Source: Pseudomonadota bacterium
Lineage (GTDB): Bacteria; Pseudomonadota; Alphaproteobacteria; Rhodospirillales; 2-02-FULL-58-16
Assembly (NCBI GenBank): GCA_022545455.1
Contig: JACZQZ010000003.1
Span: 1 to 52,570 of the forward strand
Direction: 5' to 3'
Length of the DNA stretch: 52,570 nt
Made by a program: the position numbers and the translations under genes. The notes under the pieces were generated by a model. It made no database searches and was not told the origin of the DNA. It saw only the letters and a program-made list of their open reading frames with translations. Positions 1 to 52,570 of the stretch are shown here, in pieces. Each line of letters starts with the position of its first letter. Position 1 is the stretch's first letter.

Positions 1-80
1 GCCATCGCCGGCGCCTCCCCTCCTGCCGAGGAAACGGGAAATGCGATCGTATGGGTGCACTTTAGCTGATGCAGGCCACT
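1..80. repeat. Half copy of the foldback element (copy E)
   Basis: Bases 1-80 match the right half of the complete foldback element at 19571-19840 almost base for base, including the CCTCCTGCC loop, the arm ending in GAGGAAACGGGAAA and the outer stem ending in GGCCACT. The left half lies outside the window. It shares the outer-stem sequence of copy D, so these two belong to one subtype. Confidence 0.85.
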
Positions 81-197
81 GTGCCCCTTCCGCCCCTTAC
101 CGTTGCCTGGCGGCGGCCAAGGGACTAGCCTTTACCGTCCCCAGCCGACGCGGGAACCGGAAGGCGGCGGGAAGCCTTTGAACACGGGAGGTACACC

Positions 198-611
198 ATG
201 GCGAAAGTTTCCTTGAACACCAGGCTCGGCGTTTCCGCCGACGAGGCCTGGAAGCTGATCGGCGGCTTCAACGCGCTGCCCGACTGGCACCCGGCGGTGG
301 AGAAAAGCGAACTGGAGAAGGAAGGCCAGGAGCGCATCCTCACCCTCGTCGGCGGCGCCAAGATCGTCGAACGGCTGGAACGGAGCGACGACGCCGAGCG
401 CGTCTATTCCTATTCCATCCTCAACAGCCCCCTGCCCGTCGCCAACTACAAGGCCACCATCCGCGTCCGGGACGCCGAAGGCGGCGCCTGCGATGTGGAG
501 TGGTCGAGCGAGTTCGATGCCGCCGGCGCCCCCGAAGCGGACGCGGTGAAGGTCATCGAGGGCATCTTCCAGGGCGGCCTGGACAACCTGAAAAAGATGT
601 TCGGCGGCTGA
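198..611 (+). CDS. SRPBCC family protein (polyketide cyclase/dehydrase-like)
   Basis: A 137-residue protein with the START/SRPBCC (helix-grip) pattern. The N-terminal strand is followed by the family's amphipathic helix with DEAWKLIGGFNALPDWHPAV at about residues 12-31. Then come strands with a charged RILTL..GAKIVERLE stretch, the VEWSSEFDA strand, and a long C-terminal helix ending KKMFGG. There is no signal peptide, so it is probably cytoplasmic. The family binds hydrophobic ligands in an internal cavity, and the ligand cannot be read from the sequence. The ATG follows a GGGAGG ribosome site at a good distance. It stands alone, followed by a repeat-rich gap. Confidence 0.85.
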   Translation: MAKVSLNTRLGVSADEAWKLIGGFNALPDWHPAVEKSELEKEGQERILTLVGGAKIVERLERSDDAERVYSYSILNSPLPVANYKATIRVRDAEGGACDVEWSSEFDAAGAPEADAVKVIEGIFQGGLDNLKKMFGG

Positions 612-648
612 GGCCCCCGCGCCGTCGCGGCGGCGGGATGGCGGCGTT

Positions 649-897
649 GGTTTCGGAAATATTCGCGATCGCGCGGAGTATGCTTGCCCCCCTCCGCGTC
701 CATTGCGTTTGAGTTTTTCAACGCGGAGGACGCCGAGGCACGCCGAGGTACGCTGAGAACCCTGAAAGCGAATTTCGAAATTCCGCGCCATGGCAGACGG
801 ATATGCATCTGGCCGCTGGTTTCGGAAATATCCGCGATCGCCCTTAGCACCTTTGCGTCCCTCTGCGTCCTCTGCGTTTAAACTCTATCAACGCCGG
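649..897. repeat. Pair of ~75-80 bp direct repeats with internal inverted segments
   Basis: The 362-bp gap between the SRPBCC gene and the toxin gene holds two related segments. One starts at 649 and one at 818, both with GGTTTCGGAAATAT(T/C)CGCGATCGC. Each continues into a GCGTCC..TGCGTTT tract and CTC/TTTTCAACG. Between them (about 720-745) lies an inverted version of the GCGTCCTCTGCGTTT tract. I see no gene here; the open frames across it are low-complexity arginine/serine shadows. Confidence 0.7.
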
Positions 898-973
898 GGC
901 ACGCGGGGAATTTTGTCAACGGTGCGCGTTTCATCCCGTCTTCGCCGGTCTCCGCCGTTTCCGTCCTTTCGCC

Positions 974-1366
974 TCACGCGGGTTCGGCGTTGGCCTCGAT
1001 CCACCGGGCGAGGCCGGTCTCCTCGACCTCGCCCGCGGCCAGGCCCAGAATGATCTGGGCTTCGTCGTCCGGCGCGGGGCGGAAACGATACCCGTTGAGT
1101 GCCAGAAACGCCTGTAGACACAGCAATCCGGTCCGCTTGTTGCCATCGGCGAAGGGATGATTGCGGACGATCCCCGTACAATAAGCGGCGGCCAGCCGGA
1201 ATATGCCGGCGTCGCCTTCATATGCATACCGGTCACGGGCCTTGGCGAGGGCGCTTTCCAGCAGCCCCGGATCCCGGAGGCCTTGCGCGCCACCGAACAC
1301 GGCCAACTGTTCGTCGTGAATGGCCAGCACCATCCGCATGGTGAGCCACTTCGGCTCGGCGGTCAC
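974..1366 (-). CDS. doc: Doc-type Fic-fold toxin of a toxin-antitoxin pair
   Basis: A 130-residue protein with the Doc/Fic core motif HPFADGNKRTG at about residues 69-79. This matches the HxFx(D/N)xNKR active-site loop of Doc kinases, which phosphorylate EF-Tu in the characterised P1 system. The length is typical of Doc (about 126 residues). Its ATG overlaps the stop of the upstream AbrB-type gene by 4 bp (ATGA), so the pair is translationally coupled. The histidine, aspartate, asparagine, lysine and arginine of the loop are all present, so it looks active. The target is inferred from the family. Confidence 0.9.
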   Translation of the reverse strand: MTAEPKWLTMRMVLAIHDEQLAVFGGAQGLRDPGLLESALAKARDRYAYEGDAGIFRLAAAYCTGIVRNHPFADGNKRTGLLCLQAFLALNGYRFRPAPDDEAQIILGLAAGEVEETGLARWIEANAEPA

Positions 1367-1590
1367 TTAGCCAGTTCTTTGAGCGCGTCGCGATGGTCGC
1401 GCATGTATTCCCGCGTCGCCTCCATGACCTTCGCGAAGTCCGGATCATAGGGCGTCAGCCGGAGACCGTCGGGCGTGCGCACGATGAAAAGCTTGTCGCC
1501 CTCCACCACGCCGAGCTTGTCCAGTTCGGCCTTGGGCAGAATCACCCCGTAGGAATTCCCGATCCTGCGGACCGTAACGTTGTCAGCCAA
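1363..1590 (-). CDS. AbrB/MazE-type antitoxin
   Basis: A 75-residue protein with the SpoVT/AbrB swapped-hairpin DNA-binding domain at the N-terminus: VTVRRIGNSYGVILPKAEL, then LGVVEGDKLFIV. The C-terminal helix (about residues 50-75) would bind and neutralise the toxin. I place the start at the TTG at 1590 because a GGAGG ribosome site sits 5 bases upstream. The in-frame TTG at 1608 lies upstream of that site and would add six residues outside the fold. Partner antitoxins of Doc are usually Phd-type, so this AbrB-Doc pairing is the less common arrangement. It probably autorepresses from the operator just upstream. Confidence 0.85.
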   Translation of the reverse strand: MADNVTVRRIGNSYGVILPKAELDKLGVVEGDKLFIVRTPDGLRLTPYDPDFAKVMEATREYMRDHRDALKELAK

Positions 1591-1612
1591 CACGACCTCC
1601 AAAGCCAAAAGA

Positions 1613-1640
1613 CATTATAACATATATTATAACATTGGCG
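1613..1640 (-). promoter_or_regulatory. AT-rich promoter/operator of the toxin-antitoxin operon
   Basis: In an otherwise GC-rich region, the 28 bp before the antitoxin gene read on the minus strand as ATGTTATAAT followed by ATATGTTATAATG. This is a direct repeat carrying two TATAAT -10 boxes and palindromic TTATAA cores. A repeated AT-rich site overlapping the -10 is what an autorepressing AbrB-type antitoxin would bind. The binding itself is inferred. Confidence 0.6.
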
Positions 1641-1711
1641 GGATTTCGTCAACGCCTGCGGCGGCCGGGGGCGGCGGTCCTCTCGTCCCTTTCGCCGCCG
1701 GGCGGCGGCCC

Positions 1712-2926
1712 CTACCCCACCGCACGCTTCAGGTTCTCGTCCAGCTTGTCGAGGAACTGCTGGGTGGTCAGCCACGGCTGGTCGGGGCCGATCAGGATCG
1801 CCAGGTCCTTGGTCATGAAGCCCGATTCGACGGTTTCCACGCACACCTTCTCCAGGGTCTCGGCGAAGGCCTGCACGTCGGCCGTGCCGTCGAACTTGCC
1901 CCGGTAGAAGAGCCCCCGCGTCCACGCGAAGATGGAGGCGATGGGGTTGGTCGAGGTCTCCTTGCCCTGCTGATGGAGCCGGTAATGGCGCGTCACCGTG
2001 CCGTGGGCGGCTTCCGCCTCCACCGTGTTCCCGTCCGGCGTCATCAGCACGGACGTCATCAGCCCCAGCGAGCCGAACCCCTGGGCGACGATGTCCGACT
2101 GCACGTCCCCGTCGTAGTTCTTGCACGCCCACACATAGCCGCCGCTCCACTTCATCGCCGCCGCCACCATGTCGTCGATCAGGCGGTGCTCGTAGGTGAT
2201 CTGCTTCTCGGCGAACCTGTCCTTGAAATCGGCCTCGAAGACCTCGGCGAACAGGTCCTTGAAGCGCCCGTCATAGGCCTTCAGGATGGTGTTCTTGGTC
2301 GACAGGTACAGCGGCCAGCCCAGGTCCAGCGCATAATTGAAACACGACCGTGCGAAGCCCCGGATGCTGTCGTCCAGATTGTACATGGCCACGGCGACGC
2401 CGCCGCCGGGAAAGTCGTAGACCTCGCGCTCGACGGGGTCGCCGCCGTCGGCCGGCGTGTAGGTGATCGTCAGCTTGCCCGGGCCCGGAACCACGAAGTC
2501 GGTGGCCCGGTACTGGTCGCCGAAGGCGTGGCGGCCGATGACGATGGGCTTGGTCCATCCCGGCACCAGACGGGGCACGTTCCTGCACACGATGGGCTCG
2601 CGGAAGATGGTGCCGCCGACGATGTTGCGGATGGTGCCGTTGGGCGAGCGCCACATCTGCTTGAGGCCGAATTCCTTCACCCGCGCCTCGTCGGGCGTGA
2701 TGGTGGCGCACTTGACGCCGACGCCGTAGGTCTTGATCGCCTCCGCCGCGTCGATGGTGATCCGGTCCTCGGTCTCGTCCCGCTTTTCGATGCCGAGGTC
2801 GTAGTACTTCAGGTCCACCTCCAGATACGGCACGATCAGCTTGTCCTTGATGAAGGCCCAGATGATTCGCGTCATTTCGTCGCCGTCCAGCTCGACGATG
2901 GGGTTCAGGACCTTGATTTTCGTCAT
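1712..2926 (-). CDS. icd: NADP-dependent isocitrate dehydrogenase
   Basis: A 404-residue homodimer-type isocitrate dehydrogenase of the eukaryote-like subfamily, converting isocitrate to 2-oxoglutarate with NADPH in the TCA cycle. The isocitrate-binding segment [10 protein letters not shown] lies at about residues 92-101, and the metal-binding signature [19 protein letters not shown] at about 270-292. The NADP-binding [12 protein letters not shown] segment (about 307-318) carries the histidine and arginine that select NADP. Length and start agree with alphaproteobacterial Icd. It is transcribed alone, with the LOG gene upstream on the same strand. Confidence 0.96.
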
Positions 2927-2981
2927 GGGCGGTTCTCCCGGAAAAAATCCAATAAAAACAATAAGTACGCAGGCTCGCCCG

Positions 2982-3566
2982 TCACAGGTGGCTGGTCAGC
3001 ACTACCTCCCGGGGCTCGGGCGCGTCCTCCAGGGCGGTGAACACGTCGTCCACGCCGTCGACCACCGTGAACAGCTCGGCGATGGCCGGATGGGCGAAGC
3101 CGCCGGCGACGATGCCCTGCATCAGCGCCTTGAACGGCCCCCAGTAGCCGCCCACGTCGACCATCACGATGGGCTTGGCGTGCAGTTGAAGCTGCTTCCA
3201 GGTGGTGATCTCGAGGGTCTCGTCCAGGGTGCCCAGGCCGCCGGGCAGAACCACGAAGCCGTCGGACATCTCGAACATGCGGCGTTTGCGCTCATGCATG
3301 CTGCCGACGACGATCAGCTCGGTCACGTCCGGGTTCTCCACCTCGTATTGCATGAGAAAGTCGGGGATGACGCCGATCACTTCTCCGCCACCCTCGAGCA
3401 CGGCTTCGGCGAGGATCCCCATCAGGCCGATACGCCCGCCGCCGTAGACCAGGCGCACGCCGCGCCCGACCATGAGGACCCCCAGCCTTCGCGCCGCCTC
3501 CGTGTACGCCGGGTCGTCGCCCACCTTGGAGCCGCAAAAGACGCAGATGGAGGTGATGGTGGTCAT
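2982..3566 (-). CDS. LOG family protein (nucleoside monophosphate phosphoribohydrolase-like)
   Basis: A 194-residue Rossmann-fold protein of the LOG family. The nucleotide-binding [10 protein letters not shown] lies at 41-50, and the catalytic PGGLGTLDE (consensus PGGxGTxxE) at 108-116, preceded by a conserved [13 protein letters not shown]. Members cleave cytokinin riboside 5'-monophosphates or other nucleoside monophosphates to the free base. They were long misnamed lysine decarboxylases. I chose the ATG at 3566 because GGAAAGAG precedes it. A longer frame reaches back into the foldback element and adds nothing of the family. Confidence 0.9.
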
Positions 3567-3613
3567 GGTGCTCTTTCCGCCGCTCCGGGCCCGGGGACCA
3601 TCCCGGGGACCAT

Positions 3614-3846
3614 AATACCAAGGAGCGCTGATCATGATGCATAGAGATCGCGTAGGCGGCTCGTCGGGCAGGAGGAAAGGTGCAGGCGATGCGGCGCATC
3701 GTCAAAACTTTTCGACGCCCTCCGACGGGCCGCATACGCGACCGGAACGGCGGCTTACCAAGGTTTTCGGACGGCGTCGCGCACGCTCCTAGCCGAAAAC
3801 CTTGGTAAGCAGTCTCTATGGGTCATGATCAGCGTTCCTTGGTATT
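3614..3846. repeat. Foldback element, copy A (233 bp)
   Basis: The two 33-34 base ends (AATACCAAGG...ATAGAGA and its complement) are reverse complements with about 31 matches. Inside are two further arms. A perfect stem is formed by CTTACCAAGGTTTTCGG and its complement around 3755-3811, enclosing CGGACGGCGTCGCGC..GCTCCTAGCCG. A less regular left arm holds GGCAGGAGG and GATGC/GCATC. It is inverted relative to copies B and D. It lies between the LOG gene and the TPR gene. The remaining bases 3847-4042 before the TPR gene show nothing I recognise. Confidence 0.9.
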
Positions 3847-4042
3847 GGAGTATCCGCTCCTGCGGTTGCGTTCACCGAATTGTTACCGTGCGCGGGGCGT
3901 TGGAGTTGCTTTTCCCGACGCCGGCCCTTTTAATTCATGGCAACGGCGCCCTGCCATTGCGAGAGCAAGGAATTAGGACCGGCCCGGCGGTTTTCCGATC
4001 TGGGCGGTTCGCCAACCAACCGATGAACACGGGGAGAGTACC

Positions 4043-4513
4043 ATGCGAATCACATCCATAGTGGCCGTCGTGTTGACCCTGGGATTGATCTCGACGGCCA
4101 TGGCCGCGGGCTCGACCAGTTCTTCGAGCCGGCCCGCCGCCAAGCCAAGCACGTATCAGCAAGGGGTGTCGGCCGTGAAGGCCGGCGACTACGGGCGCGC
4201 CCTCGGCCTGTTGCAGAAGGTGGTCCGGGCCAACCCGCGCAACGCCGACGCCTGGAACTACATCGGCTTCAGCCACCGTAACCTGAAGCAGTTGGACCAG
4301 GCCCTGGCCGCCTACACCAAGGCGCTGGCCATCGATCCCGAGCATCGCGGCGCCAACGAGTATCTGGGCGAGCTTTACCTGCAGACGGGCGACCTGGAAA
4401 AGGCCCGGGCACGCCTGAAAACCCTGGACTCCGCGTGCATCTTCGGCTGCGAGGAGTACGACGACCTCAAGCAGGCGATCAAGAAGTACGAGGCGGCTCG
4501 CAAGAGCGGTTGA
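4043..4513 (+). CDS. Secreted TPR-repeat protein
   Basis: A 156-residue protein with a signal peptide (hydrophobic residues 6-19, cleavage after AMA at about 21) and a serine-rich linker. About two and a half tetratricopeptide repeats follow at roughly 38-135 (YQQGVSAVKAGDYGRALGLL; WNYIGFSHRNLKQLDQALAAY; YLGELYLQTGDLEKA). Two cysteines (CIFGC) near 129-133 could form a disulphide in the periplasm. TPR proteins of this size usually act as adaptors, and the partner is unknown. GGGGAGAG precedes the ATG at a normal distance. Confidence 0.85.
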   Translation: MRITSIVAVVLTLGLISTAMAAGSTSSSSRPAAKPSTYQQGVSAVKAGDYGRALGLLQKVVRANPRNADAWNYIGFSHRNLKQLDQALAAYTKALAIDPEHRGANEYLGELYLQTGDLEKARARLKTLDSACIFGCEEYDDLKQAIKKYEAARKSG

Positions 4514-4631
4514 GCGACCCCCGCCGCCCCTGCCCGTGGTGCCCGCGTTTGATCGGCCGGGATGGGATGGCCGGCGGCGCCGTCGCCTGTTTGCCGCGGC
4601 GGCGCCATCGTCGGCGGTTTGAGTCATCGCC

Positions 4632-5312
4632 ATGATGCTTCCTATGTCCCTGCTTGGCGATTACTGGGCGTCCGTGGCGGCGTTCGCCGTGTTCGGTCTG
4701 CTCCACTCCGTCGGCGCCCAGGAGCCATGCAAGAACGCGCTGGCCCGCTGGACCAGTCCGTTCCTTGTCGAACACTTCTGGCGCGTGCTCTATTGCGGCC
4801 TCAGTTACGCCGCCCTGTACTGGGCCGTCGCCGCCCTGCACTGGGCCCGAAACCTGGACAACGACGTCTGGCTCGTCGTCTATCCGGAATGGCTGTGGCA
4901 GATCGTCACCGCCGTGCACCTGGGTTCCATAGCCTTGCTGTATGCGGCCTTCCTGCAAAGCGATTACCTGGAGTTCCTCGGCCTCACCCAGGCGAAGCGG
5001 GGGATCCTCAAGCTGCTCGGCAGGCCGGTCCGCCAAGCGGACCTCCGGTTGTTCGGAACCCATCGCCTGGTGACGGGCGGCCTGTACGGATGGGTGCGCC
5101 ACCCGATGCTGGCCGCCGGGCTCCTGTTTCTGCTGACCAGCGGGCCGTCGCTCAACAACCTCGTCTATACCGCCATGTATGCGGCCTACATGGTGATCGG
5201 CGGCTATTACGAGGAACGGCGCATGATCAGGATATTCGGACAGGAATACCTCCGCTACCGGCGCCGGGTGGGGGCGTTTTTCCCGCGGTTTCGCCTGGCG
5301 ACGGCGAGGTGA
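4632..5312 (+). CDS. Membrane methyltransferase-like protein (ICMT/PEMT/NnrU superfamily)
   Basis: A 226-residue integral membrane protein with about five hydrophobic segments. Its C-terminal half carries the isoprenylcysteine/phospholipid methyltransferase signature: GLYGWVRHPMLAAGLL at about 152-167, then YYEERRMIRIFGQEYLRYRR at about 193-212. The RHP and EE..M motifs bind S-adenosylmethionine in that superfamily. The substrate is not evident; NnrU-like proteins of the same fold occur near denitrification genes. No strong ribosome site is visible, and ATGs at 4632 and 4635 are both possible. Confidence 0.75.
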   Translation: MMLPMSLLGDYWASVAAFAVFGLLHSVGAQEPCKNALARWTSPFLVEHFWRVLYCGLSYAALYWAVAALHWARNLDNDVWLVVYPEWLWQIVTAVHLGSIALLYAAFLQSDYLEFLGLTQAKRGILKLLGRPVRQADLRLFGTHRLVTGGLYGWVRHPMLAAGLLFLLTSGPSLNNLVYTAMYAAYMVIGGYYEERRMIRIFGQEYLRYRRRVGAFFPRFRLATAR

Positions 5313-5315
5313 CCG

Positions 5316-5438
5316 ATGTTGGAAAGGCTGTCGGAATTCTTTTACGATCCCGTGGTGTTCTGGAGTGTCCCCTTGGCGCTGGTTGCGCTCAGGGCCGGCA
5401 TCCGCCGGGTGCGGGCATGGGTTCGCCGGGGCCGCTGA
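5316..5438 (+). CDS. Small membrane-associated hypothetical protein (40 aa)
   Basis: A 40-codon frame begins 4 bases after the methyltransferase-like gene, with GAGGTG as ribosome site. The product has a hydrophobic centre (VVFWSVPLALVAL) followed by a strongly basic tail (RAGIRRVRAWVRRGR). This is the usual look of a small single-pass inner-membrane peptide. Its spacing suggests co-translation with the upstream gene. I do not recognise a family. The call rests on start signal, spacing and composition only. Confidence 0.45.
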   Translation: MLERLSEFFYDPVVFWSVPLALVALRAGIRRVRAWVRRGR

Positions 5439-5522
5439 GGGCGGTGCGGCGCGTCGGCGTTGCGCCGCCCCGTTGGCCGTATTAATGTCGTCCGAAGCAC
5501 GTTTTGGCAAATTCGTTGCACG

Positions 5523-6674
5523 GTGCATTCCAAGGTGAACAGGTCGCTGCTGTTAATCACCGTTGGCGTCGGCGTCGTCGTTCTCGCCATCGGACTGAAC
5601 TACGTTCTTTGGCAGGAGGAGGTGACGGAGGTCGCCCCCCCGGCCGAACAGGTGGTGGCTGGGGACACCGGGCGGACGACGCCCCCCGTTGCGGGCAAGC
5701 CGAAAAAAGAGGTGTCGGACTCCCTCAGGTTCGACGTGGTGCGCGTCACCCCGGAGGGGGAAGCCGTCATGGCGGGACGGGCCAAACCGGGCAGCACCGT
5801 CACCATTCTCGATAAAGACAAGTCCCTCGGCGAGGTCACCGCCGATGAGCGCGGCGAATGGGTGTTCGTGCCGGAGAAACCGCTGGCGTCCGGCAGCCGC
5901 CAGTTGGGCCTGGAGATACGCAAGAAGAGCGGCGAAACCGTGCAATCGGAATCGGTGGTCGTGCTGGTGGTGCCGGAAAAGGGCAAGGACATCGCCGGAC
6001 GTCCCACGGAGAAGCCGTCTCAGCCGCTGGCCCTGATGGTTCCCCGCAAGGGGACGGGTCCCAGCACGGTCCTGCAGAAACCGGCGATCGGGGCGCCGGA
6101 ACCGGCGGCCGGACCGACCAGGTTCGCGGCCGTGGCGCCGACCCCCGGGGGCGTGCCGCCCGCGCCCGGGGCCGCGCCGGGGGGATCCGTGGCCGCGCCG
6201 CCGAAACCCTCGGGCGGGGGCATGGGTTTCAGGCTCAGCGTCGATACGGTGGATTACGACGACGCCGGGCGTTTAAGCCTCAGCGGCCGCGCCCCGCCCG
6301 GCGCCCTGGTGCAGCTTTATCTGAACAACCGTTTCATCGGGCGCACCAGGGCCGGCAGCGACGGTATCTGGCGCTTAAGCCCCGACAGAACCGTCGTGCC
6401 CGGGCTTTATACCCTGCGTGTCGATCACGTGGACGCGAACGGCAAGGTCCTGGCGCGCCTGGCCTTTCCGTTCGCCCGCGCCGAGCCATTGACGGGGATT
6501 CGCCCGGGTACGGTGGTCGTCGTCCAGCCGGGCAACAGTCTGTGGCGTCTGGCGCGGCGCGCATACGGCGCCGGCATGCAGTACACGATGATCTTCGAGG
6601 CCAACAGGGACCAGATCCGCGATCCGGATTTGATCTATCCCGGACAGGTCTTCACCCTGCCCGTCACCAACTGA
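5523..6674 (+). CDS. Membrane-anchored Ig-like/LysM peptidoglycan-binding protein
   Basis: A protein of about 383 residues with one N-terminal transmembrane helix (SLLLITVGVGVVVLAIGL). Two bacterial Ig-like domains share the pattern G.A.PG..V.......G....D..G.W.. (about residues 75-140 and 240-315), joined by a proline/alanine-rich linker. A C-terminal LysM domain (about 330-380) contains VVVQPGNSLWRLARRAYG and ends PDLIYPGQVFTLP. LysM binds peptidoglycan, so the protein should link membrane and wall. The start is uncertain: GTG 5523, GTG 5535 or TTG 5460, none with a strong ribosome site. Confidence 0.85.
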   Translation: MHSKVNRSLLLITVGVGVVVLAIGLNYVLWQEEVTEVAPPAEQVVAGDTGRTTPPVAGKPKKEVSDSLRFDVVRVTPEGEAVMAGRAKPGSTVTILDKDKSLGEVTADERGEWVFVPEKPLASGSRQLGLEIRKKSGETVQSESVVVLVVPEKGKDIAGRPTEKPSQPLALMVPRKGTGPSTVLQKPAIGAPEPAAGPTRFAAVAPTPGGVPPAPGAAPGGSVAAPPKPSGGGMGFRLSVDTVDYDDAGRLSLSGRAPPGALVQLYLNNRFIGRTRAGSDGIWRLSPDRTVVPGLYTLRVDHVDANGKVLARLAFPFARAEPLTGIRPGTVVVVQPGNSLWRLARRAYGAGMQYTMIFEANRDQIRDPDLIYPGQVFTLPVTN

Positions 6675-6676
6675 TA

Positions 6677-7189
6677 TCAAATTTCCTGTACATCGGCATG
6701 ACCGGCCGCCACGGGCGGTTCGACGACCTGGGCCAGCAGCTCGAGGAACGGTTGCGCCTCCAGGAGCAGGCGCGCGGTGCTCGACATCAGGACCACCGGC
6801 GTCAGGGGTTCCTCGAAACGCATTTCCTCGAACAGCAGGATCCGCTGCTCGCGCGTCGTCTGAACCCGCCCGCCGAGGGCCCGGCCGGCGGCGGCGACAA
6901 TGGCCAGCGCGTCGGCCCTCTTGCCCAACGATTCGGCGGAATAGGGCAGATTCCCCAGATGGGCGTGGAATCGCATGCGCCCGCTGTGGTCACTGGATTC
7001 CGTGCGCACGGCGAACAAAAAGCCCCGGTATTCGAAGGTGAACTCCAGCCGCGTGCTGTCCGACTTGCGCGTCAGACGGCCCTGGCCGTCCACGGCCAGG
7101 GAGCGCACCCCGATGCGGGGGCGGCGCCCGTCGACGAATCTTACCAAGTCCGTCGCCGGGCGGGCCGGGCTGTTATCCTCCATCGCCAT
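6677..7189 (-). CDS. Conserved-looking hypothetical protein
   Basis: A 170-residue protein that I do not recognise. It is soluble with no signal peptide. An N-terminal half of mixed strands (RLEFTFEYRGFLFAVRT; MRFHAHLGNLPYSAES) leads to a C-terminal helical part (TREQRILLFEEM; ARLLLEAQPFLELLAQVV). GAGGGA lies just ahead of the ATG. Its stop lies 2 bases from that of the LysM gene, so the two are convergent with no room for separate terminators. The codon pattern matches its neighbours, so it is probably a real gene. Confidence 0.6.
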   Translation of the reverse strand: MAMEDNSPARPATDLVRFVDGRRPRIGVRSLAVDGQGRLTRKSDSTRLEFTFEYRGFLFAVRTESSDHSGRMRFHAHLGNLPYSAESLGKRADALAIVAAAGRALGGRVQTTREQRILLFEEMRFEEPLTPVVLMSSTARLLLEAQPFLELLAQVVEPPVAAGHADVQEI

Positions 7190-7446
7190 GCAGTTTCCCT
7201 CGAAACCAACCGCTTCGCGTCCCTAAGGAACATGGGGCCTGCGCAGGGCCGCCGGCAAGGCCCCCGAAGGGATAGTCCGGCCGGGCCACCCGAACCGGCG
7301 CCGCCGGCCGCAGGGGGACAAATACCGGATAGGCGCACGCAAGGCTTAACGTCGCCCCCCGCCGATAGTAGAATGGCCCCGTCGGGCATTTCGAATTACC
7401 GTTTACATATCCTCGATCGTGATAAGGGCCGCATAAAGGCTGCATC

Positions 7447-8133
7447 TTGCTGAAAATCGTCTTCGTACGCATCAACCGTGCCGGCTGGCCGTTCATCGGA
7501 CTCTTCGCCGCCGCTTCCGTGGGCCTGGCGTACGTTGCCCCGGCGGCGGGGTGGATCGGCGCCCTCCTGACCGCCTGGTGCATATATTTCTTCCGCGATC
7601 CCGACCGGGTGACGCCGACCCGCCAGGGGCTGATCGTCAGCCCCGCCGATGGCGTCGTGCAACTGATCGACCAGGCGCCGCCGCCCTCGGAGCTGGGGAT
7701 GGGAGATCAGCCCCGCACGCGGATCGCCATCTTCATGAGCGCGTTCGACGTCCATGTGAACCGCATCCCGTGTGACGGCGTCATCACCGGCCTGGCGTAC
7801 AGGCCGGGAAAGTTCTTCAACGCCTCGCTCGATAAATCCAGCGAGTTCAACGAGCGCCAAGCCGTGCGCCTGACGACCCCGGACGGCCACGACATCGCCT
7901 TCGTCCAGATTGCCGGCCTGATCGCCCGGCGCATCCAGTGCGAGCTCGCCAAAGGCCAGGAAGTGCGCGCCGGCATGCGTTTCGGCCTCATACGCTTTGG
8001 CAGCCGCGTCGACGTGTACCTGCCGGACGGCGTGGCGCCACTGGTCGCCCTCGGGCACAAAACGGTGAGCGGGGAAACCGTCATCGCCGATGTCCGCGCC
8101 CAGGAGCCGGCACGCGACGGCGAAGTCCGCTAA
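7447..8133 (+). CDS. psd: Phosphatidylserine decarboxylase proenzyme
   Basis: A 228-residue short-type (archaeal-type) phosphatidylserine decarboxylase, which makes phosphatidylethanolamine. Features in order: two N-terminal hydrophobic segments, FRDP at 49-52, SPADG at 65-69, the conserved DVHVNR at 101-106, and RFGSRVDVYLP at 183-193. Self-cleavage between G185 and S186 would create the pyruvoyl cofactor on the small chain. The start is a TTG with AAAGG 8 bases upstream. Its stop lies at the edge of foldback copy B, beyond which pssA follows on the same strand. The two consecutive steps of PE synthesis are therefore paired. Confidence 0.95.
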   Translation: MLKIVFVRINRAGWPFIGLFAAASVGLAYVAPAAGWIGALLTAWCIYFFRDPDRVTPTRQGLIVSPADGVVQLIDQAPPPSELGMGDQPRTRIAIFMSAFDVHVNRIPCDGVITGLAYRPGKFFNASLDKSSEFNERQAVRLTTPDGHDIAFVQIAGLIARRIQCELAKGQEVRAGMRFGLIRFGSRVDVYLPDGVAPLVALGHKTVSGETVIADVRAQEPARDGEVR

Positions 8134-8395
8134 TGGTAAGAATCCAACATATGGTGCCCATAGGACGGCTTTCCGAGTTCGTCCGGCTAGGCGCGGGACG
8201 CGCGGTGATGCTGGCGCATCACACGCGTCGCGCAACGACGCCGGCGGGCTCGGAAAGCCGCCCTATGGGTCGCCTATCCCGCTTCCTCGGGGCGTCAAGC
8301 GCGCTTACCGATGCGACAGCATCGCCGCCGCACGCTTTCCTGCCGAGGAAACGGGATAGGCGATCCTATGGGTACCATATGTTGGATTCTTACCA
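8134..8395. repeat. Foldback element, copy B (262 bp) inside the psd-pssA operon
   Basis: The outer 32-base ends (TGGTAAGAATCCAACATATG... and its complement) differ at one position. Two inner arms follow. One has stem GGCTTTCCGAG/CTCGGAAAGCC enclosing CCGGCTAGGCGCG..GTCGCGCAACGACGCCGG. The other has stem CGCCTATCCCG/CGGGATAGGCG enclosing GGGGCGTCAAG, GCGATGC-like pairs and CCTGCC. The element fills essentially the whole psd-pssA intergenic space. It starts at the psd stop codon and ends two bases before the pssA ribosome site. Confidence 0.9.
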
Positions 8396-8410
8396 CTAGG
8401 AGGCCGCCCC

Positions 8411-9235
8411 ATGCGCCGCCCGCGCCGCCCGCGCCGCCCGCGCCTTAAGGGGCTGCCGTTCAACCGGATGATCCCCAACATCCTCACCCTGCTGGCGTTG
8501 TGCGCCGGCATGAGCGCCATCCTGTTCGGTCTCCAGAACCGGTGGGAGCAAGCGGTGCTCGCCCTCCTCGTCGCCGCCATCCTCGACGGACTGGACGGAC
8601 GCGTCGCCCGCATCCTCAAGGGCACCAGCAAGTTCGGCGCCGAGCTGGACTCGCTCTCCGACTTCATTTGTTTCGGGGTGGCGCCGGCGCTGCTGCTGTA
8701 CATGTGGACCATGCAGGACCTGGGCCGGTTGGGCTGGGTGCTGGTGTTGTTGTTCAGCGTCTGCTGCGCCCTCAGGCTGGCCCGCTTCAACACCAACCTG
8801 GACGAGCCCGATTTGCCGCCCTGGGCCTACAACTTCTTCAGCGGCGTGCCGTCGCCGGCGGGGGCGGGGCTGGTCATCCTGCCGGTAATCCTGTCCTTGC
8901 AGTTCGGCGATGGGTTCCTTAGACGGCCACAGGTGGTGGCGGTTTTCCTGGTCGTCGTGTCGGCGCTGCTGGTCAGCCGCATCCCCACCTTCGCGCTCAA
9001 GAAGTTCAAGGTCCCCCACCCCTGGGTCCTGCCGACCATGTTGTTCGTCGGGCTGTTCGCCGCCATGCTGGTGGCCGCGCCGTGGCTGACCATGGCGGCC
9101 GCCATGATCGCCTATATGGTCTCCATCCCGTTCAGCGTGCGCGCCTTCCGCAGCCTCAGGCGCAAGGCGGAGGCCCTGCGACGCGGCGCCGAAGGCGACG
9201 CCACGGGCGCCGCCGACGGCCCGCCCGCCGACTGA
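8411..9235 (+). CDS. pssA: CDP-diacylglycerol--serine O-phosphatidyltransferase
   Basis: A 274-residue multi-pass membrane enzyme joining serine to CDP-diacylglycerol. The CDP-alcohol phosphotransferase signature D59-G60-L-D62-G-R-V-A-R...G76...D80-S-L-S-D84 is complete, including all four metal-binding aspartates. About seven to eight hydrophobic helices follow. AGGAGG stands 8 bases before the ATG. The N-terminus is an odd RRPRRPRRPR tract written by a tandem CGCCGCCCG repeat directly behind the foldback element. It may have grown by slippage and should lie on the cytoplasmic side. Confidence 0.95.
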   Translation: MRRPRRPRRPRLKGLPFNRMIPNILTLLALCAGMSAILFGLQNRWEQAVLALLVAAILDGLDGRVARILKGTSKFGAELDSLSDFICFGVAPALLLYMWTMQDLGRLGWVLVLLFSVCCALRLARFNTNLDEPDLPPWAYNFFSGVPSPAGAGLVILPVILSLQFGDGFLRRPQVVAVFLVVVSALLVSRIPTFALKKFKVPHPWVLPTMLFVGLFAAMLVAAPWLTMAAAMIAYMVSIPFSVRAFRSLRRKAEALRRGAEGDATGAADGPPAD

Positions 9236-10150
9236 TCAGCCCAGCCGGGTGCCCTTGGCGATGCCGGCGGCGGCGGCGAACTCGGACGCCGCGATCTTGC
9301 CTTCACCCTCGGCGCGCACCCGCTTGACGACAATCCCTCCGCCCCCGGCGGCGACCGTGAACCCGTCGCCGGCAACCTCCGTCACCTCGCCGGGGGAGCC
9401 GCCGCCACCGGCCACCTTCGCCGCGTCGTACAATTGCACCGTCCTGCCCGCGTGGGTGGTCCACGCCCCCGGCTGCGGGTCGGCGCCGCGGATCAGGTTA
9501 TGGACGTCGGCGACCGGCTTCTCCCAATCGATCCCGACGTCGTCCTTCCGGCACCAGCTTTCATAGGTGGCTGCGGAGTCGTCCTGGGCAACCTTCGGCG
9601 CGCCGCCGTCGCGGACCAGATCGACGGCTTCCAGCATGGCCTCCACCCCAAGCGGAAACAGCTTGTCGAAATAGATGCTGCCGAGGGTGTCGTCGCCGGC
9701 TATCTCCACCTCCTTCTGCAGCAGGATCGGGCCGGTGTCCAACCCGTCGTCGGGCCAGAAAATACTGAGGCCCGTCCTGGTCTCGCCGAAGATGATCGGC
9801 CAGTTGATGGAGCTCGGGCCCCGGTGGCGGGGCAGCAGCGACGGGTGGTACTGGATGGTGCCGTGGGTGGGGGCGTCGAGGACCGCTTCGGGGACCAGCA
9901 GGGTGACGAAGGCCATGACCGCGAGATCGGGGTTGAGGGCCTGGATCTGCTCGCGCACCTCGGGCGCCTTGAAGGACGGCGGCTGATGGACCGGCAGGTT
10001 GCGCGCCAGGGCGAACTCCTTCAACGGGTCGGGCTTGCGCCCCGGCTTGTCCGGCGCCGAGAACACGGCGACCACCTCTTCGCCCTTGTCCAGCAATGCC
10101 TCGAGGACGGCCTTTCCGAAGGCCTGTTGTCCGTTGACGATGATCCGCAT
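9236..10150 (-). CDS. Formyltransferase (Fmt / 10-formyl-THF hydrolase-domain type)
   Basis: A 304-residue protein of the formyl-transferase fold. YHPSLLPRHRGPSSINW at 101-117 and FWPDDGLDTGPILLQ at about 131-145 hold the catalytic histidine (H102) and aspartate (D138). The wording of both motifs is closer to the hydrolase domain of 10-formyltetrahydrofolate dehydrogenase than to the NVHASLLP form of initiator-tRNA Fmt. It may therefore act on a small molecule or another formyl acceptor rather than Met-tRNA. A C-terminal Fmt-C-like domain is present (about 205-304). GGGGAGG precedes the ATG. It lies downstream of the ABC operon on the same strand. Confidence 0.85.
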   Translation of the reverse strand: MRIIVNGQQAFGKAVLEALLDKGEEVVAVFSAPDKPGRKPDPLKEFALARNLPVHQPPSFKAPEVREQIQALNPDLAVMAFVTLLVPEAVLDAPTHGTIQYHPSLLPRHRGPSSINWPIIFGETRTGLSIFWPDDGLDTGPILLQKEVEIAGDDTLGSIYFDKLFPLGVEAMLEAVDLVRDGGAPKVAQDDSAATYESWCRKDDVGIDWEKPVADVHNLIRGADPQPGAWTTHAGRTVQLYDAAKVAGGGGSPGEVTEVAGDGFTVAAGGGGIVVKRVRAEGEGKIAASEFAAAAGIAKGTRLG

Positions 10151-10237
10151 GATCCTCCCCTGCCCACAATCCTTCCTGAAAAAAACGTCTGAGCACCTTA
10201 ACAGAAATTTCGCGGCGCCGGACTCTTGAAACGCGGA

Positions 10238-12313
10238 TTACGACGCGCCCTTGATCACCGGTTCTACGGCCGCGAGGTCCTCGAGCGGGATATGGCAGGC
10301 GATGACGTGGCCCGCACCGGCGATCCGCTCGGGCGGGGTCTCGGTCTCGCAGACGGCGCCCAGCTTGCGTGGACACCGGGTGTGGAACGGGCACCCGGAC
10401 GGCGGGTCCAGGGCGCTGGGCACGGCGCCCTTGAGGACCACGCGCCTGTGGACGACACCCTTGTCGGCGATGGGCACCGCCCCCAGCAGCGCTTCGGTAT
10501 AGGGGTGGTAGGGGGGCGCGAAGACCTCGTCCGTCGAGCCCTGCTCCATGATCCGGCCCAGGTACATGACGACCACCCGGTGGGCGATGTAGCGCACGAC
10601 GCCGAGATCGTGGGTGACAAACAGCAGGGTCGTGCCGCGGGTGCGCTGGATGTCCGTCAACAGCTCCAGGATCGCCGCCTGGACCGAGACATCGAGGGCC
10701 GACAACGCCTCGTCGGCGACCACCATCGCCGGGTTGCCGGCGAAGGCGCGGGCGATGGCGACGCGCTGCTTCTCGCCTCCGGAAAGCTGGCGCGGCTTGA
10801 AGGCGGCCATTTCGCTTGGCAGCTTGACCAGGTCGAGAAGCCGCAACACGCGCCGGCGGATTCCCGCCTTGTCCGTCTCGACGCCGAGGGTCTTGACCGC
10901 CCGGCCGATCTGGGCGCCGACGCTGAGGCTCGGATTGAGGGTGCCGTCGGGGTCCTGGAAGACCATCTGCAGGGCGCGAAGCTGCCGCCGGGTGCGCTTG
11001 TCCACGGCCACGCGGCCGACGTCCGCGCCGTCGAAGCGCACCCGGCCGCTGGTCGCCGCTTCCAGGCCCATCAACACCTTGGCGAAGGTCGACTTGCCGC
11101 ACCCCGTTTCGCCGACGATGGCCACGGTCTCGCCGCGCCGCGCCGAAAACGTGAGGCCGTCGTTGGCCCTCAGCCGGCGCCCGCCGGCGCCCGGCACGAG
11201 CGCCCCGAGGGCGCGGTCATGGACGACGTAGTCCTTGCCCATCCCCTCCACCCGCAGGATCTCTTCGCCCGGCGTGGCCAGGGGCGCCGCCTGCCGGGCC
11301 CGTTCGCCGGCGCCCGCATCGCGCCATCGCAGACAGCGGACATGGTGTCCGGGGCCGGCGTCGGGCACCTTCTCCATGGGCACCTCGGCCCGGTTGCACA
11401 GCCCGTCCACGAAGTGGCCGCAGCGGGGCGCGAAGGTGCACCCCCTGGGCCGCTGGCGGGGCGGCGGAGGCTGGCCGGGGATGGGGATCGGGGGCCTGGC
11501 GGCGCGGCCGGCGGTGGGCAGGGTCATGCAGCCGAAAAGGCCACGGGTGTACGGGTGGCGCGGCGCGGCGAAGACCTGGGCGACGCCGCCGTCTTCCACC
11601 GCCTGGCCGGCGTACATGATCACGACGCGGTCGCAGACCTGGCGGATCAGTCCCAGGTTGTGGGAAATGAAGAGCAGCGCCGTTCCGTATGTCCGGCGTA
11701 TCTCCGCGATCAGCTCGACGATGCCCGCCTCGATGGTGGCGTCGAGCGCCGTGGTCGGCTCGTCCAGCAGAAGAAGCGACGGATTCGACAGAAGCGCCAT
11801 GGAGATCACCACCCGCTGCTGCTGGCCGCCGGAAAGTTGATGGGGATACGCGGCCATGATCCGTTCCGGGTCGGCCAGGTGCACGTCGGCGAGCATGCGC
11901 ACCGCCCGTTCCCGGGCCTCGGGCCCGGTGACGCGCCCGTGGATCATCGGCACCTCCATGAGCTGGGCGCCGACGGTGAGGCTGGGATTGAGGGCGGACG
12001 AGGGCTCCTGGTAGACCATGGCGATTTCCGAGCCGCGGATGCGGCGCAACTCTTCGGCGCCGAGGGCGCCCATGTCCCGACCCTGGAACCTGACGGCGCC
12101 GCCGGTGCGCCTGCAATCGCGGCCCAGATACCCCATGACGCCCAGGGCCAGGGTCGTTTTGCCGCACCCCGATTCGCCGGCAAGGCCGACGGCTTCCCCC
12201 GCCCGCACGGTGAGGGATACGCCGCGCACGGCCGGGTTCTCGCCGGCCCGCGTGACGTAGGTCAGGCTGAGGCCGTCGATCTCGAGCAGGGGCGGGTCCT
12301 TCGCGTCCACCAC
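10238..12313 (-). CDS. Fused double ATPase of a peptide-type ABC transporter (DppD-DppF fusion)
   Basis: 691 residues containing two complete ABC ATPase modules of the oligopeptide/dipeptide family. The first has Walker [10 protein letters not shown] at 46-54, signature LSGGQQQR, and Walker [13 protein letters not shown]. The second has Walker A GETGCGKST at about 400, signature LSGGEKQR, and Walker B VVADEALSALD. Each module ends with the family's cysteine-containing C-terminal extension (GCTFAPRCGHF; GCPFHTRCPRK), which in related transporters binds an Fe-S cluster. In the second Walker B the usual DEP is DEA. It starts 3 bases after the dppC-like stop. Separate DppD and DppF genes are commoner, so this is a fusion of both energy subunits. 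Confidence 0.95.
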   Translation of the reverse strand: MVDAKDPPLLEIDGLSLTYVTRAGENPAVRGVSLTVRAGEAVGLAGESGCGKTTLALGVMGYLGRDCRRTGGAVRFQGRDMGALGAEELRRIRGSEIAMVYQEPSSALNPSLTVGAQLMEVPMIHGRVTGPEARERAVRMLADVHLADPERIMAAYPHQLSGGQQQRVVISMALLSNPSLLLLDEPTTALDATIEAGIVELIAEIRRTYGTALLFISHNLGLIRQVCDRVVIMYAGQAVEDGGVAQVFAAPRHPYTRGLFGCMTLPTAGRAARPPIPIPGQPPPPRQRPRGCTFAPRCGHFVDGLCNRAEVPMEKVPDAGPGHHVRCLRWRDAGAGERARQAAPLATPGEEILRVEGMGKDYVVHDRALGALVPGAGGRRLRANDGLTFSARRGETVAIVGETGCGKSTFAKVLMGLEAATSGRVRFDGADVGRVAVDKRTRRQLRALQMVFQDPDGTLNPSLSVGAQIGRAVKTLGVETDKAGIRRRVLRLLDLVKLPSEMAAFKPRQLSGGEKQRVAIARAFAGNPAMVVADEALSALDVSVQAAILELLTDIQRTRGTTLLFVTHDLGVVRYIAHRVVVMYLGRIMEQGSTDEVFAPPYHPYTEALLGAVPIADKGVVHRRVVLKGAVPSALDPPSGCPFHTRCPRKLGAVCETETPPERIAGAGHVIACHIPLEDLAAVEPVIKGAS

Positions 12314-12316
12314 CGG

Positions 12317-13201
12317 TCAGTCCCGGAGCGAGATTTCGCGCAGCCCGTCGGCGAGCAGGTTGAAGCCCAGGACCAGCGACGAAATGGCGATGCACGGGAA
12401 TACGGTCATGTGGGGAAAGGCCATGGCAACCCCGCGCGCCTGGTTGATCATGCTTCCCCAATCCGCATCCGGCGGCGGCAGGCCGAGGCCGAGAAAGCCG
12501 AGCACCCCGATGGTGATGGTCACGTAGCCGAGACGCAGGCAGGCATCGACGATCAGGGGTCCGCGGGCATTGGGCAGAATCTCCACGGCCATGATGTACC
12601 ACGCCGGCTCGCCGCGAAGCCGCGCCGCGGCGACGAAGTCCCGGCTGCCGATCTCGAGGGTCAGGCCGCGCACGATGCGCATCACGCCCGGGGCGCCGGC
12701 AACCGTGATGGCGATGACGATATTGACCCCCGAGGCGCCGACGGTGGCGATCACGATGATGTAGAGCACGAGGACCGGAAACGAGAGCAACACGTCGCCG
12801 AGGCGCGACAGCACCTCGTCCACCCAGCCGCGCTTGTACCCCGCCGCCAGGCCCATGAGGATTCCCAGGACATAGGCCGAGAAGGTGGCCAGCGGCGCGT
12901 AGACGAGGACCGTGCGCGTGCCCCAGATGATGCGCGAAAGGATGTCGCGCCCGATCATGTCGGCGCCCAGCCAGAAGGTGCCGCCGCCGACGTGGCCGGC
13001 GCCCGGCCTGGCGTAGGGATGATAGGTGGCGTTGGGCTCGAACGGCGCGATCAGCGGCGCCAGCACCGCGACCAGCACCCAAAAGAGGACGATGCCGGCG
13101 CCGATCATGCCGACCGGGCTTTCCCGCAAAAGGGCGACGCGGCGAACGGCGCGCCTGAAGGCGCTGTCGCGGGCGGGCGCGGACGGCAGGCGCTGGTTCA
13201 T
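12317..13201 (-). CDS. Peptide-type ABC transporter permease (DppC family)
   Basis: A 294-residue inner-membrane permease with six predicted helices. The DppC-type N-terminal cytoplasmic tail precedes the first helix (VGMIGAGIVLFWVLVAVLAPL), followed by a periplasmic loop with the family's HPYARPG..GTFWLGADMIGRDILSR. The EAA loop (VRGLTLEIGSRDFVAAARLRG) contacts the ATPase. It is 12 bases downstream of the DppB-like gene and almost touches the fused ATPase gene. The subunit order of the operon (binding protein, B, C, D-F) is that of dpp/opp operons. Confidence 0.94.
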   Translation of the reverse strand: MNQRLPSAPARDSAFRRAVRRVALLRESPVGMIGAGIVLFWVLVAVLAPLIAPFEPNATYHPYARPGAGHVGGGTFWLGADMIGRDILSRIIWGTRTVLVYAPLATFSAYVLGILMGLAAGYKRGWVDEVLSRLGDVLLSFPVLVLYIIVIATVGASGVNIVIAITVAGAPGVMRIVRGLTLEIGSRDFVAAARLRGEPAWYIMAVEILPNARGPLIVDACLRLGYVTITIGVLGFLGLGLPPPDADWGSMINQARGVAMAFPHMTVFPCIAISSLVLGFNLLADGLREISLRD

Positions 13202-13213
13202 CGCCGGCGTCCC

Positions 13214-14146
13214 TCAGCCGAACCGGATCTTGGGATTGAGAAAGGCATACCCCACATCGGCGATGGTCTGGGTGGCCACGGCGACGAACACGGCGACCAT
13301 GGCGCAGGCCTCGATGACGAAGATATCCTGATTGAGCGACGCCTCCAGCAACAGCGCGCCGAAGCCCTTGTAAGCGAAAAAGAACTCGACGACGATGACG
13401 CCCGAAAGCAGCCAGTTGATCTGCAGCATGATCACCGTGAACGGCGCGATCAGGGCGTTGCGCAAGGCGTGGCGCACGATCACCCGGCCATAGGGCAGAC
13501 CCTTGAGGACGGCGGTGCGGATATAGGGCGTGGTCATCACGTCGGCCATGGAGGCGCGCGTCATGCGCGCCACGTAGCCCATGTCGTAGATCACCAGCAC
13601 CAGCACCGGCAGGATCAGCTCCTTGAACGAAAAGCCTTCCGCCATGCCGCTGGTCCCGGGCAGCCATTTAAGCCAGAAGACGAAGACGGCGGACAGAAAC
13701 ACGGCGCTGGCGAATTCGGGCACCGAGGTGGTGACGATGCTGGTCACCGAGATGGCCCGGTCCAGCCGCGAGCCCTCGCGCATGCCGGCCGCCACCCCGA
13801 GGACCAGGGAAACGGGGATCATGACGGCGAAGGTGACCAGGCCCAGGATGGCGGTGTTGGCGAGCCTTGGCCACAGGATCTCCGATACCGGCACCTTGAA
13901 GCGCAGGGAATCGCCGAAATCGCCGTTGACGAAGTTCCACAGCCAGTTTCCGTACCGCACCCAAAGGGGCTGGAAATAGCCGTGGGCTTCCAGCCACAGG
14001 GTGCGCTGCTCGTCGGTGGAATAGGGCCCCAGCACCTTGGTGGCGACGCTGCCCGGGGAAATCTCGAGAAGCAGGAACACCAGCACCGACACGGCGAACA
14101 TGGTGATCGCCATGGTGCCGAGCCGTCTTAATACGAATACTGCCAT
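13214..14146 (-). CDS. Peptide-type ABC transporter permease (DppB family)
   Basis: A 310-residue permease. The first helix follows the very short N-terminus typical of DppB (FVLRRLGTMAITMFAVSVLVF), and the long periplasmic loop contains YGNWLWNFVNGDFGDSL. The EAA-loop region is MADVMTTPYIRTAVLKGLP. It ends NPKIRFG, the usual DppB C-terminus. It should form the translocation pore with the DppC-like subunit. About 120 bp separate it from the binding-protein gene upstream, and that gap contains a GC-rich stem-loop. Confidence 0.94.
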   Translation of the reverse strand: MAVFVLRRLGTMAITMFAVSVLVFLLLEISPGSVATKVLGPYSTDEQRTLWLEAHGYFQPLWVRYGNWLWNFVNGDFGDSLRFKVPVSEILWPRLANTAILGLVTFAVMIPVSLVLGVAAGMREGSRLDRAISVTSIVTTSVPEFASAVFLSAVFVFWLKWLPGTSGMAEGFSFKELILPVLVLVIYDMGYVARMTRASMADVMTTPYIRTAVLKGLPYGRVIVRHALRNALIAPFTVIMLQINWLLSGVIVVEFFFAYKGFGALLLEASLNQDIFVIEACAMVAVFVAVATQTIADVGYAFLNPKIRFG

Positions 14147-14179
14147 TCGCCGCTCGCTCCACCCCGCCGGCCCGGGAAC

Positions 14180-14217
14180 GCACCGGCCCCGTTGCCGGGC
14201 CCCGTCCGCGCCGGTGC
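14180..14217 (-). promoter_or_regulatory. Intercistronic stem-loop between binding-protein and permease genes
   Basis: GCACCGGC (14180-14187) pairs with GCCGGTGC (14210-14217), with further GC pairing in between and no T-run. Such hairpins after binding-protein genes commonly protect the upstream message from 3' exonucleases and set a high binding-protein to permease ratio. The second ABC operon in this window has a comparable hairpin at the equivalent place. Confidence 0.5.
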
Positions 14218-14266
14218 TAGGGAAACACCGCCACGGCGTGCCGTCGGCCGCCGTCCGCAGAAGCCG

Positions 14267-15970
14267 TCACGCGATCCACACGGCGTTCAACTGGTGATAG
14301 ATGGTCGGGTGCAACGTGTACCCCTGCACCTTCCTGTGGCCGGCGGCGAAGACCGACCGCCACAGCGGCTGGGCGATCACCGCGTCGTCCTGCAAAATCT
14401 TTTGCAACCTGGCCATGGTGGTGCGGCGCTCGTTCACGTCCAGCATCCCGCTGGCGCTGTCGAGCAGCCGGTCGAACTCCGGGTTGCTGTAATGGGTCTC
14501 GTTCCACGGCACGCCCGAGCGGTAGGCCAGGTTCAACACCATGACGCCAAGCGGGCGGTGGGTCCAGGCGGTGAAGCCGAACACCGTCTTGTCCCAGATG
14601 TCCTGGTACTGGGCGTTGGGCATGACGTTGATGCGGAGGCGAATGCCGGCCGGCTTGCACATCTCGGCCATCGCCTGGGCGACCGCCAACTCCCACGGGG
14701 GGTCCTTCCGGCAATCGATGCTGAGGTCCAGGCCCTGCCCATGGCCCGCCTGGGCGAGCAGGTGCCGGGCCCGCGCATAGTCCTGTTTCGGCAACGGCAT
14801 CGGCGCGTATTCGGGATGGACGGGCGCCACGTGGTGGTCCTGGGCGGGTGCCCCCCTGCCCCGGTGGGCGAGATCGAGAAGCCGCTGATGATCCTGGCAC
14901 AGGCGCACGGCCGTGCGCACGCGCACGTCATCGAAGGGTTTCTTGTCCACCTGCATGCGGGCGACGCCGGTCTGCGCGGTGACCGCCTCGAACAGCCGGG
15001 CATGGGGGATGGCCTCGACCACGTCGATCTGCCCGACGGCCGTCTCGTGCACCAGGTCCACCTGGCCCGAAGCCAGCGCCGCCAGTCCGGTGGCCGCTTC
15101 GTCGCCGTGGTCGATATAGGTGACGGAATCCAGATGGGCCTCGTCCCCCCAGTAGTCCCTGCGCCGCGCCAGCACCGCCTTTTCGCCGACCGCGAACCCC
15201 TTCAACAGGAACGGACCGGTCCCCACGGGGTTCCTGGCCAGGTCGCCGCCGTCGTCTTCGAAGCGGCGATGCACGATGGCGGTCGGATAGTTATAGAGGT
15301 TCTCCGGAATCGCCAGCTCCGGACGGTTCAGGTGCAAACGCACCGTGTACTGGTCGATCTTCTCGACGGCGCCCGCGGTCATGGTTCTGGAGAGGATCGG
15401 CGTGCCGTCCCTGGTCCTCTTGCCGGTGTCCGTCCCGGTGACCATGGAGGCGAACAGGCCCTGGTTGGAGGAGCCGGTCCGGGGATCGAGCCAGCGGGTG
15501 AAATTGTAGACCACGTCGTCGGCGTTGAACTCATCCCCGTTGGACCACTTCACGCCGCGGCGCAGCCCGAGCGTCCAGGTCCTGAGGTCATCGGACGCGC
15601 TCCAGCGCCAGCACAGATGGGGCCGGGTGATGTTGTCGGGCCCGGTGACGAACAGGTATTCCACCATCTGCCGGGCGACGTTGGACTTCTCCGTCCAATC
15701 GAAGGTCGCCGGGTCGGTCATTTCCTGCACGCGCATGGAGATGCGCAGGTTCCCGCCCTTCTTCGGGGCCGGGGCCGGGGCCTGGGCCTGGGCCGTGGAG
15801 ACCAGGGACTCGCCGGTGATCCTGGCCGCCGCGGCATAGGCCGCCGCCGCCGACATCCCGAGCAGGGTCACGGTGCGCAGGAACCCGCGCCTGTCGACGA
15901 CACCCGTGCGCAACTGCTCTTCCAGCTCCGGAACATATGGGTGCGCCGGCCGTGGACGCTCGCGTGCCAT
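14267..15970 (-). CDS. Peptide-type ABC transporter substrate-binding protein (SBP family 5), Tat signal
   Basis: A 567-residue periplasmic binding protein of the DppA/OppA class. The N-terminus has a twin-arginine motif ([12 protein letters not shown] at about 28-39) followed by an alanine-rich hydrophobic stretch, so export by Tat is likely. SBP_bac_5 hallmarks follow: [22 protein letters not shown] at about 154-175, NPVGTGPF (about 245-252) and [12 protein letters not shown]. Its substrate could be a peptide, opine or other polar solute; the sequence does not decide. It is the first gene of the minus-strand operon and is divergent from the MATE exporter across a 190-bp gap. Confidence 0.93.
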
Positions 15971-16160
15971 GGGGGGTTCCTCCCTGCGCGCGTGGTTTTG
16001 GCGCGTCCAGTCTATTGGAAAAAGGCCGTCGGCGGTATCCCGACCGCGATTCTCCGTCCGGCGGCGGCCCCGGAATCGGCGTGGGCGTTGGCGAAATTCT
16101 ATGCCATGGTGCGCCGGCGGTCATCCCCGCGGCAATGGAAAGACACAGGACTTAACGGCA

Positions 16161-17480
16161 ATGGCGGCGGAAAACTGGAACCGCCGGGTGTGGCGGCTGG
16201 CCGGACCCATCATCCTGGCCAACGTTTCGGTGCCCCTGCTGGGCGCCGTCGATACGGCCGTCGTCGGCCACCTGCCGGGTCCCCAGTCCATCGGCGCCGT
16301 CGCCGTGGCGGCGCTGATCTTCAATTTCATTTACTTCGGCTTCAACTTCCTGCGCATGGGAACGACGGGCCTGACCGCCCAGGCGCTGGGCGCGGGCGAC
16401 GCCGAAGAGGTGCGCGCGTCGCTTGCCCGGGCGCTGCTCGTGGCGGCGGCGCTGGGCGCCGGGCTGGTGGCGTTGCAGGGACCCGTGGCGTGGGCCGCGT
16501 TCGGGCTGATCGACGCCAGCGCCGGCGTCTCGCCCCTGGCCGAATCCTATTTTTCCATCCGCATCTGGTCGGCGCCCGCGGTGCTCGCCAACTTCGCCAT
16601 TCTCGGCTGGTTCATCGGCGTCCAGAACACCCGCGCCGCGCTGTTCCTTCAGGTGGCCATGAACGGCGCCAACATGGCGCTCGATCTGTGGTTCGTATTC
16701 GGCCTGGGCCTCGGGGTCGCCGGCGTGGCGTGGGCGACCCTGATATCCGAGGTGGGGGCATTGGCCCTCGGCCTGGTGCTGGTGCGGCGCACCGTGCGCA
16801 CCGTGGGAGGCCGCTGGCGTCTGGACCGCGCCGTCGACGGCGCGCGGCTGAAGCGCATGGTGGCGGTCAACCGGGACATTTTCATCCGGTCCCTGTGCCT
16901 GCAGGCGGCCTTTTTCCTGTTTACCGCCATGGCCGCGCGCATGGGAGACGTGGTGCTGGCCGCCAATGCGGTGCTGCTCATCTTCCAGAGCCTGCTGTCC
17001 TACGGACTCGACGGCTTCGCCCACGCGGCCGAGGCCCTCACCGGGGGCGCCGTCGGGGCCGGGGACCGCGCGCGGTTCCGGGGCGCGGTCAGGGCCACGA
17101 GCCGGTGGGCGCTGGTCTTTGCCGGGGGCTATGCGGTGCTGTATGGGGCCCTCGGCCCGGTGCTGATCGACGTCATCACCGACGTGTCCGAGGTGCGCGT
17201 CACCGCCCGCGCCTATCTTCCCTGGGTCGTCCTGTCCCCCCTCGTTTCCGTGTGGAGCTTCCAGTTGGACGGCATCTTCATCGGCGCCACGCGGACGGCC
17301 GAGATGCGCAATGCCATGGCCGTTTCCCTGGCCCTCTACGTCGCCGCCGTCTGGGCGTTGATGCCGGTGATGGGAAACCACGGCCTGTGGCTGGCGTTCA
17401 TGGTGCTGATGGCAGCGCGGGCGGCGACCCTGGCGCTCCTTTATCCGCGGCTGGAGCGCGCCGTCGGCGGCGCCCCCTGA
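16161..17480 (+). CDS. MATE family efflux transporter (DinF-like)
   Basis: 439 residues with twelve hydrophobic segments in two related halves, the MATE/MOP fold. The N-terminal motif is WRLAGPIILANVSVPLLGAVDTAVVGHL, followed by FIYFGFNFLRMGTTGLTAQALG. This is the DinF-branch wording rather than NorM. The family exports cationic drugs and metabolites in exchange for H+ or Na+. The ATG at 16161 starts right at the first conserved segment. A longer frame upstream to 15873 is arginine/serine noise overlapping the divergent promoter region. Confidence 0.92.
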   Translation: MAAENWNRRVWRLAGPIILANVSVPLLGAVDTAVVGHLPGPQSIGAVAVAALIFNFIYFGFNFLRMGTTGLTAQALGAGDAEEVRASLARALLVAAALGAGLVALQGPVAWAAFGLIDASAGVSPLAESYFSIRIWSAPAVLANFAILGWFIGVQNTRAALFLQVAMNGANMALDLWFVFGLGLGVAGVAWATLISEVGALALGLVLVRRTVRTVGGRWRLDRAVDGARLKRMVAVNRDIFIRSLCLQAAFFLFTAMAARMGDVVLAANAVLLIFQSLLSYGLDGFAHAAEALTGGAVGAGDRARFRGAVRATSRWALVFAGGYAVLYGALGPVLIDVITDVSEVRVTARAYLPWVVLSPLVSVWSFQLDGIFIGATRTAEMRNAMAVSLALYVAAVWALMPVMGNHGLWLAFMVLMAARAATLALLYPRLERAVGGAP

Positions 17481-17492
17481 GGCGGACGCCCA

Positions 17493-17756
17493 GTACCCTC
17501 TATCACAATAGGATGGTACGTGTGATCGTCTTTTCGCGTCTTTTGGGCAGGAAGCGTCGCGCTGGCGATGCGAGGCATCGTCAAGCGGCGCTGACGTCCC
17601 CAAAAGGCGCGAAAAGCGACCCTTCGGGCGGCCATGGGCGGCCATCGGACGTCGTCACGCGGCTCTCGTGATGCGCCGCATCACTTCGAACCACGCTCCT
17701 AGCCGAATGGCCGCCCATGGCCGTCACACGTGTCATCCTATTGTGATAGAGGGTAC
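17493..17756. repeat. Foldback element, copy C (264 bp)
   Basis: The outer ends (GTACCCTCTATCACAATAGG... and its complement) match at 31 of 33 positions. Inner stems are CTTTTCGCG-x-CTTTTGGG with its complement, enclosing GCAGGAAG, GCGATGC/GCATCG and GACGTCCC, and the perfect GGCCATGGGCGGCCAT/ATGGCCGCCCATGGCC pair. The latter encloses CGGACGTCGTCACGC, a GTGATGC-GCATCAC hairpin and CTCCTAGCCG. It has the same orientation as copy A. It begins 12 bp after the MATE stop and ends 43 bp before the glycine-zipper gene. Confidence 0.9.
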
Positions 17757-17799
17757 AAGGGGGTTTTCCTTCCGCCGCGATGGCGTTTATGGTTACCCC

Positions 17800-18396
17800 A
17801 TGTCACGGCGAAGGAACGCCCTTGTATCCGCGTGCGCCGCGACCGTTATCGCCGTCTTCACGGCGACCGCGGTCGTGCCCCCCGCCTTCGCCGACCCGCC
17901 GCCCTGGGCTCCGGCCCACGGCTACCGGGCCAAGAAGGGCAAGAAGTTCAAGAAATACAAGCACGCTCTCCCACCCAGCACCTTCGGCATCGACCTTGGC
18001 CAGTGCAACCGGGACCTGCTGGGCGGGGCGCTCGGCGCCGCCGCCGGCGCCGCCCTCGGGACCCAGGTTGGAAAAGGGAGCGGCAAGACGGCGGCGATCG
18101 TCGGCGGCGCCATCCTTGGCGCGCTTGTCGGCGGCAGCCTGGGCCGGGCCATGGACCAGGTCGACCAGAACTGCGTCGGCCAGGCCCTGGAGCGCGCCGA
18201 AGACGGACAAACCATCGTCTGGAACAATCCCCAAACGGGCACCCGCTACCAACTGACGCCGACAAAAATCTACAAGGACAGGCAAAACCGCTACTGCCGC
18301 GAATACATCACCAGGGGCACCATCGACGGCAAGGAGCAACAGCTCTACGGCAAGGCGTGCCGGCAGCCCGACGGCAGTTGGGAGCTCGTCCAATAA
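17800..18396 (+). CDS. Glycine-zipper 2TM outer-membrane/surface-antigen-like protein
   Basis: A 198-residue exported protein. A signal peptide of about 30 residues ends at AFA-DPPP. A lysine/tyrosine-rich linker is followed by a glycine-zipper pair (LLGGALGAAAGAALGTQVG and AAIVGGAILGALVGGSLG, about 77-123). The C-terminal domain resembles the 17-kDa surface antigen/Rickettsia type, with YQLTPTKIY...YCREYIT and a final YGKACRQPDGSWELV. Two or more cysteines suggest a disulphide outside the cytoplasm. The ATG at 17800 is chosen because it opens a proper signal peptide; upstream in-frame codons lie in the foldback element. Confidence 0.85.
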   Translation: MSRRRNALVSACAATVIAVFTATAVVPPAFADPPPWAPAHGYRAKKGKKFKKYKHALPPSTFGIDLGQCNRDLLGGALGAAAGAALGTQVGKGSGKTAAIVGGAILGALVGGSLGRAMDQVDQNCVGQALERAEDGQTIVWNNPQTGTRYQLTPTKIYKDRQNRYCREYITRGTIDGKEQQLYGKACRQPDGSWELVQ

Positions 18397-18663
18397 CGCC
18401 CGCATAGACCCCGGCAAGCGGGGCGGCGCCGGCTTGGCCGGTCCCGGGAGGCGCCGCCCTCAGGCGACCGCCAAGCGGACGCGGCCCGCGGATCCGGGCA
18501 TTACCCACCGAATATCCACCGAAATCTATCCGTTCGTATAGGTGTCCTATGCCAGTGGATAATTTTCCTGCCGTGCCGAACGGCGTGACAATACGGAAAA
18601 TTGCGGACACCCGCCGGGTGATCCGTATTTCGGAATTCCGTCGTTCGAAGAGGAAGATCCCCC

Positions 18664-19548
18664 ATGACCGCGTCATTCCATGGTTTGTCCGTCCCACCCG
18701 AGCAAAGCCTGTCCCATTACCTTAAGGAAATCCGCAAATTCCCCATGCTGCACGCCGACGAGGAGTTGAGACTCGCCCGGCGCTGGACCAGGTACGAAGA
18801 CACCAAGTCGGCCAACAAGCTGGTGAACAGCCACCTGCGCCTGGTGGCCAAGATCGCCATGGGGTACCGGGGATACGGCCTGCCCTTGGGGGAGCTCATA
18901 TCGGAAGGCAACGTGGGCCTGATGCAGGCGGTCAAGCGGTTCGATCCCGAACGCGGGTTCCGCTTTTCCACCTACGCCATGTGGTGGATCCGCGCCGCCA
19001 TCCAGGAATATATCCTGCACTCGTGGTCGCTGGTGAAGATGGGGACGACGGCGGCGCAGAAGAAGTTGTTTTTCAACCTGCGCAAGCTCAAGAACCGAAT
19101 CCAGATCATCGAGGACGGCGAACTGGCTCCCGAGCACGTGACCAGTTTCGCCAAGCACCTGAAGGTGTCGGAAGACGAGGTGATCAGCATGAACCGCCGC
19201 CTGTTGAAACCCGATCACTCCCTCAACACCCCCGTGTACGATGACGGCGAACGGGAATGGCTGGAGGAGCTGGTGGACGAATGCGACGACCACGAAACCG
19301 TGCTCGCCGAACGTCAGGAGCTTGGCGACCGGCGCCGGCTTCTGGCGCGGGCGATGAAAACCCTGAACGACCGCGAGCGCAATATCCTCACCGAGCGCCG
19401 CCTCAAGGAAAAACGCACCACGCTGGAAGGCTTGAGCCGGACGCACAGCATCTCGCGCGAACGGGTGCGCCAGATCGAGATGCGCGCCTTCGACAAGGTG
19501 CAGAAGTCCGTGCGCAACGCCTCCCTCCAGCAACGGCTGCCCGCGTGA
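18664..19548 (+). CDS. rpoH: RNA polymerase sigma-32 (heat-shock sigma factor)
   Basis: A 294-residue sigma-70-family factor. Region 1.2/2.1 begins SLSHYLKEIRKFPML. Region 2.2-2.4 is VNSHLRLVAKIAMGYRGYGLPLGELISEGNVGLMQAVKRFDP...FSTYAMWWIRAAIQEYI. The RpoH box AAQKKLFFNLRKLK at about 134-147 distinguishes sigma-32 from other sigmas. Region 4.2 ends SISRERVRQIEMRAFDKV. It directs transcription of heat-shock chaperone and protease genes. The GAGGAAG ribosome site lies before the ATG. The 267-bp gap upstream must hold its promoter, but I see no unambiguous box. Confidence 0.95.
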   Translation: MTASFHGLSVPPEQSLSHYLKEIRKFPMLHADEELRLARRWTRYEDTKSANKLVNSHLRLVAKIAMGYRGYGLPLGELISEGNVGLMQAVKRFDPERGFRFSTYAMWWIRAAIQEYILHSWSLVKMGTTAAQKKLFFNLRKLKNRIQIIEDGELAPEHVTSFAKHLKVSEDEVISMNRRLLKPDHSLNTPVYDDGEREWLEELVDECDDHETVLAERQELGDRRRLLARAMKTLNDRERNILTERRLKEKRTTLEGLSRTHSISRERVRQIEMRAFDKVQKSVRNASLQQRLPA

Positions 19549-19570
19549 GCGCACCGGCCGGCCCCACACC

Positions 19571-19840
19571 CTAGTGGCCTTTATCAGCTAAATTGCGCCC
19601 CTACGACGGCGTTGCGAGGTTTCCGGCTAGGAGCGCGTCGCGCCTTGGTGTGCGTGCACCACAAGCGGCGCGCGACGACGTCCGGAAGCCTCGCAACGCC
19701 GCCCTTCGGGTCGCTTTTCCCGTCCCCTCGGGGCGTCGGGAAGGCTTGCCGATGGGCCGCCATCGCCCGCGCCTCCCCTCCTGCCGAGGAAACGGGAAAA
19801 GCGATCGTAGGGGTGCACTTTAGCTGATACAGGCCACTAG
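19571..19840. repeat. Foldback element, copy D (270 bp)
   Basis: The outer ends (CTAGTGGCCTTTATCAGCTA... and complement) pair over about 40 bases with five mismatches. Arm I, CGTTGCGAGG with complement CCTCGCAACG, encloses TTCCGGCTAGGAGCGCGTCGCGCC..GCGCGACGACGTCCGGAA. Arm II, TCGCTTTTCCCG with complement CGGGAAAAGCGA, encloses CTCGGGGCGTC, CGATGG/CCATCG and CCTCCTGCCGAG. It has the orientation of copy B and nearly the sequence of copy E. It ends 4 bp before a FNR-type box. Confidence 0.9.
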
Positions 19841-19844
19841 CCAC

Positions 19845-19885
19845 TTGACTCAGGTCAAGGACTCCAGCCGCCAATTCGATAAGAT
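19845..19885 (+). promoter_or_regulatory. FNR/FixK-type promoter (FNR box plus -10)
   Basis: TTGACTCAGGTCAA at 19845-19858 is a symmetric FNR-family box (TTGAN6TCAA), centred at 19851.5. TAAGAT at 19880-19885 is a reasonable -10 hexamer. A start near 19892-19893 would put the box centre at about -41, the class II activator position for FNR/FixK proteins. No start codon with a coding frame follows before the terminator at 19968. Confidence 0.65.
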
Positions 19886-19892
19886 TCGAGCC

Positions 19893-19994
19893 ACTCGGGG
19901 GTCAATCCCAAATACCCGGTTCTCCGGGTTCATTACCCTCTAAACGTCATGTTTCCCTGTAAATCTCGCGGGGCCTTAGGCCCCGCTTTTTTTT
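19893..19994 (+). ncRNA. Candidate FNR-regulated small RNA (~100 nt)
   Basis: The stretch between the FNR-type promoter and a strong terminator has no plausible ORF but has RNA architecture. A short GGG/CCC loop (19897-19909) is followed by a perfect hairpin ACCCGG-TTCT-CCGGGT (19914-19929). A single-stranded, pyrimidine-rich linker with ACCCTCT and TTTCCCT (complementary in kind to Shine-Dalgarno sequences) precedes the terminator stem and a run of eight T. This is the layout of an Hfq-type regulatory RNA such as E. coli FnrS. Ends and function are inferred, with no transcript evidence. Confidence 0.5.
19968..19994 (+). terminator. Strong intrinsic terminator
   Basis: GCGGGGCC-TTA-GGCCCCGC is a perfect 8-bp GC-rich stem with a 3-base loop, followed directly by eight T. 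It is on the plus strand and ends the candidate small RNA. Confidence 0.9.
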
Positions 19995-20018
19995 GTCATG
20001 ACGGGTCGTGAAAAGCCG

Positions 20019-20243
20019 TCACAGGTAGCTCTCGGGCTCGATTTCCCGGAGCAGGCGCTTGACATCCGGCACCTGCACGGAACGGCCGGAAAAATAGGCG
20101 ACGCCGTCCTCTTCCAGTTGCTTGATGGCACGGGACATGGTTTCCGGGCGGATGCCGATCATGGCCGCCAAATCCTGCCGCGCCAGGCAACGATCCGCGC
20201 GAATGAGCTGCGTGCCGCCGGTCACGTCGAGGAATATGACCTA
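20019..20243 (-). pseudogene. Relic of a Crp/Fnr-family regulator (C-terminal HTH only)
   Basis: The 68-residue frame ends with the winged helix-turn-helix of Crp/Fnr proteins: RQDLAAMIGIRPETMSRAIKQLEEDGV, then a GRSVQVPDVKRLLREIE tail. Just upstream, in frame and without an initiation codon, the bases encode VIFLDVTG, the start of the Crp hinge-helix segment. Roughly fifteen residues usually found between that segment and the HTH are missing, and a TAG precedes it. The cyclic-nucleotide-type sensory domain is absent. The remnant could still be read from the GTG at 20225 as a bare HTH, but I call it a pseudogene. Confidence 0.65.
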
Positions 20244-20393
20244 TGGATGTCCAAATTCAGCGAGGTGAAATCCCTGCTGGATGAGGGGCCGAAAAAGCGG
20301 TAAAGCGCCCGGCGTGCACATCACGGCTGGACGAACGGCCGGTATTGGGGTTTATTCGGGTTCTCTTTGAACCTGCAAGGGGGGGGAACCACC

Positions 20394-20669
20394 ATGAACA
20401 AACAGGATGTCGTCGCGGCCGTGGCCAGAAGTTCCGGCATCAGCAAGGCCAGCGCCGACGATGCGGTCGACGCGATTTTCAGCGCCATCACCGACGCTCT
20501 TAAAAACGGCGAGGATGTTCGGCTGGTAGGGTTCGGTACCTTTTCCACCCGCCAGCGAGCGGCCCGTCAGGGCCGAAATCCCCGCACCGGTGAAACGATC
20601 CAGATTCCGGCCTCCATACAGCCCAAGTTCAAGGCCGGTCGGCCCCTCAAGGATGCGGTGAACGGGTAG
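20394..20669 (+). CDS. hup: HU family DNA-binding protein
   Basis: A 91-residue HU-type nucleoid protein. The helical dimerisation part is MNKQDVVAAVARSSGISKA, followed by VRLVGFGTFSTRQRAARQGRNPRTGE (about 42-67) and the DNA-embracing arm with the minor-groove RNPRTGETI..P motif, then the C-terminal helix. The start is the ATG at 20394, preceded by a long G-run ribosome site (AAGGGGGGGG). It bends and compacts DNA as a homo- or heterodimer. Short gaps on both sides indicate a monocistronic unit. Confidence 0.95.
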   Translation: MNKQDVVAAVARSSGISKASADDAVDAIFSAITDALKNGEDVRLVGFGTFSTRQRAARQGRNPRTGETIQIPASIQPKFKAGRPLKDAVNG

Positions 20670-20769
20670 GGCCGTTCGTCGATTCCCGTGAAGGCGCTGC
20701 GGCCGTCCGTTGGGGCGGTTGCAGGGCCTGGTGCCGCAACGGTGTAAGTCCTGTGGGGGAAATCCCCGC

Positions 20770-22032
20770 GTGAAACGAGCGGTTCTGGTCGTCTGCGACG
20801 GCCTGCGCGCCGACATGGTGACGCCCGGGTTGACTCCCAACTTGGCGCGTCTGGCCGGCCGGTCGCGGGTCTTCGCCAGCCACCGCAGCGTGTTCCCGTC
20901 GACGACGCGGACCACGTCGGCCTCGATTGCCACCGGATGCCTGCCGGGCCGGCACGGACTCGAAGGCAACTGCGTGGCCCTGGACGAAGGGGACGGCCTG
21001 TTCGCCATCTCGGCCGGGCGGCCGGATTTCCGTGACCGCCTGCGCGCCGCCACGGGCCGCACGCTGCTGGTCCCGACCCTGGCGGAACGTCTGCGGGACC
21101 ACGGCGGCGCCGTCATTTTTTCCAACGTGTCGGCCGGCGCCGCCTATTTCCAGGACCCGGACGGATACGGCGTCGTCTATCACCGGCAGGGCTCGTTCGG
21201 ACCCGGTCTCGAACGTTTGCCCGGGGACCTACACCTGGACGTCACCCATGACGCCGCCGGCGATACGGCGATGACCGGGCGCTTCTGCGACGACGCCCTC
21301 GGCCGCCGCCCCGCCCTCGCGGTGCTGTGGCAATGCGAGCCGGACCACACCCAGCATGCCCGGCCGCTGGGGTCGCCCGAGCATCTGGACGCCGTCGCCG
21401 CGGCCGACGCCAACGCGGCCACGGTGGCCCGCACGGTCGCCGAGCTGGAGGCGCAAGGCGACGATGTCCTGCTCCTGGTCGCGTCCGATCACGGCCATGA
21501 AACCGTGGACGGGATCGTTCCCCTGGAGACCCTGCTTATCGACGCCGGGCTGAAGGATGGCGACGGATCGTCCGACGTGGTCGTCGCCTCCAACGGCATG
21601 AGCGCCGCCATCTATCTTTCGGACGCGGCACGGACGCGCGGCGGCGCCATCGTGCGGTTCCTCGAGGGGCAGGACTGGATCGGCGAGGTCTTCGCCGGCC
21701 CCGCCCTGGCCGAGGTCGGTCACCGCACGGACACGCCGCTCGCCATCGCCCTGACGACGCGCAAGTCCGATGCGCCCAACGCCCACGGCGTGTCCGGCCT
21801 GAGCCATGCCATCGCCGATCCCCTGTCCGACGAGACCCACATGGGCTGCGGCCAGCACGGCGGCCTCGGGCCGTACGAGCAGCACCCGTTCCTGTTCATC
21901 GGCGGCGGCGGCTTCGCGGCGGGGACGCGGTGCGAATCGCCAAGCTCTGCGGTGGACATCGCGCCCACGATACTCCGCCATCTCGGCCTGCCGTTCGACG
22001 GCATGGACGGCGCGCCCCTGTCCCGGGGATGA
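20770..22032 (+). CDS. Alkaline-phosphatase-superfamily phosphodiesterase (nucleotide pyrophosphatase type)
   Basis: A 420-residue enzyme of the type I phosphodiesterase/nucleotide pyrophosphatase family. It starts at a GTG after a G-rich ribosome site. Metal and catalytic residues appear in the family order: VVCDGLRADM (first aspartate) near residue 8, the nucleophile region PSTTRTTSASIATG at about 41-54, CEPDHTQH (Asp/His) at about 188-195, and SDHGHETVDG (Asp-His) at about 241-250. A late histidine follows in THMGCGQHG. There is no signal peptide. The substrate could be a nucleotide, phospholipid or phosphonate-type ester; the context does not decide. Confidence 0.85.
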   Translation: MKRAVLVVCDGLRADMVTPGLTPNLARLAGRSRVFASHRSVFPSTTRTTSASIATGCLPGRHGLEGNCVALDEGDGLFAISAGRPDFRDRLRAATGRTLLVPTLAERLRDHGGAVIFSNVSAGAAYFQDPDGYGVVYHRQGSFGPGLERLPGDLHLDVTHDAAGDTAMTGRFCDDALGRRPALAVLWQCEPDHTQHARPLGSPEHLDAVAAADANAATVARTVAELEAQGDDVLLLVASDHGHETVDGIVPLETLLIDAGLKDGDGSSDVVVASNGMSAAIYLSDAARTRGGAIVRFLEGQDWIGEVFAGPALAEVGHRTDTPLAIALTTRKSDAPNAHGVSGLSHAIADPLSDETHMGCGQHGGLGPYEQHPFLFIGGGGFAAGTRCESPSSAVDIAPTILRHLGLPFDGMDGAPLSRG

Positions 22033-22276
22033 ACGCCGGCGCCACTTGGCAAACACGACGAAGCACGAATGCCAACCGCCGGGCCAGCCTCTTGGGCGCA
22101 CCCCGCGGCCCTCCATCCGGCGGGACCGGCCCGCCGAGCCGTGACCGTCGGACCGGGACCCGGAAATTCAAAATTTCCGCAGTTCCAGCGGCGCCTTTTG
22201 CCGCCCCTTCGTGCTACTGTGGTGAAAACCGGCCCGCCGCCGGGGGAAAAGCCCGTCGCCCACAGGAGGAATCGCC

Positions 22277-23164
22277 GTGGCCCAGATCAACATCATGTTC
22301 ACCCGCTTCTCGGCCTTCTATAGCCCGCTGATCGTTGCCATCGCCGGGGGTTTCCTGAAGGCCGAAGGGTTGGAGCCGACCCACGCGGTGGCCCCCCCCG
22401 GGACCTCGGCGATCAAGGGCCTCGCCGACGGATCGGCCCACGTGGTCCAGTCGGCGCCGTCCAACAGTTTCGCCGCCCTGGAAAAAGGCGAGACACCGCC
22501 GGCCGTCCACTTCGCCCAGATCAACGAACGGGATGGGTTCTTTTTAACCGCCCGCGAGGCGGACCCCAACTTCACCTGGGACAAGCTGGCCGGCAAAAAG
22601 GTCCTCGTCGACCACGGCGGCCAGCCCCTGGCCATGTTCAAGTACGCCCTGCACCGGAGGGGCGTGGCGTACGACAGCATCGAGGCGATCGACGCCGGCA
22701 CCGTGGACGCCATCGACAAGGCCTTCCGTTCGGGCCAGGGGGACTACGTTCACCAGCAGGGCCCGGCGCCCCAACAGTTGCAACGCGACGGTTCCGGCCA
22801 TGTGGTCGCCTCCATCGGCGAGGCCATCGGCCCCGTCGCCTTCAGCAGCCTGGCCGCGTCCCCGGAATGGCTGCGGACCGACATGGCGAAGGCCTTCGTG
22901 CGCGCCTATGCCAAGGCCCGGCACTACGTCAACGACACGCCCGCGACCGAGATCGCCCGCGCCGAGGCGGCCTACTTCCCCGACGTCGACCAGGACGTTC
23001 TCGCCGCCACCATCACGGCGTACCAGGGCCTCGGCTGCTGGAACCCGGCGCTGCCCATAACCGCGGACGCTTTCGAGGTGACCCTGGACGTCTTCCAGCA
23101 CTGCGGCCTGATTACCAAGCGCCACGCCCACGAGGACGTCGTCGCGCCGCCCCCGGAGGCCTAG
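22277..23164 (+). CDS. NMT1/SsuA-like substrate-binding-domain protein without signal peptide
   Basis: A 295-residue protein of the THI5/SsuA periplasmic-binding fold. It contains SPLIVAIAGGFLKAEGLEP, APPGTSAIKGLADGSAHVVQSAPS, and LAGKKVLVDHGGQPLAMFKYALHRRGV at about 103-129. It begins at a GTG with AGGAGG nearby and goes straight into the first strand (AQINIMFTRFSAFYSP). The export signal usual for ABC binding proteins is therefore absent. No ABC permease or ATPase is adjacent; an MFS carrier follows 33 bp downstream. It may work in the cytoplasm, for example in pyrimidine or thiamine-precursor chemistry like THI5. That is a guess. Confidence 0.75.
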   Translation: MAQINIMFTRFSAFYSPLIVAIAGGFLKAEGLEPTHAVAPPGTSAIKGLADGSAHVVQSAPSNSFAALEKGETPPAVHFAQINERDGFFLTAREADPNFTWDKLAGKKVLVDHGGQPLAMFKYALHRRGVAYDSIEAIDAGTVDAIDKAFRSGQGDYVHQQGPAPQQLQRDGSGHVVASIGEAIGPVAFSSLAASPEWLRTDMAKAFVRAYAKARHYVNDTPATEIARAEAAYFPDVDQDVLAATITAYQGLGCWNPALPITADAFEVTLDVFQHCGLITKRHAHEDVVAPPPEA

Positions 23165-23197
23165 TAAGGCGGGGACCTCACAGGGGCGGCCAGCGCC

Positions 23198-24406
23198 ATG
23201 ACGTCCGACACCCCCCGGCACGGCGTGGGGCGCGGAAGCGCGTGGAAGCTGAGCATCATCACCCTCGCCCATGTGGTGGGCACGGCGAACATCGTCTCGG
23301 TGCTCGCCATGGCGCCGGTGATCCAGCGCGACCTCGACCTCAGCGTGACCCAGTTCGGCCTGCTGGTGACCGCGTATAACGGCGCCCAGGCCGCGGGCGC
23401 CCTTCCGGCCGGCGGCCTGGTCGACCGCCTGGGCGTCGGGTGGGTCCTTGTGATGGCCCTTGTCATCGTCGCGGCGGCGACGGCCATGCTCGGCCAGGCG
23501 ACGGATTTCACGTTCGCCCTGGGCTCGGTGGCGGTCATGGGGCTTGGCTATTCCCTGGTCAATCCGGCCACCGCCAGGGGGGTGCTGGAGTGGTTCCCGC
23601 CCGAGCGGCGGGCGACGGCCATGGGAGTCAAGCAGACCGGCGTCCCCCTGGGCGGCATTCTGGCCGCCGGGAACGGCGCCCTGGCCGCGTTCGTGGGCTG
23701 GCAGAGCATCCTCGGGATGGTCGCCGGGGCGACGGCCCTCGGCGCCGTGCTGTGTCTGTGGCTGGCCGAGCGCCCCCAACGCCAGGCCGCCGGAAGCACC
23801 CCCGGCGCCCTGGCCGGCCTGCGCCGGGTCATGGGGGACTGGAACCTCGGCCGCTTCGTCGCCATGAACGGGCTGTACAACATGGGCCAGGCCAATTTCT
23901 TCGCCTACCTGACCCTGTTCATGCGCCAGGCGGCCCAGGCCAGCCAGCCCGTCGCCGGCCTGTGCCTGGGCATCGCCCAGGCCTCCAGCGCCGTGGCGCG
24001 TATCGGCTGGGGCGTCGTCAGCGACACCTTCTTCCGCGGCCGCCGCAAGGTCCTGGTGGTCGTCCTCGGCGCCCTGGCGACGGTCTTCCTGGCGGCGATG
24101 GCGGCCGTGGGGCCGGGCTGGGGCGTGGTGCTCGGCGCCGCCCTCGCCCTGGCACTCGGCGCAACCATCGGCTCGTACGCCGGGCTGTCGCAGACCATGG
24201 CGGTGGAAGCCACCGAGCCGCGCCTGGCCGGCTCGGCCATGGGCTACACCATGATCGGCACCTCCCTCGGCGGCATGATCGGCCCGCCGGTGTTCGGCGC
24301 CATCGTCGATTTGAGCGGCGATTACGCCAACGGCTGGCTGTTTTCCGCCGCCGTGCTGGCGGCCGGGACGCTCCTCCTTGGCCTCGGCTTCAAGGAACGG
24401 CGGTGA
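23198..24406 (+). CDS. MFS transporter
   Basis: A 402-residue major facilitator carrier with twelve predicted helices. The A-motif-like loop between helices 2 and 3 (GGLVDRLGVGWV) and a WFPPERRATAMGVKQTGVPLGG segment in helix 5 place it in the nitrate/organic-anion-like (NarK/OPA-type) range of MFS exchangers. It probably shares a transcript with the NMT1-like gene just upstream, which suggests that the two handle the same compound. The substrate is unknown. Confidence 0.88.
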   Translation: MTSDTPRHGVGRGSAWKLSIITLAHVVGTANIVSVLAMAPVIQRDLDLSVTQFGLLVTAYNGAQAAGALPAGGLVDRLGVGWVLVMALVIVAAATAMLGQATDFTFALGSVAVMGLGYSLVNPATARGVLEWFPPERRATAMGVKQTGVPLGGILAAGNGALAAFVGWQSILGMVAGATALGAVLCLWLAERPQRQAAGSTPGALAGLRRVMGDWNLGRFVAMNGLYNMGQANFFAYLTLFMRQAAQASQPVAGLCLGIAQASSAVARIGWGVVSDTFFRGRRKVLVVVLGALATVFLAAMAAVGPGWGVVLGAALALALGATIGSYAGLSQTMAVEATEPRLAGSAMGYTMIGTSLGGMIGPPVFGAIVDLSGDYANGWLFSAAVLAAGTLLLGLGFKERR

Positions 24407-24516
24407 CGCCGCCGGCCGCCCCAGGTCGTGTCCCTCATAAACGAGAGTTGGGTCAGCGGCGGGGCGCCGATGTCGGCTTTAGAGCCAACACCGGACGTTC
24501 AGTAGACCCGTGCTGG

Positions 24517-24544
24517 ATGTCCGCTCATAGCCACAAGCGGACAT
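24517..24544. repeat. Inverted repeat ATGTCCGCT-N10-AGCGGACAT
   Basis: Two perfectly complementary 9-base arms lie around CATAGCCACA. The spacer motif ATAGCCACAAG occurs again directly after the right arm. Related GTCTGCT/AGCGGAC arms occur twice at 28634-28704, so this is a dispersed short repeat in this genome. Confidence 0.75.
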
Positions 24545-24616
24545 ATAGCCACAAGGGTTAGAAGTCCGAAATTTTCCGAAATCGGCTTACCAAAATCCCC
24601 CTAGATTCGGGTCGAT

Positions 24617-24852
24617 TCATCTTAAGGGACATCGCCGGCGCCCTGTTTTCGGGTTATCCGTGTCGTTACCCGAAGGCTTCAAGGGCGCCTATCCTTCCCG
24701 ACAGGGCGGCACTATCCCGATGCGCCGTTGTCATGTCATCTTAAGGGACATCACCGGCGCCCTTTTTTTCGGGTTATCCGTGGTGTTTCCCGAAGGCGTC
24801 AGGGGCGCCTATCCTTCCGGATAGGGGGGCACTATCCCGATGCGCCATTGCC
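24617..24852 (+). repeat. Two tandem ~118-bp units with a conserved fold
   Basis: Unit 1 (24617-24735) and unit 2 (24736-24852) both begin TCATCTTAAGGGACATC and end ACTATCCCGATGCGCC plus a few bases. In each, GGCGCCC pairs with GGGCGCC (or GGGGCGCC), enclosing a second stem TCGGG/CCCGA around TTATCCGTG. CCTATCCTTCC and a G-rich stretch follow. A closing GGGA/TCCC pair is possible. Most differences fall in loops or keep pairing. It may be a tandem RNA domain or duplicated small RNA; I do not recognise it as a known riboswitch class. Confidence 0.65.
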
Positions 24853-24988
24853 TTGGTGCCCGCCGTAGTTGATATTTCCCGTAACAGATTCTATTGCAAA
24901 TCAGGGGAATTCCGGGCGCCCGTCGGACGGCATGCATTGTCAGCCGACCGGCGAGTCCATCGGGGAAACGTCGGCTGAAGTGCCGTTG

Positions 24989-25010
24989 ATCCGATCGTGG
25001 GTGATCGGAT
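24989..25010 (+). promoter_or_regulatory. Perfect inverted repeat in the NHL gene leader
   Basis: ATCCGATC-GTGGGT-GATCGGAT is a perfect 8-bp palindrome ending 18 bases before the AAGGAG ribosome site. A second pair (TCAGCCGAC at 24940 and GTCGGCTGA at 24970) flanks it upstream. It could be a repressor operator or a leader hairpin. Confidence 0.5.
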
Positions 25011-25041
25011 TCTTGTAAAATTGATGAAAAGGAGCACGCAC

Positions 25042-26028
25042 ATGCGTGGCAAAACAAAGGCCGTCGTGGTGGCGTCTTTCGGGGCGGTTCTCGTGGCATC
25101 TCTCGTGACCATTGGACATGCACAAGAGCTTCGCGTCGCGGCCGCATCCGGGATGACGTTTGAGCACGTGATGAACATCGGGACCAAGGGCACCGGCCCG
25201 GGACAGTTCAAGTATGTCGAGGATTTCGCCCTCTCCGCGGACGGCCACCTACTGGCGACGGATGCCGCCCACGCCTACGTTCAGGTGTTCGACAAGACCA
25301 CCGGCAAGTATATTAGCCGTTTTGGCGGCAAGGGCGACGACGACCATAATCTCGACAAGCCCGAGGGCATCGCCGTGGCCCCGAACGGCCACATCTACGT
25401 CGCCGATTACAACACCGGCTACGTGAAGGTCTATGACAAGAACTACAAATGGGTCAAGACGTTCAGCGATTACGGCACAGAGCCGGGCGAGAACATCAAG
25501 TCCGAGTTCATGGACATCTACAAGGGCCGGCTCTATATGCCCGAGGCCGGCAACCATCGTGTCAACATCTTCGATCTCGACGGCAAATTCGTCGCGCTCT
25601 TCGGCGACGGTGGCAACACCGGCCCGGACGACGCCGAGGGCCTGCTGAACAACCCGGAAGCGGCCAAGGTCAGCAGCGAAGGCAAAATCTACGTCAGCGA
25701 CCTGAAGAACGACCGGGTTCAGGTCTTCGACTTAAATGGCAAGTTCCTGTTCGGTTGGGGCAAGACCGGCTCTGGCCCGGGTGAGTTCAAGGCGCCGGCC
25801 GGATTGGCGATCGACAAGAACGACAACATCTACATCGCCGAGATCGGCAACAATCGAGTCCAAGTCTTCGACAAGAAGGGCAACTTCATCACCATGTGGG
25901 GCACCAAGGGCGCCGGCGACGGCCAGTTTGGCAACGCCCACGGGATCTTCGTCGACAAGGACAGCGGTTGGGTCTACGTGGCCGACACCGCGAACAACCG
26001 CATCCAGGTGTTCAAGCCGGTCAGCTAA
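25042..26028 (+). CDS. Secreted NHL-repeat beta-propeller protein
   Basis: A 328-residue exported protein. A signal peptide (about residues 1-26, cut after GHA) is followed by six NHL-type blades. These repeat the pattern G.F..P.G.A.D..G.IYVAD..N.RVQVFD, for example GQFKYVEDFALSADG, KPEGIAVAPNGHIYVADYNTG, GEFKAPAGLAIDKNDNIYIAE and GQFGNAHGIFVDKDSGWVYVADTANN. The start is the ATG at 25042, where AAGGAG lies 8 bases upstream; an ATG at 25024 lies ahead of that site. The family includes amidating lyase-like and binding propellers. Catalytic metal ligands cannot be assigned. A chemoreceptor gene follows 75 bp downstream. Confidence 0.9.
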   Translation: MRGKTKAVVVASFGAVLVASLVTIGHAQELRVAAASGMTFEHVMNIGTKGTGPGQFKYVEDFALSADGHLLATDAAHAYVQVFDKTTGKYISRFGGKGDDDHNLDKPEGIAVAPNGHIYVADYNTGYVKVYDKNYKWVKTFSDYGTEPGENIKSEFMDIYKGRLYMPEAGNHRVNIFDLDGKFVALFGDGGNTGPDDAEGLLNNPEAAKVSSEGKIYVSDLKNDRVQVFDLNGKFLFGWGKTGSGPGEFKAPAGLAIDKNDNIYIAEIGNNRVQVFDKKGNFITMWGTKGAGDGQFGNAHGIFVDKDSGWVYVADTANNRIQVFKPVS

Positions 26029-26103
26029 AAAAACCGGCCCATCCAACGCGATGGCGGCCGGTCGGGCGCAGACCTCCGGCCGGCCCCATCACGGGGCCTC
26101 GCA

Positions 26104-28344
26104 ATGAGCGTTTCGGAGATAAGGACGATGGCGCGCGTCAAATTGAGCCTAGGCACATTCGGCCGCGGACGGTTTCGCGACATGAAGCTGCAGATGAAAC
26201 TGGTCTTGAGCTTCGTCTTCCTGTCCGCCTTGATCGGCGCCTCGGGCGGCTCGGGCCTGTTATTTGTCAACAGGATCGCGGACACCGTCGCCATTTACTC
26301 GGACGTGTCCTCGCCCCTGGTGGAGGAGACCATGGCCCTGGTCGGCGGCATGCAGAACATGCATGTCGCCTTGCTCGATGCCTTGGGCCGCCAGGACGAG
26401 GACCGAATTCAGGCCACCGAGGCCGAAATAACCCAACTCGAGGGCGCCGCCCAGAAGGGGTTCGAACGGCTGCGCCAGCTCTTGGCCGCGGGCGGGATCG
26501 ATCTTGATATCGACGGCGCGATGTCGAGGCAGGGCGAGTTTGTCGAGCAGGCCCATGACATGCTCAAGGCCCACCGGATCAAGGTGTCGAAAGAGGCGGC
26601 GGCCCAACAACAACTTCGCGAGTTTGAGAAACAACGCCAGGCACTCGAAAAGCTCCTCGGCGCTTTCGCCCGCGAGGCCGAGGCCACCATGGGCGAAACC
26701 GAGGACGGAACCAAAACCTTGCTCCAATCCGGCGACGCCAGCATGGCGGGCCTGGAGGACATGCTCTCGAAAACCTTCGACCAAGCCTATCCCCAGGTCC
26801 AGGGGAGTTACAAGGTCCAGGCCTATCTCATGCGGTTGCAGGACATCGCCCGGGCCTACGTCGCCGAGCGCAACGCGGACCAGCTTGGCAAAATTGAAAC
26901 GCGGTTCAAGAAGACCGTAAAAAAATCCGCGTCCTGGCTCAAAAGGCTCAGGTCCCGGGCCAAGACCGAGCAGGCCAGGAAGGACGTCAAAACCATCACC
27001 GACGGTTTTGATGAACTGGAATTCAGCGCATTGTTCGATAACGGGTTGTTCGCCGTCTACCGGGAATCCGTGGAGGCAAATGCGCGCGCCGAGGCGCTGA
27101 AAGTCTCCCTTGCCGAGACCGGCAGGGCTTACGAATCGACCCTGGACGCGATCGTCGGCTCGGCCAGGGACCTGAACAAGAGCGTGAAGGAAAGTACCAA
27201 CAAAGGGGTCGGCGAGGCGCTCCTGAGCATCGGCGTCATCGTCGCCCTGGGCGTCGTGGTTTGCCTCCTGTTCGGGATCTTCCTCGCCCGCGGCATCAGC
27301 CGACCGCTCAGTCGCATCACGGCGGCGATGCAACGGCTGGCCGAGGGCGACAAGACCATCGCCGTCGAAAACGCCGAGCAAAAGAATGAAATCGGCGACC
27401 TGGCGCGCGCCCTGGCCGTGTTCAAGGAAAGCGCCATCGAGAAGGACCGCCTCGAGGGCGAACAGGAAGCCGCCAAACAGCGGGCCGAGGAGGAAAAACT
27501 GGCCCTGATGACCAAGATGGCCGACGAATTTGAGTCCAGTGTCGGCGGAGTCGTCGAGGCGGTGGCGTCCGCGTCGACCGAGATGCAGTCGACGGCGCAG
27601 TCCATGTCGGCGACGGCCGAGGAAACCAGCAAGCAGGCCACCGCGGTGGCCGCGGCCGCGGAACAGGCGTCGGCCAACGTTCAAACCGTTTCCAGTGCGT
27701 CCGAGGAGCTGTCCGCGTCCATTGCCGAGATCGGTAAACGGGTCGCTCAATCCTCGGATATCGCCAAAAAGGCGGTTTCGGCCGCGGAGAATACCAACCA
27801 TGATGTCCGGGGCCTCTCCGATGCGGCCCAGAAGATTGGAGCGGTGGTGGAATTGATCACCGACATCGCCTCACAAACCAATCTGCTGGCCCTCAACGCC
27901 ACGATCGAGGCGGCCCGCGCCGGCGACGCCGGCAAGGGCTTCGCCGTGGTCGCCTCGGAGGTCAAGAACCTGGCCAATCAAACCGGCAAGGCGACCCAGG
28001 ATATTGCCGAGCACATCGGCTCCATCCAGTCGGCGACCGAAAATGCGGTGCAAGCCATCGGGTCGATCACGGAGGTCATCAACGAGATGGACGAAATTTC
28101 GACCACCATCGCGGCGGCCGTCGAGGAGCAAGGCGCGGCGACACAGGAAATCGCTCGCAACGTTCAGCAAGCGGCTACCGGCACGCAAGAGGTGACGGAC
28201 AATATCACCGGCGTGACGCAGGCAACGGGCGAGGCCAGTGCGGCGGCGGGCCAGGTCCTGACCGCATCCCAGGGAATCTCCGAGCAAGGGGAGACCCTGC
28301 GCGAGGAAGTGGCGAAATTCCTCAAGCAGATCCGCGCCGCGTAG
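26104..28344 (+). CDS. Methyl-accepting chemotaxis protein
   Basis: A 746-residue transmembrane chemoreceptor. TM1 is at about 38-60 (LVLSFVFLSALIGASGGSG), followed by a long helical periplasmic domain of about 310 residues. TM2 is at about 372-395, with the HAMP domain (RGISRPLSRITAAMQRLAEGDKTI) to about 450. The cytoplasmic signalling hairpin has its tip at ASQTNLLALNATIEAARAG...GFAVVASEVKNLA. There is no CheR-tethering pentapeptide at the C-terminus (ends KQIRAA). ATGs at 26104 and 26131 are both possible. It lies 75 bp after the NHL gene, so its sensory domain might read the NHL protein or its ligand. Confidence 0.95.
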   Translation: MSVSEIRTMARVKLSLGTFGRGRFRDMKLQMKLVLSFVFLSALIGASGGSGLLFVNRIADTVAIYSDVSSPLVEETMALVGGMQNMHVALLDALGRQDEDRIQATEAEITQLEGAAQKGFERLRQLLAAGGIDLDIDGAMSRQGEFVEQAHDMLKAHRIKVSKEAAAQQQLREFEKQRQALEKLLGAFAREAEATMGETEDGTKTLLQSGDASMAGLEDMLSKTFDQAYPQVQGSYKVQAYLMRLQDIARAYVAERNADQLGKIETRFKKTVKKSASWLKRLRSRAKTEQARKDVKTITDGFDELEFSALFDNGLFAVYRESVEANARAEALKVSLAETGRAYESTLDAIVGSARDLNKSVKESTNKGVGEALLSIGVIVALGVVVCLLFGIFLARGISRPLSRITAAMQRLAEGDKTIAVENAEQKNEIGDLARALAVFKESAIEKDRLEGEQEAAKQRAEEEKLALMTKMADEFESSVGGVVEAVASASTEMQSTAQSMSATAEETSKQATAVAAAAEQASANVQTVSSASEELSASIAEIGKRVAQSSDIAKKAVSAAENTNHDVRGLSDAAQKIGAVVELITDIASQTNLLALNATIEAARAGDAGKGFAVVASEVKNLANQTGKATQDIAEHIGSIQSATENAVQAIGSITEVINEMDEISTTIAAAVEEQGAATQEIARNVQQAATGTQEVTDNITGVTQATGEASAAAGQVLTASQGISEQGETLREEVAKFLKQIRAA

Positions 28345-28389
28345 ATTTTAGCCTCCTCCAAATCACCGCTCCCGTAAGGAGCACAGTGA

Positions 28390-28429
28390 CCGGCCGCCCG
28401 CGGTTCCCCCGTCGGCGGCCGGATTTTTT
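28390..28429 (+). terminator. Intrinsic terminator of the chemoreceptor gene
   Basis: CCGGCCGCC (28390-28398) pairs perfectly with GGCGGCCGG (28414-28422) and is followed by ATTTTTT. It lies 46 bp after the stop codon of the chemoreceptor gene. Confidence 0.85.
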
Positions 28430-28633
28430 CCGCCGCCGCATCACCCGGGGACCGCAGGCACGGTGTTTTCAGGGTAGCCGCGTGTAACCCGCCACATCGG
28501 CGGCCAAAACCGCAGCGAGCCTCCGGGCGACGCCGTCCTCGGCCATTCGCTCCCTCCGATGAGGGCAGATCAAGTTTAGCGAAGATGACCAAGAAACGGT
28601 ATCAGAACCGCGCCACCTGGCCCGCGAGCAAAC

Positions 28634-28704
28634 GTCTGCTTTGGGTCATTAGCGGACCTTAGCGCCTGCCGTAAGAATGGTCTGCTTTGCGGGGTAGAGC
28701 GGAC
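28634..28704. repeat. Tandem pair of GTCTGCT/AGCGGAC inverted repeats
   Basis: GTCTGCT-TTGGGTCATT-AGCGGAC (28634-28657) is followed 46 bp later by GTCTGCT-N11-AGCGGAC (28680-28704). The arms pair with one G-T wobble. They are related to the 24517-24544 repeat. Apart from these and the terminator, the gap 28345-28740 shows nothing recognisable. Confidence 0.7.
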
Positions 28705-28740
28705 ATTGTCGCTCGCAACACCAGTTAATGAGTCCATGAC

Positions 28741-29037
28741 CTAGCCGCTGAGCACCGAACAGCGCTGGATGGAGCGCTCGGCGACCATGTGGTCGGTGGC
28801 GTCGCGGAACTTCTTGTAATGGGGGGTTTCGCGGTGGGCGTCGAGGGAGGCCGCCTCGGTGTATTCCTCGTAGAAGAACAGCGTATCCGCGTCGTCCTCG
28901 GAGACCAGAACGTCGAAACGGTGGCAATCGGGCTCGTCGCGCCGCGCCGCCCGGGCGTTCTCCAGGACGTGCGCCCGGAAATCGTCGGCGGTCCCGGGTT
29001 TCAGCTTGACGGTCACGATGATGGCGAAGTGGTTCAC
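28741..29037 (-). CDS. Antibiotic biosynthesis monooxygenase (ABM) domain protein
   Basis: A 98-residue single-domain ABM protein with a ferredoxin-like fold, as in YgiN quinol monooxygenase. It contains FAIIVTVKLKPGTADDFRAHV, the conserved EPDCHRFDVLVSEDDADTLFFYEEYTE (about 35-61), and HRETPHYKKF. These dimeric enzymes oxidise quinols or aromatic polyketides without cofactors; some remove toxic quinones. It is divergent from the RraA/hydroxy-acid oxidase genes, sharing the 29038-29170 promoter region. It could belong to the same catabolic unit. Confidence 0.88.
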   Translation of the reverse strand: MNHFAIIVTVKLKPGTADDFRAHVLENARAARRDEPDCHRFDVLVSEDDADTLFFYEEYTEAASLDAHRETPHYKKFRDATDHMVAERSIQRCSVLSG

Positions 29038-29170
29038 GATGTCCTCCCATGGCGGCGGCCCGGCGGGCCTAAGGGCCGGCGGACCGGAGATGTTCAGAGA
29101 TGTATGGACAACCTTACCCCGATTTTTAAGTATGCGGACCCTGACATTTCATTGGGGAGGAACGAATATC

Positions 29171-29668
29171 ATGGGGACGGACACGAAGATCCTGCGCACG
29201 GCGGACATCTGCGACGACCACGGGGACGCCGTTTCCGTGTGCGAGCTTTCCTTCAATGATTACGCCGCCCGCAACCATTTCCACGGAGAAATCGTGACCT
29301 TCAACACGTTCGAGGACAACAAGGGGGTGCGCGACGTGCTCGACAGGGGCGGCCGGGGCAAGGTGCTGGTCATCGACGGCCGCGGCTCTCCGCGCCGGGC
29401 GCTGTGCGGCGGCAACATCGCCGCGCAGGCCCAGAAGAGCGGCTGGGAGGGGATCGTGATCAACGGCCGCATCCGGGACGCACACGAATTCGCCGACCTG
29501 GATTTCGGCGTCAAGGCGACGGGCACGACGCCCAGGCGCCCCAACCACGGCACCATCGGCAAGGCCGACGTTCCGGTGACCTTCGGCGGCGTCACCTTCC
29601 GCCCCGGTGAATACCTGTATGCCGACGGCGACGGCGTCATCGTCTCCGGGGCCCCCGTCCATGACTGA
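29171..29668 (+). CDS. RraA family protein
   Basis: A 165-residue protein of the RraA/HMG-aldolase family. The N-terminus TADICDDHGDAVSVC is close to ribonuclease E inhibitor RraA itself. The core follows: GRGKVLVIDGRGSPRRALCGGNIAAQAQKSGWEGIVINGRIRD at about 71-113, then GTTPRRPNHGTIGKADVPVTFGGVTFRPGEYLYADGDGVIV. Neighbouring catabolic dehydrogenases would also suit a class II pyruvate aldolase role. The wording of the N-terminus favours RraA, so I leave both open. The ATG at 29171 follows GGGGAGG. Its end overlaps the next gene by 8 bases. Confidence 0.85.
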   Translation: MGTDTKILRTADICDDHGDAVSVCELSFNDYAARNHFHGEIVTFNTFEDNKGVRDVLDRGGRGKVLVIDGRGSPRRALCGGNIAAQAQKSGWEGIVINGRIRDAHEFADLDFGVKATGTTPRRPNHGTIGKADVPVTFGGVTFRPGEYLYADGDGVIVSGAPVHD

Positions 29669-30740
29669 GGCGGCGGACGAATTCCAGACGCTGCACGAGA
29701 TCATCCAGCAGGCCCGCAAAAATCTTTCCCGCGACGTATGGGACTACGTGGTCGGCGGCGCGGAGACCGAGACCACCCTGAAGCGCAACAGAACGGCGCT
29801 GGATTCCATCGCCTTCCGGCCCCGTGTGCTGCGGGACATGTCCGCCGTCGACTGCTCGTCCACCTTCCTGGGCGACAGGCTGCGCATTCCGGTCGTGCTG
29901 GCGCCCATCGGCTCGCTCGAGGCCGTGGAACCGGGCGGTGGCATGACGGTGGCCAAGGCGGCCGGGGAATTCGGCGTCGCCTCCATGCTCAGTTCCGTGT
30001 GCAAGCCCGGCCTGGAGGAGGTCGCCGCCGCCTCCGACGGTCCGCTGATCTACAACCTGTATGTGCGCGGGGACGCGGACTGGGTCGCCGATCACGTACG
30101 CCGTGCCGTGGACGCCGGCTGCCAGGCCTTTTCGGTGACCGTGGACTCGGCCATCTACAGCCGCCGCGAACGGGACATCGCCAAACGCTACAAGAGCCCC
30201 TCGGTCCGCCGCGCCACCGGCATGGAATTTCAGGCCGGGTTCACCTGGGACGACGTGAAACGGATCCGGGACGCCATCGATATCCCCATGATCCTGAAAG
30301 GCATCGCCACCGCCGAGGACGCGGCGATCGCGTGCGAGCATGGCATCGACGTGATCTACGTGTCCAACCACGGCGGCCGGCAGTTGGATCATGGCCTGGG
30401 CGCGATCGAGATCCTGCCCGAGGTGGTCCGCGAGGCGGGCGCCAAGGCCGCGGTCGTGGTGGACGGCGGTTTCATGCGCGGCACCGACATCGTCAAGGCG
30501 ATTGTCCTGGGCGCCGATGCGGTGGGCATCGGCAGGCTGCAGTGCTTCGGCGTGGCGGCGGCGGGCCAGGCCGGGCTGGTGCGCGTCCTCGAACTCCTGG
30601 AGACCGAGATCAGGGCCTGCCTCGCACTCCTTGGCGCCGACACCTTCGACGCCCTCGACGACTCCTGCCTGCGCCCGGCGCAACCGGTGGACAAGGCCCA
30701 TGGCCTGAGCGCGTTTCCCCTGCTCGACGAGGGATACTGA
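29661..30740 (+). CDS. FMN-dependent alpha-hydroxy-acid dehydrogenase/oxidase
   Basis: A 359-residue TIM-barrel flavoenzyme of the lactate/glycolate/mandelate oxidase family. VWDYVVGGAETETTLKRN (about 26-43) is followed by RPRVLRDMS and PVVLAPIGS. The active-site segment VIYVSNHGGRQLDHG at about 231-245 supplies the catalytic histidine and substrate arginine. The FMN-phosphate loop is VVVDGGFMRGTDIVKAIVLGADAVGIGR. Substrates are 2-hydroxy acids oxidised to 2-oxo acids. The start ATG lies within the last codons of rraA, so the two genes are translationally coupled. Confidence 0.92.
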   Translation: MTEAADEFQTLHEIIQQARKNLSRDVWDYVVGGAETETTLKRNRTALDSIAFRPRVLRDMSAVDCSSTFLGDRLRIPVVLAPIGSLEAVEPGGGMTVAKAAGEFGVASMLSSVCKPGLEEVAAASDGPLIYNLYVRGDADWVADHVRRAVDAGCQAFSVTVDSAIYSRRERDIAKRYKSPSVRRATGMEFQAGFTWDDVKRIRDAIDIPMILKGIATAEDAAIACEHGIDVIYVSNHGGRQLDHGLGAIEILPEVVREAGAKAAVVVDGGFMRGTDIVKAIVLGADAVGIGRLQCFGVAAAGQAGLVRVLELLETEIRACLALLGADTFDALDDSCLRPAQPVDKAHGLSAFPLLDEGY

Positions 30741-30753
30741 CGCGGCCTCCCCC

Positions 30754-31626
30754 TCACGTCTTGGCGCCGCCGCGCACGAAATCGTAAATCCGGGTGAAGT
30801 CGCTTCCCGGCATGGCCGCATCGGCCCGCCGCCACAGCTCGGTGACCGCCGCGCCGACGGCGGCCGGCGTGTCCTGGGCGCGGACGGTCTCCAGGTAGAG
30901 GCGCAGGTCCTTGGCCATGAGCGCCATCTGGAAGCCCGCGTCATAGGTGCCGGTCTGGATGCGGTTGGGGAACTTGTCGCTGGTCGCGGTGTTGCGCCCG
31001 GTGGAAACGTTGACCACGTCGAGCATGGTCTGCAACCGGAGGCCCTGGGCGAGCCCGAAGGCCATCGCCTCGGACGTCGCCGCCATCGCGGTGGCGGACA
31101 GGAAGTTGTTGATCAGCTTCATGGCCTGCCCCTGGCCGGCCCTGTCCCCCACATGGAGCGGGTTCCCGGCTATCGCCTCGAGGACGGCGCGGTGGCTTTC
31201 CAGCAGCGCCGCGGGACCCGCCCACATCACCGTCACCGTGCCCGCCCGCGCCCCGGCCTGGCCGCCGCTGACGGGCGCGTCCACGTAGGCGACGCCGGTC
31301 CCGGCGAGCACGGCGTGAGCCTGCTCCGCGGCGGCGATGCCGATGGTCGAGAGGTCGACCACCGCGGACACGGCGCGCCCGGCCAGCGCCGCCAGCTCCC
31401 CGGCCACGGCCAGGGTGGCGGCGCCGTCCGGCAGGCTCAGGAACACCGTCTCCGCCGCCCCGCCGACGTCGGCGAGGGACGCCGCGGCCCTGGCGCCGTC
31501 GGGCGTCCGGGCCTCGGTGCCGGCCTTGTCGTAGACGATGAGGTCGAACCCGGCGGCGGCGATGTTGGCGGCCATGGGACCGCCCATGGCGCCGAGCCCG
31601 ACGAAGCCGAAACGGGCCGGGCTCAT
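30754..31626 (-). CDS. 3-hydroxyisobutyrate dehydrogenase-family NAD(P) oxidoreductase
   Basis: A 290-residue beta-hydroxyacid dehydrogenase. The N-terminal Rossmann motif is FGFVGLGAMGGPMAANI (about 5-21), followed by the substrate-binding DAPVSGGQAGARAGT at about 117-131. The catalytic lysine lies in GQAMKLINNFLSA at about 166-178. A C-terminal helical domain (FQMALMAKDLRLYLE) completes the family layout. Candidates are 3-hydroxyisobutyrate dehydrogenase or tartronate semialdehyde reductase; the sequence alone does not settle it. The ATG at 31626 overlaps the stop of the upstream gene by 4 bp. Confidence 0.92.
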   Translation of the reverse strand: MSPARFGFVGLGAMGGPMAANIAAAGFDLIVYDKAGTEARTPDGARAAASLADVGGAAETVFLSLPDGAATLAVAGELAALAGRAVSAVVDLSTIGIAAAEQAHAVLAGTGVAYVDAPVSGGQAGARAGTVTVMWAGPAALLESHRAVLEAIAGNPLHVGDRAGQGQAMKLINNFLSATAMAATSEAMAFGLAQGLRLQTMLDVVNVSTGRNTATSDKFPNRIQTGTYDAGFQMALMAKDLRLYLETVRAQDTPAAVGAAVTELWRRADAAMPGSDFTRIYDFVRGGAKT

Positions 31627-32018
31627 GCACCGCCGCCCGGGTCTATGCCGTCTTCGTCGAGGACTTCGCGGGCCAGCCGGAACGCCCCGACGCCGGCGGG
31701 GACGCCGCAATAGACGGCGATCTGCAGCAGGGTGTCCTTGAGTTCGTCCAGGGTGCAGCCGTTGCCCAGCGCGGCGCGGAAATGCAGCTTGAATTCAGCG
31801 GGCCGGTTGAGCGCCGAAAGCATGCACAGGTTGTTGAGGCTGCGCTGTTTCCTGCTCAGCACGCCGCGGCCCCAGGAGGCGCCCCAGCAGTATTCGGTGA
31901 CCAGCTCCTGGAATTCCCGGTCGAAGTCATCGGCGCGCGCCAGCGCCCGCTCCACGTGTTTCTCTCCCAGGACTTCCTTGCGAACCCTGAGGCCGGTCTC
32001 GTAGCGTTCCGATGCCAT
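31623..32018 (-). CDS. Carboxymuconolactone decarboxylase family protein
   Basis: A 131-residue all-helical CMD/AhpD-like protein: RYETGLRVRKEVLGEKHVERAL, then FQELVTEYCWGASWGRGVLSRKQRSLNNLCMLSALNRPAEFKLHFRAALGNGCT, then LLQIAVYCGVPAG. The arrangement is that of true gamma-carboxymuconolactone decarboxylases. It has no CxxC, unlike AhpD peroxidases, so a decarboxylase or similar hydrolytic role is more likely than a redox one. The start is the ATG at 32018 after AGGAGGGG. It is coupled to the downstream dehydrogenase and may act on a lactone or keto-acid in the same route. Confidence 0.88.
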   Translation of the reverse strand: MASERYETGLRVRKEVLGEKHVERALARADDFDREFQELVTEYCWGASWGRGVLSRKQRSLNNLCMLSALNRPAEFKLHFRAALGNGCTLDELKDTLLQIAVYCGVPAGVGAFRLAREVLDEDGIDPGGGA

Positions 32019-32161
32019 GGTGATGCCCCTCCTGTCATTGAACAAAGCGATTGCCCGTGCGGACGCCGGCAAAGGAAGGCTCGCGCCCCGCCCGGCTTGT
32101 CGCCCGGCGGTTCGCCCAAACCGGTCGTCGGAGATCGGTTGGAGCCTTTACGGCGGGTCCG

Positions 32162-32962
32162 TCAACTGCCCACGTTGGCGTTCCAGTAATCGATGCTCAG
32201 GTCCCGCATGAGCCGGTCGTGACGCAATTCCAGGCAGTGCCGGAGACTGTCAAAGCGGAACCCACTGATGGATTCCCTGCACCAGTCGTATTCCGCTTTG
32301 GCGCGGGAGAGCGCCGGGCTCTCCGTCGCGTCGATCCCCTCTTCGCCGGTCACCTCCTCCCACAGGCCGGCCCGGCGCTGGGCGCCGACGCGGCCTTCCC
32401 GGGGAAGCGCGTTGACCATGCGCCCGAGCACGCCGGCGGCTTTCGCGTCGGCGCTGCCGTCGACGACGCGGGAGCCGAGGGTCCGCAACGGCCCGACGGC
32501 GCGGGCGATCTCGCCGGCCGTCAGCGGATCGGGATCGCCTTTGCGGGGCACCGGCACCAGCGATGCGTTGGCCCCCACCTCGATCCTCGCGCCGACCGCG
32601 CCAAGCGCGGCGAGGACGTCCTCGCGAAGGCGGGCGGAAACGGCCGTGAACCCGCGACGCTCCACGAACACCACGTGGGGCTCGGCGGGCAGCCGGCGCT
32701 CGGCGCCGTCGGCGTCCGTCACCACCAGGGTGAAGGCGCCCGGCGCCGCCGGCGCGTACGCGGCGCCGATATCCGGCGGCGGCCGGTTGCGCTGCAGGCA
32801 AAAGGTGCTGATGTCGGCCTCGCAAACGCCGTCGGCGCAGGTCAACGGGATGCCGCCGTCGGTGGCCAGGGCGGCGAGAACCTGGGGCGCGGCCCAGGCC
32901 CCGTGATGGGCCGCGGCCAGGACCAGACCGGCGGCAAACGAGAAAACAAACCCGGTGCGCAT
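32162..32962 (-). CDS. Hypothetical exported protein
   Basis: A 266-residue protein with a signal peptide (GFVFSFAAGLVLAAAHHGAWA, cut near residue 24). I do not recognise a family. It has an early cysteine pair (LTCADGVCEADISTFCLQR) and strands with FTLVVTDADGAERRLP. A helical C-terminus with CRESISGFRFDSLRHCLELRHDRLMRDL includes two more cysteines, so disulphides in the periplasm are likely. The start ATG at 32962 is preceded by GGGAGGG. It stands alone, divergent from the second ABC operon. Confidence 0.6.
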   Translation of the reverse strand: MRTGFVFSFAAGLVLAAAHHGAWAAPQVLAALATDGGIPLTCADGVCEADISTFCLQRNRPPPDIGAAYAPAAPGAFTLVVTDADGAERRLPAEPHVVFVERRGFTAVSARLREDVLAALGAVGARIEVGANASLVPVPRKGDPDPLTAGEIARAVGPLRTLGSRVVDGSADAKAAGVLGRMVNALPREGRVGAQRRAGLWEEVTGEEGIDATESPALSRAKAEYDWCRESISGFRFDSLRHCLELRHDRLMRDLSIDYWNANVGS

Positions 32963-33257
32963 CGAACCCTCCCCTGGCGGCCAAGGACGATAAGGCCCGG
33001 AAACGGGCGGGAGCCGGGCCGATTGTGCCGCGATCCGCGGGCGGCCGCAACCACTGTATGACGGTGATGATGGTGCGCCAAGCCGACGGGATACCGGACC
33101 CCCGGGTTTCGGACCCGGCGACGCCGGTGGGGAAACGTACGCCCTGACGCGCAAATTCGGCCCTGGGACGAATATTCAAGGGGATATTTGACATCAAGGC
33201 CGTGTAACTCTACGTTTTTCGCGCCGGACGCGGGCCACAAAAAAATTGGGAGGAATC

Positions 33258-34256
33258 GTGCCGCCGCTGCTCGAAATCGACAACCTGTACACTCAGTTCT
33301 TCACGTCCGCCGGCACGGTGAGGGCGGTGGACGGGATTTCCTACGTCGTGGAGGAGGGCGAGACGGTTGCCATCGTCGGCGAATCGGGGTGCGGCAAGTC
33401 GGTCAGCGCCCTTTCCATCCTCAGGCTCATTCCCGACCCTCCGGGGCGCATCGTGGAGGGCAGCATCCGTTTCATGGGCAGGGAGCTGCTCCAGTTGAGC
33501 GACGAAGAGATCCGCCACGTGCGGGGCCGCGAGATCGCGATGGTGTTCCAGGAGCCCATGACCTCGCTCAATCCCGTGCTGACCATCGGGCGGCAGCTTA
33601 CCGAGACGTTGACCCACCACCTGGACATGGACGACGACGCGGCGCGGGCGCGGGCGCTGGAGCTGCTGGACCTGGTCGGGATTTCGGACCCCGACCGGCG
33701 GCTGGGCCAGTATCCCCACCATTTGAGCGGCGGCATGCGCCAGCGGGTGATGATCGCCATGGCCCTGTGCTGCGAGCCCAAACTGATCATCGCCGACGAG
33801 CCCACCACGGCGCTGGACGTGACCATCCAGGCGCAGATCCTGGAACTGATGAAGGAGTTGACCCGGAACATGGGCGTCGCCCTGATCATCATCACCCATA
33901 ACCTGGGCGTGGTGGCCCGGTATGCCGACCGGGTAAACGTCATGTACGCCGGCAAGATCATCGAGCGCGGCACCGCCCTCGACATCTACCACAGCCCGGC
34001 CCATCCCTATACCCTCGCCCTTCTGCGCTCGGTTCCGCGCATGGACCAGCCGCGCAAGGAAAAGCTGGACCCGGTGGAGGGCCAGCCGCCCGACCTGACG
34101 ACCCTCGACGAGGGGTGCCCGTTTCGGCCCCGCTGCCGCTATGTGGTGGACCGGTGCGCGGAAGAGAATCCCCTGCTCGAGCCGGTCAGCGAGGGGCATC
34201 TTTCGGCGTGCTGGGAGAAGGACCGCCTCCGCGGGCCCCTGAAGGAAGCCTCATGA
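33258..34256 (+). CDS. Peptide-type ABC transporter ATPase (DppD family)
   Basis: A 332-residue ATPase. Walker A is GESGCGKS at about 42-49, the Q-loop [14 protein letters not shown], the signature LSGGMRQR near 157-164, Walker [15 protein letters not shown], and the switch histidine in ITHNLG. The C-terminal extension [14 protein letters not shown] supplies the family's Fe-S-type cysteines. The GTG at 33258 is preferred because GGGAGG precedes it; the upstream in-frame TTG has only an A-run. It opens the second dipeptide-type operon and overlaps the next ATPase gene by 4 bases. Confidence 0.95.
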
Positions 34257-35284
34257 GCGATCAAACCACGGTCACCGAGAGCCCGGAAGCGGTCCCCGAC
34301 CGGGTATCGGGAGAGGTCCTGGTCCAGGTGAGGAACCTCAAGATGCATTTCCCCATCACCTCGGGGGTCCTGATCCAACGGGAAGTCGCCCATGTGAGGG
34401 CCGTGGATGGGGTGAGCTTCGATATTCGCAGAGGCGAAACCCTTGGCCTGGTGGGCGAATCGGGGTGCGGGAAAACCACGACCGGCCGCTGCATCCTTCG
34501 ACTCGAACGCCCCACCGCGGGGGAGATTTATTTCGACGGGGTCAACGTGGCCAACCTGGGCAAGCGCGAATTGATCGCCCTGCGCCAGAAGATCCAGGTC
34601 ATATTCCAGGACCCCTACAGTTCGCTCAATCCGCGGATGAAGATCGGCGACATCATCGGCGAGCCCATGCACGTCCACAAGATCGAGCCCGACCGGAAGG
34701 CGCGGGACGAACGGGTGCGGGAACTTCTCAATCTCTGCGGCCTCGACCCCAGGTTCGCCGACCGCTATCCCCACGAGATGAGCGGCGGACAGCGCCAGCG
34801 GGTGGGCATCGCGCGGGCCCTGGCCATGAAGGCGGAGTTCATCATCTGCGACGAGCCGGTCTCGGCGCTCGACGTCTCCATCCAGGCCCAGGTCATCAAC
34901 CTGCTGGAGGATCTGCGCGAGGAATTCCACCTCACCTACCTGTTTATCGCCCACGATCTCAGCGTCGTGCGGCATCTCTGCCACCGGGTGGCGGTGATGT
35001 ACCTGGGCAAGATCGTGGAATTGGCCGACTGCGACGAGCTTTACGACAACCCCCTGCACCCTTACACTCAGTTATTGCTCTCGGCGGTCCCCATCCCGGA
35101 CCCCGAGGTGGAGGCGAAGCGCGAGCATCGGATTGTCAAGGGGGAGGTTCCGAGTCCGATCAATCCGCCCAGCGGGTGCGTGTTCCATCCCAGGTGCCCA
35201 ATGGCGGTCGACGGATGCAGCAAGAACGTTCCCGAATTCCGGGAAGTGAAGCCGGGCCACTGGGTGGCCTGCACCGAGGTTTGA
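34253..35284 (+). CDS. Peptide-type ABC transporter ATPase (DppF family)
   Basis: A 343-residue partner ATPase. Walker A is GESGCGKTT (about 66-74), Q-loop [14 protein letters not shown], signature [15 protein letters not shown], and Walker [15 protein letters not shown]. The C-terminal [18 protein letters not shown] extension is present. DppF-type proteins begin with a longer N-terminal strand pair, seen here as [19 protein letters not shown]. The ATGA overlap with the DppD gene ensures equal synthesis of the two ATPases, which form a heterodimer under the permeases. Confidence 0.95.
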
Positions 35285-35361
35285 ACGCCCCCGTTTAAGA
35301 AAGGGTGATGCATATCAAGGGAACGGAAAGGTTCCCATTAATCAGGGAAGGAGAAAAGACT

Positions 35362-36978
35362 ATGAGACGTCTGTATTCGAAAATCGCCATTTCCGCGGTG
35401 GTGGGGGCCGTCCTCGCCATCGGTGGGCTCGGCGCGGCACAGGCCCAGAAGGTCAAGAGGGGCGGAGTCCTCAACCTGGTGGTCGGCTCGAAGATCCCGT
35501 CCTATGACGGCCACGTCGAATCGACATTCGGGATGATCCATCCCATCCGGCCCTTCTACAGCCTGCTGATCCGGATCAATCCCGACAACCCGCAGTCGCC
35601 GACCGACTTCGTCTGCGACCTGTGCAAAGGCAAGGTGCCGACGGGCACGGACGGAGGCAAGACGTACACCTTCAAGATCCGCAGTGGCGTGCAGTTCCAC
35701 GACGGCACGCCGCTGACGGCGCAGGACATCGTCGCCACCTACAAGAAGATCATGTTCCCGCCGAAGGGAATCGCCAGCAGCCGCAAGGCGTTCTTCATGA
35801 TGGTGGACTCGGTGAGCGCGCCGGATGACTTCACCGTCGTCTTCAAGCTGAAATTCCCGTCGGGGGCCTTCATCCCGTCCGTGGCGACGCCGTTCAACTT
35901 TGTCTATTCGAAGAAGGACCTGGATACCCACGGCTACACCTGGCACAAGAAGAACATCAACGGCACCGGCGCCTTCCGCTTCGTGCAGCACCAGCCGGGA
36001 TCGTTCGTCGAGGGCAAGGCGTACGATCGCTATCACCACATCGGCAAGCCCTATCTGGACGGCTACAAGGCGATCTCCGCGCCCAAGATGGCGCTCCGGC
36101 TCCAGGCCATCCGCGGCGACCGGGCGTCCATCGAGTTCCGCGGCTTCCCGCCGAAGGCCCGTGACGACCTGGTGAAGGCCCTGGGCGACAAGATCACGGT
36201 GCAGGAGAGCGACTGGAACTGCGTGCTCCTGTTCACGCCGAACCAGAAGCGCAAGCCCTTCGACGACGTCCGCGTGCGCAAGGCGCTCAACCTGGCGGTC
36301 GACCGCTGGGGCGGCTCCAAGTATCTTTCGAAAATCGCCATCGTGAAGACGGTGGGCGGGGTGGTGTTCCCCGGTCACCCGCTGGCGGCGACCAAGGCCG
36401 AACTGGTCAAGCTCACGGGCTTCGGCACGGACCTCAAGAAGAACAGGGCCGAGGCCAGGCGGCTGCTCAAGGAAGCGGGCGTCAAGGAGGGATTTACCTT
36501 CGACTTCTCCAACCGCGGCGTCGACCAGCCCTACAAGGTGGTGGGGACCTGGCTCGTCGGCCAGTGGAAGAAGATCGGCCTCGTGGCCAAGCAGCGGGTA
36601 CAACCGTCGGGGCCCTTCTATAATACGCTTCGCAAGACCGGTGACTTCGATGTGTCGATCGACTTCAACTGCCAGTCCGTGATCAACCCGATTGCCGACG
36701 TCACCAAATTCCTGGGCAGCTCCGGCAGCAATTACGGCCATTACGATGACCCGGTGCTCGAGAAAATCTACGACAGGCTGCTGCGTGCCGAAACGGCATC
36801 GGACCAGCGCAAAATTATGCGCGAGTATGAGAATCGGGCCATCAACGAGATGGCCCACCTGGGTATTACGCTCTGGTGGTACAAGATCAACCCGCACCGC
36901 TCCTATGTGAAGGGGTGGAAGATCGCGCCCAGCCATTACCTGAACCAGTCTCTCGACCAGATCTGGCTGGACAAGTAG
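35362..36978 (+). CDS. Peptide-type ABC transporter substrate-binding protein (SBP family 5)
   Basis: A 538-residue periplasmic binding protein with a Sec signal peptide (AISAVVGAVLAIGGLGAAQA, cut before QKVKRG). Family 5 landmarks are YTFKIRSGVQFHDGTPLTAQDIVATYK (about 98-124), NGTGAFRFVQH, and FDDVRVRKALNLAVDR near 300-315. AAGGAG lies 9 bases ahead of the ATG. It sits in the middle of the operon, between the ATPase and permease genes, a common order in Rhizobiales/Rhodospirillales peptide transporters. The ligand is unknown. Confidence 0.93.
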   Translation: MRRLYSKIAISAVVGAVLAIGGLGAAQAQKVKRGGVLNLVVGSKIPSYDGHVESTFGMIHPIRPFYSLLIRINPDNPQSPTDFVCDLCKGKVPTGTDGGKTYTFKIRSGVQFHDGTPLTAQDIVATYKKIMFPPKGIASSRKAFFMMVDSVSAPDDFTVVFKLKFPSGAFIPSVATPFNFVYSKKDLDTHGYTWHKKNINGTGAFRFVQHQPGSFVEGKAYDRYHHIGKPYLDGYKAISAPKMALRLQAIRGDRASIEFRGFPPKARDDLVKALGDKITVQESDWNCVLLFTPNQKRKPFDDVRVRKALNLAVDRWGGSKYLSKIAIVKTVGGVVFPGHPLAATKAELVKLTGFGTDLKKNRAEARRLLKEAGVKEGFTFDFSNRGVDQPYKVVGTWLVGQWKKIGLVAKQRVQPSGPFYNTLRKTGDFDVSIDFNCQSVINPIADVTKFLGSSGSNYGHYDDPVLEKIYDRLLRAETASDQRKIMREYENRAINEMAHLGITLWWYKINPHRSYVKGWKIAPSHYLNQSLDQIWLDK

Positions 36979-37005
36979 CGGCGGCCAAATAAACCGAACC
37001 GGCCC

Positions 37006-37036
37006 CCCGCCCGCCGCCTTTCCGGTGGCGGGCGGG
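37006..37036 (+). promoter_or_regulatory. Intercistronic stem-loop after the binding-protein gene
   Basis: CCCGCCCGCCGCC pairs with GGTGGCGGGCGGG across a 5-base loop (one G-T wobble) and has no T-run. It is a 13-bp mRNA-stabilising or attenuating hairpin rather than a full terminator. It lies 28-58 bp after the binding-protein stop and just ahead of the first permease gene. Confidence 0.65.
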
Positions 37037-37059
37037 ACTGCCGGCGCGGCGAACAGGCG

Positions 37060-38031
37060 ATGTATAAATACATAGTCAAGCGCGTGCTGCTGATGATCCC
37101 GACCCTGATCGGGGCGGCCGTGCTCGTTTTTTTCATTTTGCGCCTGATTCCCGGCGACGTTTGCGAGTTGCGTCTCGCCGGTTCCGGCTTATACGCCGAC
37201 CCGGCGGAAATCGAACTGTGCCGGACCAATCTGGGCCTCAACGACCCCATTCCCGTTCAGTTCGCCGATTTCGTCTGGGGGTTCTTCATTCTCGATCTCG
37301 GCGATTCCATGTGGACGGGCAAGCCCATCACTTTCGAGATCGGACTCCGTTTCCAGCTGTCGCTGCAAGTCGCGTTCATGGCCACCTTCGTCGCCGTGCT
37401 CATATCGATCCCCCTGGGCACGATCTCGGCCATCAAGCAGGATACCTGGATCGATTACGTGGTCCGGGTATTCAGCATCGCCGGAATCGCCATACCGTCC
37501 TTCTGGCTCGGCATCATGATCATTTTGGGACTGTTGATCGCCACGCAGAAGTTTTTAGGCACGCCCTGGATGCCGCCCATCGAATACGTGTCGCCCCTCG
37601 AGGACCCGCTGGGCAACATGGCCCAGCTGATATGGCCGTCGGTGGCCACCGGGTACCGGTATTCGGCGGTCGCCACCCGCATGACCCGTTCGGCGCTCCT
37701 GGAAGTGCTGCGCGAGGATTACATCCGCACGGCGCGGGCCAAGGGTTTGCTGGAGAAGGTCATCATCAACCGCCATGCGCTGAAGAACTCGCTCCTGCCG
37801 GTGGTTACCGTCATCGGCATCGAGTTCGCGTTTCTCATGGGCGGGCTTGTCGTCACCGAACAGGTGTTCAACCTGAACGGCCTGGGCAAGCTGTTCGTCG
37901 AATCGGTGCTTAACAACGATTATACCATGACCCAGGCGCTGGTTATGATCGTGGTCGCGGTGTTCGTGTTCACCAATTTCGTGGTCGACCTGTTCTATGC
38001 CTGGCTCGACCCGCGCATCCGCTACGGCTGA
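37060..38031 (+). CDS. Peptide-type ABC transporter permease (DppB family)
   Basis: A 323-residue permease with six helices. It starts MYKYIVKRVLLMIPTLIGA, the classic DppB opening, followed by a long periplasmic loop (ELCRTNLGLNDPIPVQF). The EAA loop LEVLREDYIRTARAKGL contacts the ATPases. It ends DPRIRYG. It is co-transcribed with the DppC-like gene 12 bases downstream. No strong ribosome site is seen before the ATG, which fits lower expression than the binding protein. Confidence 0.95.
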   Translation: MYKYIVKRVLLMIPTLIGAAVLVFFILRLIPGDVCELRLAGSGLYADPAEIELCRTNLGLNDPIPVQFADFVWGFFILDLGDSMWTGKPITFEIGLRFQLSLQVAFMATFVAVLISIPLGTISAIKQDTWIDYVVRVFSIAGIAIPSFWLGIMIILGLLIATQKFLGTPWMPPIEYVSPLEDPLGNMAQLIWPSVATGYRYSAVATRMTRSALLEVLREDYIRTARAKGLLEKVIINRHALKNSLLPVVTVIGIEFAFLMGGLVVTEQVFNLNGLGKLFVESVLNNDYTMTQALVMIVVAVFVFTNFVVDLFYAWLDPRIRYG

Positions 38032-38043
38032 GAGGAACACTCG

Positions 38044-38946
38044 ATGGCAGTCGTGTCAGGAGTCCCGGTCGAAGCCGGATTGGAGCAAATTGCCCCGGCA
38101 AAGCCCTGGCACGCGGTCGCCATCGACCTGACCCGCAGATATCCGTTAGGCACGGGCGGGGCGGTTATCGTGGTGGTCATGATCGTGCTGGCGGTCTTCG
38201 CCGATGTGCTGTCGCCCTACGATCCGGAAGAGAACGCCTTCGAGTTCATGTTGACGCCGCCCGGGTACCAATTCTGGATGGGGACGGACCAGTTCGGACG
38301 CGACATCCTGACCCGACTCGTGTACGGCGCCCGTACCGCCCTCTTCGTCGGCTTCTCATGCGCGTTCATCGGCGCCTTCACCGGACTCGTCCTGGGCGTC
38401 GCCAGCGCCTATTTCGGCGGCCGCTTCGACCTCATCTTCCAGCGCGTCATGGACGTCTTCATGGCCTTTCCGTTGATCATCATGGCCCTGGCCGTGGTTT
38501 CCATCTTCGGCACCGGCACCCAGAACGTGATCATCGCCATCACCATTCCGTTCATCCCGCGCTGCGCCCGCGTGGTCCGTTCCAGCGCCCTCGCCATTCG
38601 CGAGATCCCTTACGTGGACGCCGCCCGGGCTTGCGGTTTCAGCGACGCCCGGATCATTCTCCGCCACATGGTGCCCAATGTGATGGCGCCCTTCCTGATC
38701 ATGATCAGCGCTTTCGTCGGGCAGGCGATCCTGCTCGAGGCGTCGCTGTCGTACCTCGGACTGGGCGTCCAGGAGCCGACGCCGGCATGGGGCCTGATGC
38801 TCCAGGGCGGCGCCGAGGAATACGCGGAAAGCGCGCCGTGGGTGGCGATCTGGCCGGGCATCGCCATCAGCCTCGCGGTTTTCGGATTCAACCTGTTCGG
38901 CGACGCCCTGCGCGACGCCCTCGATCCCAAACTGCGCTCGCAATAG
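38044..38946 (+). CDS. Peptide-type ABC transporter permease (DppC family)
   Basis: A 300-residue permease. The N-terminal cytoplasmic tail of about 35 residues precedes the first helix (GGAVIVVVMIVLAVFADVLSP), and the periplasmic loop carries GYQFWMGTDQFGRDILTRLVYGARTALF. The EAA loop ALAIREIPYVDAARACG is present. It ends FNLFGDALRDALDPKL, the normal family terminus. It is the last gene of the second dipeptide-type operon, after which a 66-bp gap leads to wecB. Confidence 0.95.
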   Translation: MAVVSGVPVEAGLEQIAPAKPWHAVAIDLTRRYPLGTGGAVIVVVMIVLAVFADVLSPYDPEENAFEFMLTPPGYQFWMGTDQFGRDILTRLVYGARTALFVGFSCAFIGAFTGLVLGVASAYFGGRFDLIFQRVMDVFMAFPLIIMALAVVSIFGTGTQNVIIAITIPFIPRCARVVRSSALAIREIPYVDAARACGFSDARIILRHMVPNVMAPFLIMISAFVGQAILLEASLSYLGLGVQEPTPAWGLMLQGGAEEYAESAPWVAIWPGIAISLAVFGFNLFGDALRDALDPKLRSQ

Positions 38947-39012
38947 GGTTTTTTCCGAAAAGCTCCGCCACGTGCATGGCGCCCGCCGGCGAAATCGGGT
39001 AGATCGGCGGTG

Positions 39013-40110
39013 ATGGCGAGCATCGTCGTACACTTGGTCGGCGCGGCGCGGCCCAACTTCATGAAGGTGGCGCCGCTTTTCCACGTGCTTGGGCGCGAGG
39101 CATGGTGCCGGCCCGTCCTCATCCACACGGGCCAGCATTACGACGCCAACATGTCGGGCGACCTGTTCCGGGATCTTGGGCTGCCCGAGCCCGAGGTCTA
39201 CCTTGGCGTCGGCAGCGGGAGCCACGGCGAGCAGACGGCCGCCGTCATGGCCGCCTACGAACGTATTTGCCTTGAGAACCGGCCCGACTGGGTGGTCGTC
39301 GTCGGCGACGTCAACTCGACCATGGCCGCCGCCCTGGTCGCCGCCAAGCTGTGCATTCCCGTCGCCCATCTGGAAGCCGGCCTGCGCAGCCGGGACCGCA
39401 CCATGCCCGAAGAGATCAACCGCATCGTCACCGACGCGGTCGCGGACCTTCTGTGGACTCCGTCCGCGGACGCCGATGACAACCTTCTGGCCGAGGGCGT
39501 GGACGAGGACCGGATCGAGCGCGTCGGCAACATCATGATCGATTCCTACGAGCTGTTGCGCCCCGAGATCGAGCGCCGGGACACGCCGCGGCGGTTCGGC
39601 TTGTCGCCCGGCACATACGGGGTCGTCACCCTGCACCGGCCGTCCAACGTCGATGACGAACAGGCGCTCGGCACCCTGGTCGATCAGCTCCGGGGCGCGG
39701 CGGAACGCCTGCCCCTGGTCTTTTCGGTCCACCCGCGCACCCGGCACAGCCTTGACAAACACGGCCTGATGGAGCGGCTGTCCTCGGCCGATGGCCTGCG
39801 GCTGACGCCGCCGATGGGCTACATCGACTTCATGAGCCTGGTGCGCGAAGCCCGGCTCGTGATCACCGATTCCGGCGGCATCCAGGAGGAAACGACCTAT
39901 CTGGGCATCCCGTGCCTGACCCTGCGCGACACCACCGAGCGCCCGATCACCATCACCCAGGGGACCAACCGGCTGGTCCGCCCGGAGGACCTGCTGGACG
40001 CCACCGCCCGCGTCATGGCCGGCGACAGGCCAACATCCCGCTGCCCGGAGCTGTGGGACGGACAGACCGCGGGCCGGGTCGCCGCCAGCCTGAAGTCCCG
40101 CATAGCGTAA
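39013..40110 (+). CDS. wecB: UDP-N-acetylglucosamine 2-epimerase (non-hydrolysing)
   Basis: A 365-residue GT-B-fold epimerase interconverting UDP-GlcNAc and UDP-ManNAc for surface polysaccharides. Motifs: GAARPNFMKVAPL at the N-terminus, HTGQHYDANMS (about 37-47), VGDVNSTMAAAL (about 93-104), VAHLEAGLRSRDRTMPEEINR, and ITDSGGIQEETTYLGIPCLTLRDTTERPIT at about 277-306. All catalytic and nucleotide residues look intact. No other polysaccharide genes are adjacent, so it stands alone here. A GTG three bases upstream is an alternative start. Confidence 0.95.
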   Translation: MASIVVHLVGAARPNFMKVAPLFHVLGREAWCRPVLIHTGQHYDANMSGDLFRDLGLPEPEVYLGVGSGSHGEQTAAVMAAYERICLENRPDWVVVVGDVNSTMAAALVAAKLCIPVAHLEAGLRSRDRTMPEEINRIVTDAVADLLWTPSADADDNLLAEGVDEDRIERVGNIMIDSYELLRPEIERRDTPRRFGLSPGTYGVVTLHRPSNVDDEQALGTLVDQLRGAAERLPLVFSVHPRTRHSLDKHGLMERLSSADGLRLTPPMGYIDFMSLVREARLVITDSGGIQEETTYLGIPCLTLRDTTERPITITQGTNRLVRPEDLLDATARVMAGDRPTSRCPELWDGQTAGRVAASLKSRIA

Positions 40111-40151
40111 TACCGAACGTCAGGACGACGGGGTCGTATCGACCTTCGGGA

Positions 40152-41060
40152 TCATTCCCCGGCCTTGGGCAGGACGCTTTTGGCGATTCCGGCGTCCAGC
40201 GCCTCATAGGCGTGGTAGTCGATGATCTCGTACAACTGTTCGCGGGTCTGCATGCGCCCGACCATCCCCTCGGTGCCGCCTTCGGCCTTGATGTGGGCGT
40301 AGAGATCCTCGACGGCGCGGGCGGCGACCCTGAGCGAGGACGCCGGCCAGATGACGATGCGAAAGCCGAAGTCCTGGAACTGCCGCGCCGTGAAGTGGGG
40401 GGTGCGGCCGAACTCCGTCATGTTGGCCAGCAGCGGCGCGTCCACGGCGCGCACGAAGGCGCGGAAGTCGTCTTCCGAGGCCAGGGCCTCGGGGAACACG
40501 ATGTCCGCCCCGGCCTCCAGGTACAGCCGTCCCCTGGCGATGGCACCCTCCAGGCCGTCGGCGGCCGCGTCCGTGCGCGCGATGATGCGCAAGTGGCTGC
40601 GCGCCCGCCGCGCCGCCTGCACCTTCGCCGCCATGTCCTCGGGCGGGATCAGCCGCTTGTCGCTGAGGTGGCCGCACTTCTTGGGCAGCATCTGGTCCTC
40701 GATCTGCACGGCGGCCGCCCCCGCCGCCTCCAATTCACGCACCGTGCGCATGACGTTGATCACCTCGCCATAGCCCGTATCGCCGTCCACGATCAGGGGC
40801 AGATCTGTGGCGCGGAAGATGGCGCGGACAAAGAAGCACAGCTCCTCCAACGTCATCACGCCGAGGTCCGGCAGGGCCAGGCTGGCCGTCAGCGCGCCGC
40901 CGGAAACATAGAGGGCCTGGAACCCCGCCCGCTTGGCGAGGAGGCCGGCAAGCGGGTTGTGGGCGCCCGGCACCTGCAGGATCTCCGGCCTTTCCATCAG
41001 CGCCGCCAGCCGCTCGCCGGGCGGGCGCGACTCCCTGCCTTGTCCCTCCAACCAGGTCAT
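40152..41060 (-). CDS. Isocitrate lyase/PEP mutase family enzyme (methylisocitrate lyase or oxaloacetate decarboxylase type)
   Basis: A 302-residue TIM-barrel enzyme of the ICL/PEPM superfamily. VPGAHNPLAGLLAKRAGFQALYVSGG leads in, with the metal site VDGDTGYGE at about 88-96. The EDQMLPKKCGHLSDKRLIP loop (about 120-138) carries the KKCGH catalytic motif of lyases. IARTDAAADG and the late substrate loop complete it. That loop favours C-C lyase or oxaloacetate decarboxylase activity over phosphonate mutase. The ATG at 41060 follows AGGAG. It runs in the same direction as the carbamoylase-like gene upstream, 56 bp apart. Confidence 0.88.
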   Translation of the reverse strand: MTWLEGQGRESRPPGERLAALMERPEILQVPGAHNPLAGLLAKRAGFQALYVSGGALTASLALPDLGVMTLEELCFFVRAIFRATDLPLIVDGDTGYGEVINVMRTVRELEAAGAAAVQIEDQMLPKKCGHLSDKRLIPPEDMAAKVQAARRARSHLRIIARTDAAADGLEGAIARGRLYLEAGADIVFPEALASEDDFRAFVRAVDAPLLANMTEFGRTPHFTARQFQDFGFRIVIWPASSLRVAARAVEDLYAHIKAEGGTEGMVGRMQTREQLYEIIDYHAYEALDAGIAKSVLPKAGE

Positions 41061-41116
41061 GGTCTCAAACTCCTGCGCCGGCCGCCGCCGTGCCGGCCCT
41101 TTGCCAATGTTCAGTA

Positions 41117-42052
41117 TTAATCGGGCGGCACCGCGCCCGTGCGCTCGGCGATCAGGCGGTAATGCTCGGTTCGCCTGTGGGCGGCGAAATTGAACACGGT
41201 CTCCTTGATGAAGGCGCAATCGTCGAGATCGCATTCGGCCGTGATCAGCTCGTCGTCCAGGGTTTCGCAGCGGGCCACGATCTCGCCGGTGGGCGCGATG
41301 ATGACGCTGCCGCCCAACATGGGATGGCCGTCCTCGGTGCCGGCCTTGGCCACGCCGACCACCCAGGTACCGTTCTGGTACGCCCCGGCCTGCATGGACA
41401 GGTCACTGTGGAACATGCGCAGGTTTTCGGGCTCGTCGGAGAGCGCGTTCTCGGTCGGGGTGTTGTAGCCGAGGAGGACCATCTCGACGCCCTGCAACCC
41501 CATGACGCGGTAGGTCTCGGGCCAGCGGCGGTCGTTGCAGATGCACATGCCGAAGACGCCGCCCAGGGTGCGCCACACCGGAAAGCCCAGATCGCCGACC
41601 TCGAAATAGCGTTTTTCCAGGTGTTGGAATTTCCTCTCGGGGTCGTATTCGGCGTGCCCGGGAAGGTGCACCTTGCGGTACTTGCCGACGATCGTCCCCG
41701 TCTTGTCGACCAGGATCGCGGTGTTGTAGCGGCGCACCCCGCCCGCCTCTTCGGCCAGCTCGGCATAGCCGAGGCTGAACCCCAGCCCCATGGCGCGGGC
41801 CGCATCGAACAAGGGCTGGGTTTCCGGGCCCGGCATTTCCCGTTCGAACCAGGAATCGATCTCCGCCTGGTCCTCCATGTACCACCGCGCAAAGAAGGTG
41901 GTCAGCGTGAGCTCGGGAAAGACGACCACGTCACAGCCCCGGGCGTGGGCCCGGGCCATGAGATCGAGCATGCGCCCGACGGCGACGGCCCGGCCGTCGC
42001 CGCGCTGAATGGGGCCCAGCTGCGCCGCCCCGACGGTGAGGACCCTCGACAT
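41117..42052 (-). CDS. Nitrilase-superfamily amidohydrolase, N-carbamoyl-D-amino-acid hydrolase-like
   Basis: A 311-residue member of the nitrilase superfamily. The catalytic triad residues are visible: glutamate in VVFPELTLTTFF (about 42-53), lysine in GKYRKVHLPGH (about 121-131), and cysteine in GMCICNDRRWPETYRVMGLQG (about 168-188). The NDRRWPE wording after the cysteine is that of D-carbamoylases, which release D-amino acids from N-carbamoyl precursors. The ATG at 42052 overlaps a GGGGAGGAG ribosome site closely. The substrate is inferred from motif similarity only. Confidence 0.88.
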   Translation of the reverse strand: MSRVLTVGAAQLGPIQRGDGRAVAVGRMLDLMARAHARGCDVVVFPELTLTTFFARWYMEDQAEIDSWFEREMPGPETQPLFDAARAMGLGFSLGYAELAEEAGGVRRYNTAILVDKTGTIVGKYRKVHLPGHAEYDPERKFQHLEKRYFEVGDLGFPVWRTLGGVFGMCICNDRRWPETYRVMGLQGVEMVLLGYNTPTENALSDEPENLRMFHSDLSMQAGAYQNGTWVVGVAKAGTEDGHPMLGGSVIIAPTGEIVARCETLDDELITAECDLDDCAFIKETVFNFAAHRRTEHYRLIAERTGAVPPD

Positions 42053-42228
42053 CTCCTCCCCATCCCCGCCTCGAAATCCGGCCCGTGCCGACCCGGCGGA
42101 GTCTGGCAGCAACGGCCCGACCCTGTCGATGCATTTCTGCCGGGCGGCGGGGACCGGTCCTATGATTGGCGCGCGAGATCGATGCACCATTAATATTTCT
42201 TAACCTCCGCGGTGGTAGAACGGACACC

Positions 42229-43605
42229 ATGGAAGCCGTTGCCGTGCAATCGAATCTGACCGGCATCGCCATCGTCGTGCTGGCGGCGCTGCTGTGCGGC
42301 CTCGCCATGGAGCGGCTGCGCCAGCCCGCCATCGTCGGCTACATCCTGGCCGGGGTGCTTTTGGGACCCTCCGCCCTGGCCCTGGTGGAAAACCGCGACC
42401 AGGTCAACGTGCTGGCGGAACTGGGCGTGCTGATGCTGCTCTTCGTCGTCGGCATGGAGTTGTCCTTGCGCGTCTTCCGGCGGCTGTGGCGCCTGGCGGT
42501 GACCGCCACCCTTTTCCAGATCGGCGCCTCCACCGCGGTCATGCTGGTGTTGTCCAGGTTTTTCGGCTGGCCCCTCGGGCTGTCGCTCCTGTTCGGCTTC
42601 GTGGTGGCGCTGTCCAGCACCGCCGTCGCCATCAAGGTGCTGGACAACGTGGGCGAGCTGCGCACCCGGGCCGGGCGCATCACCATCGGCGTGCTGGTCG
42701 CCCAGGACCTGGCCGTGGTGCCCATGATGCTGGTCCTCGCCGCGGTGGCCGAGGGCCGCTTCGACTGGGTGGCGATGACCAAGATCGCGGCGTCGGTGGC
42801 GTTCCTCGCCGCCCTGATCTGGTTTTTGAGCAGCGGCCGCAAGGTGCGCCTGCCGTTGGCGGGCATGGTCGCCGGCCATATGGACCTGAGGCCGCTGGCG
42901 GCGGTGGCATTCTGCTTCGGAACGTCGGCGTTGTCGGGCCTGCTCGGGCTGTCGGCGGCCTATGGGGCGTTTCTCGCCGGGCTCATCATCGGCAACAGCA
43001 CCGAACGCCGTGTGATGGTCGAGGCCACCCGGCCCATACAAAGCATCCTGATGATGATCTTCTTCCTGTCCATCGGGCTGCTCATCGACCTTCCCTACAT
43101 CTGGGCCAACCTGGGCACCGTGCTGATGCTGTTCTTCCTGGTCACGGTGTTCAAGACGGCCCTGAACGTCGGCATCCTCAGGGCGTTGGGCCAGTCCTGG
43201 CAGCACGCCTTTCTGGCCGGCATCATGCTGGCCCAGATCGGCGAGTTCTCCTTCCTGCTGTCCATCGTCGGGGTCGAGCATGGGATCATCAGCCGCGCCG
43301 ACAGCCGCATCGTGGTGGCGGTGACGGCCATGAGCCTCGCCTTGAGCCCGCTGTGGGTGATCACCGCGCGGCGCCTGCGCGACCTGGCGGCGGCCGGCAT
43401 CACCTCCCTGGGCGAGATCCTGCGGCTGGTCTACAGGCCGGAAGTGGACATGGTCGCCGATACCCTGGACGAAACGCGCCTGTGGACGACGGTGACGACG
43501 CGCCGCGTCGGCGCGTTCTTCCGCCGGCGGCAGGAACGGTTGCGGGCCAGGGCGGCGGCCGCCAAGGGAAAGGCCGCCGTGCCCGCCAAAAGGTCCCATG
43601 CCTGA
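42229..43605 (+). CDS. CPA2-family monovalent cation:proton antiporter
   Basis: A 458-residue membrane antiporter of the Kef/RosB branch with about twelve to thirteen helices. RQPAIVGYILAGVLLGPSALALV is near the N-terminus, ELGVLMLLFVVGMELSL follows, and the unwound VALSSTAVAIKVL / LVAQDLAVVPMML helices lie at about 123-170. Most Kef proteins add a Rossmann-type RCK domain. Here the chain stops after the membrane part with a basic, coiled tail (RRRQERLRARAAAAKGKA). The start is the ATG at 42229. It overlaps rnhB by 8 bases. Confidence 0.9.
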   Translation: MEAVAVQSNLTGIAIVVLAALLCGLAMERLRQPAIVGYILAGVLLGPSALALVENRDQVNVLAELGVLMLLFVVGMELSLRVFRRLWRLAVTATLFQIGASTAVMLVLSRFFGWPLGLSLLFGFVVALSSTAVAIKVLDNVGELRTRAGRITIGVLVAQDLAVVPMMLVLAAVAEGRFDWVAMTKIAASVAFLAALIWFLSSGRKVRLPLAGMVAGHMDLRPLAAVAFCFGTSALSGLLGLSAAYGAFLAGLIIGNSTERRVMVEATRPIQSILMMIFFLSIGLLIDLPYIWANLGTVLMLFFLVTVFKTALNVGILRALGQSWQHAFLAGIMLAQIGEFSFLLSIVGVEHGIISRADSRIVVAVTAMSLALSPLWVITARRLRDLAAAGITSLGEILRLVYRPEVDMVADTLDETRLWTTVTTRRVGAFFRRRQERLRARAAAAKGKAAVPAKRSHA

Positions 43606-44210
43606 CTTCACCCTGGAAGAGGCGGCCGGCGGCACAATCGCAGGGATCGACGAGGCGGGACGCGGCCCGTGGGCCGGCCCGGTGGTGGCGGGGGCCGTGA
43701 TCCTGGATCGTCGGACCTTGTGCGCGGACCTGCGCGACGGCCTCGACGATTCCAAGTTGCTGTCGCGGCCGAGGCGCGCCGGCCTGTACGAAATCCTGTG
43801 CCGGACGGCGCGCATCGGCATCGGCCGGGCCGAGGTGAGCGAGATCGACTCCGTCAACATCCTGGGCGCCACCATGCTGGCCATGGCGCGGTCCGTCAGC
43901 GCCCTCGGCGTCATCCCCGACCTGGCGCTGGTCGACGGCAACCGGAAGCCGGAGCTGCCCTGTCCGGTACAGTGCGTGGTCAAGGGGGACCGGCGCAGCC
44001 TTTCCATTGCCGCCGCCTCCATCGTCGCCAAGGTGAGCCGGGACGGCATCATGGCCGAGCTGGCCCAGGCCTTCCCGGGCTACGGCTGGGAACGCAACGC
44101 CGGCTATGGGACGCCCGAGCACCGCGCCGCCCTGGAGCGCCTGGGCGTGACCCCGCACCACCGCCGGAGCTTCGCGCCAATACACAAGATATTGCGCCGC
44201 GAGGCCGGCT

Positions 44211-44212
<2 letters not shown>
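43598..44212 (+). CDS. rnhB: Ribonuclease HII
   Basis: A 204-residue RNase HII, which removes ribonucleotides from DNA. The catalytic carboxylates are in GIDEAGRGPWAGPVVAGAV (D18, E19 in about 16-34), LALVDGNRKPELP (about 108-120), and the DSVNILGATMLAM segment. The family's SIAAASIVAKVSRD motif (about 131-144) and a C-terminal YGTPEH are present. It begins inside the end of the antiporter gene and is followed by ccrM. The rnhB-ccrM neighbourhood is common in alphaproteobacteria. Confidence 0.95.
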
Positions 44213-45387
<1,175 letters not shown>

Positions 45388-45393
45388 GAACCC

Positions 45394-45420
45394 GCCGCGG
45401 CCCCGCGGCCCGGCTTCTTT
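45394..45420 (+). terminator. Possible terminator after ccrM
   Basis: GCCGCGG-CC-CCGCGGC forms a 7-bp stem, followed by CCGGC and TTCTTTCT. The T-tract is broken and offset, so termination efficiency is uncertain. The rest of 45421-45603 shows no gene or RNA I recognise. Confidence 0.4.
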
Positions 45421-45603
45421 CTCCTGATTCGCAGTAGGTGGCCGGCCCCCTCGGGCAATGTGTTCGCCTACGCGGCGGCGTCACCGGGTGGCCTGGGGCG
45501 CGGCGTCGGCCTCATGCGCGGCCAAGGCCTCTGGCCCACCGGGTTCGAAGGTGCAGAGCCCCTCGCCTATCGTCTGTCGGCGTGTCGTGCGTCCCTTTGG
45601 CCG

Positions 45604-46485
45604 CTAGCGCGTCGGCACCGGCTCGTCGCCCGTGTAGTCGTAGAAACCGCGGCCCGTCTTGCGGCCCAGCCAGCCGGCCTCGACGTACTTGACCAGCAGC
45701 GGACACGGCCGGTACTTGGTGTCGGCGAGGCCCTCGTGGAGCACGTTCATGACGGCAAGGCAGACGTCGAGTCCGATGAAATCGGCCAGCTCCAGCGGCC
45801 CCATGGGGTGGCGGGTCCCGAGCCGCATGGCGGTGTCGATGGCCTGCACCGAGCCGACGCCTTCATAGAGGGTGTAGACCGCCTCGTTGATCATCGGCAG
45901 CAGGAGCCGGTTGACGATGAAGGCGGGGAAGTCCTCGGCGTTGATCGGCTTCTTGCCCAGCTTCTTGACCACGTCGCGGATCACCTCGTAGGTGTCCGCG
46001 TCGGTGGTGATGCCGCGGATCAGCTCCACCAGTTCCATGACCGGCACCGGGTTCATGAAGTGCATGCCGACGAACTTGCCCGGCCTGTCCGTCCCGGCGG
46101 CGAGCCGCGTGATCGAAATGGACGACGTGTTGGAGGCAATGATCGTGTCGGGCCCGAGCACCGGGCAAAGCTTTTTCAGGATGTCCCTCTTGACCTGCTC
46201 GTCCTCGGTGGCGGCCTCGATGACCAGGTCGCAGGTCTTGAAGCCGTCGTACGCGATACCGGTCTCGATGCGGCTCAGCGCCGTATCTTTCTCCGATTCC
46301 GAGATCGTCCCCCTGCCCACCTGGCGCGACATGTTCTTCTCGATCGCCGCCATGGCCTTGTCCAGCTGTTCCGTGCCGAGGTCCGCCAGGTACACGTCGT
46401 AGCCGGCCAGCGCGCACACGTGGGCGATGCCGTTGCCCATCTGTCCGGCGCCGACGATGCCGATTTTTTTCAGTTCCGCAGGCAT
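45604..46485 (-). CDS. hbd: 3-hydroxybutyryl-CoA dehydrogenase
   Basis: A 293-residue 3-hydroxyacyl-CoA dehydrogenase, oxidising 3-hydroxybutyryl-CoA with NAD(P) or running the reverse for polyhydroxybutyrate/butyrate metabolism. The Rossmann motif is [19 protein letters not shown] at the N-terminus, followed by [11 protein letters not shown] and [12 protein letters not shown]. The catalytic histidine is in [15 protein letters not shown] (about 139-153) and the glutamate follows it. The C-terminal dimer domain has [19 protein letters not shown]. It follows etfA by 36 bp, an arrangement linking acyl-CoA oxidation with electron transfer. Confidence 0.95.
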
Positions 46486-46521
46486 TCCAACCCCCCCTTG
46501 GTGTTGCCGTCCAGCCGGATG

Positions 46522-47460
46522 CTAGAGCTGCTTGTCCAGTTCCGCCGACAGCTCGGGCAGGGCCTTGAACAGGTCCGCCACCAGGCCGTAATCGGCGATT
46601 TGAAAGATCGGCGCGTCCTCGTCCTTGTTGATGGCGACGATGACCTTGCTGTCCTTCATCCCGGCCAGGTGCTGGATGGCGCCCGAGATGCCGACGGCGA
46701 CATAGAGGTCCGGCGCCACCACCTTGCCGGTCTGGCCCACCTGGTAGTCGTTGGGGACGAAGCCGGCGTCCACCGCCGCCCTGGAGGCGCCCACCGCGCC
46801 CCCGAGCTTGTCCGCGATCTCTTCGAGAAGCGCAAACTTCTCGCCGCTCTGCATGCCCCGCCCGCCCGAGATGACGACCCGCGCGCTGGTCAGTTCGGGC
46901 CGCTCGGACTTGGTGAGCTCGTGGCCGACGAAGCGGGAAAGTCCCGGGGCCTCGGCCGCCGGGATGTCCTCGATGGCCGCGTTGCCGCCGTCGGGCGCTA
47001 CCGCGTCGAAGGCGGTCCCGCGCACGGTGAGCACCTTGATGGCGTCGGCGCTTTGCACCGTGGCCAGGGCGTTGCCGGCGTAGATCGGGCGGACGAAGGT
47101 GTCCGCCCCCTCGATGCCGCTGACGTCCGAGATTTGCGCCACGTCGAGCAACGCCGCCACCCGCGGCATGAGGTTCTTGCCGAACGTGGTGGCGGGCGCC
47201 AGCAGGTGGCTGTAGGCGGACGCCAGTCCGGCGACCAGGGGCGCCAGGCTCTCGGCCAGGGGGTGGGCGTAGATTTCCGCGTCGGCGAGCAGCACGTTCG
47301 CGACCCCGGCCACCCCGGCCGCGGCCTCGGCGACGGCGCGGCATTCCGCGCCGGCCACCAGGACGCTCACCTCGCCCAGTTCGCCGCCCGCCGCCACGGT
47401 GTTCAGGGTGGCCGGCTTCAAGGCGTCGTTATCGTGTTCGGCGACGACCAGGATGCCCAT
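46522..47460 (-). CDS. etfA: Electron transfer flavoprotein, alpha subunit
   Basis: A 312-residue ETF alpha chain. An N-terminal ETF alpha/beta domain begins [21 protein letters not shown]. The C-terminal FAD-binding domain contains [74 protein letters not shown], continuing to [23 protein letters not shown], the family's signature. It collects electrons from acyl-CoA and related dehydrogenases and passes them to ETF-quinone oxidoreductase. The ATG overlaps the etfB stop by one base (TGATG). Confidence 0.97.
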
Positions 47461-48209
47461 CAGATCACCTTGGCCTCGTTCCTGAGCTTGTCCACCAGTT
47501 CGGCGACGCTGCCCACCATGACGCCGGCCTGGCGTTTGGACGGCTCCTCCACCTTCAGGGTGGTCAGCCGGGGCGTGACGTCGACCCCGAGGTCGTCCGG
47601 GCTCAACACGTCGATGGCCTTTTTCTTCGCCTTCATGATGTTGGGCAGGGAGGCGTAACGCGGCGTGTTCAGCCTGAGGTCCGTGGTGATCACCGCCGGC
47701 AATTTCAGCGACACCGTCTCCAGCCCGCCGTCGATCTCGCGGGTCACCTCGGCCGCGCCGTCGGCGAGGACGAGTTTGGAGGCGAAGGTTCCCTGCGGCC
47801 AGCCCAGCAACGCCGCCAGCATCTGGCCGGTCTGGTTGGAATCGTCGTCGATGGCCTGCTTGCCGAGGATGACCAGGTCCGGGCTTTCCCGCTCGACCAG
47901 GACCTTCAGCAGCTTGGCGACGGCAAGGGGCTGGAGATCGACGTCGCTCTCGACCAGGATCCCGCGGTCGCAGCCCATGGCCAGCGCCGTGCGGATCGTT
48001 TCCTGGCACGCCGGCGGGCCCATGGAGACGGCGATAAGTTCGGTGACGGTGCCGGCTTCGCGCAGCCGCACCCCCTCCTCGACGGCGATCTCGTCGAAGG
48101 GATTCATGGACATCTTGACGTTGGCCGTCTCGACGCCCGTGTTATCCGACTTGACCCGGATCTTGACATTGAAGTCGATGACCCGTTTGACGGTGACGAG
48201 GACTTTCAT
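47460..48209 (-). CDS. etfB: Electron transfer flavoprotein, beta subunit
   Basis: A 249-residue ETF beta chain that binds AMP and recognises partner dehydrogenases. It has [20 protein letters not shown] at the N-terminus, [17 protein letters not shown] (about 35-51), and [28 protein letters not shown]. The [27 protein letters not shown] stretch is the beta-subunit signature. It heads a minus-strand operon etfB-etfA-hbd. The 290-bp gap upstream should hold the promoter, though no clear box is visible. Confidence 0.97.
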
Positions 48210-48499
48210 GGACGGCCCGCGGATGAACTTGGAAAAGGGTCTTTCCAGGATGGAGAAACCGCTCGCAGGAACGTGCTAACAGGCGGAGTTTGCTGGCAAA
48301 TCCACCGCCGCGCCTTCTCTTCGCACCTGCACACTAAGGGCAAAAAGCCCCCCCTGTCAACGGCGGCCCGGGCGGTGGCGGGGCGATCCCGGACGGGGCC
48401 ACGGAGAAGCGGAAATTCCCAAAATACGTGGTCCGGGAGCCTTTGTCGCGACACGCCGTCCACGGTGTCGCGCCGAACCGGCACACCGCGCACCGGCCA
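48210..48499. other. Gap between etfB and the adenosyltransferase gene
   Basis: 290 bp without a supported gene. A perfect 8-bp inverted repeat CGCGACAC/GTGTCGCG lies near 48449-48475, shortly after the adenosyltransferase stop (minus strand), and may terminate that transcript. An AAAAAGCCCCCCC tract is also present. Otherwise I see nothing. Confidence 0.45.
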
Positions 48500-49063
48500 C
48501 TAGCGGTTGGCGCCGGGTATCCACAGCACGTCCTTCCTGCCGCGTCCGTTCAGGTGGCGGGCGAGGACGAACAGATGATCGGACAGGCGGTTCGCATAGC
48601 GGATGGCCACCGGGTTCACCGGCTCCTGTCCGGCCAGTTCGGTGATCAGGCGCTCGGCCCGGCGCACCACGGTGCGGCCCAGGTGCAAATGGGCGGCGGG
48701 CGCGCTGCCGCCGGGCAGCACGAAAGAGGCGAGCGGCTCCAGGTCCGCGTTCAAGGCGTCGATTTCCCGCTCCAGCCGCTCCACCTGGGCGTCGACGATG
48801 CGCAACGCGCCGTCGGTCTTGCCGCCTTCTTCGGGCGTGCACAGGTCGGCGCCCAGATCGAACAGGTCGTTCTGGATGCGGCCCAGCATCTCGTCCGCCG
48901 CGCCCGAGGTGTGCAGGCGCGCCATGCCGATGACGCCGTTGGCTTCGTCCACGGTGCCGTAGGCGGCGACCCGGAGCGCGTGCTTGGGAACCCGCTTGCC
49001 GCCGCCGAGCGAGGTCTCGCCCTTGTCCCCGCCCCGCGTGTAAATGCGCGTCAACCGTACCAT
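48500..49063 (-). CDS. Cob(I)alamin adenosyltransferase (PduO type)
   Basis: A 187-residue ATP:corrinoid adenosyltransferase of the PduO fold, making coenzyme B12. The N-terminal ATP loop is IYTRGGDKGETSLGGGKRVPK (about 7-27). It is followed by VAAYGTVDEANGVIG, LGRIQNDLFDLGADL, and the corrinoid/ATP site FVLPGGSAPAAHLHLGRTVVRRAERL (about 114-139). NRLSDHLFVLAR closes the five-helix bundle. It stands directly after the small HIG1 protein and ahead of the ETF operon; the same neighbourhood recurs in many alphaproteobacteria. Confidence 0.95.
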   Translation of the reverse strand: MVRLTRIYTRGGDKGETSLGGGKRVPKHALRVAAYGTVDEANGVIGMARLHTSGAADEMLGRIQNDLFDLGADLCTPEEGGKTDGALRIVDAQVERLEREIDALNADLEPLASFVLPGGSAPAAHLHLGRTVVRRAERLITELAGQEPVNPVAIRYANRLSDHLFVLARHLNGRGRKDVLWIPGANR

Positions 49064-49074
49064 GGGTCAATTGC

Positions 49075-49281
49075 TCAGCTGTACATCACCGCCGCGAGGA
49101 CGGCGAGCAACGCCACCGCCGCGCCCTGCGCGACGATGCGCAGGCGCATCAGCTTGTTGCCCCAACGGGCGTCGAAGCTGCCGCCCCGGGCCATGGCGAC
49201 GACGCCCGCGACCAACGCCCCCACGGTGACCGCCAGGGCGATGCCGACCAGGACCTTGAGCAATACGGAAAGCAACTCCAT
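49075..49281 (-). CDS. Twin-transmembrane HIG1-domain protein
   Basis: A 68-residue protein with two hydrophobic helices (LLKVLVGIALAVTVGALVAGVVAMA and IVAQGAAVALLAVLAAVMY) joined by GGSFDARWGNKLMRLRI. This is the twin-TM/HIG1 pattern (loop with the W.N.LMR.R core). HIG1 proteins associate with respiratory complexes in mitochondria and some alphaproteobacteria. It lies 11 bp upstream of the adenosyltransferase and is probably co-transcribed with it. Confidence 0.85.
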   Translation of the reverse strand: MELLSVLLKVLVGIALAVTVGALVAGVVAMARGGSFDARWGNKLMRLRIVAQGAAVALLAVLAAVMYS

Positions 49282-49400
49282 GGCCCCGAATATACAGCCA
49301 ATCGCCCGGCGCCGGCAATTTCCATGGAAGGCCGGTCGAATCGGGCCCCGCGCCTTGCCGCCGTCACCGGCGGGATCGGCGATACCGGGCGTGGAGGAGG

Positions 49401-49835
49401 TTAGCCCCCCGCGGATTCGCGGCGCGGCGCGATGACGGGAACGGGCGCGACGTCCGTGCCGGCAACCGCGACGTTGTCGACCAGCGGTTTCAGGGTGTCA
49501 TGCAGGTGGCGCACGACGCCGTCGCGGTATTCCTCCCGGATCAGGCACCAGCTCACGTACAGCCCGCCGTTGATTTCGTAGCCCATGATGTCGCCGTTGC
49601 GGCCGACGTGGTGGAAGGTGTCCGCCAGGTCTTCGGTGTGGCCCACGAACACCCACGCCGGCCGCACGCCGGCGTGCCAGACCACGTAGACCCCGCCGAG
49701 CCCGGACAACCCCTCCGCTTCGGGGTCGAGTCTGATCAGGCGGTGGAAGCGACCGTGCGCGGATATGGCCCAGTTGGGATCCATCGGCCCGTCGGACACG
49801 ATGGGCTTGACCTTACTTCTGCCAAACAACGGCAT
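49401..49835 (-). CDS. Hypothetical protein with a degenerate GIY-YIG-like core
   Basis: A 144-residue protein. The middle reads GGVYVVWHAGVRPAWVFVGHTEDLADTFHHV (about 47-77), which has the strand-turn-strand spacing of a GIY-YIG nuclease (GVYVV...VFVG). It lacks the second tyrosine, and the downstream catalytic arginine and glutamate cannot be placed safely. It may be a non-catalytic relative. The C-terminal half has RDGVVRHLHDTLKPLVDNVAV. GAGGAG stands ahead of the ATG. No partner is suggested by the neighbours. Confidence 0.55.
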   Translation of the reverse strand: MPLFGRSKVKPIVSDGPMDPNWAISAHGRFHRLIRLDPEAEGLSGLGGVYVVWHAGVRPAWVFVGHTEDLADTFHHVGRNGDIMGYEINGGLYVSWCLIREEYRDGVVRHLHDTLKPLVDNVAVAGTDVAPVPVIAPRRESAGG

Positions 49836-50098
49836 CTCCTCAGATACCCGGGCCCCGCCGGGGCGGCGTCACGGCTCCCGGTGTTGGCGCGGCGGCGGCT
49901 CCCCGCGGGGGAAACCGGCGGCGCGGGCCGCGGTCCCACCGGCCTCCGTCCGCGGCATCGGACGGAAACCGCCTTGCATGGCAGTGTTATGCATCCGTGG
50001 TTGCAAAATGGTTAATTTCCGCGTTTCCGCGGGTTCTTCGTTCGATGCGGAGCCCCGGACGTTGGCCGCCTTTATACCAATGTTCGATGATATCGGTA

Positions 50099-51967
50099 TT
50101 ACCCCAGGGGCCGGGTCGCGGTCTCGAGCCAGCGTGCGGTGTCGGCGTCCACCAGCGGGGTCAGCGCCTCGCGGACGCCGGCGTGGTAGGCGTCCAGCCA
50201 CGCCCTTTCGCCGCCGGTCACCAGGGAGGGCTCGACCAGGGTTACGTCGATGGGGGCGAGGGTCAGGGTCTCGAAGCCGAGCAGGTCCTTTTCCGCCCCC
50301 TCCGGCGCCTCGGCCGGCGTCACCGTGACCAGGTTCTCGATGCGGATTCCATAGGCCCCGGTCTTGTAGTAGCCCGGTTCGTTGGAGACCACCATGCCGG
50401 GCTCCAGGGCGACCCGGTTGGGCCGCTTGGCGACCCGTTGCGGCCCCTCGTGCACGCACAGGTAAGCCCCGACTCCGTGGCCGGTGCCGTGGTCGTAGTC
50501 CAGCCCCGCCTCCCACAGCGCCCGCCGGGCCAGGGTGTCGAGCTGGGAACCGGTGGTGCCCTTGGGAAACCGCGCCGTGGCGATGGCGATGTGGCCCTTG
50601 AGCACGCGGGTGAAGCGGTCGCGCATCTCGTCCGTCGGTTCCCCGATGGCCACCGTGCGGGTGACGTCGGTGGTCCCGTCCAGGTACTGGGCGCCCGAAT
50701 CGACCAGGTAAAGCGACCCCGGCTCCAGGACCCGGTTGGTCTTTTCGGTGACCCGGTAGTGGACGATGGCGCCGTTGGCGCCGGCGCCGGAAATGGTGGG
50801 AAAACTGAGGCCCCGGAAGTGCTTGCCTTGGCGCCGCAGGCCTTCCAGCCGCTCGGCGGCCGCCATCTCGGTGACGCCGCCGGCCGGCGCCGTCGCCGCC
50901 AGCCAAGCCAGGAAACGGCTGAGCGCCGCGCCGTCGCGCCGGTGGGCGGCGCGTATGCCCTTCAGCTCGACGGGGGTCTTGCGCGCCTTGGGCAGGGCGC
51001 AGGGGTCGGGCCCCCGGGACAGCCTGGCGCCCGCCTTCTTCAGGCGGTCGAACACCCAGGCCGGCGCGCCGGCCGGGTCGACGCGCACCGTCTTGCGGGC
51101 GCCGCCCAGCCGGTCCAGGGCCGGGCCGAAGGCGCCGGGCCCGCGGACCGTGACGTCTTTGTCCAGGTGCCGTTCCACGCCCTTGGTCAGCTTGCGGCGG
51201 TCGACGAACAGGTCCACGGTCCCGTCGGCGTCCAATACGGCGAAAGCGAGGGCGAGGGGGGTAAAGGGCACGTCGCCGCCGCGCAGGTTGAGCAGCCAGG
51301 CGATGGAATCCGGGGCCGTCAGCACGGCCGCGTCCACCTTGTCATCGGCCAGGGTTGCGGCCACCCGGCGGCGTTTCTCGTCCGAGGTCACGCCGGTGAA
51401 GGTGGTGCTCTGCGCCACCACGGGCGCAATGGGCGGCGGCGGCTGGTTGCGCCACACCGCGTCCACGGGGTTGTCGGCGGCGGCCACCAGCCTGGCCCCG
51501 GCCTTTTCGCAGGCGGCGCCCAGGTGCGCCACCTGGTCCGGCGTGTGCAGCCAGGGATCGTAGGCCAGCCGCGCCTTGGTCGGCAGGTGGGCGGCGATCC
51601 ACTCGCCGGGCGGGCCGTCGGCCGGCGGCGGAAACTCGTACAGGGCGGCGTCCACTTCGGCGCGCGCCTGCAAGGTGTAGCGTCCGTCGACGAACACGGC
51701 GGCGCGGTCCCTGAGCACCACCGCCGTGCCCGCCGAGCCGGTGAACCCGGTCAGCCAGGCCAGGCGCTCGGCCCGCCTCGGCACGTATTCCCCCTGATGC
51801 TCGTCGGCCCGGGGCACGATGAAGCCGTGCAGCCGGCGCCGCTTCAGCTCGCCCAGCAGGGCCGCCAGCCGGGCCGGCGCCTCGTTTCCCGGGCCGTCCA
51901 GGCCGTCGTCGGCCGAGGCCGCCAGCCGCGCCCTGAGGGCGGCCAGCTGGCCGGCAAGCTCGGCGCG
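50099..51967 (-). CDS. pepP: Xaa-Pro aminopeptidase (M24), N-terminus cut by the chimeric contig end
   Basis: At least 622 residues of a large M24B aminopeptidase, releasing N-terminal residues next to proline. Two creatinase-N-type domains (from FIVPRADEHQGEYVPRRAERL and VLTAPDSIAWLLNLRG) precede the pita-bread catalytic domain. Metal ligands are in YLVDSGAQYLDGTTDVTRT (two aspartates), TGHGVGAYLCVHEGP (histidine), SNEPGYY (glutamate) and FETLTLAPID (glutamate). In-frame coding continues upstream of the internal GTG at 51817 (RAELAGQLAALRARL...). It then runs into unrelated sequence at about 51967 before any start codon, so only a few residues are missing. Confidence 0.9.
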   Translation of the reverse strand, partial: RAELAGQLAALRARLAASADDGLDGPGNEAPARLAALLGELKRRRLHGFIVPRADEHQGEYVPRRAERLAWLTGFTGSAGTAVVLRDRAAVFVDGRYTLQARAEVDAALYEFPPPADGPPGEWIAAHLPTKARLAYDPWLHTPDQVAHLGAACEKAGARLVAAADNPVDAVWRNQPPPPIAPVVAQSTTFTGVTSDEKRRRVAATLADDKVDAAVLTAPDSIAWLLNLRGGDVPFTPLALAFAVLDADGTVDLFVDRRKLTKGVERHLDKDVTVRGPGAFGPALDRLGGARKTVRVDPAGAPAWVFDRLKKAGARLSRGPDPCALPKARKTPVELKGIRAAHRRDGAALSRFLAWLAATAPAGGVTEMAAAERLEGLRRQGKHFRGLSFPTISGAGANGAIVHYRVTEKTNRVLEPGSLYLVDSGAQYLDGTTDVTRTVAIGEPTDEMRDRFTRVLKGHIAIATARFPKGTTGSQLDTLARRALWEAGLDYDHGTGHGVGAYLCVHEGPQRVAKRPNRVALEPGMVVSNEPGYYKTGAYGIRIENLVTVTPAEAPEGAEKDLLGFETLTLAPIDVTLVEPSLVTGGERAWLDAYHAGVREALTPLVDADTARWLETATRPLG

Positions 51968-52114
51968 CTGGGGGCGACGATCTCAGGCGCCGGACCGGCC
52001 GTGCTCGTTTGGTGCTCCTCGCAGAGCTCGGGCGATATCGCTGAGAAGCTGCGCTCGCATGTGGGCGACTCGGCCGAGGTGCGGCCGGTGCCGTTCTCGT
52101 CGCGCGCCGTGTAG
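51955..52114 (+). pseudogene. thrB: Homoserine kinase (thrB) C-terminal fragment in the chimeric end
   Basis: The plus strand encodes KLGALGATISGAGPAVLVW, the GHMP-kinase glycine-rich C-terminal motif of ThrB, followed by AEKLRSHVGDSAEVRPVPFSSR-type residues and a stop at 52114. Nothing of the other ~250 ThrB residues precedes it. It begins inside the aminopeptidase gene on the opposite strand. It is a fragment, probably joined artificially. Confidence 0.7.
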
Positions 52115-52258
52115 AAGACGTGCCAGTTGTTGCCGTCGTACACCATCTCCGGGTCTTCGACCCCAAGGGCTTCGTGCGGGTAGCTGGGGCTCAGCGCCGC
52201 AATGGTGCTGATCAGCTGGACCGATCCGACATCGCTGGCCGTTCCCCAGAAAATCTCG
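52076..52258 (-). pseudogene. Glycosidase-like fragment in the chimeric end
   Basis: The minus strand encodes SPSYPHEALGVEDPEMVYDG and then NNWHVFYTARDENGTG, resembling the GVEDP..VYDG..YHVFYTA segment of five-bladed beta-propeller glycoside hydrolases (GH43/GH130-like). It has neither beginning nor end and shares no frame logic with its neighbours. Confidence 0.5.
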
Positions 52259-52405
52259 CCGTCGATGCCGTAGGCGATGGCTTTTTGTGCGATCGTGCGC
52301 GATGCGGTCTGTTTCTCGCGCGGGATCGAGATGGCCCACTGATTGTTCTGCACGATCATGATCATCGGGACGTTGAAGACCGCGGCGAAATTCATGGCCT
52401 CGTGA
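52259..52405 (-). pseudogene. pdhA: Pyruvate dehydrogenase E1 alpha (pdhA) internal fragment in the chimeric end
   Basis: The minus strand encodes FHEAMNFAAVFNVPMIMIVQ, then NNQWAISIPREKQTASRTIAQ and KAIAYGIDGE. This is the thiamine-diphosphate domain of E1 alpha proteins of the Gram-positive type. The usual GDGATSEGD before it and VDGNDV after it are replaced by unrelated sequence. It is an internal piece of about 49 residues. Confidence 0.75.
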
Positions 52406-52570
52406 AAATTGATTATTTTTCTCCTGCCAATGCTAGCTTGTAATTCTGATTCGGTAAGTTTACTCGGATTATTATCATCCAGATTTTCATTCGCTTCCCG
52501 CATCCGCTCTTCCGTAATATTAGCCCTTCTTGCCGTCTGGACTAACCTGGTAGTTGTCCATCCAAACCTT
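52406..52570 (-). pseudogene. Low-GC unidentified coding fragment at the contig edge
   Basis: This last stretch is clearly AT-richer than the rest of the window. The minus strand is open throughout (WTTTRLVQTARRANITEER, then MREANENLDDNNPSKLTESE and LQASIGRRKI). I do not recognise the protein. Base composition alone says that it comes from a different source. Confidence 0.4.

Follow-up and report, generated by a model that had tools for sequence, protein, structure and literature searches.

The stretch of DNA analysed here (52.6 kb, hereafter the window) contains a compact unit, in which an FNR/FixK-type box, a -10-like hexamer, a predicted small RNA and an intrinsic terminator follow one another on the + strand and run towards the remnant of a regulator gene on the opposite strand. 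The features are as follows, with RNA letters used for the transcript.

19845-19858, + strand: FNR/FixK-type box TTGACTCAGGTCAA, centred at 19851.5
19880-19885, + strand: -10-like hexamer TAAGAT, 21 nt past the box
19893-19994, + strand: predicted non-coding small RNA of about 102 nt (putative start)
19914-19929, + strand: internal hairpin ACCCGG-UUCU-CCGGGU, with a compensatory C-G to U-A change in the related loci L003 and L011
19930-19967, + strand: mostly single-stranded linker with the C-rich seed UUUCCCUGUAAAUCU (19952-19966)
19968-19994, + strand: intrinsic terminator GCGGGGCC-UUA-GGCCCCGC followed by eight U
20019-20186, - strand: C-terminal remnant (about 55 aa) of a convergent FNR-type regulator (PF13545, 44.4 bits; tblastn, 96% over 55 aa)

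The box was the sole site matching TTGAYNNRNNTCAA in the window, for which shuffled sequences gave a mean of 0.16 matches, and its centre was located at -41.5 relative to the predicted start at 19893. Both this position and the 21-nt distance to the TAAGAT hexamer are those of class II FNR promoters, in which the palindrome is centred near -41.5 and the -10 hexamer follows about 22 nt past the box. When boxed relatives were aligned on the box, a -10-like hexamer was visible by eye about 21-22 nt downstream in most of them, and automatic hexamer choice at the boxed loci gave spacings of 19-22 nt, with 25 nt at L052. The position of the box, the hexamer 21 nt further on and the centre at about -41, all reported in the preliminary description of this DNA, were therefore borne out by the sequence check, and from this arrangement we infer FNR binding and oxygen-dependent transcription at the TTGACTCAGGTCAA promoter. 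Upstream, a palindromic, CTAG-ended, MITE-like repeat of about 270 bp (19571-19840) stops short of the FNR box by a few bases; the same genome had dozens of copies, full or partial, and a similar element was located at about 200-480 in L003.

The predicted RNA (19893-19994) folds at -36.0 kcal/mol, compared to a shuffle mean of -24.7 (z -4.1), with none of 200 shuffles folding as well. Only two + strand ORFs of at least 20 aa were found, specifically a 32-aa TTG frame that begins inside the box and a 20-aa ATG frame that crosses the terminator. The terminator stem comprises eight G-C pairs and a loop of three and is followed by eight T, and T-runs were also present in the aligned relatives. 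Across 13 relatives, 94% of the cells in the terminator helix were paired and five of its nine pairs had changed on both sides; over the structure, two-sided changes amounted to 23 cells versus 9.2 in shuffles (reached in 0 of 500), with a shuffle control that keeps the sequence relatedness. Thus, the non-coding stretch of about 100 nt and the terminator with eight T described previously were both recovered, while the claim of two hairpins needed amendment: the window has a damaged 5′ hairpin (CUCGGGG..CCCAAAU, versus CUCGGGG..CCCCGAG in L003), and the intact ones are that at 19914-19929 and the terminator. Within the linker, C-rich patches were located at 19936-19940 (CCCTC) and 19952-19960 (TTTCCCTGT). 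The linker is nearly invariant in the genus, and its seed UUUCCCUGUAAAUCU is the equivalent of the core CCUCCCUGUU-AACU that characterises the wider family (see below), the exposed seed UUUCCCUGU of the window RNA being shorter than the CCUCCCUGUU found in most relatives.

The whole unit is retained in the two other genomes of the genus (93% and 86% identity, with the box at 14/14). In a three-way alignment of the window, L003 and L011 the box was identical, and similarity dropped upstream of it and ran on downstream into the end of the convergent FNR-type gene. A covariance model of the RNA alone, with the box left out (R1), matched 85 of the 297 genomes from the order. Among the 82 family hits examined, 13 had a box whose centre lay 37-46 nt before the start of the model, compared to 0.012 expected under a dinucleotide model, three of the 13 being sequences used to build R1 (without the box) and some others near copies. 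The boxed hits fell in families f1 (the window's genus, with genome G008 represented twice), f26 (genome G034) and f27. The whole-unit model (R2) added L196 (f27, 65 bits), in which the box is retained and the CCCUG motif lost, and, weakly, L183 (f3, 38 bits), which adjoins an FNR-type gene. A pattern scan of genome contigs returned 13 records, of which eight were judged true. The titles of all eight are those of Rhodospirillales, Rhodospirillaceae or Proteobacteria MAGs, and L041 and L052 among them had a different hairpin architecture. There, the boxed units (7702-7841 and 685-852, respectively) exhibit another large hairpin, TCAGAGGC..GCCTCTGA, and the same CTCCCTGTTAAACT-plus-terminator end. 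No strict-pattern box was seen in the class-level loci inspected, which came mostly from other orders and included a few with coordinates that miss the RNA. The genomes with the unit are mostly fragmented assemblies. A lack of joint conservation of box and terminator had been named beforehand as a result that would count against the proposal; instead, box, class II spacing, RNA and terminator were kept together in the genus and in other families. Judged by sequence, the arrangement of box and sRNA is conserved in several families of mostly uncultured alphaproteobacteria.

The convergent FNR-type gene is intact in L003, where it encodes 243 aa (892-1623), and in L011; its truncation in the window may be a real deletion or an assembly junction. 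In the window (20019-20303), a shared CGCCAGG marks the point where the remnant is joined to a reading frame further downstream, and L003 and L004 have intact copies of the gene. Using tblastn, we found that the convergent gene adjoins the unit in 11 loci (L003, L011, L114, L031, L014, L019, L018, L027, L115, L094, L020), where it ends about 15-50 nt from the terminator, and the genes beside units outside the genus were 58-67% identical to that of L003. Approached from the regulator, a box lay in the convergent 3′ flank of 12 of 30 FNR-orthologue loci (L180-L209), no more than about 240 nt from the FNR stop; at two of the 12 it had the variant form TTAA..TCAA. Several FNR-orthologue genes were also preceded by a box, in keeping with autoregulation. 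Boxed loci encode FNRs that retain CX2CX8C and a C122-like cysteine, that is, the four cysteines of an iron-sulfur FNR, and the best NCBIfam model for the linked gene was FnrL, with a score below the cutoff. In the f27 loci, hemN and hemerythrin genes were located near the unit. In a phylogenetic reconstruction of FNR, boxed loci were clustered (0 of 500 shuffles as low), yet five label changes were needed, such that the tree does not establish a single origin of these loci. The window's own genome (G000, family f1) has an intact FNR-type gene on contig C154 (1724-2425; L193) that grouped with f27 (99/97 support), a placement that may point to a xenologue or to contamination during binning. 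Since the linked gene is truncated in this genome, another FNR must act there.

The convergent arrangement would also be expected if the RNA acted mainly on its neighbour, with the read-through 3′ end of the FNR transcript lying antisense to the sRNA and giving rise to local feedback or a sponge. The short distance behind the terminator in the eleven loci is in line with such a role, as are the box upstream of the FNR gene in many loci and a window terminator stem that has no T-run on the - strand. However, L113 is boxed and had no FNR-type gene within the 2.5 kb examined, and the C-rich motif is also found in unboxed siblings of the RNA, which were not found adjoining this FNR gene; hence we view a mainly local role as unlikely.

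Rather, we think it probable that the RNA is an FNR-activated, Hfq-dependent, trans-acting sRNA that represses mRNAs unneeded at low oxygen. The joint conservation and the adjoining FNR-type gene support the FnrS-like, FNR-controlled layout put forward in the preliminary description. The parts and their spacing, their conservation as a unit, the linked FNR-type gene and hfq, which was present in all nine genomes queried, can be read from the genomes directly, and from these we infer transcription, Hfq dependence, repression and targets. Specifically, as oxygen falls, an iron-sulfur FNR-type regulator would bind TTGACTCAGGTCAA at -41.5 and activate RNA polymerase in the manner of class II FNR promoters, yielding an RNA of about 102 nt that ends at the intrinsic terminator. 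By analogy with the alphaR8 group, this RNA would be bound by Hfq, and its exposed C-rich UUUCCCUGU could pair with purine-rich Shine-Dalgarno regions and thereby repress mRNAs dispensable at low oxygen. The alphaR8 siblings of Caulobacter are driven by unrelated promoters, and one of them, SisA, represses mRNAs via an anti-Shine-Dalgarno 10-mer with Hfq (PMC12559287). Hfq-dependent repression is proposed here by analogy because of these anti-Shine-Dalgarno relatives, the comparable C-rich stretch and the presence of hfq; an intrinsic terminator with a U-tail, here of eight U, is likewise a feature of Hfq-dependent sRNAs. Points that weigh against this reading are the truncation of the linked FNR-type gene in this genome, the damaged 5′ hairpin and short seed of the window RNA, the loss of the CCCUG motif from L196, and the target search described next, which gave no conserved target.

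Several candidate targets were considered. The complement of the linker, ACAGGGAAACATGACG, was rejected as a Shine-Dalgarno-plus-ATG target: exact matches in G000 and G005 were solely at the gene itself, G006 matched there with one mismatch, and two hits elsewhere with two mismatches were inside an apparent elongation factor P gene and in one genome only, respectively. The seed plus ATG (ACAGGGA N2-10 ATG) had more matches than the reversed pattern, an excess explicable by Shine-Dalgarno sequences alone. Among these seed-plus-ATG candidates no conserved target was found. The site at pdhA, which we rejected, was common to G000, G005 and G006, partial in G003 and absent in the other relatives examined, and was thus confined to the genus save for the partial G003 match, while the TRAP-transporter and acyl-CoA synthetase sites were present in two genomes each.

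At Rfam gathering thresholds neither the window nor 20 relatives gave a match, and the earlier statement that no named RNA has this sequence stands at those thresholds; the RNA is nonetheless a relative of the SorX/alphaR8 group and no orphan. R2 had matches in 143 of 385 class genomes and 218 of 317 order genomes, with a common core of ACGUCUCCCAGACGUGAAGCCUCCCUGUU-AACU plus terminator that was often multi-copy or in tandem; literature searches with the core sequence gave nothing relevant. By these comparisons, the window RNA is a sibling, though a diverged one, within an alphaproteobacterial sRNA family that spans the class and is related to SorX and suhB/alphaR8. SorX (RF02784) was the best sub-threshold Rfam match of the family, at 26.9 bits in the window (E 4.5e-5 on 111 nt), 31.1 bits in L003 and 44.1 bits in a class-level locus, all falling below the SorX gathering score of 46.6, and the matches likewise fell below that of SorY (RF02651; 111). 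The alphaR8/suhB model (RF00519) gave 19.5 bits in the window against a gathering score of 41, and its matches over the cutoff were at separate loci, including one on contig C121 of the window's genome. Because SorX and suhB match only below gathering scores and the RF00519 matches over the cutoff are at other loci, we call the RNA an alphaR8/SorX relative, not a member. Upstream of unboxed siblings, which were multi-copy and tandem in several genomes, there was often a palindrome resembling GATGTTGC..GCAACATC together with a TATATT-like sequence, as at L090, L100, L104 and L118 among many other loci.

The window's genome has unboxed siblings on contigs C114 and C147 as well as the RF00519 match on C121, and a sponge RNA controls the alphaR8 siblings in Caulobacter (PMC12559287), both of which would accord with the RNA being a sponge or competitor of sibling sRNAs instead of pairing with mRNAs. 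Yet its C-rich motif has the same sense as that of the siblings and is not the G/A-rich complement used by the Caulobacter sponge CrfA, and we consider this role quite improbable. That there is no independent RNA, and that we are seeing the 3′ UTR and terminator of the rpoH-like gene upstream on the same strand with a chance palindrome, is hardly credible given the roughly 300 nt, including the mobile-element-like repeat, between the RpoH gene and the unit in the window, the relatives that differ upstream of the box yet keep the unit, the different neighbours of the unit in f27, and the 13 boxes at one distance versus 0.012 expected.

Enterobacteria are known to have FNR-driven sRNAs, FnrS among them. 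Here, the sequence of a predicted sRNA gene with an FNR switch, placed tail-to-tail with an FNR gene, suggests that certain mRNAs are silenced when oxygen runs out. A broader proposal is that, in several families of Rhodospirillales, the FNR gene and an sRNA activated by FNR constitute a conserved convergent module of two genes. In this view, FNR took control of one sibling from an anti-Shine-Dalgarno sRNA family that is class-wide and apparently undescribed, and this kind of seed is thereby deployed at low oxygen, with possible feedback on FNR via the overlapping 3′ ends; we see the chances of this being correct as evenly balanced. If true, the conserved pair would represent an FnrS-like arm of the oxygen response in Alphaproteobacteria, and one alphaR8/SorX-like sibling would have been shown to be placed under oxygen control. 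The box, its spacing and the core motif would then serve as clear sequence markers for tests in culturable relatives.

Among known systems, SorX and SorY of Rhodobacter have a 3′ half, CCUCCCUGU plus terminator, in common with the window RNA. SorX arises by processing of an mRNA 3′ end and is tied to heat-shock sigma factors and singlet-oxygen stress; it is not known to be linked to FNR. The alphaR8/suhB/MmgR/SisA-D group (RF00519) is alike in its hairpin, single-stranded C-rich anti-Shine-Dalgarno motif, intrinsic terminator and multi-copy siblings with unrelated promoters (PMC12559287), whereas the window RNA has an extra 5′ hairpin and the FNR box upstream; furthermore, in place of the 10-nt single-stranded UUUCCUCCCU of alphaR8, the window has GUUUCCCUGU and many relatives have CCUCCCUGUU. 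For Alphaproteobacteria, a review (PMC8139620) gives only DenR and a perhaps indirect FnrL-PcrZ link, and names no conserved direct FNR promoter for DenR or PcrZ. DenR (Paracoccus) and PcrZ (Rhodobacter) are, like the RNA predicted here, alphaproteobacterial sRNAs of anaerobic or low-oxygen growth (PMC8139620), their sequences having been compared with the window through the Rfam search alone. The Rfam model of FnrS had no match to the window at the gathering threshold or among sub-threshold matches. FnrS of Escherichia coli is controlled by FNR and represses, in an Hfq-dependent manner, functions that are dispensable without oxygen (PMC8139620). FNR control and Hfq-dependent repression of such functions are the predicted points of likeness, while the window RNA differs from FnrS in sequence, without detected homology, and in having a convergent FNR-type gene as its neighbour.
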